The position numbers and the translations under genes are program-made. A stretch of 51,070 nucleotides of DNA, taken from assembly GCA_021781705.1 (NCBI GenBank), contig JAJXWI010000013.1:1-51070 (forward strand). The letters are read 5' to 3'. Positions within the stretch are counted from its first letter, which is position 1, and each line of letters starts with the position of its first letter. Positions 1 through 51,070 of the stretch are shown here, piece after piece. Origin of the DNA: a bacterium (lineage in GTDB: Bacteria > Verrucomicrobiota > Lentisphaeria > Victivallales > GWF2-38-69). Under the pieces are notes generated by a model. That model was not told where the DNA came from. It ran no database searches and saw only the letters and a list, made by a program, of their open reading frames with translations.

Positions 1-2
1 AT

Positions 3-326
3 ACAATTGAACTCAAAAAGATAAAGGAAACAGTCAAGAAAGATGCGATTGAAAGAATAGAAGTTGAACGAAAATTCGGACTTGCCAAAAGACGCTACAG
101 CATGGGACTTGTCATGGAAAAGCTACCCCTGACAGTTTTGGCAGCAGTTTCACTGACTATCCTAGTGATGAATTTTGATAAAATCCTTAGGTGGATTTTT
201 TTATCCCTATTTTCTTTGCTCTCGTTTATCAGGATTTTGATGATCTTCATCCTGGAAAGCATGGAAAGGCTGTACTTCTGTAAAAATCCTTATAGCAGAC
301 TTAAGCCAGTTGTGGCTTTTACTTGA
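3..326 (+). CDS. IS5-type transposase, C-terminal fragment (cut by the window edge)
   Basis: The reading frame is open from base 3, upstream of the first ATG at 102, so this is the tail of a longer gene that begins outside the window. The translation contains an ERKFGLAKRRYSMGLVMEKL block followed by a hydrophobic LVMNFDKILRWIF block. This pairing is characteristic of the C-terminus of IS5/IS1182-type DDE transposases (family knowledge). The catalytic DDE residues would lie mostly upstream, so activity cannot be judged. The last ~60 residues are hydrophobic and are seen in many members after the LVMN motif. No terminal inverted repeat was recognised downstream. An IS element abutting the accessory region at 0.3-4.6 kb fits recent rearrangement there. 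Confidence 0.7.
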   Translation, partial: TIELKKIKETVKKDAIERIEVERKFGLAKRRYSMGLVMEKLPLTVLAAVSLTILVMNFDKILRWIFLSLFSLLSFIRILMIFILESMERLYFCKNPYSRLKPVVAFT

Positions 327-480
327 TGAAAATGGTAAAAAATAATATTTTGAGAATTATTCAGCAATCATTATTTAGACTTTTGGGTTAAAATGCGGCT
401 AAAAAATGGCCTATGTCAATACGCAATTGGAAACTGGCTCTTAGCCGTTTTACGATTAGGGTTGAAGGAAGGGTGCAATT

Positions 481-600
481 GTGAACACAAAGAAAATGAG
501 CTTCGGGGGCTACTTCGGAGATCTGCTTTCCCCTCGCTCATTAAAAAACAAGAAAGACCGGTTACACAAAATTACTGAAAGAGCCCCAGGTAGTCTATAA
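481..600 (+). CDS. Short 39-residue ORF with a strong ribosome binding site, possibly a gene remnant
   Basis: A GTG start at 481 is preceded by a purine-rich GAAGGAAGGG about 7 bases upstream, a much better translation signal than random sequence usually shows. The product begins MNTKKMSFGGYFGDLL and is basic and mostly hydrophilic. It runs into TAA at 600 and overlaps the 3' end of the convergent ankyrin gene by 29 bases. It could be the surviving N-terminus of a decayed gene, since it sits close to a transposase fragment, or a real small protein. No family recognised. Confidence 0.25.
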   Translation: MNTKKMSFGGYFGDLLSPRSLKNKKDRLHKITERAPGSL

Positions 601-1711
601 TAGATGTGAATTTTTCACGTTGTTCATGGCTAGTCTCTACTTCTCTCTTTATTGACATCAAAGCTTGCGGAGTTCTTCCGTGTTTATCCACAATATTTAT
701 ATCTACATTGCATTTCTCGATCAAATATTCCAGTAATAACTTAGTTTCATCGAAAGATTCTTTATTAATTCCACTCATAACTGCATAGTGTAAAACAGTA
801 AAACGATCGGTAGTTGATGTTACCAATAGTAAGTCAGGAAACTTAGCAAGCATCATCTTAACTGTTGGCAAATCTGCTGATTGTGCTGCTGTTAGAAAGG
901 TTGTTCGCGTTTTATCGTCATATGTTTTAATTATCTCTTCTTCGGAAATTTCTAGAGGTTCTTTTAATTGATCGTGTTTGGAAAATTGTATATGAAATAC
1001 CTCAGGGATGGATATTTTACCAATAGCAGCCTCCATTGTTGTCTTACCCTTACATACCTCATGCCCCATTATTTTTACCTCTTCCGGCAAGTAATGTTGT
1101 TTCAATTCGTTCGCATTTAGAACTGCTATCTTAACTACTCCATAAGGGCTAACTATATAAAAGTTTCTTATCATAAGACAGCGATCCGTATAAAAACAAA
1201 AACTTTCAATATCTTTGTCAGAGGGACGCACCATCGAAAATCTGGCCCATCTTTGCACTTCTTTCAGGTAATTCCTCTTATCTTTCCAAGGTAAAGCAAG
1301 GAATTTGTCCAGCGCTGAAGTCAGCAATGTAGAAAATATAAATTTTTCACAAATTAATGGATGTATATGTACATGATTAAGATCCCCTCCAATTGATGAT
1401 AAATTTATGCCTTTCTGATTTACTGACATGTAGGGAAATATTGGATGACTTTTCAGAACAAATTCTCCAGTCAAATTGTACCAATAGTTGCCATCAATCT
1501 TGAAAGCAAAGATTACTTCTTTTGTTCCAGTGCACATATTTCTTAACGCCTTTAATCCGTCATCAAATGATCTCGAAACATAATAATCTTCAAGTGAAAC
1601 TTCAAAATCTCGATATTCAAGAAAGTTAACCGACAGACATCTGGGTGTCATTAAGCCGAACATTCCGAAAAACATAACTAAACATATTATAAGACAAGTA
1701 TATTTTTTCAC
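572..1711 (-). CDS. Secreted protein with C-terminal ankyrin repeats
   Basis: 379 residues. The start is GTG at 1711, chosen because GGAGG lies 8 bases upstream. The N-terminus MKKYTCLIICLVMFFGMFG is a signal-peptide-like stretch (charged n-region, about 18 hydrophobic residues), so the protein is probably exported. Residues ~30-265 match no family I recognise and carry several Cys and His residues. Residues ~270-365 look like two to three ankyrin repeats: TFLTAAQSADLPTVKMMLAKF, then TVLHYAVMSG with LLLEYLIEKCNVDINIVDK, then HGRTPQALM. Ankyrin repeats mediate protein-protein contact, so a periplasmic or secreted binding role is inferred. It stands alone, convergent with the short ORF at 481 and with no operon partner. 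It could be part of the accessory segment that starts with the transposase tail. Confidence 0.75.
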   Translation of the reverse strand: MKKYTCLIICLVMFFGMFGLMTPRCLSVNFLEYRDFEVSLEDYYVSRSFDDGLKALRNMCTGTKEVIFAFKIDGNYWYNLTGEFVLKSHPIFPYMSVNQKGINLSSIGGDLNHVHIHPLICEKFIFSTLLTSALDKFLALPWKDKRNYLKEVQRWARFSMVRPSDKDIESFCFYTDRCLMIRNFYIVSPYGVVKIAVLNANELKQHYLPEEVKIMGHEVCKGKTTMEAAIGKISIPEVFHIQFSKHDQLKEPLEISEEEIIKTYDDKTRTTFLTAAQSADLPTVKMMLAKFPDLLLVTSTTDRFTVLHYAVMSGINKESFDETKLLLEYLIEKCNVDINIVDKHGRTPQALMSIKREVETSHEQREKFTSIIDYLGLFQ

Positions 1712-2212
1712 AGTGAAATCCTCCTTATTCTGTGCGGTTTGTAAGCGTCATATTTTCTATAGTAAATAGCCTGATGTTGATGCACTACTATAGAACAGAA
1801 AAGCATCGAACTGACAGTAAATACTTATTGAACTATAATCTTGGTTCAAATTTTTTAAACAAAAAAATAAAAAATATGCTTAATTATTGCAGCTTGATAA
1901 GCAATGCGTTATAAATACATGTCTATTAATAGGAGGGGGCAGGAAGCAATTGTGAATTATCCTTAGAAACCAAAAGGAACTTATGAAGGATAAAGATAAT
2001 ATTGACAGAATAGAGAAAGAGGGAACTTGAAAAGCTTAGGAAGAGAAAAACTGATAGGCGTTTTAAAGCCTCTTACTCCAGAAGAATTAACATTCATAAT
2101 CGGCTTGTACATCATTGCAAAGATAAACAAATAACACTACAATCTTCCTTAATTCGCAGTGTTTAAAGATCACTTAATGTACCTAAGAATAGCAATAGTT
2201 TGTTATTAGCGT
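1712..2212. other. Intergenic gap, no convincing gene
   Basis: About 500 bases between the divergent ankyrin and sensor-kinase genes. The part next to 1711 carries the ribosome binding site of the ankyrin gene. A GGAGGGGGCAGG run near 1931-1942 resembles a ribosome binding site, but the GTG after it opens only four codons before TAG. A later short frame (about 2029-2133, ending in a hydrophobic LTFIIGLYIIAKINK) has no good start. The segment is AT-rich and reads like decayed coding sequence. Confidence 0.4.
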
Positions 2213-4393
2213 ATGAACAGTAGAGGCCAGAAAATTATTCTTCTTGTTGAAGACGAACCTTCATTAGCCAAGATCGAGGGAATGGTTATTGAGAAGTTCG
2301 GGTATAAGATCATTTTTGCCAGTACCGGAGAAAAGGCGGTAGAGTGCGTTGAGGAATTCCCAGATATCGACCTTATCCTTATGGACATCAACCTGGGTTC
2401 AGGAATTGATGGAACTCAAGCTGCCAGAGAGATACTTGAAAAAAGACATTTACCTATAGTATTTTTGACTTCTCATTCAGAAAAAGAATATGTTGATAGG
2501 GTAAAGGCGATTACCCGCTACGGCTACATAGTCAAAAATTCAGGTAGCTTTGTTCTTCAATCTTCCATCGAGATGGCTTTTGAGTTGTTTGAATCAAATA
2601 AAAAAAATCAACTAGAAAAAGAATTCAATCAGACTTTGTTCGACAATCTACCAGCAGGGATAGTAGCTCGTGACGATAGGGGGATGCTAGCTTTGTTTAA
2701 CAAGACTTCATCTGCGTGGCACGGAGTAGATATTAAGAAACTGCCCCCTGAAGAGTGGGGTAAACATTATGGCTTATATGATGTTGATGGAGTTCCGCCC
2801 CTGTCCGTGGAACAAATTCCATTATTCCGTGCTTTTAAAGGGGAACGTTTTAAAGGGGTGCAGATGTCCATAGTAGAGGGTAAGCCTCCGCGCTACATTT
2901 CTGTAAATGGAGCCCCTTTCTATGGATTCTAACAAGAAGAAGCTCGGAGCAGTCGTAGTAATGACAGATATTACTGAAATAAAGAAGACCGAGAAAGCCC
3001 TAAAGTTAAGCAGCGAACGTATTATTCTTGCTACAGATGGAGCTAATCTTGGACTTTGGAATTGGAATACAGATACTGGAGAGGTCATCTGTAACAATAA
3101 TGCCAAAGTAATGTTTGGCATCCCGACGGACTTGGCTATAATCCATCAGGACCGCCTCCGCAAAGCATTACACCCCGACGATCTGGAGAGGACAGCTAAG
3201 GTGATAGAGGATGCTCTCGAAAATCACAGAGATTATGATGCCGAATTTCGTAGCCTTTGGACAGATGGTAGCATTCACTGGATTTCAGCAAAAGGGCGCG
3301 GTTATTACGATTCAGCAGGTAAACCTTGCCGGATGGAAGGTGTATGTTTTGACATAAGCGAATTCAAGCATAAGGAGAGCGAGCTCGAAAAGAGTATATC
3401 ACTCCTCAATGCGATCAATGACGGGACTTCGAATCTGGTCTGCATTAAAGACAAAAAAGGGCAGGTAATATTCGCCAATCCGGCGATGATCCGATTTGTC
3501 GGAAAATCAGAAGAGGAGATTATCGGCAGATCTGATGTTGACATCGTTGGGAGCTTGGAACAGTCTGCGAAAATTGCTGAAAATGATCGGATTGTCATGA
3601 AATCTGGTGTCACTCATCTCTTTGAGGAATCAGGGGATTCATTGTCTGGACGGTGGAACATGTTATTCTCGAAAACTCCATTCCGTGATTCTCACGGAAA
3701 TGTGATCGGAGTCATCGGAATAGGAACAGACATCACCCGCCTTAAAGAGACTGAAGATAAAGTTCAAAAACTACTAAAGGAAAAGGAACTCCTGCTCAAA
3801 GAAGTTCACCATCGCACACAAAATAATATAAACATTATATCCAGCTTGCTTGAGCTTCATGCGCTTTCTACAAGTTCTCAGTTCGCAATAGATGCCCTGA
3901 AAGATGCTAAGATGTAGACTAGAATAGTATTAACATGCTTTATGATGGTATCTACAACTCCGAAAATTACAGTGAAATTTCGCTTAAAGAATATCTTGAT
4001 AGACTTGCTGACGTAATTCTCCTGCCCATCTATAAAACAAAACATATTACAGTAGAAAGGCATATTGAGGATATTATCTTACCTTCAAAAATATCATTTT
4101 CGCTTGGAATAATTATCAATGAAATTCTAACCAATATTGTGAAACATGCCTTCAAGGGCAGGGATAAGGGGAATGTCACAATTTCGTCTTCAAAGAAGAG
4201 TGCCAAGGTGCTGATTGTCATTCAGGATGACGGGGTTGGCATGCCTAAAAATATAACATTGAAGACATCTACTGGATTTGGGCTTAGTTTGATAAAATTA
4301 ATGAGTGAAAGTATAAATGGGAAGATACAGGTTAAACGCTTTAACGGCACAAGCTTTATCCTGGAAATTCCGATAAATACCAAGTCAATATAG
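2213..4393 (+). pseudogene. Frameshifted REC-PAS-PAS-PAS-HisKA_2 sensor histidine kinase
   Basis: Three consecutive reading frames together spell one protein. Frame one (2213-2932) has a response-regulator receiver domain, with acidic residues E13 and D14 and phospho-acceptor D58 in LILMDIN, then a PAS domain. Near 2924 one extra base ends this frame. Deleting it rejoins GAPFYDSNKKKLGAVVVMTD, which continues in the second frame (to 3917). That frame carries two further PAS domains and the HisKA_2 phospho-acceptor box KEVHHRTQNN. A second lesion near 3905-3934, apparently a stop plus an indel, separates this from the HATPase_c part (3935-4393), which has N-box NEILTNIVKHAF, DDGVGMP and GFGLSL. 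Receiver-first PAS kinases of this type act on a separate regulator. With two lesions the gene is probably inactive unless the assembly is wrong. Confidence 0.8.
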
Positions 4394-4420
4394 GCCTGAG
4401 AACATCAAACAACCTTGAAA

Positions 4421-4590
4421 GTAAATATTCAGTAAAGTATCTCATTATTTTAAATCAGAAAAGTGAGTGAATCTTTACGACATCTCGGCGATCTGTCCCT
4501 GTCTAATATTGTATTTTTCAAGGTAGGGCGACCTCGCCGAGGGCGCCGCGTTTTCTTATAGCCGGCCGATTAATTTAGCTGAACACTTAC
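4421..4590 (+). repeat. MITE-like inverted-repeat element, copy A
   Basis: The left end starts GTAAATATTCAGTAAAGTAT and the right end finishes TTTAGCTGAACACTTAC. The outer 12 bases are inverted copies of one another (GTAARTRTTCAG). The interior contains CGGCGATCTGTCCC, GGTAGGGCGACC and GCGCCGCGTTTTCTTAT, all of which recur in the copies at 16.8 and 24.0 kb. No coding capacity. It lies between the broken kinase gene and rsmB, so it may also serve as a 3' structure for either transcript. Confidence 0.65.
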
Positions 4591-4620
4591 CTTTGCTAAA
4601 TAATTACACTGAAAACAGCA

Positions 4621-5952
4621 TCAACTACTTTTCTGCATTTTTGCAACAAACATAGCGTCGCAATCAGACATCCATGGATAAATTTGAAGCATGCCATCTG
4701 TAGAACTTCCATCTAGCGGGTTAACAAAGCTTTCAAGGGTAAATTCAGAATGGTTCTTCAAAAATTCTTTTATCATTAGGCTATTTTCTTCATCAAAAAC
4801 CGAACATGTCGCGTATATGAGAAATCCGCCTTTTTTAACTGCGGAAGAAGCATTTTCCAGTATTGAGAATTGGATTGATAAGAGTTCCTCTATTTCTTCT
4901 GGAGAAAGCCTCCACCTTGCATCGGGATTTCTCCTCCATGTACCGGAACAAGAGCACGGAGCATCAATAAGCACCCCGTCAAAAGATTCTGCCTTGTTGC
5001 TCCTTAGTGCTTTTCCATCCCATGCTTTGCATTCAATGTTTGATTTCTCATTTCTTTTTGCACGCTTCTTTAAATCGTCAAGCTTATATTCCCTTATGTC
5101 ACTTGCTACTATGCGGCCTTTGTTCTGCATCATACTGGAAAGTTGAAGGCTCTTGCCCCCTGCGCCGGCACAACAGTCCCACCATCTTTCTCCGGGTTTT
5201 GCTCCCGCTACAATTCCTATAACTTGTGACGCAATATCTTGTATTTCAAAGAATCCGCTCTCAAAAGATTTTAGGGAATACAAACTCACTTTCGCGTTCT
5301 TTATGCACACCGCATCCTTTACTGTTTCACTGGAAAAATACTGGATTTCATTTTTACTGAATTCTTTAAATAATTTTTCGGTGTCAGCGGTCTGTATTCT
5401 TAACCAAATCGGAGGCCTCGTCTGGTACCATTTTATTAGTTCTTTTTCGGTAGAAAGAGTTTGTTTTATTTTTTCATGAGCCCATTCAGGAATCAAAGCT
5501 GAATACGATATTTTTTTGCTCACCCCAAAAAAACTCAATATTTTCGATGCTTCATCCTCATTAAAAACACTCTGAATAGTCCTGCACAATGTTTCCGGCA
5601 CATTTAATTCATACTTCCAGTACTCCATAAGCGCGGCTTCTATCGATCCGTCAAAAATTCCTGCGGATAAGGCAATTTTTGACAAAGTCTTACTGCTAAG
5701 AGTTAAAAAGTCAGGTTGGTCTTCAGGGGTATGCAAATAAATAATTTCCTTTAACCATCCATACCATCTAAAAACAGAAAATACCACTTCGTACATAATA
5801 CGCCTGTCCCTTGAACCGTATTTTTTATTGTTTTTAAAATAATAAGTAACGGCCTTATCTGCCGGACGGTTTTCTTTTAATACAGCGTTCAGTGCAAATT
5901 TCAGAATGCCATAGCAGGCAATTGCCTGGGGTTTCGCGAGATCTTTTGACAT
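4621..5952 (-). CDS. rsmB: 16S rRNA (cytosine-5) methyltransferase, RsmB/Sun family
   Basis: 443 residues, close to the usual RsmB length (about 430-450). The first ~140 residues form the NusB-like RNA-binding domain. The C-terminal half is the Rossmann methyltransferase domain, with SAM-binding DCCAGAGGKS near residue 260, a DAPCSCSGTWRRNPD motif IV near 330 and YATCSVF near 379. The two Cys in the last two motifs are the general-base and nucleophile pair of m5C methyltransferases. The enzyme methylates C967 (E. coli numbering) of 16S rRNA using S-adenosylmethionine in the cytosol. It is monocistronic on the minus strand, divergent from rarA, with only a weak AGG before ATG 5952. Other NOL1/NOP2/Sun paralogues (RsmF) are less likely because the NusB-like domain is present. 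Confidence 0.9.
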   Translation of the reverse strand: MSKDLAKPQAIACYGILKFALNAVLKENRPADKAVTYYFKNNKKYGSRDRRIMYEVVFSVFRWYGWLKEIIYLHTPEDQPDFLTLSSKTLSKIALSAGIFDGSIEAALMEYWKYELNVPETLCRTIQSVFNEDEASKILSFFGVSKKISYSALIPEWAHEKIKQTLSTEKELIKWYQTRPPIWLRIQTADTEKLFKEFSKNEIQYFSSETVKDAVCIKNAKVSLYSLKSFESGFFEIQDIASQVIGIVAGAKPGERWWDCCAGAGGKSLQLSSMMQNKGRIVASDIREYKLDDLKKRAKRNEKSNIECKAWDGKALRSNKAESFDGVLIDAPCSCSGTWRRNPDARWRLSPEEIEELLSIQFSILENASSAVKKGGFLIYATCSVFDEENSLMIKEFLKNHSEFTLESFVNPLDGSSTDGMLQIYPWMSDCDAMFVAKMQKSS

Positions 5953-6226
5953 AAAAATAACCTATAATATAGTTTTAAGTTTTTATATAAACGATGTTTA
6001 ATTTATCCCTGTATGCGAATATAATACCATTTCGGAACTTAAGTTTTGTTGTTTTTACATTGTTTTGAGTACTTTGGACCAGTTGGGATTGTTATAAAAA
6101 AGAAGTTTAATGCTATATTTTTGCTTTAACTATAAAAACATTTTGATTATAGTCTCTTTTTGTCGGTGCAGTTCAGTCAATGATCTGACTTAATTAGAAA
6201 ATCCAGCCGGTCCTGAAAATAAAAGT

Positions 6227-7579
6227 GTGGGGTACGGTTTGGATAATTTGCTATTTGATATAGAAGATGGAAGAGAGAAGATTCCTGCGGTAGAGTCGGG
6301 AAAACATATTCCTCTTGCAGCAAGGCTAAGGCCAGAAACGTTTGAAGAGTTTTATGGGCAAGAGCATCTTGTTTCTGCAGGTAAGCTTTTCAGAAAGTCC
6401 ATAGAAAGCGACACCTTTGCATCCATTATTCTTTACGGCCCGCCTGGGGTGGGAAAAACAAGCTTGGCCGAGATTATCGCAAAAACTACAGATTCGGCAT
6501 TCGTAAGACTTTCCGGTGTAATATCTAAAGTCACTGATTTGCGGAAAGAGATAGCTACAGCAATAGAGCGGCGCGGCATAAATAAAAGAAGAACAATTGT
6601 TTTTATTGACGAAATTCATAGATTCAACAGGGCTCAACAGGACTCCCTCCTTCCAGATATAGAAAATGGAAATATCAGGTTTATCGGTGCAACGACACAG
6701 AATCCCTATTTTTTTCTAGTGTCCCCATTATTGTCGAGATCGCTGATATTCAATCTTAAACCCTTGTCAAAAGAAAATATACAGAATCTGATCAAGCGCG
6801 CAATTTTAGATAAGAAAGGGTTCTCCGGGCAGGTAGAAATAGACGATGACGCATTGGGTTTTTTGTGCGAAGTATGTGAAGGCGACGCCAGACGCGCGCT
6901 TAATACGCTGGAACTCTCCACCGCAGTGTCTGAAAAAAGAAATAGAGATAAAATCGTAATAGACATACCGACTGTAAGGGAAACAGTCCAGAAGAAGTCA
7001 GTTAATTATGGTAAAGATGAACATTACGACACAATAAGCGCATTCATAAAAAGCATGAGAGGAAGCGATCCCGACGCAGCCATTTACTGGCTGGCAAAAA
7101 TGCTTAACGCCGGAGAAGAGATCATGTTTATTGCCAGGAGGATAGTAATTTTCGCATCCGAAGATATTGGCAATGCCGACCCAAGAGCCGTACAGTTAGC
7201 TACATCAATAATGCAGGCAGTGGAAATGATAGGAATGCCGGAAGCTAGAATACTTCTGGCTCAGGCGGTTACTTACTGCGCCACTGCGCCTAAAAGCAAT
7301 GCCTCCTATAAGGCTATTTCAGACGCACTCGAAGATGTAGAAAAGAATAGGATAGAACCTGTACCAGTTTATCTCAAGTCCAAATATTGCCCAAGCACTG
7401 ATGAAGAAAAATCAGAAGCTTACAAATACTCACATGCATATGCAAGTCATTATTCAGGACAAGATTACATTGGGGTTCAAAAAACGTTCTATCATCCGGC
7501 TGATATAGGATTCGAAAGCAAAATCAAAGAAAGGATAAAATTCTGGAGCAGTTTAAAGGTAAAAAGTAAAGAAGAGTAA
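6227..7579 (+). CDS. rarA: Replication-associated recombination protein A (AAA+ ATPase)
   Basis: 450 residues, as in RarA/MgsA. The Walker A GPPGVGKTS is at residues 71-79, Walker B reads FIDEIHRFNRAQQD, sensor 1 is GATTQNP, and the arginine-finger region is SPLLSRS. The C-terminal tetramerisation part contains the conserved EDIGNADPRA and YCATAPKSN blocks. The protein acts at stalled replication forks and in recombination, related to clamp-loader subunits and eukaryotic WRNIP1. The start used is GTG 6227 with no obvious ribosome binding site. A TTG at 6239 is a possible alternative, because family conservation begins only around residue 27 (HIPLAARLRP). It stands alone upstream of rny. Confidence 0.92.
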   Translation: MGYGLDNLLFDIEDGREKIPAVESGKHIPLAARLRPETFEEFYGQEHLVSAGKLFRKSIESDTFASIILYGPPGVGKTSLAEIIAKTTDSAFVRLSGVISKVTDLRKEIATAIERRGINKRRTIVFIDEIHRFNRAQQDSLLPDIENGNIRFIGATTQNPYFFLVSPLLSRSLIFNLKPLSKENIQNLIKRAILDKKGFSGQVEIDDDALGFLCEVCEGDARRALNTLELSTAVSEKRNRDKIVIDIPTVRETVQKKSVNYGKDEHYDTISAFIKSMRGSDPDAAIYWLAKMLNAGEEIMFIARRIVIFASEDIGNADPRAVQLATSIMQAVEMIGMPEARILLAQAVTYCATAPKSNASYKAISDALEDVEKNRIEPVPVYLKSKYCPSTDEEKSEAYKYSHAYASHYSGQDYIGVQKTFYHPADIGFESKIKERIKFWSSLKVKSKEE

Positions 7580-7674
7580 TTATGGTTTTACAGGTTGTAA
7601 ATCCCATAAAAATGGTGTATGGAATTGAGTTGTTTTTAAAATATTAATTTTTAACTTATTTTAAGGAGCTTTAA

Positions 7675-9222
7675 ATGTATTATTTATACGCAATTTGGAT
7701 GATGGCAGGGCTTCTGGCGGGATTCAGCTTGTTGTGGCTGATATCAATGCTAAGAAAGAACACTGCCGTAAGTGTAGCTGCGAGAATAAAGAATGATGCA
7801 CAGAAGGAATACGAACACATTACCAGGGAAGCTAAGGTTTCTGCAAAAAGCGAAATATTGAAACTGAAAGAATCATTTGAGGATGAGTGCAAAGAAAGAA
7901 GAAAAGAACTTACTAAAATAGAGCAGAGGCTTGATTCAAGAGAAGAAAATCTGGACAAGAAGTTGGATGTCCTTGAAGGCAGGTACGATACACTGGATAA
8001 AAAGGAAAAAGAACTTACAAAAGTCAAAGAAAAACTTGCAGAAAAGGAAGCTGAGCTTCACCAAAAAATAGACCAGCAAATTAAAGAACTGCAAAGAGTA
8101 TCAGAACTGGATAGAGAAACCGCTAAGAAGATGCTCTTTGAAAAACTTGATTCTGAATTAAAGCATGAAGCCGGAATCAGGATAAGGGACATACAGGAAA
8201 AGACGAAAGAAACAGCGGATGCTGAAGCCCAGAGAATAATTGTTTCGGCAATACAAAGATATGCTTCTGAATGCACATACGAGAGGACTACGGCAACAAT
8301 ACCTATTCAAAGCGATGAAATGAAAGGACGCATTATCGGAAGAGATGGAAGAAATATCCGTTCTCTCGAAGCGGCTACCGGCGTAAATATCCTCATAGAT
8401 GATACTCCTGAAGCAGTTGTCATTTCTTGTTTTGACCCTGTTAGAAAAGAAATTGGAAGACAGGTTCTAGAAAGGTTGATTTCTGATGGGCGAATACATC
8501 CTACAAGAGTAGAAGAAATAACTAAGAAAGTTAGAAAAGATGTCGAAAAAGAGATAATGGATGCCGGCGGCAATGCGGCGCTTGAAATCGGGATACAGGG
8601 AATATCTCCGCACCTTATAAAGCTCTTGGGAAGACTGAAATACCGTTATAGTTTTTCTCAAAATGTGTTAAAGCATTCTCTTGAGACGGCTTACTTCATG
8701 GGAATGATAGCCGCAGAACTCGGACTCAATGAACAAATGGCAAGGCGTGTTGGCCTTCTGCATGACATAGGAAAAGCCGTTGATCATGAACTTGAAGGAT
8801 CACATGCAGCAATAGGTGCTGACCTTCTAAGAAGAAATGGGGAGGATCCTATTGTCGTTAACGCGGTAGCCGCTCACCATGGAGAAGTAGAGCCGACAAG
8901 CATTTATGCGGTACTGGTTAATGCCTGCGATGCTTTGAGCGCTTCAAGGCCAGGGGCGAGAAGCGAAACGACAGAACTCTATTTAAAGAGACTCGAACAA
9001 CTTGAAAGCATATCTAATAGTTTTGAAGGCGTTGAATCTTCATATGCCCTGCAGGCAGGTAGGGAAGTCAGAGTAGTCGTAGAACCCCAAAAAATCACAG
9101 ATGAGAGAGCGCAGTGTCTTGCAAGAGATATTTGCCTGAGGATAGAAAAAGAGATGAATTACCCAGGAAAAATACTTGTTACAGTAATAAGAGAAACAAG
9201 GTCCATCGATTACGCAAAATAA
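7675..9222 (+). CDS. rny: Ribonuclease Y
   Basis: 515 residues, typical for RNase Y. One N-terminal membrane helix (about residues 3-22) is followed by a long charged coiled coil (about 30-185). Then come a KH RNA-binding domain (GRIIGRDGRNIRSLE, ~215-270) and an HD domain with the catalytic HDIGK at about residue 362 and a later AAHHGE. This membrane-anchored endonuclease starts mRNA decay and replaces RNase E where that enzyme is absent. The start ATG 7675 has a clear AAGGAG nearby. The next gene begins 5 bases after the stop, so the two are cotranscribed. The same RNase Y/YmdB order is known from other bacteria. Confidence 0.95.
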   Translation: MYYLYAIWMMAGLLAGFSLLWLISMLRKNTAVSVAARIKNDAQKEYEHITREAKVSAKSEILKLKESFEDECKERRKELTKIEQRLDSREENLDKKLDVLEGRYDTLDKKEKELTKVKEKLAEKEAELHQKIDQQIKELQRVSELDRETAKKMLFEKLDSELKHEAGIRIRDIQEKTKETADAEAQRIIVSAIQRYASECTYERTTATIPIQSDEMKGRIIGRDGRNIRSLEAATGVNILIDDTPEAVVISCFDPVRKEIGRQVLERLISDGRIHPTRVEEITKKVRKDVEKEIMDAGGNAALEIGIQGISPHLIKLLGRLKYRYSFSQNVLKHSLETAYFMGMIAAELGLNEQMARRVGLLHDIGKAVDHELEGSHAAIGADLLRRNGEDPIVVNAVAAHHGEVEPTSIYAVLVNACDALSASRPGARSETTELYLKRLEQLESISNSFEGVESSYALQAGREVRVVVEPQKITDERAQCLARDICLRIEKEMNYPGKILVTVIRETRSIDYAK

Positions 9223-9227
9223 TAAAA

Positions 9228-10019
9228 ATGAACCTGTTATTCATCGGTGATATCGTTGGAAAAGGCGGAAGAAAAGCTGTCAAGAAGCTCGTTCCTGAGC
9301 TGAGGCAGAAATTCGGGTGCGTTTTCTGCGTGGCAAACGGTGAAAATTGTGCTTCCGGCTCTGGAATAACTGAAAAGTGCGTAAAAGATATTTCTCAATA
9401 TGCTGATGTAATAACGCTCGGGGATCATGTTTGGGATCAGAAAAATTTTGAACAGGAAATTAAAAGCCTGCACAATGTAATTAGACCGGCAAACATCAAT
9501 CCTAAGCAGCCAGGGAAAGGGTATGGTATATTCAAAATACCGGCAGGTGGAGAAATAGCTGTCATAAACCTCATGGGGCGAACGTTTTTGAAAAGTTCAG
9601 CGCTTTGCCCATTTACGGAAATCGACAGGATTCTTAAAGAGATTCCATCGTATGTAAAATGCATACTTGTGGACTTTCACGCTGAAGCTACAAGCGAAAA
9701 GCTCGCAATGGGAAGATATCTCAACGGTAAAGTCACGGCAGTACTAGGAACTCATACTCATGTCCAGACAGCTGACGCTATGGTATTCAAGGGCGGAACT
9801 GCCTATATCACTGATGTAGGAATGGTTGGCGCAGAAGAATCAATACTGGGCAGAAGTATAGAAAATGTTATTTATAAATTCACTACTGATATGCCAACCA
9901 GATTGGAAGTTGTGGAAACTGGAAGTATGAGATTTTGTGCCGCAGTAATAAGTTATGACATGAAAACAGGGCGTGCTTCAGCAATTACCCCGCTTTCTAT
10001 TCTTACTGACGTAGAATAA
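9228..10019 (+). CDS. ymdB: YmdB-like metallophosphoesterase (TIGR00282 family)
   Basis: 263 residues from ATG 9228. This start is preferred over in-frame upstream codons because it lies 5 bases after the rny stop and the family begins exactly MxxLFIGDIVGKGG. Metal-binding blocks visible are GDIVGKGGRKAV, ANGENCASGSGIT, GDHVWD, DFHAEATSEK and GTHTHVQTAD. The Bacillus subtilis homologue has phosphodiesterase activity against cyclic nucleotides and affects biofilm-related gene expression, partly through RNase Y. The location directly after rny suggests the same functional link here. The product has no signal peptide and should be cytosolic. The assignment to the family is secure; the physiological substrate is not known. 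Confidence 0.9.
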   Translation: MNLLFIGDIVGKGGRKAVKKLVPELRQKFGCVFCVANGENCASGSGITEKCVKDISQYADVITLGDHVWDQKNFEQEIKSLHNVIRPANINPKQPGKGYGIFKIPAGGEIAVINLMGRTFLKSSALCPFTEIDRILKEIPSYVKCILVDFHAEATSEKLAMGRYLNGKVTAVLGTHTHVQTADAMVFKGGTAYITDVGMVGAEESILGRSIENVIYKFTTDMPTRLEVVETGSMRFCAAVISYDMKTGRASAITPLSILTDVE

Positions 10020-10033
10020 TTTGGAGTACCTTT

Positions 10034-10999
10034 ATGATATGTTTAAGCGCCTCTGCGATAATGATTTTGATGGAAGATGGTTCTAAGAAACAGTTTGACC
10101 CTGAAGAACTGCAAAACAAGCTCACTACATCCTGCCGTTCCGTAGGAATGAAAGACTTTTGGCTTGCCGAGGATATGACCAATGCTGTCGAGAGTGCGCT
10201 GCATTACCAAGCTGAAAGGGGTACTATATTCACTGAAAATGAAATTAGTTTATTTGTTGAAAAAATGCTTGAGCAATCAGGATACAAAGAAGTATCTGTC
10301 AAGTTCAGAATGCTAGGAAAGCCAGAAGATGAAGAGAAACTTTTCTCCCGCGAAACTGTAAGTAAATTCCTAAAAACAAATCTCAATTTTAACGATGAAG
10401 AATCTCTTTTCACGGCAAAAAAAGTGCTCATGGCATGCAGTTCGCTGGGAATAAAAAATCCCCCGGCTAACCTTATTCTGGAACTTGCCAGATATTATAA
10501 ATCCACAACCCCAGTGACACAGAAAATAGTTCCGACAAGAAGAGTTGGCGCACAGTTGTCAACTCTTATACTGCAAAGGAAGGAAATCCTGCCACTGCTG
10601 TCAGATAAAACAAACGAACTTATGGACTGTGGAATCGTAGATGTTTCGGGAGTCAGCACTCTATTTCCTTCTATAAAAATAGATCTAAAATTTGAAGCGC
10701 TATCCAGATTTTACAGCCTTGAAGGGATCTTAACAGAGCTGGCATTTTTTCCCTGTTTTGATATTGCCGCTGCAGCAATAAATGAGATAATACCAGTGGT
10801 AAAAAATAAACTTATAGACCATAAAGAAATCCTGCAGGAAATTCCTGTTTTTTTGAGATTTTCAGATATGTATCCATTCTGTAGAAAATTCTTTGGAGTT
10901 GCTTTTCCTGAAGGCGAAAGCTTCTGTAAAGAATTGGCTTCCGCTTTTACTGAAACTTTGAAATATCCTGTGCAACTTAAAGGATTGAAAGTTATATAA
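10034..10999 (+). CDS. Protein with an N-terminal ATP-cone-like domain
   Basis: 321 residues. Residues ~10-105 (LMEDGSKKQFDPEELQNKL, later ENEISLFVEKML and KEVSVKFRML) follow the pattern of an ATP-cone, the nucleotide-sensing domain of ribonucleotide reductases and NrdR: a basic G(S/R)xxxFD opening, helices, and an ending in (V/A)xxRF-like sequence. The remaining ~210 residues match no family I know and contain no radical-enzyme or zinc-finger motifs, so this is neither NrdA, NrdD nor NrdR. It follows the YmdB-like gene by 14 bases and precedes cysS by 71, suggesting one transcript. A nucleotide-sensing regulator is only an inference from the N-terminal pattern. Confidence 0.6.
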   Translation: MICLSASAIMILMEDGSKKQFDPEELQNKLTTSCRSVGMKDFWLAEDMTNAVESALHYQAERGTIFTENEISLFVEKMLEQSGYKEVSVKFRMLGKPEDEEKLFSRETVSKFLKTNLNFNDEESLFTAKKVLMACSSLGIKNPPANLILELARYYKSTTPVTQKIVPTRRVGAQLSTLILQRKEILPLLSDKTNELMDCGIVDVSGVSTLFPSIKIDLKFEALSRFYSLEGILTELAFFPCFDIAAAAINEIIPVVKNKLIDHKEILQEIPVFLRFSDMYPFCRKFFGVAFPEGESFCKELASAFTETLKYPVQLKGLKVI

Positions 11000-11070
11000 A
11001 ATTTACGATTTATGATAGCTGATTTTAGATTACCTACAACCACGAACCATCAACCAAAATAAGGGCTTTT

Positions 11071-12477
11071 ATGGATATTCAGTTTTTTGATACAATGACA
11101 AGAGAAAAAAGAGTGTTTAACCCGATGAGTCCGAACGTAGTAAAAATGTACACCTGCGGCCCAACGGTTTATAATTACGCCCACATTGGCAATTTCAGAG
11201 CCTACATTTTTGAAGATATATTAAGACGTACCTTAAAATACCTCGGATACAACGTGACACAGGTAATGAACCTCACGGATGTTGACGACAAAACCATTAG
11301 AGATTCTAATGTCGCAAAAACTCCATTAAAAGTTTATACGAAAAAGTATGTTGACGCGTTTTTTGAAGATTTAAAACGGCTAAATATAGAAAAGGCCGAA
11401 TTTTATCCCGCAGCTACAGATCATGTTCCGGAAATGATAGAACTGGTAAAAATACTTATTGATAAAAATTATGCCTATAAAAGTGAAGACGGGTCTATTT
11501 ACTTTTCAATATCGAAATTTCCTGATTATGGAAAGCTGGCCAAAATTGACATGCAGAATCAGCGTTCAGGCGCAAGAGTAAACTTCGATGAATACGAGAA
11601 GGATTCTGTAGCAGATTTTGCGCTCTGGAAAGCGTGGACCGCAGATGATGGCGATGTAGCTTGGGATAGCCCTTGGGGAAAAGGCAGGCCGGGTTGGCAT
11701 ATAGAATGCAGCGCTATGAGCATGAAATATCTGGGAAAGACTTTTGATATACACACCGGAGGAATAGACAACATGTTTCCTCACCATGAGGATGAGATAG
11801 CTCAGAGTGAGGCAGCAAACTCCCAAAAGTTCGTAAATTACTGGATGCACTGCGAATACCTGGTAGTAAACGGACAGAAAATGTCAAAGTCTCTCGGTAA
11901 TTTTTACACTGTCAGAGATTTGATAGCGCAAGGGTATTCACCGGAAGAAATAAGATGGGTGCTTATATCCGCGCATTACAGGAAAAAACTTAATTTCACA
12001 TTTGACGCTCTGAAACAAGCAAGAGAAACTCTCAAAGGATTTAAATCATTCTTCAGCAGGTTAAATGAGGCCGTAAAGACAAACAAACAATCGTTAGTTT
12101 CATTCGACTTTGTAAATGACCATATAAACAAATTCAAAGAAGCCATGGCTGATGACCTGAATATCTCAGAAGCTTTAGCTTCAGTATTTAGCCTTGAAAA
12201 AGAAACCAATAAACTTTTGACGGCGCCAGGAATAGGGGCAACAGAAGCAAAAACTGTACTAAATGCTTTTACTGGTTTTAACGCAATCCTTGGAGTTTTT
12301 GATTTCTCAGAAGAACCAGATAATGTTCCATCCGAGATCAGGGAATTAGCAGAAACAAGGCATGCAGCCAGAAAGACTAAGGACTTTGCAAAAGCAGATT
12401 CTGCAAGAAACCAGCTTACGGAACTAGGGTGGATCGTAGAAGATATCCCGGCAGGGTTTAAACTAAAGAAAATATAG
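11071..12477 (+). CDS. cysS: Cysteine--tRNA ligase
   Basis: 468 residues, a normal length for CysRS. The class I signatures are the HIGH-type HIGN at 38-41 preceded by the zinc-ligand C29 in [12 protein letters not shown], and KMSKSLGNF near residue 270. Further conserved blocks are the zinc-site stretches [14 protein letters not shown] and [13 protein letters not shown]. The enzyme attaches cysteine to tRNA-Cys with ATP in the cytosol. The C-terminal DALR-type and anticodon-binding region is intact ([19 protein letters not shown]). It lies in a co-directional run with rny and the polyprenyl synthase gene. Confidence 0.96.
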
Positions 12478-12538
12478 CATAAAACACAGATTTTATGAAT
12501 ATTCCTTATTCCTGTTTGAAAAATATTGAGTCCATAAA

Positions 12539-13612
12539 ATGAATCTATTTGAAGAAATAAAAAAAATATCCGAAAAAATTACGGAACTGCTTAAGACTGA
12601 TGATTTTTTTACAGAAATAGAGCCCCAAGAATTGCGGGATGCCGTAAAAAGTTATCCATTAAGGGGTGGGAAGAGGCTTAGGCCGGCGCTGACATTATGG
12701 GCCTGCGGACTGCTTGAGGGGGACACAGAAAAGGCCATTTATGCGGCTGCGGCATCTGAAGTATATCACAATTGGACGCTCGTTCATGATGATATAATTG
12801 ATAACGACGACATGAGAAGAGGCAAACCTTCCACCCATAAAGAATTAAGTACTTTCGCAAAAAAGAAATATAAACTTAACGAAACACAAGCCGGAAAGTA
12901 TGGCGTATCTTTTGCCATACTTGCAGGCGACTTGCAGCAGTCTTGGGCTATTAATCTGATTTTAAAAACAGCCGGCCTTGGGATACCTGAAAATGTGGTT
13001 CGTTCTATCTGTAATGATATGGTACAGGATCTCTCCGTCAAACTTATATCAGGAGAAGCCATTGATGTAGCTTTTTCCTACAAAGGCGTTGACGAAATAT
13101 CATATAAAGAAGTCGAACACATGCTCTATCTAAAAACCGGAGCACTCCTGAATTTTTGCGTTATTGCAGGAGCGAAAATAGCGTTAAAAACAACAAATAA
13201 TGAACACGAGAAAATTAAAAAACTGACGGAGTTTACAACTCATCTTGGGATAGCTTTTCAGTTAAGAGATGATTGGCTTGGCATTTTCGGGGATGCAGAA
13301 AAACTGGGTAAACCCATAGGTTCTGACATATCTTCAGCAAAACCTACACTGCTGATGCTGGAAACTCTCAAAAGGAGTGATGCTGAATCAAAACAAATTC
13401 TCATTTCGCTCTTGGGAAAAGATAAAATCTCAGAGAGAGAGCTGGAAACTGTCAAGAAAATAATGAAAAAATCAGGCTCGGAAGAGTTTATTTCCAGTAA
13501 AATAGCTGAATTAAAAATCAGTGCGGATAAAGCTCTAACCTCTTTCCCTGACAATGATTATAAAAAAATATTTCTTGATATAAACAAATATCTGGCAACA
13601 AGAGATTATTAA
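12539..13612 (+). CDS. Polyprenyl (geranylgeranyl/farnesyl-type) diphosphate synthase
   Basis: 357 residues. The first aspartate-rich motif is HDDIIDNDDMRRG (about residue 83), the second is FQLRDDWLGIFGD (about 241), and the substrate-binding GGKRLRPAL opening is near residue 39. These place it in the trans-isoprenyl diphosphate synthase family, which condenses isopentenyl diphosphate with an allylic diphosphate using Mg2+. Chain length cannot be read safely: the residues before the first DDxxD are YHNWTLV, which lacks the bulky pair typical of short-chain enzymes, so a medium or long chain (quinone or C20) product is possible. The C-terminal ~60 residues are lysine-rich. The gene ends just before a hairpin at 13614-13657. 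Confidence 0.88.
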   Translation: MNLFEEIKKISEKITELLKTDDFFTEIEPQELRDAVKSYPLRGGKRLRPALTLWACGLLEGDTEKAIYAAAASEVYHNWTLVHDDIIDNDDMRRGKPSTHKELSTFAKKKYKLNETQAGKYGVSFAILAGDLQQSWAINLILKTAGLGIPENVVRSICNDMVQDLSVKLISGEAIDVAFSYKGVDEISYKEVEHMLYLKTGALLNFCVIAGAKIALKTTNNEHEKIKKLTEFTTHLGIAFQLRDDWLGIFGDAEKLGKPIGSDISSAKPTLLMLETLKRSDAESKQILISLLGKDKISERELETVKKIMKKSGSEEFISSKIAELKISADKALTSFPDNDYKKIFLDINKYLATRDY

Positions 13613-13613
13613 A

Positions 13614-13657
13614 ATTCAAAAGAGGATATATATTTTTTTCATGCAATCCTCTTGAAT
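13614..13657 (+). terminator. Possible terminator hairpin after the polyprenyl synthase gene
   Basis: ATTCAAAAGAGGAT (13614-13627) pairs with ATCCTCTTGAAT (13646-13657) with one bulged base, across an 18-base T-rich loop. It starts 2 bases after the stop codon. No T-run follows the stem, so it may act as an mRNA 3'-end structure rather than a classical terminator. Confidence 0.4.
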
Positions 13658-13784
13658 TAAAGGTTGATTTAATAATTCAACTAACCTATAATTCGAATCG
13701 TTGTTAATTGCACTTAACGCTTGAGTTCAGCATTGGCATTAACTTAGAAATCTTTTTTTAGAAATAAATTAAAGCGGAGCTAAT

Positions 13785-14228
13785 ATGGCTGATGATAAAG
13801 TCCATCCGTTAGAAGAAAAAAGAGTATTGAAGATAGAAATACTGCCGGAATTTTCAGAAATAACCAGGTTGACACATTTATTAAGAGATTTCTTTTGTGA
13901 ACGCAATTTTTCTGTTAGTCATACCAATGAAATATGCCTTGTTATAGAAGAGCTTACCGCGAATACCATTATGCATGGCTACAAAGATGTAGCATTGCAG
14001 AATAGAGAAAAAATAAGTGTTGAAGTGGAATGTTCTGAGGCGAAGAAAGTATCTATTTTATTTAAAGATGCAGGGGTTTCTTTTGACCCGACGCTTCCTC
14101 GCCTTTCAAGAGAAGAAGGTACTATAGGCGGCTGGGGGTTGATGCTGGTAAAAAAGTTAATGCATAGTTTTAAGTATGAGAGAAGCGGCAAATACAATAT
14201 TTTAAAATTGTCCAAAAAGTATTGGTAA
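13785..14228 (+). CDS. RsbW-like anti-sigma/serine kinase (HATPase_c_2)
   Basis: 147 residues, the usual size for stand-alone RsbW/SpoIIAB-type kinases. The GHKL ATP-binding fold shows N-box ICLVIEELTANTIMHGYKD, a G1-like FKDAGVSFDP, and GGWGLMLVKKLMHSF as the G2 loop. Such proteins phosphorylate anti-anti-sigma STAS proteins or bind sigma factors. No STAS partner or sigma factor lies beside it. It is followed 9 bases later by hypE, so it may share a transcript with hydrogenase maturation genes. Start ATG 13785 has GGAG seven bases upstream. An unusual neighbour for hypE. Confidence 0.85.
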   Translation: MADDKVHPLEEKRVLKIEILPEFSEITRLTHLLRDFFCERNFSVSHTNEICLVIEELTANTIMHGYKDVALQNREKISVEVECSEAKKVSILFKDAGVSFDPTLPRLSREEGTIGGWGLMLVKKLMHSFKYERSGKYNILKLSKKYW

Positions 14229-14237
14229 AATAAGACT

Positions 14238-15251
14238 ATGAATTCTTTGAGTGACAGGATACAGCTTGCGCATGGGCGGGGGGGCAGGCTTTCTTTATCT
14301 CTTATTAATGATGAAATAGTTCCCAGATTTGGTAAAGGTCCTCTGGATGGGCTTCCTGATGCTGCTACTCTTGGTTCTATATCGGGGGACATAGTTTTTT
14401 CGACGGACAGTTATGTTGTTTCTCCTTATAAATTTAGCGGCGGGAATATCGGTAATCTTGCCGTACATGGCACTGTTAATGATATTTTTGTTTCCGGGGG
14501 AAGCGCAAAATGGCTTTCCATCGGCTTGATCCTGGAAGAAGGTTTTCCCATGTCAGAATTACAACTGATTCTGGACTCAATAAAATCCTCTGCAGATGAG
14601 TGCGAAGTAAAAATAGTTACTGGGGATACTAAGGTCGTAAACAAGGGCCAGTGTGATGGCATCTATATAAATAGTGCCGGAATAGGCGAAAAAATAAAAG
14701 AGTTTAATCTTAGCAAATCCAGGCTGGCTGAAGGTGACGCAATAATCGTGAGCGGTAATGTTGGAGATCACGGCATGGCTATTCTTTCCGCTCGAGAGGG
14801 AGTGAATATGGAAAATGGGCCTGTAAGCGATACGGCATCTGTTCGCAGCCTTGTCTTGTCCATTTGCCAATGTGCTTCGAAAGTAAAATTCATGCGGGAT
14901 CCAACAAGGGGCGGGGTTGCCGCGGTTTTGAATGAAATCGTTTCTGGTACAAAGCTGGGAGCTGCTCTTGACAGTCGTAAAATTCCAGTATCTAATGGGG
15001 CTGGTGCGCTTGCTGAAATTCTCGGGATTGATATTCTTAATGTTGCGTGTGAAGGCAGAATGATTTTAATTTGCGACAGATGCGTTGCTGATAATATTTT
15101 ATCTGTCTGGAAATCTTTTCCGGAAGGAGTGAATGCTTCAATAATGGGTTATATCAACAATGAAGCGCAAAGAGTGATTTTAAAAACTGTAACTGGCGGG
15201 AGTCGGCTTGTGGATCTCCCTGCCGGAGAGCTTCTTCCTAGAATATGTTAA
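14238..15251 (+). CDS. hypE: Hydrogenase maturation protein HypE
   Basis: 337 residues, the normal HypE length. It belongs to the AIR-synthase/PurM-like ATPase family: N-terminal LAHGRGGRLSLSLIND, then the FSTDSYVV and GNIGNLAVHGTVND blocks, a TGDTKVV motif and RDPTRGGVAAVLNE. The C-terminus is PRIC, whose final Cys carries the carbamoyl group from HypF. HypE dehydrates this to the thiocyanate that supplies the CN ligands of the NiFe centre. HypF, HypC and HypD are absent from the window. It lies 3 bases upstream of hypA and should be translated with it. Confidence 0.95.
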   Translation: MNSLSDRIQLAHGRGGRLSLSLINDEIVPRFGKGPLDGLPDAATLGSISGDIVFSTDSYVVSPYKFSGGNIGNLAVHGTVNDIFVSGGSAKWLSIGLILEEGFPMSELQLILDSIKSSADECEVKIVTGDTKVVNKGQCDGIYINSAGIGEKIKEFNLSKSRLAEGDAIIVSGNVGDHGMAILSAREGVNMENGPVSDTASVRSLVLSICQCASKVKFMRDPTRGGVAAVLNEIVSGTKLGAALDSRKIPVSNGAGALAEILGIDILNVACEGRMILICDRCVADNILSVWKSFPEGVNASIMGYINNEAQRVILKTVTGGSRLVDLPAGELLPRIC

Positions 15252-15254
15252 ATT

Positions 15255-15596
15255 ATGCATGAACTTTCACTTGCCGAATCAATGGTCCGCGAACTTACCA
15301 CATACATTGAAAAAGAAAAAATAAAAAAAGTTGTTTCAGTTACCGTTATAATGGGTAAATTTTCAGGCGTTCAAAAGGAACCCTTTGAGTTTGCGTTTCC
15401 TATAGTAACGGAAGGGACGGTTCTTGAAGGGTGTGAACTCAATATAGAACAGCAACCCGGAGTTATTAACTGTAGTGATTGCGGTGAAGACACCGAGTTG
15501 ACTATTCCTCTTGTGAAATGTGCCAAGTGCGGGTCTCGTAATGTGAAATTTACTCACGGAAAAGAGTTTTTAATTAAATCTATAGAGATAGAGTAG
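15255..15596 (+). CDS. hypA: Hydrogenase nickel insertion protein HypA
   Basis: 113 residues, as expected. The N-terminal MHELSLAESM carries the nickel ligand H2. The structural zinc site is C73xxC76 and C89xxC92 (NCSDCGEDT and KCAKCG). HypA delivers nickel with HypB to the large-subunit precursor HoxH. It starts 3 bases after the hypE stop, so hypE-hypA is a two-gene unit. The hydrogenase operon it would serve begins about 3.3 kb downstream on the same strand, beyond repeats and a membrane-protein gene. Confidence 0.96.
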   Translation: MHELSLAESMVRELTTYIEKEKIKKVVSVTVIMGKFSGVQKEPFEFAFPIVTEGTVLEGCELNIEQQPGVINCSDCGEDTELTIPLVKCAKCGSRNVKFTHGKEFLIKSIEIE

Positions 15597-15824
15597 AATC
15601 CTGTAAGTATAGAATTAAAAAAAAAAATAACGGATCACGTATTGAAAGATATATCCATTCACTTTACAATCGTACTCTTGTAATATGCTAAATATTCGCT
15701 GAAAATATCGCAGTGTGAATTTATGATTCAAAATATTTTCGGGCAAACAAAATAAAAGGAGGTTTACCTATCCACGAAAATATTTCGCTGTTCAGCGCTA
15801 TATTGTTGGCTTGGTGAAAACAAT

Positions 15825-16178
15825 ATGGAAAAGAATAAATTTCAGTATGTCCCTCCTTTGCTAATTATGGTGAATAGTGATGTTGCGGTTGGGAATTGCG
15901 AGGGGGGCACTAGTAGTTGGGAATGCCAGATCTGTAATGTGCTTTAATGGTGCCGATTTTGGCGGTGAAACCGTCTGCACTCCTGGAGCCGTAGATTCTA
16001 GTCTTAACGCCGTGTGCCAAACTGGACCTGCTGTAAATGGATGGGTAAATGTTTATTGTCAGACCAATGGTGCAGGGGTGGGTGTACAGATCCTGCAGTG
16101 GTGTGCAGAGCTGGCGGGACGGTTGGAACGATGATTATTGGATGTTACACTGTCGGGACAACTGCGAACTTTCCTTGA
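15825..16178 (+). pseudogene. Frameshifted small Cys-rich, probably exported protein
   Basis: No single long reading frame covers this stretch, but three frame segments join into a coherent Cys/Gly/Thr-rich peptide. 15825-15947 ends NCEGGTSSWECQICNVL. The next segment (to about 16080) reads ETVCTPGAVDSSLNAVCQTG and continues with VNVYCQTNGAG. After a return to the first frame, GCTDPAVVCRAGGTVG and IIGCYTVGTTANFP end at TGA 16178. Cysteines recur about every 8-15 residues, often as VCxxG, which resembles a short repeat. A strong AAAAGGAGG at 15755-15762 has no ATG at the usual distance, so the start may also be damaged. Either two indels have inactivated the gene or the assembly is wrong. The family is not recognised. 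Confidence 0.4.
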
Positions 16179-16297
16179 TAATAGTAAGTTTATAATCGTG
16201 GGTGGCGGTTCATGCCAGAGATACTGTTGCGGTCTGAAACATTGGGCGCATGTGTTTTACTCCCTCAATTAACAAAAACAAAAGAAAGAAAATTAAG

Positions 16298-16768
16298 ATG
16301 AAAAAAATGGTATTGTGTATTGCTACAGGCTTGCTGATATTGTTCTCAGCTACGGCAGAGGATTTCAATGGAACAGAAAAGTCCTGTTCGAATACAAAAT
16401 ATGGCGATCTCATCCCTTCCACTATTCCTGGAAATTTTTCAAAATCGAAAAAGTGGGATGCAGATTTTTTTATAAAAACTTTTTACGATATGCAAGATCT
16501 AAATCCAACAGAGAATGACAAAAAGAATTTAACATCATACATCTATGCAGCTGCTTACGCACAGGGGCGGTGGCATAAAGAACATCCGGATGATAAGACG
16601 TTAGTAATATACAAGACGGCGATGGATGCACTGGAAGATTTATTTAAAAAAAGGCAGATAGAAAAACAGATAAAAGTAGATTGCTATAGGTTGCTTCAAG
16701 AGGGCTTTCAAGACGGGATTAGAGGAACTAATGATCATTTCTTAAAATGTGTGTACAACAGATGGTGA
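16298..16768 (+). CDS. Small secreted protein of unknown function
   Basis: 156 residues from ATG 16298. The N-terminus MKKMVLCIATGLLILFSATA is a clear signal peptide with a likely cleavage at ATA-ED. The mature part is charged, helical-looking and lysine-rich, with three cysteines (in KSCSN, VDCYR and LKCVYN). No domain recognised. A longer upstream in-frame start exists but would put 16 polar residues before the signal peptide, so the internal ATG is preferred; a weak AAG-rich stretch precedes it. It lies alone between the broken Cys-rich gene and a repeat cluster. Confidence 0.6.
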   Translation: MKKMVLCIATGLLILFSATAEDFNGTEKSCSNTKYGDLIPSTIPGNFSKSKKWDADFFIKTFYDMQDLNPTENDKKNLTSYIYAAAYAQGRWHKEHPDDKTLVIYKTAMDALEDLFKKRQIEKQIKVDCYRLLQEGFQDGIRGTNDHFLKCVYNRW

Positions 16769-16798
16769 GAGCCTCTATCGCAGTATAGAAAAACATAA

Positions 16799-17042
16799 AA
16801 GTTCAGTGAAGTATGTGCCACAACAAACGGACAGCTCGGCGATCTGTCCCCTACCAAGTTCGTGGAGATCCACATTGGTAGGGCGACCTTCTTTAGATAT
16901 GCGTTTTAGCTGTACGTATTCAGTGAAATACGTGGTGGAGGGTTCCGCTTCGTCGGAACCTCAAAGATAAAAGCGGATGGGACGGCCTTGCTAAAACGCA
17001 TGGTAAAAGCTCGTCCCTCCAGATACTTTACTGAACTCTTAC
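16799..17042 (+). repeat. Two abutting MITE-like elements, copy B
   Basis: The first element (about 16799-16915) starts AGTTCAGTGAAGTATGTGCC and ends GCGTTTTAGCTGTACGTA. The second (16912-17042) begins GTACGTATTCAGTGAAATAC and ends ATACTTTACTGAACTCTTAC, with GGTGGAGGG and CCCTCC extending its inverted ends. Internal hairpins are GGACAG/CTGTCC (16829-16834 with 16844-16849), CTACCAA/TTGGTAG (16851-16857 with 16875-16881) nesting GTGGA/TCCAC, and GGTTCCG/CGGAACC with a CTTCGT loop (16941-16960). The block shares AAACGGACAGCTCGGCGATC with copy C. It accounts for most of the 428-base gap between genes; no other gene is seen there. Confidence 0.65.
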
Positions 17043-17196
17043 TTTTAGCGAGGCCGTCTCGCCTGCTTGGTGTAACCATTGGCATACATAGTTTGCTGAA
17101 TATCTACAGAAAAACAATAGAAAAAGCTGCCTCTGTACGCTATAAACTGTGTTGGGTTCATTTTATTATTCGTTACAAGTTTAGTAGGGATATTTT

Positions 17197-18804
17197 ATGT
17201 TTACTCATATTTGTGAAATGATACTAGCGCTTGGGGTTTTTTACACTGGTATAGTGTGCATAAGTCAGTACTCAAATGAGTATGCCAAAACTAAAAAAGC
17301 GATAAAAAAAAGGAAAAGTTCTTCATTGATATTATCTTTTTTAAAGAGCGCCGGCATTACCGCTTTGGCAGCTGATCATGGCAAGCTGGTTACATATTCG
17401 GCATCTTCATTTTGTTTTTCAGGACTAATAAATTTTGAAACTGCTTTTGTCTGTATCTTGGGGGCCAGTCTCACTGCCGGTGCATCATCGTTCCTGGCGC
17501 TAATTAACGAAAGAGATTTCATTTATATTATTCTTGGGTTTGGTGGACTTATGCGTCTTATTCTCATAAAAAGCCGGCAGGAAAATCTAAAACTTATTGC
17601 CATGTTTATAGTTAGTGTAGGCCTTTTGCTTTTCGGAATTATACTCATAAAAGACAATTTTGCGTTCCTAGGTAAAAATGACTATATAAAACATGCGCTA
17701 ATGACATTTCACAATCCGTTCCTTGTGATTTTTATTGGAACAGTAATTTCGTTCATAATGCAATCTACTGCAGGGTTTACTTTTATGATTGTAGGGTTGT
17801 GGGGCGGCAACCTTGTATCTTACGAACAATCTATTCTAATGCTTTACGGGAGTTGTATTGCCTGGTTTTTTAGAATCTGGATATATGCCTTACCATTTAA
17901 GGGGTCGGCGAAACGATTGATGTTCGTTAGCGCAGATATTATACTAGCCAGTACTATCATTACTATCGGATTTTATTTTCTAGAAAGAGCCACTTCAATT
18001 CCACTGTTAAATAGTTTACTTAGGTGCGTATATAAAAATGTTGTCTTAGAAGTGAGCGGGGCAATGCTTATATCCACCCTGTTTATTGTGTTCTTGAGTT
18101 TTATTTTTTTGAAACCCTTAGTCAGACTATATACTAAACGCTATCCTGAAGATAGTGATGAAATTTTGTCGAAGACACACTATATAAATAACATCGAATC
18201 ATTGCCTAAAAACCAATGGCCTGAGTTGATGAATAAAGAAATAGACAGAATTATCGCTAATTTTCATATTTTAGTAGACATTGAATCTTCCGGCACTCTT
18301 CCGAATGCCAAGGCTGTTTGTAATAGTAATGACTTAATTTTAGATAGAATAATAGACCTTCACAAACACATGTACGGAGGAGTGGATAGTAGTAGTAGTT
18401 CCTTGCAAGAATATTGGTTATATGAAAAGTTGTTTTACTCGAATAATCTTAATACGAAACTTGTAAGGTACTGTGAAATCATTAATAAATGTGACAGGAG
18501 TGGAAAAAACATATTCGTGCACGCAGTATCCGTTCATGTCCTTTTTATACTAAAATGCTTATCAGATTTTATCTATAATAAAGCTAATACACATGAAATA
18601 GATATTGTGGCTGAGTCTTTAAACTTTAAGGGCAGAAGTACAAGAGTGTTAGATATTGTAAAGGATATAAAGTCTGAACATGACACTAAATTTGAACTGG
18701 CTTATGTTTATTACGATATACTTGCTTCTCTGAGTGAAATAGTCAACACCTACAAATATAGCCTTAATGCCGCCATCCCTGATACGAGGATTCATGAAAA
18801 TTAA
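17197..18804 (+). CDS. Na+/phosphate cotransporter-like membrane protein with PhoU-like tail
   Basis: 535 residues. About eight to nine hydrophobic segments lie in residues 1-315, then a ~220-residue hydrophilic, helical C-terminal part. The segment VISFIMQSTAGFTFMIVGLW contains a QST-type motif in the position of the QSSS signature of NptA/PNaS Na+/Pi symporters, and a polar helical tail recalls the PhoU-like domain of bacterial NptA. A second QSSS repeat, expected near the N-terminus, is not visible; that half reads SAGITALAADHGKLVTYSASS instead. Phosphate transport is therefore uncertain and the protein may be a divergent relative. It is co-directional with the hydrogenase operon 105 bases downstream, but no functional link is evident. 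Confidence 0.6.
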   Translation: MFTHICEMILALGVFYTGIVCISQYSNEYAKTKKAIKKRKSSSLILSFLKSAGITALAADHGKLVTYSASSFCFSGLINFETAFVCILGASLTAGASSFLALINERDFIYIILGFGGLMRLILIKSRQENLKLIAMFIVSVGLLLFGIILIKDNFAFLGKNDYIKHALMTFHNPFLVIFIGTVISFIMQSTAGFTFMIVGLWGGNLVSYEQSILMLYGSCIAWFFRIWIYALPFKGSAKRLMFVSADIILASTIITIGFYFLERATSIPLLNSLLRCVYKNVVLEVSGAMLISTLFIVFLSFIFLKPLVRLYTKRYPEDSDEILSKTHYINNIESLPKNQWPELMNKEIDRIIANFHILVDIESSGTLPNAKAVCNSNDLILDRIIDLHKHMYGGVDSSSSSLQEYWLYEKLFYSNNLNTKLVRYCEIINKCDRSGKNIFVHAVSVHVLFILKCLSDFIYNKANTHEIDIVAESLNFKGRSTRVLDIVKDIKSEHDTKFELAYVYYDILASLSEIVNTYKYSLNAAIPDTRIHEN

Positions 18805-18909
18805 AAATCTATTTTAGTCTGAAATGTGTTGCTACACATACATATGTTCGACTTTTGGATGTTTTAGTATTTGCAAGCCTGTAAAAACAGGAGACTATGG
18901 ACCTGGTGT

Positions 18910-20697
18910 ATGAAACATGATATAACATCAATTATAAAAAGATATAATGATGATCCTACGCGGCTTATGGATATTCTTATAGATGTCCAGTCTGCCCTAG
19001 GGTATCTTTCAGATTCTACCATAGAACAAATTGCAAAAATTTTAGATGTTTCCAGAGTAGATGTTGTACAAACTGTTTCATTTTATCATTTTTTTGCCAG
19101 AGCGCCACGAGGCAAATATACTGTTTATCTTAATGACAGTGTTGTTGCTGGCTTCTATGGCAGAGAAAATGTCAAAGAAGCGTTTGATGCGGCGGCTGGA
19201 ATAAAATTTGGAGAAGTCACGGCAGATGGGCTTATTGGTTTATTTAACACTCCATGTATAGGCATGAATGATCAGGAACCTGCAGCCATAATTAACGAGC
19301 GTATTTTTACAAAATTAACGCCTGCTAAGGCCAGGATATTAATATCTGGAATGAAGGCTGGAAAATCTATTGACCAGCTCATGCAAGAAGTTCTTGAAAG
19401 TAATGCCAAGCCTTCTCTGAAAAATTCCATGATAGAAAATAATATAATAAAAAAAGGGGCTGTAATATTTTCAGATTACATCCCAGGCTCAGCGCTCAAA
19501 AAGGTTCTGAATTTAAGTTCTTTGGAAGTTATCAATATTATGAAAAATGCTGCATTGCGGGGCAGAGGGGGCGCTGGATTTCCAACAGGCATGAAGTGGG
19601 ATGTGGCAAGAAAAATACATAGCCGCACAAAATATATATTCTGCAATGCGGATGAAGGCGAACCCGGAACTTTCAAAGATAGAGTAATTTTGACGGCTAT
19701 GCCTAAGCTTGTTTTCGAAGGAATGGCTTTGGCGGCTTATGCCGTTGGTGCTCGTGACGGTATTTTTTATTTGAGAAATGAATATCGCTACATGAGAGAA
19801 TATCTTGAAGGTGTTTTAAAGGAAATGAGAGCGGACAGATTACTTGGAACAGCTATCTGCGGTAAAAAAGGATTTGATTTTGATGTAAGGATACAATTTG
19901 GCGCCGGTGCTTATGTGTGTGGAGAAGAGTCTGCACTTATAGAGTCGGCGGAAGGAAAGCGCGGAGAGCCTCGCGACAGGCCGCCTTTTCCCGTGGAAAA
20001 AGGATATCTGCAGAAGCCCACAGTCGTTAATAACGTAGAAACATTCGGTTCTGTTGTAAGGATAATACAAAATGGAGCGGCTTGGTATAACGGGATGGGG
20101 ACTGAACATTCGAAAGGAACAAAGGTGCTTTCTATTTCTGGAGATTGTGCAAATCCTGGCATTTATGAGGTGGAATGGGGATTTTCTGTAAATGACATAC
20201 TGAAAATGGCTGGGGCCGAAGATGTTCAGGCTGTCCAGATTGGAGGCCCTTCAGGATCTTGTATAGCTCCTAATGAGTTTGGAAGAATATTGGCTTATGA
20301 AGATTTAGCCACTGGCGGATCTCTGATAATCATAGGCAAAAACAGGGATTTGTTAAAAGATGTGGTGCTTAATTTTCAGCGGTTTTTTGCGGATGAATCC
20401 TGCGGTTCATGCGTGCCGTGCAGAGCGCTTACAGTTGTTTGTGTAAAACTAATGGAGAGAGTAATAGAAGGAAAGGCTGCAAAAACAGATTTGGATGATA
20501 TGATTTCGTGGGCTGAGATAATGAAAAAAAATCGCTGCGGGCTTGGACAGACAGCTATGAATCCTGTTATATCTACCATAAAAAAATTTCGTGAGCTTTA
20601 TGATAAAAAAATAACAGCAAAAGATGAGAGGTTTAATCCGGGTTTTGATTTGAAATCGGCAGTGTCCGATTATGATGCCATCGTGGGAGAGAAATAA
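18910..20697 (+). CDS. hoxF: NAD(P)H-oxidising diaphorase subunit of a Hox hydrogenase (HoxE-HoxF fusion type)
   Basis: 595 residues from ATG 18910. An in-frame TTG at 18871 would add 13 residues with no family match. Residues ~1-160 are a NuoE-like domain and the rest is NuoF-like. NuoF motifs are GRGGAGFPTGMKW, the FMN/NAD site GAGAYVCGEESALIES with KPTVVNNVET, and a 4Fe-4S site ESCGSCVPCRA plus a distal CGLGQT. In the NuoE-like part only one of the four [2Fe-2S] cysteines is recognisable (NTPC): the first pair reads VYLNDSVVAGF and the fourth is replaced in IGMNDQEPA. This cluster is probably absent, as in other HoxF-type fusions. The subunit exchanges electrons between NAD(P)(H) and HoxU. 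First gene of hoxFUYHW; stop and next start are adjacent. Confidence 0.92.
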   Translation: MKHDITSIIKRYNDDPTRLMDILIDVQSALGYLSDSTIEQIAKILDVSRVDVVQTVSFYHFFARAPRGKYTVYLNDSVVAGFYGRENVKEAFDAAAGIKFGEVTADGLIGLFNTPCIGMNDQEPAAIINERIFTKLTPAKARILISGMKAGKSIDQLMQEVLESNAKPSLKNSMIENNIIKKGAVIFSDYIPGSALKKVLNLSSLEVINIMKNAALRGRGGAGFPTGMKWDVARKIHSRTKYIFCNADEGEPGTFKDRVILTAMPKLVFEGMALAAYAVGARDGIFYLRNEYRYMREYLEGVLKEMRADRLLGTAICGKKGFDFDVRIQFGAGAYVCGEESALIESAEGKRGEPRDRPPFPVEKGYLQKPTVVNNVETFGSVVRIIQNGAAWYNGMGTEHSKGTKVLSISGDCANPGIYEVEWGFSVNDILKMAGAEDVQAVQIGGPSGSCIAPNEFGRILAYEDLATGGSLIIIGKNRDLLKDVVLNFQRFFADESCGSCVPCRALTVVCVKLMERVIEGKAAKTDLDDMISWAEIMKKNRCGLGQTAMNPVISTIKKFRELYDKKITAKDERFNPGFDLKSAVSDYDAIVGEK

Positions 20698-21387
20698 ATG
20701 GGCACATTTGTTAAATTTTATATCGATGGGAAAGAGTGTATTGCCAGGCATGGAACACAGCTGGTTAAAGCCGCGTGCGAAAATAATATTTATATTCCCA
20801 CGCTATGCAACTATCCGGGAATTCCGCCAAAAGGCGCTTGTAGGATTTGTGCGGTAATAGTTAATGATAAAGCAGTAACAGCATGCACCACAAAAGTGTC
20901 AGAAAGTATCGTGGTTCATAACAATACCCCAGAGCTTGAAAAGTTTCGCAAATCCGTAGTGGAAATGCTGCTTTCCGAAGGCAATCACTTTTGTCCATCA
21001 TGTGAAAAAAGCGGGACATGTGAACTGCAGGCATTAGCGTATAGATACCGTGTTACCGTCTCAGGATTCCCGTATATGTTTCCGTTCCGTGAAATAGAAG
21101 CGTGGCATCCAAAGTTGATGAAAGACCATAACCGGTGCATACAGTGCAAGAGATGTATTCGCGGCATAAAGAATGACCAACGTAAGTCTATATTTGCCTT
21201 TGGAAAACGTGGGACACATGTAGAAATAAATATAGATCATGATGCGTCCGAAGGGATAAGCGATGAATTGGCGCAGAGGTCTATGGATATATGTCCCGTC
21301 GGAGCAATATTGCGCAAAAGAAAAGGATTTGATGTTCCTATAGGGCGCCGAAAATATGATAATAAGCCAATAGGTTCTGACCTGTAG
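20698..21387 (+). CDS. hoxU: Hox hydrogenase electron-transfer subunit HoxU
   Basis: 229 residues, similar to HoxU and the N-terminal part of NuoG. A ferredoxin-like [2Fe-2S] domain comes first (LCNYPGIPPKGACRICAVIV, then a further Cys in TACTTKV). A His-Cys 4Fe-4S segment follows (HFCPSCEKSGTCELQ), then a C-rich HNRCIQCKRCIRG motif with a partner Cys in MDICPVGAI. It relays electrons between the HoxF flavin and the HoxY cluster in the soluble cytosolic complex. ATG follows the hoxF stop directly (TAAATG), indicating translational coupling. Confidence 0.95.
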   Translation: MGTFVKFYIDGKECIARHGTQLVKAACENNIYIPTLCNYPGIPPKGACRICAVIVNDKAVTACTTKVSESIVVHNNTPELEKFRKSVVEMLLSEGNHFCPSCEKSGTCELQALAYRYRVTVSGFPYMFPFREIEAWHPKLMKDHNRCIQCKRCIRGIKNDQRKSIFAFGKRGTHVEINIDHDASEGISDELAQRSMDICPVGAILRKRKGFDVPIGRRKYDNKPIGSDL

Positions 21388-21406
21388 AACTAAATGGAGA
21401 ATATAA

Positions 21407-21961
21407 ATGACCGATAAAAAAATAATAGCTACTATATCTCTCGCCGGATGTTTCGGTTGTCATATGTCATTGCTCGACATAGACGAGCGGCTGCTTGAAT
21501 TTATAGAGCTGGTAGAATTTAACAGGTCGCCTTTAACTGATATTAAGAAAATTACCAGAGAGTGCGACATTGGGTTTATTGAGGGGGGCTGCTGTAATGA
21601 TGAAAACGTGGAAAATCTCATAGAGTTTCGAAAGCACTGCAAGGTATTAATATCTGTCGGAGAATGTGCAATAATGGGAGGAATCCCGGCAATACGCAAT
21701 ACTATTCCTTTAAAAGAATGCCTTGAGGAAGCCTATCTCAATGCTTCTACAACAATCAAATCCAACGATAAAAAAATAATTCCGGGAGATCCGGATATTC
21801 CAAAAATTTTAGACAGGGTTTACCCATGTCATGAAGTTGTAAAAATAGATTATTTCCTTCCTGGCTGCCCTCCCAGAGCTGATTTATTGTGGGAGTTTCT
21901 TTATGCGCTTGTGACAGGAAAACCGTTTGAGTTTAAATATCAAACATTTAAATTCGATTAA
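21407..21961 (+). CDS. hoxY: Hox [NiFe] hydrogenase small subunit HoxY
   Basis: 184 residues, the short small-subunit form with a single proximal 4Fe-4S cluster typical of soluble bidirectional hydrogenases. Cluster ligands visible are C15 and C18 (LAGCFGCHMS), the Cys in SVGECAIMGG and that in PGCPPR. No Tat signal and no distal or medial cluster Cys are present, consistent with a cytosolic enzyme. Start ATG 21407 has a TGGAGA ribosome binding site. It lies 19 bases after hoxU and 44 before hoxH. Confidence 0.95.
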   Translation: MTDKKIIATISLAGCFGCHMSLLDIDERLLEFIELVEFNRSPLTDIKKITRECDIGFIEGGCCNDENVENLIEFRKHCKVLISVGECAIMGGIPAIRNTIPLKECLEEAYLNASTTIKSNDKKIIPGDPDIPKILDRVYPCHEVVKIDYFLPGCPPRADLLWEFLYALVTGKPFEFKYQTFKFD

Positions 21962-22005
21962 TACATTTTTCGGGGAAGACCTGAAAAATGGTGAGAGGAA
22001 ATTAG

Positions 22006-23457
22006 ATGGGAAGGAAAATTACAATTGAACCTGTAACACGTGTTGAGGGACATGGAAAAGTAACAATCCATTTAGACGATAATGGAGAAGTTGCTCAGAG
22101 CAGATTGCATATTGTAGAATTCAGGGGGTTTGAACGGTTTGTGCAGGGACGGCCTTACTGGGAGGTCCCGGTGCTTGTTCAAAGGCTGTGCGGAATCTGT
22201 CCGGTAAGCCATCACATTGCGGCAGCAAAAGCTTTGGATGTAGTTGTTGGTGCCGGCACTGGAGATGGTTTGACACCTGTCGCTGAAAAAATGCGAAGAT
22301 TAATGCATTATGGCCAGATATTTCAGTCTCATACATTGCACTTTTTTTATCTTGCTTCCCCGGATCTTCTTTTTGGCTATGATGCAGCGCCGGAAAAACG
22401 CAATGTTATAAATATAGCTGAGGCAAATAAAGAGTTAGCCGTTCAAGCTATAATGATGAGAAAATACGGACAGGAAGTGATACTTGCCACTGCCGGTAAA
22501 AAAATACACGGAACAGGAGCTATCCCAGGAGGTGTTAATAAGAATTTATCCATACATGAAAGAGATGCCTTGTTGCATGGGGAGCCTCAGTTAAGTGCCG
22601 ATAAAATGGTTGAGCTATCTCAATCAGCCCTCGAATTCTTTAAAGATTATTATAAGAAAAATAAAAGTTTTATTGATAATTTTTCCAGATTTGATTCCAA
22701 CTATTTATCTCTCGTAAGAAAAGATGGAGCATTGGATTTGTATCATGGCGTATTGAGAGCGGTTAACTCTGAAGGTAAAAAAATACTTAATGATGTTGAT
22801 TATCAGGATTATTTGGAATATATAAGAGAAGATGTTCGTTCCTGGACCTACATGAAATTTCCATATCTTACTCATTTGGGCAAAGATCAAGGATGGTACA
22901 GAGTCGGTCCTCTTGCTCGTCTTAATACGGCGGATTTTATACCTACAGCCTTGGCTCAAAAAGAATTTGAGGAATACAAGAAAAACACCTTTGGCAGCCC
23001 AAACAATATGTGTATGCATACACATTGGGCTCGCCTTATAGAGACACTCCATGCCGCAGAAATGATAAGAGATTTGCTTAACGATTCTGACTTGCAAAAA
23101 GAAAATTTAGTAACGACCGGTACGAGGCAGGGAAGGGGAGTCGGAGTAATAGAGGCTCCCAGAGGTACACTTTTTCATGAGTATGAAGTGAATAATGATG
23201 ATCAGATAACTAAATGTAATCTCATAGTATCTACTACAAATAATAATGAACCGATGAATCGTGGAGTGAACCATGTGGCAAAAGCATTCATGTCGGGCAA
23301 AAAAGAAATTACTGAAAGCATGATGAATGCGGTAGAAGTGGTGATTAGGGCGTACGATCCTTGTCTTTCCTGCGCCACACACGCGTACGGAGAAATGCCT
23401 CTGGAAATATCTCTCTATGATTCAAAAGAAAACGTGATTGAACAAAAAAGAAAATGA
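22006..23457 (+). CDS. hoxH: Hox [NiFe] hydrogenase large subunit HoxH
   Basis: 483 residues. The NiFe centre ligands are C62 and C65 in RLCGICPVSHH near the N-terminus and C453 and C456 in DPCLSCATH near the C-terminus. The 24 residues after H459 (beginning AYGEMPLEIS) form the maturation peptide expected to be removed by HoxW. The DPCLSCATH form and the NuoE/F/U-like partners place it with group 3 NAD(P)-linked bidirectional hydrogenases. It reversibly oxidises H2. It overlaps hoxW by 4 bases (ATGA), so the protease is translationally coupled to its substrate. Confidence 0.96.
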   Translation: MGRKITIEPVTRVEGHGKVTIHLDDNGEVAQSRLHIVEFRGFERFVQGRPYWEVPVLVQRLCGICPVSHHIAAAKALDVVVGAGTGDGLTPVAEKMRRLMHYGQIFQSHTLHFFYLASPDLLFGYDAAPEKRNVINIAEANKELAVQAIMMRKYGQEVILATAGKKIHGTGAIPGGVNKNLSIHERDALLHGEPQLSADKMVELSQSALEFFKDYYKKNKSFIDNFSRFDSNYLSLVRKDGALDLYHGVLRAVNSEGKKILNDVDYQDYLEYIREDVRSWTYMKFPYLTHLGKDQGWYRVGPLARLNTADFIPTALAQKEFEEYKKNTFGSPNNMCMHTHWARLIETLHAAEMIRDLLNDSDLQKENLVTTGTRQGRGVGVIEAPRGTLFHEYEVNNDDQITKCNLIVSTTNNNEPMNRGVNHVAKAFMSGKKEITESMMNAVEVVIRAYDPCLSCATHAYGEMPLEISLYDSKENVIEQKRK

Positions 23458-23927
23458 TTGAACAAAAAATACTTATCTATGGCTATGGAAATATAGGAAG
23501 ACAGGATGATGGCCTAGGTGTTTATTTTGCGGAAGCTATGGAGAAATGGGCGTGCGAAAAAGAGATAAAAAATATTTTTTTTGACACTAATTACCAATTG
23601 AACATAGAAGATTCTCTCATTATTGCTGATAAGGATATTGTATTATTTGCTGATGCGTCAACCGTTGGATCTGATTTTAATATAAAAAAACTTGTCGGAA
23701 CAGAAACCGTATCATCATTTTCAACACATAAAATAAATCCAGAATCTCTAGTTTATATATGTGAAAAACTTTATAACAAATCTCCAGCGTCATATCTTAT
23801 TACTATAACAGGATGTGAGTGGGACATAGGCCAGGAAATGTCCGCTGCGGCTAAGACAAATCTTATCTGTGCTCTCTCTTTTTTTCAAAAAAAATACACG
23901 GAAAGACAGCTTGATTTTTATAGATGA
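23454..23927 (+). CDS. hoxW: Hydrogenase maturation endopeptidase HoxW
   Basis: 157 residues, the usual length. The M52 family opening YGYGNIGRQDDGLGVYFAEA contains the nickel-binding acidic residue, and a second acidic ligand region is LFADAST. The FSTHKINPESLVYICEKLY block corresponds to the histidine-containing THxxxP-like region of the family. It would cleave the HoxH precursor after the His of the second CxxC motif once nickel has been inserted. Last gene of the hox operon; an inverted-repeat cluster begins within 16 bases of the stop. Confidence 0.9.
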   Translation: MIEQKILIYGYGNIGRQDDGLGVYFAEAMEKWACEKEIKNIFFDTNYQLNIEDSLIIADKDIVLFADASTVGSDFNIKKLVGTETVSSFSTHKINPESLVYICEKLYNKSPASYLITITGCEWDIGQEMSAAAKTNLICALSFFQKKYTERQLDFYR

Positions 23928-23942
23928 TTCCCCATGGCTCAC

Positions 23943-24162
23943 ATTTTAGTGAATATTTACCGGTTTTGACGGAGCAAAACCCTCCATTTTCGAGTCTGAA
24001 GGGTAAGAGTTTAGTAAAGTAGTATGCACCAAACCAAACGGACAGCTCGGCGATCTGTACCAAGTTCGTGGAGATCCGTATTTGTAGGGCGATTCCTTCA
24101 GTCATGCGGTTTAGCAAAGCGCCGAAAGCGCCGCGTTTTCTTATGGCAGGGCGGGTAGTATA
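23943..24162 (+). repeat. MITE-like repeat cluster, copy C
   Basis: An outward-facing end ATTTTAGTGAATATTTAC (23943-23960) is followed by the hairpin GGTTTTG/CAAAACC and then a full left end GTAAGAGTTTAGTAAAGTAG at 24003. The interior shares AAACGGACAGCTCGGCGATC and CCAAGTTCGTGGAGATCC with copy B. It shares GCGCCGCGTTTTCTTAT (24128-24144) with copy A. The right end is less clear. It occupies most of the hoxW-tRNA gap and contains no ORF of interest. Confidence 0.6.
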
Positions 24163-24281
24163 AATTCTTTTTTGTGAATTCGGAATTTGAATAGAGGGGC
24201 AAATGATCATCCTTACAGTAACCTGGTGCAATTATCTTAAATAACTTTTTAATTGGTTGAGCGCTAAGTTTTAAGAAAAAG

Positions 24282-24358
24282 TGGTAGCGGCTGTGGGATT
24301 CGAACCTACGACCTGCGGATTATGATTCCGACGCTCTAACCAACTGAGCTAAGCCGCC
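24282..24358 (-). tRNA. tRNA with CAU anticodon (elongator Met most likely; Ile2 possible)
   Basis: On the minus strand: acceptor GGCGGCT, D-arm TAGCTCAGTTGGTTAGAGC, anticodon loop ATCATAA (anticodon CAT), T-arm GTAGGTTCGAATCCCAC, then AGCCGCT and an encoded ACCA. The first acceptor pair is G-U and pair 27-43 is mismatched; the rest pairs. CAU also occurs in the lysidine-modified isoleucine tRNA, which cannot be excluded by eye. It is not the initiator type, which would have an unpaired 1-72 and three G-C pairs in the anticodon stem. Confidence 0.93.
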
Positions 24359-24547
24359 ACTATTTGGGAGAGCAGTAAAATAATCCATTTATATCCTAAT
24401 GCAAGTTTTGAATTTACAAACTATTTTTTTTTTAGAAAGTTTTTTAAATCGCTTCATCATTTTCACTTTTAAGTTTGAATTCAATAAAATCCACTCTAAT
24501 CTTTTACCACAGGTTGCTTATTTTTTAATAGGATCGAAAGGGAAAAT

Positions 24548-25441
24548 ATGACAGCACAGATGATTGACGGGAAAATGGTAGCTCAGAAAATACATGAGGA
24601 AACGGCAAAAGAAACGAGACTTTTGAGAGAAAAGTATAATCTTCAACCGGGGTTAGCCGTTGTTCTGATAGGCGAAGATACAGCTTCACAGATATATGTA
24701 AACATGAAGGGAAAACTATCAAAAGAATTGGGATTCTTTTCTGACAAAATAGTTCTTGACAAGGACGTGGCTATGCGTGAAGTTCTTCACATAGTGGAGA
24801 AACTGAACAAAGATCCAAGAATTCACGGAATACTTGTGCAGTCTCCGCCACCTCCGCAAATTGATGAAGAAAAAGTAATTGAAGCTATAGACTACCGTAA
24901 AGATGTAGACTGCTTTAACGCCATAAATGTGGGAAAAATGCTTATTGGCAAAACTGACGGTTTTTATCCTTGCACGCCGTACGGGGTAATAAAACTGCTG
25001 GAATATTATAACATTAACCCAAGCGGCAAGCACGCTGTAATAATCGGCCGCTCAAATATTGTAGGGAAACCGTTGATGGCATTACTAGTGCAGAAGGCAA
25101 TGGGGGCAGACGCTACGGTGACAGTATGCCATTCACGCACAGTAGACATGAAACATTATACAACGCAGGCAGACATTTTGATTGCGGCAATAGGCAAACC
25201 TGAATTTGTCAAAGCTGATATGGTAAAATCAGGGGCTGTAGTAATTGATGTTGGAATCAACAGAGTAAAAGACGACTCTTCAAAAACCGGATATAGACTA
25301 GTTGGCGATGTAGCTTTTGAAGAAGTCAGTAAAAAAGCTTCATTTATCACTCCTGTGCCAGGCGGAGTAGGGCCGATGACAATTGCGATGCTGATGCAAA
25401 ACACGATAAAAGCTTGCAAACTCCAAAATGGAATAAAGTAA
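24548..25441 (+). CDS. folD: Bifunctional methylenetetrahydrofolate dehydrogenase/cyclohydrolase
   Basis: 297 residues, standard for FolD. The catalytic YVNMKGK holds Y50 and K54; later conserved blocks are QSPPPPQ, the DVDCFN segment, the NADP-binding GRSNIVGKPLMALL and the C-terminal PVPGGVGPMTIAML. It interconverts methylene-, methenyl- and formyl-tetrahydrofolate. Start ATG 24548 follows a GAAAGGG purine stretch. It is convergent with the alcohol dehydrogenase gene; the two stops are only 3 bases apart, and no terminator hairpin is evident between them. Confidence 0.96.
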   Translation: MTAQMIDGKMVAQKIHEETAKETRLLREKYNLQPGLAVVLIGEDTASQIYVNMKGKLSKELGFFSDKIVLDKDVAMREVLHIVEKLNKDPRIHGILVQSPPPPQIDEEKVIEAIDYRKDVDCFNAINVGKMLIGKTDGFYPCTPYGVIKLLEYYNINPSGKHAVIIGRSNIVGKPLMALLVQKAMGADATVTVCHSRTVDMKHYTTQADILIAAIGKPEFVKADMVKSGAVVIDVGINRVKDDSSKTGYRLVGDVAFEEVSKKASFITPVPGGVGPMTIAMLMQNTIKACKLQNGIK

Positions 25442-25444
25442 ACT

Positions 25445-26599
25445 TTAGCAATTCAGCAGAATTTTCTTTACATCCTTAGGCAACAGTTGTCCTTTTTCGC
25501 CCAGTTTTGTAGCTCTTGATTCAAATCTGGCGCTGATTTTCTCGGCCGCATCTCTTGAATCTATTCCATAGTCAGACAGCTTGGTTTTTATGCCAAGTTT
25601 TAGGAAAAACTTTTCTGTTGTATCTATAATTTTCATAGCCGTCTTACCTGAGTCTTTTCCGGAAATATCAAAAACTCTCTTTCCATATTGTAAGATTTTT
25701 TCTTTCTTAAGCTCCAGATTATATTCCCAAACTCTAGGAAGAACTATTGCCAGGGATTCTCCATGATCTATCCCGTAAAGAGCCGTTAATTCGTGTCCTA
25801 TTTTGTGAGTCGTCCAATCTTGAGGAACTCCGCAGGCAATAAGACTGTTAAGCCCCTGCGTAGCGCACCAGAAGAAATTGGCTCTCGATTCATAATCGTT
25901 GGCTTTATTCAGGACATCATCAGATATTTCCACTATTGTATTTAAAATGGCTTCAGCCTGCCTGTCCTGAAGAGGAGAATTTACGTTAAAAGTAACATAT
26001 TGCTCCAATACATGAACAAAAGTATCGACAAGCCCGTTGACTACTTGTTTTCTAGGCAAAGAATATGTTGTTTCAGGATCAATGATTGAAAAAACAGGAG
26101 CCACTTTCCAACTGCAAAGAGCGAATTTTTCAGCTGTTGCTTTTTTTGATATAACCGCGAGGGCATTCATTTCAGAGCCGGTGGCCGGCAGGGTAATGAT
26201 AGAAGCCAGAGGCAAAGCTGACTCTATTTCGGCGCATTCTGATAATATTTTCCATGGATCTCCACCTTCAAACTTTGCTGCTGCCGCAATAAACTTCGTA
26301 CCGTCAAGGACCGACCCGCCCCCTACCGACAGAAGAAAATCTATCTTCTCTTCTTTTACTATCTTTACGGCGTCCATACAAGTCTCGTAAGCCGGATTTG
26401 GTTCTATTCCCGAAAATTCAACGATTTTATACCCTTTTAAAGCCTGCTTTACCTGTTCGTACACCCCATTTTTCTTTATGGATCCCCCTCCATAAACCAT
26501 CATTACTTTTTTATCTTTTGGGATAAGCTCTGAAATAGAAGAAATAGTTCCTTTGCCGAATACGATTCTTACAGGGTTGTAGTATACGAAATTTTGCAT
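25445..26599 (-). CDS. Iron-containing alcohol dehydrogenase (BdhA/YqhD type)
   Basis: 384 residues from ATG 26599. AAGGA lies 8 bases before this ATG and homologues start MxNFxYYNPxxxxFGKG, so an upstream in-frame TTG (26644) is rejected. Motifs are the NAD(P)-binding VYGGGSIKKNGVY and SVGGGSVLDGTKFIAA, LPATGSEMN, and metal ligands in VDTFVHVLEQY (Asp, His) and HKIGHELTALYGIDHGESLA (two His). It reduces aldehydes to alcohols with NAD(P)H, plausibly in fermentation, with short-chain aldehydes such as butanal among the likely substrates. Single gene, with repeat-like DNA upstream. Confidence 0.92.
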   Translation of the reverse strand: MQNFVYYNPVRIVFGKGTISSISELIPKDKKVMMVYGGGSIKKNGVYEQVKQALKGYKIVEFSGIEPNPAYETCMDAVKIVKEEKIDFLLSVGGGSVLDGTKFIAAAAKFEGGDPWKILSECAEIESALPLASIITLPATGSEMNALAVISKKATAEKFALCSWKVAPVFSIIDPETTYSLPRKQVVNGLVDTFVHVLEQYVTFNVNSPLQDRQAEAILNTIVEISDDVLNKANDYESRANFFWCATQGLNSLIACGVPQDWTTHKIGHELTALYGIDHGESLAIVLPRVWEYNLELKKEKILQYGKRVFDISGKDSGKTAMKIIDTTEKFFLKLGIKTKLSDYGIDSRDAAEKISARFESRATKLGEKGQLLPKDVKKILLNC

Positions 26600-26995
26600 A
26601 TCTTTTTCCTTGTCTTTTAATGCATGGTATTCTTTTAGCTTCAACTATTCTATAAGATAATGAGGTAATTGCAACACTCAAACAAGAAACAGTTTTGATC
26701 CGCTTTCGTTCTCGTCGGAGAGTGACTGAGGGTAAATATTCACCAAACTATGTGCAAATGTCGAATACTGGTCAATGAGATTGAGGATCCGCGCTTTTAC
26801 ATTCAAGTGGAGAAGCCGGCGTACTGTTGTTGACGATAAGTAGTTTTTCAAGAACTCCCAATAAAACGAGGTAAGGTTAAAAAAATAACGGTGTACTTGC
26901 TTGACAAACGAGAGAATATTGAGCAAAATGGATGATGAAGTTTAACGTTTTGAGTTTTATCAGTTATAGAAATCAGAAAATACAAGGAGGCAATA
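26600..26995. repeat. Intergenic region with a partial MITE-like end, copy E
   Basis: At 26732-26755 the sequence GTAAATATTCACCAAACTAT followed by GTGC matches the left end of the other copies, but no matching right end was found before the next gene. No ORF here looks real. The last bases carry AAGGAGG, the ribosome binding site of the secreted-protein gene at 26996. The promoter of the minus-strand dehydrogenase must also be in this interval. Confidence 0.4.
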
Positions 26996-28495
26996 ATGAA
27001 ACGGTCAATGTTAGCCGTTATCGGGGCTATGTTAATGCTGTCACAGTTAAACGATGGAAATATCTTAACAGGCGCCATCGCGGCCAATCCAGCTCCAAAC
27101 AATACGGAAGGTAGTTTTTCTGTCAGCACATCTTATGGAGCAGCAGTCAATCCTTCCAGCGCAGCAGATATGACCGATGCAGCAACAGTTACAACCGCAA
27201 CTGACGCCGTCGCTTTTGGTTCAAAGCCAGTCGCTTTCACCCTTGCAATGAGTGAGAGAGGACGCACAGAAATAATTGCGCTCCTGAAAAATTTCAAAAC
27301 TGTTAGATCCAATATGAGGAAGGCTTTTGCAAAAAGTAATATCTCTTCTTCAGGTGTTTTGGCTTCTCCCACGACTGGAGGTTTGGCGCTATCAGCAGAA
27401 GTCGTCGTTCCTGTCGCCGAAGCATTTGGCGCCCAATATAGCAGCACTGATGACTCAAATCAACAGGCTATTGTTCAAGGTATAGCAGCTATTGTTAGTG
27501 ATGCTCTTCTCCCTTCTCAACAAAATATCTATACATCCAAATTTACAGAATGTTCTGGTATATCCCTTCTCAGTTTTAATAGTTACGATGCTGCTGCTCC
27601 CTTCCGTGATGGTAATTACGGCTATGCTGCGTCGTTTCTTGAAGACGTCGCTAATGTGCAGATACAAAATCGGCCGATAGAATTGACAGGCGCTGCAGCT
27701 GGTGCAGGAACTACCAGCAGTCAAGCAACTGCATTAGTTGGCGTTGATGGCCTATTAAAATTAGCGGCGGAAAATTTTGACTTCTCACTTAGCCCGACGT
27801 TGGCATCGCCTGGCGTCACTGCTGTTTCTCAAGGAAGTAGTGGAATAGGACAATCGGATTTAACTGGACAAATAAATACTGCTGTTCTGCTATCAGCAGC
27901 TAAGCTTAGCGATGAACAAATAATCAGCGCTATTTCAGTACTGAGTACAGCGAACAATGTTCTCAATTCGTTAGAAACAGCTGAAACAAATCTTGATGGA
28001 ACTTCCATCCTGCCAGATGATGGCGCATCTGGTACTATCTCTGCACTGGATGATATTACCGTGACAGTTGCAGATTCTACTGTCAATAGTACATGCACCT
28101 ACATAATGGAACTATTGGGAAATTCTAAAAGTGAAAAGGAGCGTACGTTTGTCTTAACCGTCGCCGATATTGTAAAAAGCAATCTCAATCCAGATCAATC
28201 CAAAGCATTTGAGGAATCCTTGGCATCGCAAGGAGTAACGCTGAGTGGTCGCCCATCTGGATCTGGATATGGCACTAGACCGCAAGCGTCTTCTGGAGGT
28301 GATAATGTTAATGGGGCCACCACTGGAGCGGCCGTAACTCAAGTATCTGACTTTGGAGTTGGATCAGCTCAACCGGCAAGTGGAGACGTAAAAGCTGGCA
28401 CTGATGTAATGAATTTAATTAAACGTGTCGCTGTTAATAGTGTAAAAAAATATAGTGGTGCGCGCTACACTGCGCCATCCGCTTCGGATCCTTAA
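26996..28495 (+). CDS. Low-complexity Ala/Ser/Thr-rich secreted protein, unknown function
   Basis: 499 residues. A strong AAGGAGG ribosome binding site precedes ATG 26996. The N-terminus MKRSMLAVIGAMLMLSQLND and a following AIAANPAP suggest export with a signal peptide ending near residue 29. The mature protein is rich in Ala, Ser, Thr, Gly and Val, with short charged patches and only two Cys, giving a surface-protein or filament look. No domain recognised. Three stretches (residues ~75-180, ~275-330 and ~355-410) look helical, and the last ~80 residues are Gly/Ser/Thr-rich (GRPSGSGYGTRPQASSGG). Repeat elements flank it on both sides (26.7 and 28.6 kb). It could be a cell-surface or envelope protein specific to this lineage. 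Confidence 0.65.
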   Translation: MKRSMLAVIGAMLMLSQLNDGNILTGAIAANPAPNNTEGSFSVSTSYGAAVNPSSAADMTDAATVTTATDAVAFGSKPVAFTLAMSERGRTEIIALLKNFKTVRSNMRKAFAKSNISSSGVLASPTTGGLALSAEVVVPVAEAFGAQYSSTDDSNQQAIVQGIAAIVSDALLPSQQNIYTSKFTECSGISLLSFNSYDAAAPFRDGNYGYAASFLEDVANVQIQNRPIELTGAAAGAGTTSSQATALVGVDGLLKLAAENFDFSLSPTLASPGVTAVSQGSSGIGQSDLTGQINTAVLLSAAKLSDEQIISAISVLSTANNVLNSLETAETNLDGTSILPDDGASGTISALDDITVTVADSTVNSTCTYIMELLGNSKSEKERTFVLTVADIVKSNLNPDQSKAFEESLASQGVTLSGRPSGSGYGTRPQASSGGDNVNGATTGAAVTQVSDFGVGSAQPASGDVKAGTDVMNLIKRVAVNSVKKYSGARYTAPSASDP

Positions 28496-28564
28496 ATATT
28501 TTTAAGATGTTCGAGATGTGAATCGGATTGACTTCCTTCGTTTGCTTCGTCACGCCGCCGTATG

Positions 28565-28747
28565 GTAAGTATTCAGTAAAGTATGTCATTCGATATTTTC
28601 TTCTCGATACGTCCCTCGTAAATTCCGCGACGGGATTTATTCGTGACACTCGAAGAACAGGCGCACACCCAAGATAGTTCCCCCGAGTGATTCGGTTTCC
28701 GAATCGTATCGAGGGAGTAAAATAGACGTGCTTTGCTGAACACTTAC
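28565..28747 (+). repeat. MITE-like inverted-repeat element, copy D
   Basis: The best-preserved ends of the family: GTAAGTATTCAGTAAAGTAT at the left and TTTGCTGAACACTTAC at the right. The similarity extends outward, with CGTATG before and CCATATG after. The interior differs from copies A to C and includes the hairpin GATTCGG/CCGAATC near 28690-28705 plus TCCCTCG/CGAGGGA pairing across the centre. No coding capacity. It lies between two convergent genes. Confidence 0.65.
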
Positions 28748-28781
28748 ACCATATGTTACTCGTTGCATCCGGCGGTGTTAT

Positions 28782-28810
28782 ACTAAGTTGCTCTTTAATC
28801 GCAACTTAGT
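28782..28810 (-). terminator. Hairpin after the SNF2 helicase gene
   Basis: ACTAAGTTGC (28782-28791) and GCAACTTAGT (28801-28810) form a perfect 10-base stem with a 9-base loop. It lies 10 bases beyond the stop of the minus-strand helicase gene. No T-run follows on either strand, so Rho-independent termination is uncertain; it may protect the 3' end. Confidence 0.5.
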
Positions 28811-28820
28811 GTCAGAAGGT

Positions 28821-31800
28821 CTAATTCAGCAGGTACAAGAGATCCTTGTCGGAAAGTTTTCGGAAAGAAGAGCTGTTTTCTATTATGCCATTGAAAAGGC
28901 TCTGTTTGCGTTTCTGAAGCTCGAGGATTTTTTCTTCAATAGAGTTTTTAACTACAAGTTTGATTGTGTTAACCGGATTCTTTTGACCTATTCTATGAGT
29001 CCTGTCCGTAGCCTGTGACTCTACGCAGGGGTTCCACCACGGATCATAAATTATAACTGTGTCAGCACTTGTCAGATTCAGGCCTACCCCTCCCGCTTTC
29101 AGACTCAATAGAAAGAGGCTGATATCCTTATTTGAGTTGAAGTTGTCAACGATTGCCTGACGGTTTTTAGACTGTCCGTCCAGATATTCAAAAGATATTT
29201 TTTGTTCAATGCACCATTTTCTTACTATTGCCAGGAGCGAAGTAAATTGGCTGAATATCAATGTTTTGTGCTCGCTGTCAAGAATTTGAAATATAAGTTC
29301 CTGCAGCAAATCTGTTTTGGTGGAAGCATCAGTCAGGTCTCCGGAAATTTCTGGAATTAGTTTTGGGTGACAACAGATCTGTCTTAGTCTGAGTAGTGAT
29401 GTTAACACATTGAATCTGGTTGATTTTCCTTTCAGGTACGAATCACATTCAATTTTACCTCTGTGAAGGATTTCATTATAAATTTTCTGCTGTTCAGGAG
29501 TCATTTCACAAAATAGTATTTGTTCTGTTTTTTCCGGAAGCTGCTCTACTTTATTTTTGTGCCTTCTAAGAATGAATGGAGATATCCTTTCAGCCAGTTC
29601 GTTTTGTTTGTCCTGATCATTTTCTATTTTTGTATAATTTGATCTGAAATTCTCTTTATTTCCTAGTGTGCCGTGGCTGAGAAAATCGAATATGCCCCAA
29701 ATATCTTCCGGAGTGTTTTCCAGCGGCGTACCTGTCAGAACCATTCTGTGTTTTGCTTTAATCTGCTTACAAACCTTGGCATTTATTGTGTCGGAATTTT
29801 TTATATGCTGAGCTTCATCAAGAACTACAAGATCAAACTCCAGCGCTTCATAGTACTTGACGTCTCTTTTTATGACGGCATAGGATGTAATTATCAGATT
29901 ATTATTGACTATTTCTTCAAGTAACGATTTCCTGTCTGTCCCTGTTATTGTTATGACAGAAAGTTCCGGCGTGAATTTTTTAGCTTCCGCTTCCCAATTG
30001 CTCACAAGGCTGGTAGGACATATAACAAGAGATGATTTAAATGACGGCATTTGTTCATGGCAATGTTGGATGAGTGCGAGCGTCTGAACTGTTTTTCCCA
30101 GCCCCATTTCATCCGCCAATATAAAATTGCAACTGTTGTTAATCATCTTTTCCATCCATCTTACGGCTTCAGTCTGGTATGGCCTTAGAATTCCTTTTAA
30201 TCCGGGTATGGAAAGGGTGATATCTTTTTCTTTTTGAATATGTTTGGTTGTAGTTTCTGTCGCGTGTATCTGATTGTTAAGGTTTTTCCATGAATCCGGC
30301 ACTGCTGACGGAATATTTTTTGCGGCTTTTACCCAGAATATCACGCTATTTCTTGCGATAGAAAGCTGTTCGCCCGTCTTGTCGCCGTGAATAGTAGCAA
30401 TGTCCTTTACTTTTGACATGAATGAAGAGAGGGCTGAAGGAATTACAAAAACTTTGCCGGTTTTAATTATAAACTGCCTGTTTTCTTTTATTGTTTTTAC
30501 TATTTCTTTCCACTTGAATGAAGTTTTTTCTGTTCCGATTTTAAAATGGCAGATCAGCCGTTCTGCATCCTCTGATAATTGAGCATGTGAAAAATCTATC
30601 TGATCCATGCCTGAATTTATAAGTATTGACGCCTCCGGGCTTAATAATACCTGAACGGATGAGCTAATAAGCTTATCTAGTATTTCAGATTTTATAAAAA
30701 GCCCAATCCCTTCAGAATCCTTTAATGCAAAAATTGGAGACCTTTCTTCATCTTTTTCTTCCCTGAACCCAAGCTGCAAAAGAGAGAATATGGCGCTATT
30801 TTCTGATGTTTTGTCTCTTTTTATAAACGTATTATTTGTTGGGGCAAGTCTGCTTCCTGACGGATAAAATTCCTGATTTTTATATCTGAACTTTATTTGT
30901 ATAACCAGTCCCTTTTTCTCGGAATAGTCTAAAAAATAAAGAGTTTCGCACCTTATATCTTCTGTATTTTGTTTGACGGATTTTATTTCGTCCTGAATGT
31001 GTGTTTTTACAGATTCTGCGCTTTGATTTTGTGACAGGAGAAAGTTTCTGAGCCAGATGAGGTCAATTGTTCCATCAACCCACCAGTATTCGCCGCAAAT
31101 GCCAATCCATAATCCGCTCCTTCCCAATATGATGTCAGGAGAAGAGAGAATTAGAGTTTTTTCAGCGATTTTTATTGCCGGTTTAACGAAATTTTCTTTT
31201 GCTTCGTCACATACCGCTGTTAGTTCAGCCTTCTCGCCGTGGACAACTATTTTTTGGCTTCCGCAGTAAAAGTTATCAGCTCCTATAAGGCAATGAAGCA
31301 AGTCTGCCATCTGGTCGGATTTTAAGGAGTATCCATTGCCGTCAGGTTCTGCGTATTGGGTTATGAATCTTATTAACTGACGCGATTGTGAATCGAAGTT
31401 CTGGATCGTGATTTCCGAAGTGGATTTGTCTTCGTCGTACCTGATTTGTCTGAGTTTATTTGTATTGCCGATGTATTCCTTGTTCTTTACGATTATTTTT
31501 ACGGTAATTCCGCATTTTTCCCAAATGCTGGAAGCTGCGGGAAAAGAGTCTTTCACGCATATTGTGAGCTTGGCATTAAGTTTTTCTTTGTTTAGGATTA
31601 CCTCTTTTTCAATTTCCGGCTGCTTCTTTGCTGTCGGTTTACGAACAGGAATTATTGAATTGTTTTGCGCCCTGATAAATTTTTCATAATGAATAAAGGC
31701 TGCGGCTTCTTCTATTGATATTTTAAGGTTTTGAACGGAAAGTTTGTGTTTAACGTCTTTCAGGTTGATTTTCAGAATAGTTTTCGTTTTGTGAGAAATT

Positions 31801-31937
31801 ACGGTGTAGATGATATTTTCTTTTCCCACGGGAGAACAAAAAGCAATTCCGCCTGAGGAAATCAATTCTTCTGCAGAGTTCAGATTGTCCCTGCTCATCT
31901 TTTCATCCATCAGTCGGCGGAGACGTTCCATGTCCAT
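28821..31937 (-). CDS. SNF2-family DEAD/H-box helicase
   Basis: 1038 residues. The C-terminal ~470 residues are a complete Swi2/Snf2 ATPase: Q-motif region LRPYQTEAVRWM, Walker A ADEMGLGKTVQT (~residue 610), DEAQHIKN (~707), LTGTPLENTPEDIW, then lobe 2 with LIFSQFTSLL, LKAGGVGLNLTSADTVI and the motif VI SQATDRTHRIGQ (~979). The first ~580 residues are not recognised as a SWIM or HIRAN domain by eye. Bacterial proteins of this type (HepA-like with long N-terminus) are double-stranded DNA translocases or remodellers. No methyltransferase, nuclease or other defence gene is adjacent, so a general DNA role is more likely than a DISARM-type system. Divergent from murC with 78 bases between. Confidence 0.9.
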   Translation of the reverse strand: MDMERLRRLMDEKMSRDNLNSAEELISSGGIAFCSPVGKENIIYTVISHKTKTILKINLKDVKHKLSVQNLKISIEEAAAFIHYEKFIRAQNNSIIPVRKPTAKKQPEIEKEVILNKEKLNAKLTICVKDSFPAASSIWEKCGITVKIIVKNKEYIGNTNKLRQIRYDEDKSTSEITIQNFDSQSRQLIRFITQYAEPDGNGYSLKSDQMADLLHCLIGADNFYCGSQKIVVHGEKAELTAVCDEAKENFVKPAIKIAEKTLILSSPDIILGRSGLWIGICGEYWWVDGTIDLIWLRNFLLSQNQSAESVKTHIQDEIKSVKQNTEDIRCETLYFLDYSEKKGLVIQIKFRYKNQEFYPSGSRLAPTNNTFIKRDKTSENSAIFSLLQLGFREEKDEERSPIFALKDSEGIGLFIKSEILDKLISSSVQVLLSPEASILINSGMDQIDFSHAQLSEDAERLICHFKIGTEKTSFKWKEIVKTIKENRQFIIKTGKVFVIPSALSSFMSKVKDIATIHGDKTGEQLSIARNSVIFWVKAAKNIPSAVPDSWKNLNNQIHATETTTKHIQKEKDITLSIPGLKGILRPYQTEAVRWMEKMINNSCNFILADEMGLGKTVQTLALIQHCHEQMPSFKSSLVICPTSLVSNWEAEAKKFTPELSVITITGTDRKSLLEEIVNNNLIITSYAVIKRDVKYYEALEFDLVVLDEAQHIKNSDTINAKVCKQIKAKHRMVLTGTPLENTPEDIWGIFDFLSHGTLGNKENFRSNYTKIENDQDKQNELAERISPFILRRHKNKVEQLPEKTEQILFCEMTPEQQKIYNEILHRGKIECDSYLKGKSTRFNVLTSLLRLRQICCHPKLIPEISGDLTDASTKTDLLQELIFQILDSEHKTLIFSQFTSLLAIVRKWCIEQKISFEYLDGQSKNRQAIVDNFNSNKDISLFLLSLKAGGVGLNLTSADTVIIYDPWWNPCVESQATDRTHRIGQKNPVNTIKLVVKNSIEEKILELQKRKQSLFNGIIENSSSFRKLSDKDLLYLLN

Positions 31938-32015
31938 TTTTATGTCCTAAATATATTTTGCCAATGGTGAACAGAGAGAATAGACTGATATATTAGCATA
32001 TTCAATCTCTTATAA

Positions 32016-33350
32016 GTGAAAAAAAATATGGATATTCGTCAGTTTAAAGAAAAGCATATACATTTCATAGGGTGTGGCGGCATTGGAATGCTTGGGCTTG
32101 CTCTTATTGCGCATGAAAAAGGGGCATTTGTCACGGGATCAGATATTGCCGCCGGCAAAAATACCATGATCCTTAATGAACTGGGGATTCGGACTTTTAT
32201 CGGACACGATAAAACGTTTTTGCCTTACCTTAGGGATTCAAAAATAGATAAAGAAAAATGCATTGTAGTCTATTCTTCAGCGGTAAAACAGGATAATTTT
32301 GAGCTTGCCGAAGCAATAAAGGACGGTGTTCATTCATACAGGAGAGGTGTTTTTCTTGCCGAAATTGCAAAAAGCTTTGAAACAATAATATCTGTCGCGG
32401 GGTCTCACGGAAAAACGACAGTTACCTCAATGATTTCTCATGTTCTCATAAAAGCAGGGCTTGATCCCGGATACTACATAGGAGGGATTCCGGCAGGGTG
32501 GAAACGTAATGCATCGGCAGGCGCAGGAAAAATCCTTGTTGCAGAAGCTGATGAAAGCGATTTATCTCTGGTAGAACTTGACTCTTCCGTTGGGATAGCT
32601 TTGAATCTGGATAATGACCATGCCTGGAATGTGGGAGGAATTGACAAGCTTTATGACGGTTTTGCAAAATTTGCGGCAAGATCCCAAAAATTTCTTCCCG
32701 GATCTCCTGATTTCCCTGAAGGATTCCTGGAAAGATTAAAAAATAATGGAGTCTGTTTTTTTAATAGAATTTCTGAAGGTTTGCCTGATTTGTCGGATTA
32801 CAGTGAGTTTGAAATAAAAAATATCATTACTGTTTTAACTGTAGCAGATTATCTTGGTCTTAATATTATGGAAGCCTTCAAATATTTGAAAGAATTTCCG
32901 GGCGTTGAAAGAAGGATGACAAAGATTTTCAGCTCAGATAATCTGGTAGTTATAGAAGATTATGCGCACCATCCGGTTGAAATAAAAGCAGTTCTTTCTA
33001 CTTTGAGAAAAAAATACAAAGACCGGACTTTGACAGTTATTTTTCAGCCTCACAGAGAAAAAAGGCTCAGGTATTGTTTTGATGGGTTTATTGCTGAACT
33101 TGGCAAAGCCGATTTTTGTTATATTTTGCCTGTTTTCGGGGCATGGGAAGATATTAATGAACGCCTTGACGTAAAATTAGTCGAAGCAATTGGCGCCAAT
33201 AAGGCTGTTGCTTTGGGTGATGACTGGCAGAACTGTGCAGGAAAAATTTTAAGACAGCTGCCTAAGAAAACACTTTTGGTTGTTATGGGTGCCGGAGATA
33301 TAAATAAGATTGCGCCTCTATTGTCGGGGGGGGGATCAAGGCTTGGTTAG
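32016..33350 (+). CDS. murC: UDP-N-acetylmuramate--L-alanine ligase
   Basis: 444 residues, slightly short for MurC (about 450-490). The N-terminal Rossmann motif FIGCGGIGMLGLALI, ATP-binding AGSHGKTTVTSMI, ADESDLSLVEL, the NxxxDH segment LNLDNDHAWN, and IEDYAHHPVEIKAVL in domain 3 are all present. It adds L-alanine to UDP-MurNAc in peptidoglycan synthesis. The start is GTG 32016 or, more simply, ATG 32028; neither has a clear ribosome binding site. No other mur gene is adjacent, which is unusual because murC often sits in a division cluster. Mpl is less likely given the motif order and length. Confidence 0.9.
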   Translation: MKKNMDIRQFKEKHIHFIGCGGIGMLGLALIAHEKGAFVTGSDIAAGKNTMILNELGIRTFIGHDKTFLPYLRDSKIDKEKCIVVYSSAVKQDNFELAEAIKDGVHSYRRGVFLAEIAKSFETIISVAGSHGKTTVTSMISHVLIKAGLDPGYYIGGIPAGWKRNASAGAGKILVAEADESDLSLVELDSSVGIALNLDNDHAWNVGGIDKLYDGFAKFAARSQKFLPGSPDFPEGFLERLKNNGVCFFNRISEGLPDLSDYSEFEIKNIITVLTVADYLGLNIMEAFKYLKEFPGVERRMTKIFSSDNLVVIEDYAHHPVEIKAVLSTLRKKYKDRTLTVIFQPHREKRLRYCFDGFIAELGKADFCYILPVFGAWEDINERLDVKLVEAIGANKAVALGDDWQNCAGKILRQLPKKTLLVVMGAGDINKIAPLLSGGGSRLG

Positions 33351-33721
33351 TACATATTAACTGTTTACGGAACATCCCCATTTTATATAACTAAAGTATG
33401 TGCCATATGGAATCTCCCTATAAAAATTCATTTATTTTTTTATGCCGCAACTCCCTTTGGGAGAGCTCAGTTCTGTTTCGTTTTTCTATTCCACGGGCTC
33501 ACGCCCATGGCTAACATGTCTATTATATTTATATACTAGCAGGATGTCGGACTTGCATCCGATATCCTGCTAGCGGTAATAACCTATTCTATGAGTGTTT
33601 TGGTGTTGACGTCCTAAAACAAGTTATAATTGAAGAGCATTATTGTAAAACCTAGTCTTTTGTGTAGAATACTACACTAAGAATTTACAAGTTTTTATGT
33701 TTTGCCAGGGAAGATGATCAT
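33351..33721. repeat. Intergenic region with two strong palindromes
   Basis: Two hairpins dominate the 371 bases. CCACGGGC/GCCCATGG (33491-33510) has one G-U pair. CTAGCAGGATGTCGGA (33536-33551) pairs with TCCGATATCCTGCTAG (33558-33573) across a 6-base loop, giving a 16-base stem with one G-U. A partial MITE-like left end (AACTAAAGTATGTGCC) occurs near 33390. No ORF seen. Stop of murC and the start of the phosphofructokinase gene are on the same strand, so the hairpins would be transcribed. Confidence 0.6.
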
Positions 33722-35095
33722 ATGAGCAATGAAGAAAAAAAAGAGACAAATTTAGAAGAAATAGAAGTGAAAACAGCGAAAGAAGAGAGTAAAGCACCAG
33801 ATTTTGCGATCAAGAAAATAGGGGATGCCACTATTCAGTCTCCGTTGTCAGATTTGAAGAATCTTGATTTGAAAGATTCTTTCTATGTGAATGACGAGAG
33901 AGATAGAGTAATTTTTGACTCAAAAGTAAATGCGAAGGATTTTCCTGATATAAAGAGTTTCGAGAGGGCTGGTCCGAGAAATAAGATTTTTTTTGATCCG
34001 GATGATGCTAAAGCTGGAATTGTTACTTGCGGCGGGTTGTGTCCGGGGCTGAATGATGTTATCAGATCAATTGTTCTTGAGCTTGAACAGTGGTATAAGG
34101 TTAGGAAAATTTTAGGGTTCAGATATGGTTATGCTGGGCTTATTCCTAACTCAAAATACCAGCCTGTTGCTTTAAATCATGAAGTAGTTGAAAGCATCCA
34201 TTTGCGAGGAGGCACTATTCTTGGGAGCTCAAGAGGGGACCAGGCTGTAAAAGAGATGGTTAAGAATCTTGTGGATAGAAATATAAATATGCTTTTCTGT
34301 ATAGGCGGAGACGGGACTCTTAGAGGGGCTCATGCGCTTGTCGAAGAGATAGAAAAGCAGGGGCTCGAAATATCAGTCATAGGAATTCCGAAAACAATAG
34401 ATAACGATATTCCATTTGTAGAATGCAGTTTTGGTTTTCAGACCGCTGTAGAAGTGAGCAAAAATGTTCTTGAATGCGCAAAGATTGAAGCCAGTTGTAC
34501 TCCTAATGGGGTAGGGTTAGTAAAGCTTATGGGGCGCGATGCAGGGTTTATAACATCTTACGCTACTCGAGCCAATGGGAATGTAGATTATTGCTTGATC
34601 CCTGAAATGAAATTTCCTATTTATGAAAAAGGCGGCCTTTATGATTGCGTCAGAAGGACTATTGGAGATAAAGGGCACGCTTTAATAGCCTTGGCAGAGG
34701 GGGCGGGGCAGCATATTATAGGCACGAGCGGCGAAACAGATGCGTCAGGAAATAAAAAGTTCAACGACGTAGGGCAATTTATGCGTTATGACATAACCAA
34801 GCATTTTAAAGACAAATTTGACACCGAAATAAATGTTAGATACATAAGTCCCAGTTATGTGATTCGAAGCGTTCCGGCGAATAGTCAGGATAAGATTTTC
34901 TGTGCGGATCTTGCCAGGTATGCGGTCGATGCTGCTATGGCAGGAAAAACCGATATGATGATAGGATATTGGCATGGCGAATTTACACACGTGCCCCTCG
35001 AAGCAATACAGAACCTTAAGAAAAGAGTTGAAAGAAGCAGCCGCGAATGGACCAGCGTTGTTGCGTCTACAGGCCAGCCCCCTGAATGGTGGTAA
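33722..35095 (+). CDS. Phosphofructokinase, long plant/protist-type (ATP likely, PPi possible)
   Basis: 457 residues with a ~90-residue N-terminal extension, as in plant and trypanosomatid enzymes. Conserved blocks are TCGGLCPGLNDVIRSIV, GGDGTLRGAH, GIPKTIDNDI, KLMGRDAGFI and an active-site CIGGDGT. The nucleotide-site residue after GGD is Gly, as in ATP-using enzymes; PPi enzymes have Asp here. The PKTIDND stretch carries the Lys seen in PPi-dependent enzymes and in this long clade. Sequence therefore favours ATP but does not settle it; database annotation often says diphosphate-dependent. It phosphorylates fructose 6-phosphate in glycolysis. ATG 33722 follows GGGAAGATGA. It is convergent with hypB. 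Confidence 0.9.
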   Translation: MSNEEKKETNLEEIEVKTAKEESKAPDFAIKKIGDATIQSPLSDLKNLDLKDSFYVNDERDRVIFDSKVNAKDFPDIKSFERAGPRNKIFFDPDDAKAGIVTCGGLCPGLNDVIRSIVLELEQWYKVRKILGFRYGYAGLIPNSKYQPVALNHEVVESIHLRGGTILGSSRGDQAVKEMVKNLVDRNINMLFCIGGDGTLRGAHALVEEIEKQGLEISVIGIPKTIDNDIPFVECSFGFQTAVEVSKNVLECAKIEASCTPNGVGLVKLMGRDAGFITSYATRANGNVDYCLIPEMKFPIYEKGGLYDCVRRTIGDKGHALIALAEGAGQHIIGTSGETDASGNKKFNDVGQFMRYDITKHFKDKFDTEINVRYISPSYVIRSVPANSQDKIFCADLARYAVDAAMAGKTDMMIGYWHGEFTHVPLEAIQNLKKRVERSSREWTSVVASTGQPPEWW

Positions 35096-35157
35096 TATAC
35101 AACGTATTTGTTTTAGCACCTTCCAGGAATCAGAAGAAATTGGCGAAATGAAAATTG

Positions 35158-35952
35158 TTAGCTAATCATTTTTTTTAGGTAATCGAGCCAGGATTCCATG
35201 CCGTTGCCAGTTTTTGCACTGAGCTCAAAAATGAACATTCCAGGGTTTATCTCTCTGATATGTTTTCTGCATTTCTTTACATCCCAGTCAAGGTATGGAA
35301 CAAGGTCTGTTTTTGTAATGATTGCCACAGGTGCGTCAGAAAATATTACCGGATATTTTACGGGTTTATCTTCACCTTCCGTAGAAGCAAGAAGGACTAC
35401 CTTAAAATCTTCACCAAGTTCAAACGCAGCCGGACAGATAAGGTTGCCTACATTCTCTATAAAAAGGAGCTGCGTATTTTCATTAACTACTTTCGGCAAT
35501 ACTTCTGAAATCTGCTCGGCGTTCAAATGGCAGGACGCATGAGTTTCGATCTGATAAACATAGTCACAACGCCCCCGTAATCTCTTCGCATCATTGTCAG
35601 TGCTCTGGTCCCCTACAATAACGGAGCAATGGATTTTTCCTTTCATGAAATCAAGGGTTTTTTCAAGAAGCGTGGTTTTACCTGAACCAGGAGATGATAT
35701 TATATTTATTGTAACGATTCCCCTGTTTTTAAGCCACGTTCTATTCTTTGCGGCAAATTCTTCATTCTTAGACAGAACGTTTTTTTCAAGAATAACAGTC
35801 CTGGAATGTAAGTGAGAATAGTCTTGGGCATGCGAATGGTCACGGCTATGGTCATGATCATGAGGATGGGCGTGGTCATTGTTATGATGTTCGTGATTAT
35901 GTTTGAAATATTTTTTCTCATTGCCTTCCTGGCATCCGCAGTCTTTACACAT
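35158..35952 (-). CDS. hypB: Hydrogenase nickel incorporation GTPase HypB with His-rich N-terminus
   Basis: 264 residues. The N-terminus MCKDCGCQEG has the high-affinity nickel CxxCGC motif, followed by a His-rich stretch with 13 His in residues 18-49. GTPase motifs are the P-loop SSPGSGKTTLLEKT, the metal-site ASCHLNAEQI, ENVGNLICP and TKTDLVPY. The His stretch can store nickel and the G domain drives nickel delivery with HypA. ATG 35952 has GGAGA about 10 bases upstream. Here hypB is about 20 kb from hypA and hypE and transcribed the other way, so its regulation may be separate. The His-rich form is known from rhizobia and others. Confidence 0.95.
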   Translation of the reverse strand: MCKDCGCQEGNEKKYFKHNHEHHNNDHAHPHDHDHSRDHSHAQDYSHLHSRTVILEKNVLSKNEEFAAKNRTWLKNRGIVTINIISSPGSGKTTLLEKTLDFMKGKIHCSVIVGDQSTDNDAKRLRGRCDYVYQIETHASCHLNAEQISEVLPKVVNENTQLLFIENVGNLICPAAFELGEDFKVVLLASTEGEDKPVKYPVIFSDAPVAIITKTDLVPYLDWDVKKCRKHIREINPGMFIFELSAKTGNGMESWLDYLKKMIS

Positions 35953-36169
35953 TTGCTGTCTCCATTTTTTCTATCGAATTCTATAATAAAGCATCTTTGG
36001 TATCAGTCTTAATAATAAAGGTACATTGATCTTCAGAATCTTGCAAAAAATATTAATACCGAATTTAAACAATAAAAGTTAAAAAAGTAAGTTTTTTTTG
36101 TCTGGCTCGTTTGAATATTCACGTTTAGATATTAACTTCAACAACGCTTTTTAGAAAAAGCATTAACGC

Positions 36170-36244
36170 TCCGGCATAGCTCAGCGGTAGAGTAGGTGGC
36201 TGTTAACCACTTGGTCGCTGGTTCGAATCCAGCTGCCGGAGCCA
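36170..36244 (+). tRNA. tRNA-Asn (GUU)
   Basis: Acceptor TCCGGCA pairs with TGCCGGA. D-arm TAGCTCAGCGGTAGAGT, anticodon arm with CTGTTAACC (anticodon GTT), T-arm GCTGGTTCGAATCCAGC, discriminator G and an encoded CCA follow. A T-run right after position 36244 could terminate transcription. Confidence 0.96.
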
Positions 36245-36607
36245 TTTTTTTTGCTTCTGCATTAATCACTAGCAAAGCATTGATATTCCTTATAGAAATA
36301 AACAAAAATTACTATCAAGCCTATATCAATCTTTGGACAAAAAACAATCTCCGTCATTTTAGATACTAATCCCTAGAGAATACCCTAGCCACTACCACAT
36401 TGTTAAAAATTAGCCATGGGTGGGAATGTTTTTCCTGGAAGCAAGCGTAAGACCATTGAGAGAAGAACCGAAAAAAGTAAGGGGGAATTTCAATTTTGAC
36501 ATAGGTTTGCTATTGCGTTTTGTTGGGAAGTAGTGAGAATGAACGTATGTTTGATAAGCTATTTTATATATCCTAATAAAATGCGCAAAAGGCAATGAGA
36601 TTGATTT
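36245..36607. other. Intergenic gap, no convincing gene
   Basis: 363 AT-rich bases between tRNA-Asn and the TPR gene. Short frames on both strands, including a plus-strand one beginning MGGNVFPGSKRKTIERRTEK at about 36415-36500, lack ribosome binding sites and continue into stops. The basic frame could be a decayed insertion-sequence fragment but cannot be assigned. The TPR-gene promoter should lie here; TATATATCCTAATAAAATG near 36563-36581 is AT-rich but not a clear box. Confidence 0.35.
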
Positions 36608-37561
36608 ATGAAAAGAAATATTTTGACAACTTTGGCTCTTGTTGTATGCTTATGTGGAATAAATGGTTATGCTGACAGTAATGCAAAAGAATACATAGAT
36701 AGTGCGGTTGTTAAGTGCGTTAATAGCGATTACGAAGGTGCACTAAAAGACTGTGATAAAGCAATAGAGTTAGACCCTAAAAATGCAAATGTCTACTCTA
36801 ATAGAGGATTTGCTAAGGGTGCTCTATCCGATTATAAAGGAGCCATAGAAGATTATACCAAGGCAATAGAGTTAGACCCTAAGAGTGAAAATGCTTACTA
36901 CAATAGAGGATTTACTAAGTGTAATTTAGATGATTATACAGGAGCAGTAGAAGATTGTACTAAAGCAATAGGGTTAAACCCTAAATATGCAGAAGCTTAC
37001 TATTGGAGAGGGAATAGTAAGAGTGGCTTAAGTGATTATGCAGGAGCTATAAAAGACTATACTAAAGTAATAGAATTATGTCCTCAGAATGTAAATGCTT
37101 ATAGTTTGAGAGCAATTTCTAAGAATAACCTTCAAGATTATTCAGGGGCCATACAAGACTATGGTAAGGCAATAGAGTTAGACCCTAAGAATGTAAATGC
37201 TTACTATTATAGAGGATTTGCTAAGGGTAACTTGGATGATCACGAAGGGGCGATACCAGACTATACTAAAGCAATAGAGTTAGACCCTAAGAACGCAGGT
37301 GCTTACTTTAATAGAGGATATGCTAAGGGCTACTTAGGTGATTATAAAGGAGCGATAAAAGACTATACTAAAGCAATAGAATTAGACTCTAAGGATGCAG
37401 ATGCTTATGCTAATAGAGGGTTTGCTAAGGAACAGTTAAATGATAAGTCTGGAGCTTTAGAAGATTTAAGCAAGGCTGGAGAATTAGGTTATACTGATGC
37501 ATATAAAGAGATAAAAAGGATACAAGACACCCGTTTTCAAGAGTCAGGTGCAGCTGATTAA
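36608..37561 (+). CDS. Secreted/periplasmic TPR-repeat protein
   Basis: 317 residues. The N-terminus MKRNILTTLALVVCLCGI followed by NGYADS is a signal peptide. The remainder is eight tandem 34-residue TPR units with consensus AYYNRGFAKGNLxDYxGAI-DYTKAIELDPKN. The units are close enough that the DNA is itself a ~102-base tandem repeat, which suggests recent duplication or gene conversion. TPR arrays bind other proteins; a periplasmic or outer-surface scaffold is inferred. Its 3' end overlaps the stop of the convergent transporter gene by 4 bases. Confidence 0.85.
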   Translation: MKRNILTTLALVVCLCGINGYADSNAKEYIDSAVVKCVNSDYEGALKDCDKAIELDPKNANVYSNRGFAKGALSDYKGAIEDYTKAIELDPKSENAYYNRGFTKCNLDDYTGAVEDCTKAIGLNPKYAEAYYWRGNSKSGLSDYAGAIKDYTKVIELCPQNVNAYSLRAISKNNLQDYSGAIQDYGKAIELDPKNVNAYYYRGFAKGNLDDHEGAIPDYTKAIELDPKNAGAYFNRGYAKGYLGDYKGAIKDYTKAIELDSKDADAYANRGFAKEQLNDKSGALEDLSKAGELGYTDAYKEIKRIQDTRFQESGAAD

Positions 37562-38625
37562 TATTTAGAATGCTTGTGCATATGGTCTGTATCTGGATAA
37601 TGAGGATGTACGTGAATAGTCGGATCATGTTTATGAGGATGGCTATGAGCCTTATTCTTATTGTATGAAAAATCATGACTGTGCTGATGATGATAGTCAT
37701 TATGAATATGCCTATGGGTATGATGCAAAAAGCTGTGGATATGCTTGTGTTCGTGTTTTTCAGTTAAGTGCAGCCACACACCAGTACCCATTAAAAAAGC
37801 AGCAATCCAAAATAAGACAGAAGGTTCCTCGTTGAAAAATACAATTGCTATTGCAGCTCCTATAAATGGTGCCACTGAGAAGTAGGCTCCAGTTCTTGCA
37901 GTGCCTAATCCACGCAATGCTAAGATAAACAGTAACAAGCTGAGGCCATAGCCAAGGAAGCCACATATCATAGCTGATAGAGTTATTGGCCAAGATGGTA
38001 AAATCATCAATCCTAAGCAGTATGCTAAACTTATATTTACTATTCCCGCGACAAGCCCTTTACTTCCGGCAATAAATAATGAGTCAGATGCTGATATTTT
38101 ACGAGTTAAATTGTTATCTATAGCCCAGCATAGGCAAGCTCCAGCAATGGTTAATGCCCCCAAGCATCCTTGTTGAGCTGCTTGTTTTTGTGGCCAAGAC
38201 AGTACTATTCCTCCAGCAATAATTAGCAACATCCCAAGGATGATACGTTTATCTGTATTTTCTTTAAAAATTATCCAGGCAATCATTGCCGTAAGTACAG
38301 CTTCTATATTTAGTAATAGTGATGCCGTTGCAGAGCTTGTAATAGTCAAACCAACCATAAGCAGTATTGGTCCAAGAATTCCACCAAAGCCAATGGCGCT
38401 AAACAACCATAACCATTCTTGTTTTATTAGATTTGGATTATGCCAGCCACGATTACTAATTAACCACATAATAAATAAACCAGTGCCGCTTCCGAAATAG
38501 AGTAATCCAGCCAGCAAAATAGGATGTATATTACTTACTAAAGCTTTAGCAAATGGAGTACTCCCTCCAAAGAGAACTGCTGCGCCAATGCCAGCAAGAA
38601 TATACCGAGATAAATTTAATCTCAT
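37558..38625 (-). CDS. EamA/DMT-family transporter with a 69-residue His-rich tail
   Basis: 355 residues. Ten hydrophobic segments in residues ~5-285 form two EamA repeats of the drug/metabolite transporter superfamily (FGGSTPFAKALVSNI at the first, CWAIDNNLTRKI at the second). The C-terminal 69 residues hold 23 His, mostly spaced as HxH (HEHKHIH, HHTHRHIH, HSHPHKH), and lie after the last helix. A metal-binding cytosolic or periplasmic tail is inferred; transport of Ni, Co, Zn or a metal chelate is possible, but the family normally moves organic molecules. The His pattern resembles the HypB N-terminus 1.6 kb away. ATG 38625. Single gene on the minus strand. Confidence 0.85.
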   Translation of the reverse strand: MRLNLSRYILAGIGAAVLFGGSTPFAKALVSNIHPILLAGLLYFGSGTGLFIMWLISNRGWHNPNLIKQEWLWLFSAIGFGGILGPILLMVGLTITSSATASLLLNIEAVLTAMIAWIIFKENTDKRIILGMLLIIAGGIVLSWPQKQAAQQGCLGALTIAGACLCWAIDNNLTRKISASDSLFIAGSKGLVAGIVNISLAYCLGLMILPSWPITLSAMICGFLGYGLSLLLFILALRGLGTARTGAYFSVAPFIGAAIAIVFFNEEPSVLFWIAAFLMGTGVWLHLTEKHEHKHIHSFLHHTHRHIHNDYHHQHSHDFSYNKNKAHSHPHKHDPTIHVHPHYPDTDHMHKHSKY

Positions 38626-38774
38626 ATATTTCTCAAATATGTTATAGTTTGAATGATAGTTTGTCTTATCATGGGAAATTCTATGTGTCTAATATTAGCT
38701 TATGCTTATCAGAAAATCTAACTTGTGAGAATGCGTGCGCACCAGAAATACCCCGTTTGTAGCAAAGTTTCCTT

Positions 38775-39506
38775 TTAGCTTAGTATTTTTATTGCCTCTG
38801 CTGCGCAATGGCACGCAAAAACCGAAGGCATATACGAAATGGTTCCGACAAGTGATTTTTTATTTGTTACGCTTTCATCATCGTCATCAAAGGCTATAAC
38901 TTCCCCGTTTGTGTCTTCCGGAGAAAACACAGCCCTAAATCCTTTGTATACTTTATGTTTTTTGAGTTTTTTTCTCACAGCCCTGGCTAATCCGCAGTTA
39001 AATGTTTTTGAAATATCCGCGGTCGTTACCTGTGAAGGATCGAGTTTTCCTCCAGAGCCCATGGAGCTCACTATTTTAATTTTCAGTTTTATGCAGTTCA
39101 GGATAAGATGAACTTTAGGGGAGAGAGTGTCTATGGCATCCACCACACAGTCGAAATGATCAGAACCTAATATTTGAGGGGTCTTTTCGTCTTTAAGATA
39201 GGCTTGGATAGCTTTGACATTCGCATTGGGATTAATGTCTCGAAGCCGGTCTGCAACTAAATCTACTTTTACCTTGCCCAGAGTTGAAATCAATGCAGGT
39301 AGCTGCCTGTTCAGATTCGTTATGTCTACGGTATCACTATCTATCAGAGTTATTTTGCCGACTCCTGCGCGGCATAGGTATTCCGCAACAAACGCTCCGA
39401 CTCCGCCGACTCCGACTATTAATACACTAGATTGCTTCAGTTTTTCTGTCTTATCTTTGCCTAACAAGAGTTCAGTTCTGATATTCCAGTTGTTGTTTTC
39501 TGTCAT
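38775..39506 (-). CDS. tcdA: tRNA threonylcarbamoyladenosine dehydratase (TcdA/CsdL, ThiF family)
   Basis: 243 residues from ATG 39506; GGAG precedes it at about 12 bases, whereas the longer TTG start at 39524 has nothing. ThiF-fold motifs are VLIVGVGGVGAFVAEYLCRAG, then DSDTVDITNLNRQ with the nucleotide-binding residues. The VVDAIDTLSPKV and SSMGSGGKLDPSQV blocks are typical of TcdA rather than MoeB/ThiF, which carry two zinc CxxC pairs absent here. The enzyme forms cyclic t6A at position 37 of ANN-decoding tRNAs with ATP. It overlaps the end of the TatD-like gene by 35 bases, so the two are co-translated. Confidence 0.88.
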   Translation of the reverse strand: MTENNNWNIRTELLLGKDKTEKLKQSSVLIVGVGGVGAFVAEYLCRAGVGKITLIDSDTVDITNLNRQLPALISTLGKVKVDLVADRLRDINPNANVKAIQAYLKDEKTPQILGSDHFDCVVDAIDTLSPKVHLILNCIKLKIKIVSSMGSGGKLDPSQVTTADISKTFNCGLARAVRKKLKKHKVYKGFRAVFSPEDTNGEVIAFDDDDESVTNKKSLVGTISYMPSVFACHCAAEAIKILS

Positions 39507-40170
39507 TTGTAAACTTTTCTCCAAATACTTTTCTAAAGTTGTCTTCTATTAAAGAACCTAATTCTTCGACCTTAATGCTTCTAATATCTGCGGCTCGTTT
39601 GTATAATTCAACAATACCAGTTGACGATGTGTCAGTTTCCAGAAATATTTTATCAAACGGCATACGCCTTAAAACTTCGGCAATTTTGTCGTTTTTGAGT
39701 ATGGCCGCTCCAAATGAGAGGAAAAAGCCTTTTTTCAATAAGGTTTCGGCTTGTTCGTAACTCTTATTGAAAGAGTGAATTATTAATTTCAAATTTTGAT
39801 GATTATTCTTAATGGCTATAATTTCCTGCCAGGCTTTTACGCAGTGAATTATGACTGGTTTTTTATATTTTTCAGCTAATTGGAGCTGCATCTTCAGCAC
39901 AACGTCCTGAAGAGCAAAAGATGTTTTACAGCATTTGTCGAGTCCGATTTCGCCGACTGCTATTATGGAATTTGCTTTTAGCAATGTTTCTAAATCGGTC
40001 AGCAGGTGTTCAAAGCTTTCAGGAATTTGCCAAGGATGGATGCCGGCAGAAAAAAGTTTGCCTTCTCTCATCCTATGCAGCTCAGAACATTCAATGCTGA
40101 CAATTTGTATAATGTCCGGCGAATCAAAATCTTTATGCGTATGTATGTCGTAATATCTGACTGAACTCAT
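39472..40170 (-). CDS. TatD-family metal-dependent hydrolase
   Basis: 232 residues, somewhat short for TatD (about 260). The family pattern is present: DIHTHKD with the first metal His pair, GEIGLDKCC, PVIIHCVKAW, IHSFNKSYEQAE and FLETDTS. These proteins are metal-dependent DNases or deacylases of the amidohydrolase superfamily; the physiological substrate is unknown. ATG 40170 has no strong ribosome binding site. It overlaps tcdA at its 3' end and lies next to tRNA-Pro. Confidence 0.88.
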   Translation of the reverse strand: MSSVRYYDIHTHKDFDSPDIIQIVSIECSELHRMREGKLFSAGIHPWQIPESFEHLLTDLETLLKANSIIAVGEIGLDKCCKTSFALQDVVLKMQLQLAEKYKKPVIIHCVKAWQEIIAIKNNHQNLKLIIHSFNKSYEQAETLLKKGFFLSFGAAILKNDKIAEVLRRMPFDKIFLETDTSSTGIVELYKRAADIRSIKVEELGSLIEDNFRKVFGEKFTNDRKQQLEYQN

Positions 40171-40263
40171 TAACGGCCGTAAAAATATTAGTGTTTTTTT
40201 AATACTATAGCGTTTGCTTAATTTTTTTTAACTGCTAGTTTAAAGTCTCTTTTTAAATAAAGA

Positions 40264-40341
40264 CGGGGCGTAGCGCAGTCTGGCTAGCGCATTTGGTTTG
40301 GGACCAAAGGGTCGGGGGTTCGAATCCCTCCGCCCCGACCA
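40264..40341 (+). tRNA. tRNA-Pro (UGG)
   Basis: Acceptor CGGGGCG pairs with CGCCCCG. D-arm TAGCGCAGTCTGGCTAGCGC, anticodon stem TTTGG/CCAAA around loop TTTGGGA (anticodon TGG), T-arm GGGGGTTCGAATCCCTC, discriminator A and an encoded CCA follow. A run of eight T starting right after CCA at 40342 may terminate transcription. Confidence 0.97.
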
Positions 40342-40393
40342 TTTTTTTTAGTATGACAACACTCTACAAAATTAACTTAGATAAGAAACTAGC

Positions 40394-40939
40394 ATGAAGT
40401 TATTAATTGATTTTTTTCCGATCTTGTTGTTTTTTATAAGCTATAAAATTTTCGGTATTTATATAGCCACCATAGTAACGATGATTGCTTCATTATTACA
40501 GATAGGATTGTTCTGGCTCAAATATCGCAGGATTGAGCTTACTCATATAATTGCTCTGATTTTAATTTCAGTGCTTGGTACTGCAACTTTGTTGTTACAC
40601 AATGCAATTTTCATAAAATGGAAACCTACAGCAATTTATTGGGTTCTAGCGCTATTGTTTTTAGGTTCACAAATAATAGGGTCAAAACCATTTATTCAAC
40701 GCTTAATAGGCAATAAAATTAGTCTGCCTCAAAATATCTGGCATCGACTAAATTTGAGCTGGGCGATATTTTTCGCCTGCATGGGGGGCGTCAATCTTTA
40801 TGTCGCTTATAATTTCAGTACTGATATTTGGGTAAATTTTAAATTGTTTGGATTTTTAGGAAGCACTATTGTATTTGGGGTGCTGCAATCTCTTTACATG
40901 AGAAAGTATTTAAAACAAGAACCAACTGAGTCAGTCTGA
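40394..40939 (+). CDS. yciB: Inner-membrane septation/envelope protein YciB
   Basis: 181 residues, the family size. It has five or six hydrophobic helices, the KWKPTAIYWVLALLFLGSQ signature and the VNLYVAYNFSTDIWVNFKLFG segment typical of YciB/IspZ. In E. coli it contributes to envelope integrity and division. The sequence is very close in style to gammaproteobacterial versions, while surrounding genes are not, so horizontal transfer is possible. ATG 40394 lacks a strong ribosome binding site. It starts 52 bases after tRNA-Pro. Confidence 0.9.
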   Translation: MKLLIDFFPILLFFISYKIFGIYIATIVTMIASLLQIGLFWLKYRRIELTHIIALILISVLGTATLLLHNAIFIKWKPTAIYWVLALLFLGSQIIGSKPFIQRLIGNKISLPQNIWHRLNLSWAIFFACMGGVNLYVAYNFSTDIWVNFKLFGFLGSTIVFGVLQSLYMRKYLKQEPTESV

Positions 40940-41036
40940 AGCCGGCATTTTCACTCCAATCATCTGCATAAAAAGTTTATAAGGAGCTTGGGCATGCCAG
41001 CATGATGAGGAAATTCTTTAACTTTACAGCATTTCA

Positions 41037-41627
41037 ATGTCAGGGAAATTGTCAAATATAGAATTGGCGTATGTGGCGACATTTGGAACGCTCTGGGGTG
41101 TTTCTGAAATTACGCTGGGCTTTACTCTTCACAATCTGCATGTGCCATTTACCGGTCTCATTCAGACTTTCATAGGAACCGTTATAGCGTTAATAACTGT
41201 AAAACTCACAAACAAGAAAAGGGCCTTAATTTATACTGCAATGATAGCGGCGGTACAAAAAATGCTCTCGTTCACTACTATTAAAATATTTCCATTCATA
41301 GGCATAATGGTGTCTGCCGCCGTGGGGCAATCCGTTATTTCAGTTCTCGGCATAAATATAATCAGTTTTGTGGTAGCCGGAGCTCTGATGTGTGGATGGC
41401 CGTTTGCGCAGGGCCTTTTATTTTATTTTCTTGCCTATTCTCCGAGATTTCTTGGGATATATCAGGATTTTTTCAACAAAATTCATCTCCAAAATATCAA
41501 CATCTGGACGCTTGTAAAAGTCATATTTATCATACATTTCTTGATAGGAGCGTTTGCCGCCTTATTAGCCTGGAAAATATCGTTATCCATAAAAAAACGA
41601 AAACAAGAAGAACAGCATGCCCAATAA
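41037..41627 (+). CDS. S-component-like integral membrane protein
   Basis: 196 residues with about five to six hydrophobic segments and a short charged C-terminus (ISLSIKKRKQEEQHAQ). The overall layout (N-terminal FGTLWGVSEITLGFTLHNLH, compact helices, about 190 residues) is that of ECF-transporter substrate-binding subunits, but no family-specific motif identifies a ligand. The ATG of the next gene lies 11 bases inside its 3' end, so the two are co-translated. That gene encodes a membrane-anchored NTPase, suggesting a joint transport or signalling function. AAGGAG at 40981 is too far upstream to serve this start; ATG 41037 is chosen because the longer frame is interrupted. Confidence 0.6.
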   Translation: MSGKLSNIELAYVATFGTLWGVSEITLGFTLHNLHVPFTGLIQTFIGTVIALITVKLTNKKRALIYTAMIAAVQKMLSFTTIKIFPFIGIMVSAAVGQSVISVLGINIISFVVAGALMCGWPFAQGLLFYFLAYSPRFLGIYQDFFNKIHLQNINIWTLVKVIFIIHFLIGAFAALLAWKISLSIKKRKQEEQHAQ

Positions 41628-42663
41628 CTACAAAGCACTAATTGTTTTCGTAGTAATAATCCTGCTTTTCGTATTAGACATTAAATCAAGCTTGGTATTA
41701 ACGTTTGCAACACTGTGTTTTCTTCTTTTTTTAGAGCCAAAACTTGTCAGATTTTTCATGAATCCCGGATTCCTTATATTTGCGGTAGTAGCTCTCGGGA
41801 TTCCGATGCTGCTTAGTTTCTCTCTCAAAGATCTGCAAGGAAATCTCCTTGTTTTGTCCAGAGGAATATTGATAACCCTTTTGATATACCTTTACACCAA
41901 AAATTTTACCAGCAGCAGCACGTATAAAAAAATAAAGCGATTTTTGCCGAATGAATTAATCAGTTTAATCAGTGTATCTTCCGGAACGATAACTGTAATA
42001 CAAGAAAAAACGTTTAAAGAATTTAGTAGAATAAAAAGTGAAAAAAGGTCTCCGTTTGGGCACATAGTAAACTTCTTCTACACATTCGCAAAACTCTCAG
42101 AAACTATTTCCATAACCTCTGATAAATTAAACTCACAAAAAATCATTGTACTTACAGGAAAAATTCATGAAGGCAAAACCACATTTGCCGCAAAAATAGC
42201 CAAGGCCGCAAGTGAAGCAGGCATTAAAGTTGGCGGAATTCTCGCAAAAGCTGAAATAAACAATGGAGAAAGAGTCGCATACTACGCGGAAGATATAAAA
42301 ACCAGACAAACTAAAAAGCTAATAACGAAAGAAAATGTCAAGGAATACTACGACCGTTTTCGAGCCTGCTTCTTCCTTAAAGACGGAATGGAATTTGCCC
42401 TGAAATGCTTATCTTCGGAATATTTGCAAGACACAGACGCGATCATTATTGACGAAATCGGCGCCATGGAACTGGAAGATAGAGGATACAGCAAACAATT
42501 ATCAACTTTGCTAAACTCAACCATCCCCATCATAATTTTGGTTATAAGAGAGCAATTCATTGAAGATATCTGTCAGAAATATAATATTACATCAACAGAA
42601 ACTGTAAGAGTCGGAGAAAATCCGGAGACAGTAGTAAAAATAATAAAAAATAATCTAAAATAA
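41617..42663 (+). CDS. Membrane-anchored THEP1-type NTPase
   Basis: 348 residues. About three to four hydrophobic segments occupy residues 5-95, followed by an amphipathic linker. Residues ~174-345 form a P-loop NTPase of the THEP1/NTPase_1 type: Walker A LTGKIHEGKTTFAAKIA (~178), Walker B AIIIDEIGAMELEDRGYSKQ (~282) with the DEIGxMEL sequence diagnostic of the family, and a later IREQF block. Free THEP1 proteins are small cytosolic nucleoside triphosphatases; here the domain is fused to membrane segments. The gene overlaps the S-component-like gene by 11 bases. The N-terminal helices could be a reduced ECF T-subunit-like module, with the NTPase replacing an ABC ATPase, but this is inference. 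Confidence 0.75.
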   Translation: MPNNYKALIVFVVIILLFVLDIKSSLVLTFATLCFLLFLEPKLVRFFMNPGFLIFAVVALGIPMLLSFSLKDLQGNLLVLSRGILITLLIYLYTKNFTSSSTYKKIKRFLPNELISLISVSSGTITVIQEKTFKEFSRIKSEKRSPFGHIVNFFYTFAKLSETISITSDKLNSQKIIVLTGKIHEGKTTFAAKIAKAASEAGIKVGGILAKAEINNGERVAYYAEDIKTRQTKKLITKENVKEYYDRFRACFFLKDGMEFALKCLSSEYLQDTDAIIIDEIGAMELEDRGYSKQLSTLLNSTIPIIILVIREQFIEDICQKYNITSTETVRVGENPETVVKIIKNNLK

Positions 42664-42680
42664 AAATGGAAGGAATCCTT

Positions 42681-43784
42681 ATGATGAAAACGTTAAAAAA
42701 AGGAGCACTGGTTTTTTGTTTGTTAATTTCAATGTTTTTAGTGTCACAAGTTCATGCTGACAAAAAGTATTTTCTTTTATGCACCGACGGCGGGCTTAGC
42801 ATTTATGATGTTCCAAAAGACTGGAACAAGTTGGGTGAACCTGTTAATTTTTTACCATTTGCTCCTGGTGAAATCTGGGGGCGAGTTTTTACAGAAGTAG
42901 GGTTTAATTCAGATAGGTCAATCTTGTACACATCAAGTTATGGTGACAGGATCGTCAATGGATATCATACTATCTACTTTTACAAAGTTCCAAAAAATGG
43001 AGACCTGAGTAAAATTGATAAAAGTCCCTTTTTTAAGATAGAGCAAGATGATCCTTTCACATCGATGGGATTTAATCCCAATGATGGAACTTTTTATACA
43101 ATTGAATATACCCGTGAGTTTATCAATCCCATTATGTTCGATCCTCGTAAGCTGAGCATTTATAATATTGATCCTGACGCAAAATTAGAAAAAGACCGCT
43201 GCAAAAAAAATCGTGATTTTAAAAATTGGCCCAACGACTTCCAAAGAATAATCTTTAAACCTAATGACCCAACCACAGCAGCAGTATTATGGATCGGTAA
43301 AGTTGTCTATTATTCACACAGAGGTGCTATGGATGAATATATTGGTATTGTTGATGGAGTATGGGGTGAGCGTCCAGGCTTAATAACTGGATTTTCCCCA
43401 TCCGGCGACATTGTTATTGTGGAGCATGTTTTTGGGATGCATTTTTATAGAACGCCAAAAAAAGGTGAAAAAATAGATCTTTCTAACAAGTTTGGAAAAT
43501 TTGATAAACGATTTTATCCTTTAACAGGATTTCTGGATAACGAGCATTTTTGTGTGTGTAGTTTAAATAGAGTCGAGATTTATAAAATTCCTCCATGTGA
43601 TAAATGGACGAAAAACAGCATATCAAACGAATCATTTCAGAAAATAGCAAGTTATGAAGCTCGTGGCTGTATGCTTTATAGCACCCCTTCTCTTACAAGA
43701 AATGAAATTGCATTTAAAGACACGCTCGAAAAAGGCAAACCCAGGAAGGCTTATCAGGATGTAAGAATTATTACAGAAGAATGA
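42681..43784 (+). CDS. Secreted beta-propeller-like protein ending at an in-frame TGA
   Basis: 367 residues from ATG 42681 (42684 is equally possible). AAGGA ends 6-9 bases before these, while the earlier ATG 42666 overlaps that ribosome binding site. MMKTLKKGALVFCLLISMFL is a signal peptide ending around SQVHA. The mature part has repeated short strands (YFLLCTDGGLSIYDVP, ILYTSSYGDRI, TFYTIEYTREF, LSIYNIDPD, GFSPSGDIVIVEH) in the style of a propeller with WD-like blades. No catalytic motif. The frame ends at TGA 43784 and continues without another stop to 44213 (see next entry). Confidence 0.7.
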   Translation: MMKTLKKGALVFCLLISMFLVSQVHADKKYFLLCTDGGLSIYDVPKDWNKLGEPVNFLPFAPGEIWGRVFTEVGFNSDRSILYTSSYGDRIVNGYHTIYFYKVPKNGDLSKIDKSPFFKIEQDDPFTSMGFNPNDGTFYTIEYTREFINPIMFDPRKLSIYNIDPDAKLEKDRCKKNRDFKNWPNDFQRIIFKPNDPTTAAVLWIGKVVYYSHRGAMDEYIGIVDGVWGERPGLITGFSPSGDIVIVEHVFGMHFYRTPKKGEKIDLSNKFGKFDKRFYPLTGFLDNEHFCVCSLNRVEIYKIPPCDKWTKNSISNESFQKIASYEARGCMLYSTPSLTRNEIAFKDTLEKGKPRKAYQDVRIITEE

Positions 43785-44213
43785 ATACCTGTCGGAACTC
43801 AAGAGTTTACCCAAGTAAGCACTACGAAAAAAGATGTAGTATTCCATCCTTTTATTGATGAGCGCACAAAAGTTGACTACTTTTCGAAAGAACTGAAATT
43901 CACAACAGACAAGGGTAGCCTTTCAGTACAAGGTCGTGCCAATCCAGGGGATTTGATACTCAGTCTGAAGAAGATGAAATTTGATAAAGGTGAGCGCTTT
44001 GCTATAAAAGGAAATACCATAAAGGGCGGTGTAAGATTTGGATTGTTAAGTTCGAGCGGTGGGGTGATTCAGGAAGTAACATTATCGGACGGTCCTTTTA
44101 ATTTATCAGTCGAGGCTCCTGAAACAGGCGAGTATACCCCTATGATTCGCGCTTCTTTGCCTGAAAAAAATCGTCCTATTGAATTTACAGTTACCGAGAT
44201 ATCGCATCCCTGA
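43785..44213 (+). pseudogene. In-frame continuation of the propeller gene (C-terminal beta-sandwich-like domain)
   Basis: Directly after TGA 43784 the same frame is open for 142 codons to the stop at 44213: IPVGTQEFTQVSTTKKDVVF, then DYFSKELKFTTDKGSLSVQG, GERFAIKGNTIKGGVRFGLL, VTLSDGPFNLSVEAPETGEY and IEFTVTEI. The alternating polar/hydrophobic strands look like an exported Ig-like or carbohydrate-binding-type domain, and no ATG with a ribosome binding site opens it. It most likely belongs to the same protein as 42681-43784, with TGA being a nonsense mutation or sequencing error. TGA is an ordinary stop in other genes here (hoxH, hoxW), so general recoding is excluded. Confidence 0.55.
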
Positions 44214-44293
44214 TTCCACGTGACATCGATAGGAAAGAATTCTGAAATTGTAATAGACTCTTTGTCAGGGGGCAGAAAATTGAGTAAACCCAA

Positions 44294-45574
44294 TCAGGTA
44301 CGAATCTGGCCGTTACCGTAAATAAGGTACTTATAGCTGACAAGTTCTTTCAATCCCATAGGTCCACGGGCATGGATTTTATCAGTGCTGATGCCTATTT
44401 CCGCACCCATCCCAAACTCGAATCCATCTGTAAATCGGGTTGAAGCATTGTGATATATGACTGCGGAATCTACTTCCTTCATAAACTTCTCAGCACTCAT
44501 CTTGTCACTTGTAAGAATTGAATCACTATGTTTAGAGCCGTACCTGTTTATGTGATAAATGGCTGCTTCAATATCAGGAACTATTTTAATTGATATTATC
44601 AAGTCGAGATATTCTTCATACCAATCTTGTTCTGTCGCTTGTTTAGCACTAGGAACCATATCGCAAAAAATCTTATCGCCTCTGAGCTCCACTCCTTTTT
44701 CTATAAGTTTTTTGGCCAGAATAGGAGCAAAGTCATCCGCTATATCATTGTGAATTAATACATGCTCCACAGAGTTGCACACGCCTGGCCGTTGACACTT
44801 TGCATTTTCAATTACCTTCATCGCGGCGTCAAAATTAACATTTTTATCTACAAAGATATTACACACGCCTTTGTAGTGTTTAATAACGGGTATTGTAGAC
44901 TCTTCCACGACTTTACGTATAAGCTGTTCCCCGCCTCTTGGAATAACAAGGTCAACATACTGCCCCATTTTAAGAAGGATGGAAACAGCCTCCCTGTCTT
45001 TCCATGGAATTAGCTGAACTGCATTACTGTCAATACCGGCAGAAACACAAGCCATGCTTATGCATTGAGTTAAGGCTATATTAGAATGTATTGACTCAGA
45101 ACCTCCTCTGAGAATAACGGCATTCCCTGACTTCAAGCATAGCCCCGCGGCATCTATTGTAACATTGGGTCTGGATTCGTATATGATTGCAATTGTGCCG
45201 ATAGGGACGCTTACCTTTTTTATTTCCAATCCGTTCGGTCTGATACATGTCGAAAGTACCTGTCCTACCGGATCTTCGAGACCGATAAGCTGTCTTAAAC
45301 CGTTAGCCATATCAGATATTTTTTTCTCGGTTAATCTAAGTCTGTCAATCATCACAGAAGACAACCCATTTTTTATTCCGTTGTCAACATCTTTCTGATT
45401 AGCTGTCAGAATAGAAGATTTCTCTTTTTCCAGCATAGCAGCCATAACTTCAAGACATTGATTTTTTTCCACAGTATTTAAAAGTGCCAACTGCCGGCCG
45501 GCAATAACAGCTCTTTCTCCCATTTCCGCAATAGTAGTTTTCAAATTTTCTACTGATAATTTATAGTCGCTCAT
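44294..45574 (-). CDS. proA: Gamma-glutamyl phosphate reductase
   Basis: 426 residues from ATG 45574: GGAAGGAG lies 8 bases before it, whereas the upstream TTG at 45580 is too close. Aldehyde-dehydrogenase fold with VPIGTIAIIYESRPNV, the catalytic Cys region CQRPGVCNSVEHVLIH, and C-terminal FTDGFEFGMGAEIGIST. It reduces gamma-glutamyl phosphate to the semialdehyde with NADPH in proline synthesis. It follows proB by 20 bases, forming the usual proBA operon. Its convergent partner is the propeller gene, 80 bases away. Confidence 0.96.
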   Translation of the reverse strand: MSDYKLSVENLKTTIAEMGERAVIAGRQLALLNTVEKNQCLEVMAAMLEKEKSSILTANQKDVDNGIKNGLSSVMIDRLRLTEKKISDMANGLRQLIGLEDPVGQVLSTCIRPNGLEIKKVSVPIGTIAIIYESRPNVTIDAAGLCLKSGNAVILRGGSESIHSNIALTQCISMACVSAGIDSNAVQLIPWKDREAVSILLKMGQYVDLVIPRGGEQLIRKVVEESTIPVIKHYKGVCNIFVDKNVNFDAAMKVIENAKCQRPGVCNSVEHVLIHNDIADDFAPILAKKLIEKGVELRGDKIFCDMVPSAKQATEQDWYEEYLDLIISIKIVPDIEAAIYHINRYGSKHSDSILTSDKMSAEKFMKEVDSAVIYHNASTRFTDGFEFGMGAEIGISTDKIHARGPMGLKELVSYKYLIYGNGQIRT

Positions 45575-45594
45575 ATTCAAAACTCCTTCCAGTT

Positions 45595-46716
45595 CTAGCT
45601 TGTTACTATTACCATATTATCCCTGTGTATGGCTTCTCCGTATTCCATACAGCCAAGAACCTTTTCTATCTCCTCCGACTTCAATCCCATTATTTTCTTC
45701 ATATCATCCGCAGAATAATTGGCAAGCCCTTTAGCAATAACATCACCATTTTTATCTGCAATTTCAACCATGCTTCCTTTTTTAAAACTACCGTATACGG
45801 CATGTATTCCGGAAGCTAATAAACTTTTTCCACTCGTGCGTATGGCTTTTACCGCTCCACTGTCAATATGTATTTGTCCCTGTGTTTTTGTAAAGAAAGA
45901 AATCCACCGCTTTCTGGATGCCATAAGTTTGTTTTCTGACGGCGCAAAAATTGTCCCAACATCTTCAGCCTTAAAAACCTTTTCAAGAACAGACATATCC
46001 TTTCCATTTACAATCCATAAATATCCACCGACAGAAACTGCCATCTCTGCCGCCTTTATCTTGCTAATCATTCCGCCAACAGAAGTCTGGCTGTCATCCG
46101 TACCCATGGCTAATTTTTTAATTTCAGGACCTATTTTTTCCACAACTGAAAAGCGTTTGCCGAATTTTCCGTCTTTGACATCATAAAGGCCGTCAACACT
46201 GGTAAGGATAATAGTAGACTTACACCTCATCATCATGCCAACCAAAGCTGCTAACGTATCATTATCCCCAAACGTAAGCTCTTCTACGGACACCGAGTCA
46301 TTTTCATTTATTATCGGCAATACATTCATTTGAAGCAGGGAGTTTATACAGTTCAGCACATTAAGATGCTGCTCTCTGTCTCTTAGCCCTGACATTGAGA
46401 GAAGAAGCTGAGCTACATGGAATCCATATTTTTGGGACTCATTTTCATAAAGGGACATCAGTTTTCCCTGGCCTATTGAAGCGAGCGCCTGTTTCAGTGA
46501 AAGATCTTTAGGCCGCTTTAACAGGTTCATGGCTTTCATGCCTAAACCTACGGCTCCGGACGTGACCAGAATTACCTGATAACCTTTTTCTCTTATATTG
46601 TGAACCTGCCTGATAAGCGATTCTATCCTCGTAGCATCAGTAAGCAGCCTAGTTCCGACTTTAATAACAACCTTGCCGTGTATCGATACTGCTTCTTTTC
46701 TATAATCTCTTTTCAT
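45595..46716 (-). CDS. proB: Glutamate 5-kinase with PUA domain
   Basis: 373 residues. The amino acid kinase domain (KVVIKVGTRLL, LVTSGAVGLGMKAM, ENDSVSVEELTFGDNDTLAA, VGGMISKIKAAEMAVSVGG) is followed by a C-terminal PUA domain (~residues 280-360, ASGIHAVYGSFKKGSMVEIAD), the standard long form. It phosphorylates glutamate and is usually feedback-inhibited by proline. First gene of proBA. The intergenic DNA upstream (46717 on) is AT-rich, with no T-box or other leader recognised. Confidence 0.96.
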   Translation of the reverse strand: MKRDYRKEAVSIHGKVVIKVGTRLLTDATRIESLIRQVHNIREKGYQVILVTSGAVGLGMKAMNLLKRPKDLSLKQALASIGQGKLMSLYENESQKYGFHVAQLLLSMSGLRDREQHLNVLNCINSLLQMNVLPIINENDSVSVEELTFGDNDTLAALVGMMMRCKSTIILTSVDGLYDVKDGKFGKRFSVVEKIGPEIKKLAMGTDDSQTSVGGMISKIKAAEMAVSVGGYLWIVNGKDMSVLEKVFKAEDVGTIFAPSENKLMASRKRWISFFTKTQGQIHIDSGAVKAIRTSGKSLLASGIHAVYGSFKKGSMVEIADKNGDVIAKGLANYSADDMKKIMGLKSEEIEKVLGCMEYGEAIHRDNMVIVTS

Positions 46717-47219
46717 ACTTAAATTACGTTATTGTATTTATTCTTCTGTAAAGAATTATATTCTACAACTAATATCATGCTTAACAAAAAAAACTGCAAT
46801 TAATTATGCTGATAAGGTAATGGAAAAAATATCAAGTTGTCCCTGATAAAATGGCTTTCTCCGTCAAAACTGTATATTTTTGACTCGAATAGATCATCAT
46901 CTACCAATTCATCAATTCAACTTCTATTAACTTCACACCCAGTCTCTTGCAACCTCCAAAATCTACTTTATCATATGAATTGGGCAATACTAAAAGTACG
47001 AAAAAGAGAAAAGCTACAAGTAAGTCAAAAATCGATTTTTGCTCAATTGCAAACGCTAGTAAGGATATTAGAACTAAATTGATTTTATATAGATATAGTG
47101 AAGAGTCTACCACGTATCTTTTATTCAATAGCCAATACAAACCGATGGAAAATTTGATTAATAATAAAAAAGGAATTTTCACAAGCATACAAAAACTACC
47201 AACCTTAGGAGATGAATAA
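46717..47219. other. AT-rich intergenic region with an uncertain ORF on each strand
   Basis: 503 bases. On the plus strand a frame open from 46893 ends at TAA 47219, directly before the DUF4177 gene. Its only usable start is TTG 46947 and it would give a 90-residue basic protein (LSYELGNTKSTKKRKATSKS). On the minus strand a 110-residue hydrophobic frame (46901-47233) starts with TTG and may be the mirror of the first. Neither has a clear ribosome binding site. AGGAG near 47205-47211, within this interval, serves the DUF4177 start at 47220. Confidence 0.35.
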
Positions 47220-47465
47220 ATGTATACGTACAAAATGGTTCAAATCCCACCAAATATTGCAGTACGAATGAAGGCATATAAAGGAAATGAAGCGGCAATG
47301 TACCTTGAAGAAATTGTTAATGAGTATGCATCAAAAGGCTGGGAATTTTATCGTATTGACACTATAGACGTACAATTACAGCCAGGTTGCTTCGATGCTT
47401 TTTTAAGAGGTAAAAAGTCTGAAAACAATGTGTACTATGTAATAACTTTTCGGATAGAAAACTAA
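47220..47465 (+). CDS. DUF4177 family small protein
   Basis: 81 residues. [33 protein letters not shown] and YYVITFRI follow the DUF4177 pattern of a small alpha/beta protein (xYKVVxxP ... LExxLNxxAxxGWxLxxI). Function unknown in the family. TTAGGAGATGAATAA precedes ATG 47220, a good ribosome binding site. The next gene begins 2 bases after the stop. Confidence 0.8.
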
Positions 47466-47467
47466 TT

Positions 47468-47671
47468 ATGGTTTGGCTTTCAATAAGGCTTATCCTTCTT
47501 TATAGATTTTTATCGCCAAGGAAACTAAGAAACTCTTGCCTCTTTGAACCCACATGTTCTGAATACAGTATATTGGCACTCAAAAAATATGGGTTTATCA
47601 AAGGATGGTCAATGTCATTCAAACGTATTGCTAGATGCAAACAACCAAATGGTGGGGTTGATTACCCATAA
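47468..47671 (+). CDS. yidD: Membrane protein insertion efficiency factor YidD
   Basis: 67 residues, within the family's ~70-90 range. The signature [32 protein letters not shown] followed by [22 protein letters not shown] matches YidD (family PxxxxxCRFxPTCSxYAxxAxxxxG ... RxxRCxPxxxGGxDP). It assists YidC-dependent membrane insertion and normally sits in the rpmH-rnpA-yidD-yidC cluster, so a copy in a small-gene group is atypical. It starts 2 bases after the DUF4177 stop. The product is probably peripheral on the inner membrane. Confidence 0.88.
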
Positions 47672-47765
47672 GAAAAAACAAATAGAAAAACTAATCATTT
47701 CGGCGAATCTCCCAAAGTTTAACCGCTGAATTTTAATGTTAATCAAAAAGGACAGATAAATATTA

Positions 47766-48155
47766 ATGATAGAATTTGATTTAATACCAATTAATTTAGG
47801 TGGCAAAAAAGCCTTAGAAGAATTAAAACTTTTCATTAAAAGTGAAAATCCTGATATAGAAATAAAAGAATTTAAGCCTGTTTCAGGTCAATTCTATGAT
47901 TGTAGTCTTTCTGTTCATATTATTCTTGGAGATATTGGTTCGATCATAGCTATTGCAGGTATTTTATGGAAAGCATATCAATTATTAAAAAAGAAATCAA
48001 AAGTTGATTCACAATCTCCAAGGTTAATGATTAATACGTTTGATATTAAAAATAAATTTGTCTTTACGATTGATGATAAAATCAATACCCAAGATGAGTT
48101 AATAAATAAACTTAAGGAAGAAATAAAAAAAGTTTCACTAAAACAGAGACAGTGA
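47766..48155 (+). CDS. Small membrane protein, possibly EACC1-like
   Basis: 129 residues. An N-terminal alpha/beta part (IEFDLIPINLGGKKALEELKL) precedes one hydrophobic helix (IILGDIGSIIAIAGILWKAY), then a basic stretch and a short strand-rich segment (RLMINTFDIKNKFVFTIDDK) with a helical end. This order (strands, one membrane helix, basic linker, short alpha/beta tail) recalls small transmembrane proteins called EACC1 that accompany bacterial conflict-system effectors. I see no effector gene beside it, so this is only a pattern match. AAGGACAG sits 13 bases before ATG 47766. Co-directional with the DUF4177 and yidD genes. Confidence 0.5.
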   Translation: MIEFDLIPINLGGKKALEELKLFIKSENPDIEIKEFKPVSGQFYDCSLSVHIILGDIGSIIAIAGILWKAYQLLKKKSKVDSQSPRLMINTFDIKNKFVFTIDDKINTQDELINKLKEEIKKVSLKQRQ

Positions 48156-48186
48156 TCTGTCCACTGAAAAACCCGTCATTGCCCAG

Positions 48187-48221
48187 TTGCTACGGGGCTT
48201 CGCCGTGGCAAGTTGTCAACT
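48187..48221 (+). repeat. Hairpin after the small-gene cluster
   Basis: TTGCTACGG (48187-48195) pairs with CCGTGGCAA (48203-48211) around a GGCTTCG loop with one G-U pair; AGTTG/CAACT (48211-48221) makes a second small stem. It starts 32 bases after the stop at 48155. A TTCG-type loop also occurs in the hairpin of repeat copy B. Either a transcript end or a REP-like palindrome. Confidence 0.45.
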
Positions 48222-48439
48222 GACAACCAGATTTCATTCCTGTAAGTAGAGCCCCAGAATTTTAATTGTATCTTTTACTAGAGCTTTCTAAATCTGCTCA
48301 TTTCGAGAAACTCTTAAAGTTCAAAATAATTCATTCTTCAGGTACTTGCATTTTTTTTAAACTCTTATAGATTTTAGGACTTCAGGTGTGATTTTTAACA
48401 TAAATATATTATATAATTGAGTAAAAAAGGAAAAGATTA

Positions 48440-48706
48440 ATGAAATCGGAAACCAAAAGCAAAATAATGAAAAAGTTTGCTACATCAAAAAATGACACAG
48501 GTTCTTCTCAGGTTCAGGTAGCTGTTCTTAGCACTGACATCAAGGATTTGACTGATCATTTAAAAGTGCATAAAAAAGATAACAGCACAAGAAGAGGTCT
48601 TATCGCCAAGGTAAACAAAAGGAAAAAGCTTCTTGATTACCTCAAGAGCGAAGATGCTGGTGCCTGTGAAAAGTTGGTTAGCGATCTAAAGATCCGCTAT
48701 CAGTAG
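48440..48706 (+). CDS. rpsO: 30S ribosomal protein S15
   Basis: 88 residues, standard for S15. The conserved NDTGSSQVQVAVLS segment, IKDLTDHLKVHKKDNSTRRGL and VNKRKKLLDYL are clear. S15 binds the central domain of 16S rRNA. ATG 48440 is preceded by AAAAGGAAAAG. An AT-rich TATAAT at 48412-48417 may be the -10 box, although no good -35 is visible. It is followed by a terminator hairpin and then pnp, the same order as in E. coli and many other bacteria. Confidence 0.97.
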   Translation: MKSETKSKIMKKFATSKNDTGSSQVQVAVLSTDIKDLTDHLKVHKKDNSTRRGLIAKVNKRKKLLDYLKSEDAGACEKLVSDLKIRYQ

Positions 48707-48713
48707 TAAGTTC

Positions 48714-48740
48714 AAAAGCCGGGTTTAGCGCCCGGCTTTT
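48714..48740 (+). terminator. Rho-independent terminator or attenuator between rpsO and pnp
   Basis: AAAAGCCGGG (48714-48723) pairs perfectly with CCCGGCTTTT (48731-48740) across a 7-base TTTAGCG loop. The right arm ends in TTTT. It sits 8 bases after the rpsO stop, where other bacteria have a partial terminator that still allows some rpsO-pnp read-through. Confidence 0.85.
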
Positions 48741-48747
48741 AAAATTT

Positions 48748-48873
48748 GAGGGGCTGAAAATTAAGCTGGACACACTGTGGAATCCCTGACGACATCAGTA
48801 CCTGTCAAACAAATTTAACAGGTTTTGATGTCGCGATTCCACGAACAGTGGGTGCTGAAATTTAGCCTCGTTT
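48748..48873 (+). repeat. Long inverted repeat in the pnp leader
   Basis: The two arms (about 48748-48805 and 48818-48873) are imperfect inverted copies. The paired blocks are GTGGAAT/ATTCCAC (48777-48783 with 48836-48842), CGACATCA/TGATGTCG (48790-48797 with 48826-48833) and ACCTGT/ACAGGT (48800-48805 with 48818-48823) around a 12-base AT-rich loop. GGGGCTGAAAATTAAGC and GCTGAAATTTAGCCTC form the outer, looser arms. It ends 46 bases before the pnp start. Confidence 0.6.
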
Positions 48874-48919
48874 ATAGAAAAATATTAAGTCTAAAAATAT
48901 ATACAAAAAGAGGTTATTT

Positions 48920-51031
48920 ATGACAAAAGAAAAGAGCGTAACCTTCCAGATGTCCGGAGGGAAGGAAATCACAATAGCTACCGGAAAACTCGCAAATCTT
49001 GCCAACGGCTCATGCACGATAAGACAAGGTGACACAATCGTAATTTCGGCGGTCTGCTCAGGGCCAGCAAGAGAAGACTCTGATTTTTTCCCGCTGCAGG
49101 TGGATTATAGAGAAAAATATAGCGCAGCGGGCATTTTCCCTGGCGGTTATATAAAGAGAGAAGGAAGACCTTCTGATAGAGAAATTCTAGCCTGCCGTAT
49201 GGCTGACAGACCAATACGTCCATTATTTCCCGATGGTTATTTTGATGAAGTTCAAATACAATCTATGCTGCTCAGCGCTGATTGTGTAAATATTCCCGAT
49301 GTACTGAGTATTCTTGGAGCTTCAACTGCTCTGACTCTTTCAGATCTTCCATTTCAGGGTCCCATAGGCGCGTTAAGAGTTGGTCTTGTTGATGGAAATT
49401 TCGTGGCAAACCCATCAAATGAAGAGATGGAAAAAAGCACCCTTGAGCTAGTCTACGCCGGCATTGCAGATAAAGTGATAATGGTAGAAGGTGACGCGAA
49501 AGAACTGGATGAGGAAACTCTCAGAAAAGCTTTTGAGTTTGCAAACGAACAGGTAAAAATTCAGATAGCGGCTCAGCTTGAACTTGCAAAAACGGCAGGA
49601 AAAGCAAAAACTACTCCTAAACTCGTTACAATACCTGAAGAAATCACAAGTGCAGTAGATAGCTTTTGCCGAGGAAAACTCGAAGATGCCTGTTTTATCC
49701 CTGGAAAAGAAGAGAGAAACAATGCGCTTAATCAGATATTTTCTGAACTCTCAGCTAAGATAAAGAGCGACTTCGCAGGGAAAATGGATGAGAAAAGCCT
49801 TGCATTCAAACTAAAAATGTCCTTCGACAACATAGTTAAGAAAACTATCAGAGAAGCAATACTTATACAGGGCAGAAGATCCGATGGCAGAGGCGTTGAT
49901 GAGTTGAGATCTCTTTCTGCAGAAGTTGGGATACTTCCAAGAACTCATGGAACCGGCCTTTTCTCAAGAGGCGAAACTCAGGCGCTTGTTATAACGACTC
50001 TTGGCTCTCCAAAAGATGCCCAGGAAAGCGACTCTATCACAACCGGAAACAGAAGCGCACTGAAAACATTTTTTCTTCACTATAACTTTCCAAATTACAG
50101 CGTAGGCGAAGTTGGAAGAATAACCGGTCCTGGCAGAAGAGAAATTGGGCATGGAAATCTTGCCGAACGTTCACTGGCTCAAATTATACCAGCAAATTAT
50201 CCTTATACGGTAAGATGCGTGTCTGAAATAATGGCTTCAAACGGTTCAACATCTATGGCCAGTATTTGTGGTGGTTCTTTAGCGTTGATGGATGCCGGAG
50301 TACCGATTAAAAGCCATGTGGCCGGAATTTCGTGCGGACTTATCAAAGAAGGTGAAAGAGCTGTCCTGCTTGTTGACATTATTGGATCAGAAGACCACTA
50401 TGGCGACATGGACTTCAAGGTAGCTGGAACAAAAGATGGAATAACCGGATTTCAGCTCGACCTGAAAATTCCTGGAATTTCTATAGATTTGATATGTGAA
50501 GCTATGAAGAAAAATAAAACTTCAAGAATTAAAATCCTCGAGGTTTTAAATAGTTGCGTATCAGAACCTAGAAAAGAACTCAGCGCTTACGCACCAAGAA
50601 TACAGGTAGTAAAAATCAATCCTGAAAAAATTGGCGCGCTTATTGGGCCTGGAGGGAAAATTATTAAAGGTATATGTGAAGCCACAGGTGCCGATATTGA
50701 TATTCAGGATGACGGTACGGTAAAAGTTTTTGCCTTAAACCAGAAGGCCATGGAAGACGCATTGCAGGAAGTTCTAAACTACACCGCAGAAGTAGAAGTG
50801 GGTAAGGTTTATCGCGGAGAAGTAAAGAGCATCAAGGAGTTCGGCGTATTTGTTGAATTCCTGCCCGGACAAGAAGGGCTGGTGCATGTATCTGAACTTG
50901 CTGACTACAGAGTAAATGACCCTAATGACATCTGCAAAAAAGGCGATAAGATGACAGTAAAAGTTGTAGGCTTTGATAGCAGAGGGAAAATCAGACTTAG
51001 CCGCAAAGAAGCTCTTGCAGAAATAAAGTAA
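48920..51031 (+). CDS. pnp: Polyribonucleotide nucleotidyltransferase (PNPase)
   Basis: 703 residues, the full family length. Two RNase PH domains (~10-140 and ~310-520; FFPLQVDYREKYSAAGIFPGG, LFSRGETQALVITTLGS) flank an all-helical linker. A KH domain (~565-610; KINPEKIGALIGPGGKIIKG) and an S1 domain (~625-695; GKVYRGEVKSIKEFGVFVEF) follow. The enzyme phosphorolyses RNA 3' to 5' and can add tails; together with RNase Y it should form the core of mRNA decay in this cell. ATG 48920 has AGAGG 8 bases upstream. The leader carries a long inverted repeat that could mediate autoregulation. The gene ends 39 bases before the window edge. Confidence 0.97.
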   Translation: MTKEKSVTFQMSGGKEITIATGKLANLANGSCTIRQGDTIVISAVCSGPAREDSDFFPLQVDYREKYSAAGIFPGGYIKREGRPSDREILACRMADRPIRPLFPDGYFDEVQIQSMLLSADCVNIPDVLSILGASTALTLSDLPFQGPIGALRVGLVDGNFVANPSNEEMEKSTLELVYAGIADKVIMVEGDAKELDEETLRKAFEFANEQVKIQIAAQLELAKTAGKAKTTPKLVTIPEEITSAVDSFCRGKLEDACFIPGKEERNNALNQIFSELSAKIKSDFAGKMDEKSLAFKLKMSFDNIVKKTIREAILIQGRRSDGRGVDELRSLSAEVGILPRTHGTGLFSRGETQALVITTLGSPKDAQESDSITTGNRSALKTFFLHYNFPNYSVGEVGRITGPGRREIGHGNLAERSLAQIIPANYPYTVRCVSEIMASNGSTSMASICGGSLALMDAGVPIKSHVAGISCGLIKEGERAVLLVDIIGSEDHYGDMDFKVAGTKDGITGFQLDLKIPGISIDLICEAMKKNKTSRIKILEVLNSCVSEPRKELSAYAPRIQVVKINPEKIGALIGPGGKIIKGICEATGADIDIQDDGTVKVFALNQKAMEDALQEVLNYTAEVEVGKVYRGEVKSIKEFGVFVEFLPGQEGLVHVSELADYRVNDPNDICKKGDKMTVKVVGFDSRGKIRLSRKEALAEIK

Positions 51032-51070
51032 AAAATAATTTTCAAAGATTATAAGGGCTGGATTTATTTT

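Follow-up and report, generated by a model that had tools for sequence, protein, structure and literature searches.

An overlapping gene pair encoding an S-component-like membrane protein and a membrane-fused THEP1-type NTPase: a putative importer, probably of molybdenum cofactor

The gene pair and its two products

Within the analysed DNA, a stretch of 51 kb which is referred to as the window throughout, two overlapping genes encode a small membrane protein (S) and a larger protein in which a second membrane domain (T) is fused to a nucleoside triphosphatase (T-NTPase). Both open reading frames as well as their overlap, to which the preliminary description had drawn attention, are confirmed, and their coordinates are compiled in Table 1 together with those of all further features. 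An IspA-type septation gene (40394-40939; Pfam/NCBIfam) is located upstream of the pair on the same strand. Two bases past the stop codon of the T-NTPase gene begins a 372-aa open reading frame (42666-43784), the product of which looks exported and which is possibly co-transcribed; Pfam and NCBIfam scans of this frame give zero matches. No ABC ATPase is present among the scanned window neighbours of the pair, no further window gene is hit by the seeds for molybdenum, TonB or regulator genes, and an Rfam scan of the window reveals three tRNAs only, a molybdenum cofactor (Moco) riboswitch being absent. Plasmid searches at the DNA and protein level and viral-contig searches give no match. Elsewhere in the window, genes at 18871-23927, 14238-15251 and 35158-35952 read, judged by their sequence, as an NAD-linked [NiFe] hydrogenase and HypE- and HypB-like proteins, the start of the HypB-like protein being His-rich, while an EamA-type permease (PF00892; 37558-38625) carries a long, His-rich C-terminal tail. 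Nickel or cobalt uptake, an idea prompted by these hydrogenase-like genes and His-rich neighbours, is not backed by the genomic context of any relative.

Table 1. Features of the gene pair (window positions) and of related loci (L numbers)
Feature	Position or locus	Strand	Details
S gene	41037-41627	+	ATG start; 196 aa; fold of a six-helix ECF S-component (AlphaFold model)
S motif E24..G28..H32..P37	41106-41147	+	E24 invariant, others at least 90% in 51 rows (A4)
T-NTPase gene	41617-42663	+	ATG start; 348 aa; overlaps S gene by 11 bases
T, helical membrane domain and cytoplasmic tail, residues 1-170	41617-42126	+	hydropathy; collinear with free T of L097, L100-L103
Arg82 of T	41860-41862	+	invariant in 8 rows of A7
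THEP1-type NTPase domain, residues 173-348	42133-42660	+	PF03266, 6.4e-22; 1ye8/2i3b folds
Walker A GKIHEGKTT, residues 181-189	42157-42183	+	G, G, K invariant in A3
Walker B / THEP1 signature DEIGAMELEDRG, residues 279-290	42451-42486	+	D, E, G, E, G invariant in A3
Arrangement 1: free S and fused T-NTPase	window only
Arrangement 2: S-T-NTPase in one ORF	L113, L119		Bacteroidota; domain order as in the window
Arrangement 3: NTPase-S-T in one ORF	L105-L108		also in Verrucomicrobiota family f25
Arrangement 4: S-T and overlapping soluble NTPase frame	e.g. L111, L115, L116, L132, L133, L135, L136
Arrangement 5: consecutive individual genes for S, T, TonB receptor and NTPase	L101, L102, L103
NapA-type clusters	L097, L099, L101, L102, L104		subtype by sequence reading
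Nar-type cluster	L103		subtype by sequence reading
Psr-type clusters	L110-L113, L120, L133, L136		subtype by sequence reading
Xanthine-dehydrogenase-type genes	L094, L119, L134
MobA-like genes adjoining S-T	L109, L113
NTPase gene overlapping MobA/MocA-like gene	L121, L122
MOSC gene overlapping S-T	L128

The S protein of the window does not match any Pfam or NCBIfam family above cut-off, and the S profile A4 does not retrieve any match among the PDB sequences. Its AlphaFold model, calculated with 50 relatives aligned (A4), consists of six helices (mean pLDDT 93.8, pTM 0.89) and finds its best match among solved structures in 5edl, which we take to be YkoE (Foldseek E 2.2e-3, prob 1.00, TM 0.67; Z 17.4 over 171 residues at 3.5 Å). 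Further S-components matched by the model are RibU (Z 10.5), ThiT (Z 9.4) and FolT (Z 9.4), while the best row which is not an S-component ranks above these three with a Z score of 13.0. We would like to note that, at a Z score of about 13, the model also aligns with subunits of methane/ammonia monooxygenase (PmoA/AmoA), which we take as a common helical arrangement, be it a chance likeness of helix bundles or an old link. Weak matches to PF09819 (2 of 51 S-family rows, best 3.8e-4) and to PF09605 (3 of 51, best 0.0057), both presumably ECF S-component families, are present among the relatives. The six-helix model, the fold matches and these weak family matches support the S-component likeness which had been proposed for the first protein. 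Residues E24, G28, H32, P37, G40 and K75 are invariant or nearly so in alignment A4 and, along with Arg82 of T, are candidate sites for coupling or ligand contact. The window S shares 15-27% identity with its relatives (A4) and in the S tree groups, weakly (82/67) and on long branches, with L113 and L119.

According to hydropathy, the second protein contains about four hydrophobic helices within its first ~95 residues. With 78.6 bits its C-terminal domain exceeds the cut-off of PF03266 (NTPase_1), which is 23.9 bits, and no ABC family appears in the Pfam list of the protein. The fold of this domain corresponds to that of 1ye8 (Z 16.0 over 160 residues at 3.4 Å) and 2i3b (Z 15.3), while the next-best row, an ATP:corrinoid adenosyltransferase, falls to Z 9.5. 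The Pfam match, the Walker motifs and the fold establish the second protein as a set of membrane helices joined to a THEP1-type P-loop NTPase, in agreement with the preliminary description, and the domain is predicted to hydrolyse nucleoside triphosphates. The T part of the model is of low confidence (about 50); alignments A5 and A6, in which T-only rows are misplaced, were both kept out of folding. At the sequence level no Pfam match to CbiQ/EcfT is found, neither for the window protein at E 1 nor for the T and S-T relatives at 1e-3. When compared with T profiles, the window T does not rank above 2000 shuffles in a single-sequence HMM test, while hhalign yields P values of 2.6e-4 and 1.5e-3, each in a single comparison. 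In a pairwise BLASTP comparison, a single alignment with the L119 protein spans residues 8-327 of the second window protein (E 1e-18, the score arising mostly from the NTPase), and the first one is matched by L119 at 34% identity over 122 residues. Since it aligns with both, L119 represents the window pair in the form of a single gene.

Relatives, gene arrangements and genomic neighbourhood

A search with the 196-aa query identifies S at E 0.01 in 19 of 387 sampled Verrucomicrobiota genomes, 17 of which, the window's own included, are credible; of the two dropped matches (G237 and G320) one is situated in a stop-ridden 45-aa frame and the other in an unrelated protein. G041, a weak match in an open frame with a stop, had been dropped before the counts. 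Among Bacteroidota, profile A1 detects S in 31 of 326 genomes. Across both phyla S, T and NTPase occur in five arrangements (Table 1). The exact split into free S and fused T-NTPase is seen in the window only; yet the three domains recur elsewhere, fused in various orders or placed in operons, which supports the conservation of the pair. With S relatives in two phyla travelling with THEP1-type NTPases, the association goes beyond chance.

This association can be put in numbers. At 1e-6 the NTPase profile A3 matches 21 of the 31 Bacteroidota genomes with S compared to 0 of 31 without, and in G489 the NTPase is present as a fusion which is detected by another profile. Of the 387 Verrucomicrobiota genomes, 9 contain a full PF03266 domain (E <1e-10), and S is present in 8 of these 9 (Fisher 5.7e-11, kinship-uncorrected). 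No NTPase is found in 9 of the 31 S-bearing Bacteroidota (G481, G487, G543, G548, G615, G647, G678, G705 and G713), and as some of these assemblies include very large contigs, S-T may work NTPase-free. Three genomes (G462, G535 and G627) harbour two or three S genes each (L097-L100, L104, L111, L131), and in each of them one S lies beside cytochrome/nitrite-reductase-like genes with neither T nor NTPase adjoining, which would be in keeping with an energising unit used jointly by several S proteins. A soluble THEP1 gene adjoins a MurJ-like gene in Kiritimatiellae-type genomes (L043 9952-12155; L050, L060-L062); in G166 a soluble THEP1 gene also adjoins the S-T operon. A gene of the carboxymuconolactone-decarboxylase family (PF02627) is directly beside S-T in the Bacteroidota loci L080, L085, L111, L112, L115, L120, L124, L132, L133 and L135.

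Systems which take up vitamins across two membranes commonly have the gene of a TonB receptor beside that of the inner-membrane transporter. At the 11 Kiritimatiellae-type S-T loci, some of which end at contig ends, an ExbB gene is present in 9, a TonB receptor gene in 8 and a gene for a presumably ModE-like HTH protein (HTH_1 according to Pfam) likewise in 8, while S, T and the TonB receptor are encoded consecutively in L097 and L100-L103. As TonB receptor, ExbB, ExbD and TonB genes stand within the operons of relatives, the transporter-like character which had been suggested for the pair gains support. All 11 of the Kiritimatiellae-type loci (L043, L044, L045, L047-L049, L051, L052, L065, L066 and L068) contain the gene of a SAM-dependent methyltransferase, which either overlaps S-T or lies immediately ahead of it; it falls outside the importer model outlined below, which leaves it unexplained.

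Molybdenum-related genes, a category made up of those for molybdopterin oxidoreductases, enzymes of the xanthine dehydrogenase type, MobA/MocA-like transferases and MOSC proteins, occur in the fetched S or NTPase flanks of 17 of the 31 Bacteroidota genomes, or of 19 if G442 and G493 are added by coordinates, the seeds having been drawn partly from the loci counted. No such gene is present in 40 control stretches of 18 kb, which stem from 9 genomes that are themselves S-bearing (33 of the 40 from five of these), nor at any of the 17 Verrucomicrobiota S loci. The individual types are listed in Table 1; the Psr-type loci may descend from one ancestral layout. At five Bacteroidota loci (L097, L100, L101, L102 and L103) the Moco RNA motif RF01055 is situated directly upstream of S on the same strand (53.1-70.2 bits, gathering score 36), and it is found nowhere else in the 998,831 bases scanned, the window included. 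Its distance to the ATG start of S amounts to 43 bases in L102, 81 in L103 and 140 in L100; it is about 130 bases in L097 (GTG) and 41 in L101 (visible ATG), where the interval reads as a terminator-like hairpin followed by seven T. Four of the five riboswitch genomes (G462, G535, G627 and G635) are devoid of MoaA and MoaC, and it appears that a Moco sensor is retained there by cells which cannot make Moco. The link to the molybdenum cofactor is new here, the preliminary description having named no substrate.

Molybdoenzymes, cofactor biosynthesis and the imported compound

The 48 genomes with S (31 Bacteroidota, 16 Verrucomicrobiota and the window's) were scored for five markers, namely the enzyme families PF00384 and PF02738 and the Moco biosynthesis proteins MoaA, MoaC and MoeA; G409-G411 were left out of cofactor-gene scoring, and G413, G423, G426, G428, G433 and G434 are without a MoeA result. 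An enzyme of either family is encoded in 44 of the 48 genomes. MoaA, MoaC and MoeA are all absent from 26 of these 44, which divide into 14 of the 27 Bacteroidota, all 8 of the Kiritimatiellae-type genomes, 3 of the 8 in family f25 and the genome of the window itself; 18 keep at least one of the three. Partial loss is seen in three more Bacteroidota (G417, G458 and G462), with G417 and G462 lacking MoaA and MoaC and keeping MoeA. In 4 of the 31 S-bearing Bacteroidota no molybdoenzyme is found. Of 16 S-less Bacteroidota, 10 possess an enzyme and 2 of these 10 lack all three biosynthesis proteins (G420 and G418, the latter with a weak PF00384 match). Since the resulting contrast of 26/44 versus 2/10 has a p value of 0.037, which rises to 0.14 for Bacteroidota alone (14/27 versus 2/10), both uncorrected for kinship, we consider it modest and supportive rather than decisive. 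In the Kiritimatiellae-type genomes the counts for MoaC alone (0/8) and PF00384 (0/8) had seemed to speak against molybdenum, an objection overturned by the presence of PF02738 Mo hydroxylases in 8 of 8.

The genome to which the window belongs (G000) contains two complete Mo-hydroxylase loci. At one of them (C49) the genes for a Mo, an Fe-S and a FAD subunit are present; the first of these proteins is closest to 4-hydroxybenzoyl-CoA reductase (1e-106) and, in an alignment with 1rm6, keeps both GGGFGGK and the GAKxxSE end motif. At the other (C40) the gene of the Mo subunit, next to an Fe-S/FAD-like gene, is overlapped by that of a MobA/MocA-like NTP transferase (PF12804, 7e-27). MoaA, MoaC and MoeA are absent from this genome, which is 96.4% complete. 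In view of this completeness, and given a distance of 2 kb between MoaC and MoeA in relatives of the same family, a single missing contig could hide both of them. Two such relatives (G001 and G002) are without S and possess MoaC, MoeA and PF00384. MobA/MocA transferases use Mo-molybdopterin as substrate, and the presence of the MobA-like transferase therefore speaks for the import of Mo-molybdopterin itself or of a form which is converted to it.

We suggest that the pair makes up that part of a primary active importer which resides in the inner membrane. The substrate would enter the periplasm, in relatives via the TonB receptor, and would be bound by S from outside; T would pass the NTPase cycle on to S, which would then deliver the substrate inside. 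The THEP1-type NTPase fused to T would supply the energy, taking the place that the EcfA ATPases hold in ECF transporters, a role with which the present data are consistent. The most probable substrate is Moco (Mo-molybdopterin or a closely related derivative), which a cell unable to make it would obtain from its surroundings, and its clients in the window genome would be the two xanthine-dehydrogenase-type enzymes. We infer the direction of transport, the coupling to the NTPase, the substrate and the sharing of this substrate by the window copy, and we put the probability of an S-T-NTPase importer with Moco as its most likely substrate at roughly 0.55. Counting against Moco import is that free Moco is unstable. 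The further-reaching proposition of a new class of primary transporters, in which an ECF-like S-T unit and a THEP1-type NTPase import intact Moco for bacteria without its biosynthesis, is a tentative one whose chance we rate somewhat below even.

Plain molybdate, our first idea of a substrate, was displaced by the cofactor because many S genomes are without MoaA, MoaC and MoeA. Import of molybdate or tungstate would accord with the ModE-like HTH genes in Kiritimatiellae-type operons and with molybdate transporters also being under Moco riboswitches, as described in PMC2408646; yet 26 of the 44 enzyme-bearing S genomes would, with all three proteins missing, have no known use for molybdate, and the solved S-component folds matched here carry organic vitamins, which makes this reading quite improbable. 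About as little speaks for the import of a precursor, either cyclic pyranopterin monophosphate or metal-free molybdopterin, to which Mo would be added inside: G417 and G462, having kept MoeA in the absence of MoaA and MoaC, fit such a scheme, but MoeA is missing, too, in 26 genomes, and we regard it as decidedly improbable. That the orphan molybdoproteins considered here are Mo-independent, as one option offered in PMC6147048 would have it, would render cofactor import needless. This is very improbable indeed, given that Moco riboswitches are kept in G462, G535, G627 and G635 despite missing MoaA and MoaC and that the enzyme of the window genome has retained its two motifs.

Two further alternatives, which we consider unlikely, concern the NTPase and the window copy itself. 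The NTPase might handle the imported compound, e.g. as a nucleotide- or cofactor-modifying enzyme, with S-T moving the substrate alone. The nine S-bearing Bacteroidota without detectable NTPase, the overlap of NTPase genes with MobA/MocA-like genes in L121 and L122 and the ATP:corrinoid adenosyltransferase as second-best fold all point in this direction, whereas a part in transport is favoured by the NTPase being fused to T or S, both in the window and in L113, L119 and the proteins of NTPase-S-T order. It is likewise doubtful, but conceivable, that the transport module is shared while the S proteins differ in substrate, so that the cargo of the window S may be unrelated to molybdenum. Its low identity to relatives and its long branch, the Verrucomicrobiota loci without a molybdenum neighbour and the genes at 18871-23927 which by sequence reading resemble those of a [NiFe] hydrogenase would agree with such a divergence; the two Mo-hydroxylase loci in a genome without MoaA, MoaC and MoeA, in contrast, speak against an unrelated cargo.

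Comparison with known systems

A 2018 survey describes several hundred prokaryotes which encode molybdoproteins although their Moco pathway is incomplete, and a known Mo transporter is likewise missing in most of them; for these orphan molybdoproteins new biosynthesis or Mo-independent forms are offered there as reasons, and the question is left open (PMC6147048). A Moco uptake system, if it indeed exists, would explain these orphans, and the uptake reading makes the question directly testable. Two papers report that Moco passes from bacteria into C. elegans, crossing membranes by unknown means (PMC9793310, PMC12479013), and the uptake of molybdopterin by type 11 secretion proteins figures as speculation in another (PMC12282271). 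In the open-licence literature we found no bacterial Moco importer, no THEP1-energised transporter and no ECF S component associated with TonB in Bacteroidetes.

The window S resembles in fold the S-components of ECF transporters (5edl, RibU, ThiT, FolT), and both systems consist of S for substrate binding, T in the membrane and an NTPase. The window NTPase, however, is of the THEP1 type rather than an ABC ATPase; for T there is no match to the EcfT family, and for S none to an S family above cut-off. With THEP1/NTPase_1 (PF03266; 1ye8, 2i3b) and DUF2478 (PF10649) the NTPase shares sequence family, Walker motifs and fold; unlike the two THEP1 chains compared, which are short and single-domain, it is membrane-fused or encoded along with S-T. 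To our knowledge, the function of the THEP1 family in bacteria is obscure. If its members energise S-T, this would provide a role for the family and a non-ABC energy source for S-component transporters.

Genes of the molybdate transporters ModABC and MFS_MOT1 are preceded by Moco riboswitches, as stated in PMC2408646 and PMC5317091 and as is the case in five of the relatives. In contrast to these systems, no ABC or MFS protein is involved here, neither window protein matches ModA, ModB or ModC (Pfam/NCBIfam), and many of the genomes are without the biosynthesis required to use molybdate. Closer in layout is TonB-dependent vitamin uptake, where, as in the relatives, TonB receptor, ExbB, ExbD and TonB genes stand beside the inner-membrane part. 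In BtuB-BtuCDF, which takes up a vitamin in a TonB-dependent manner, an ABC transporter operates at the inner membrane; it is this usual place of the ABC transporter which S-T-NTPase would occupy.
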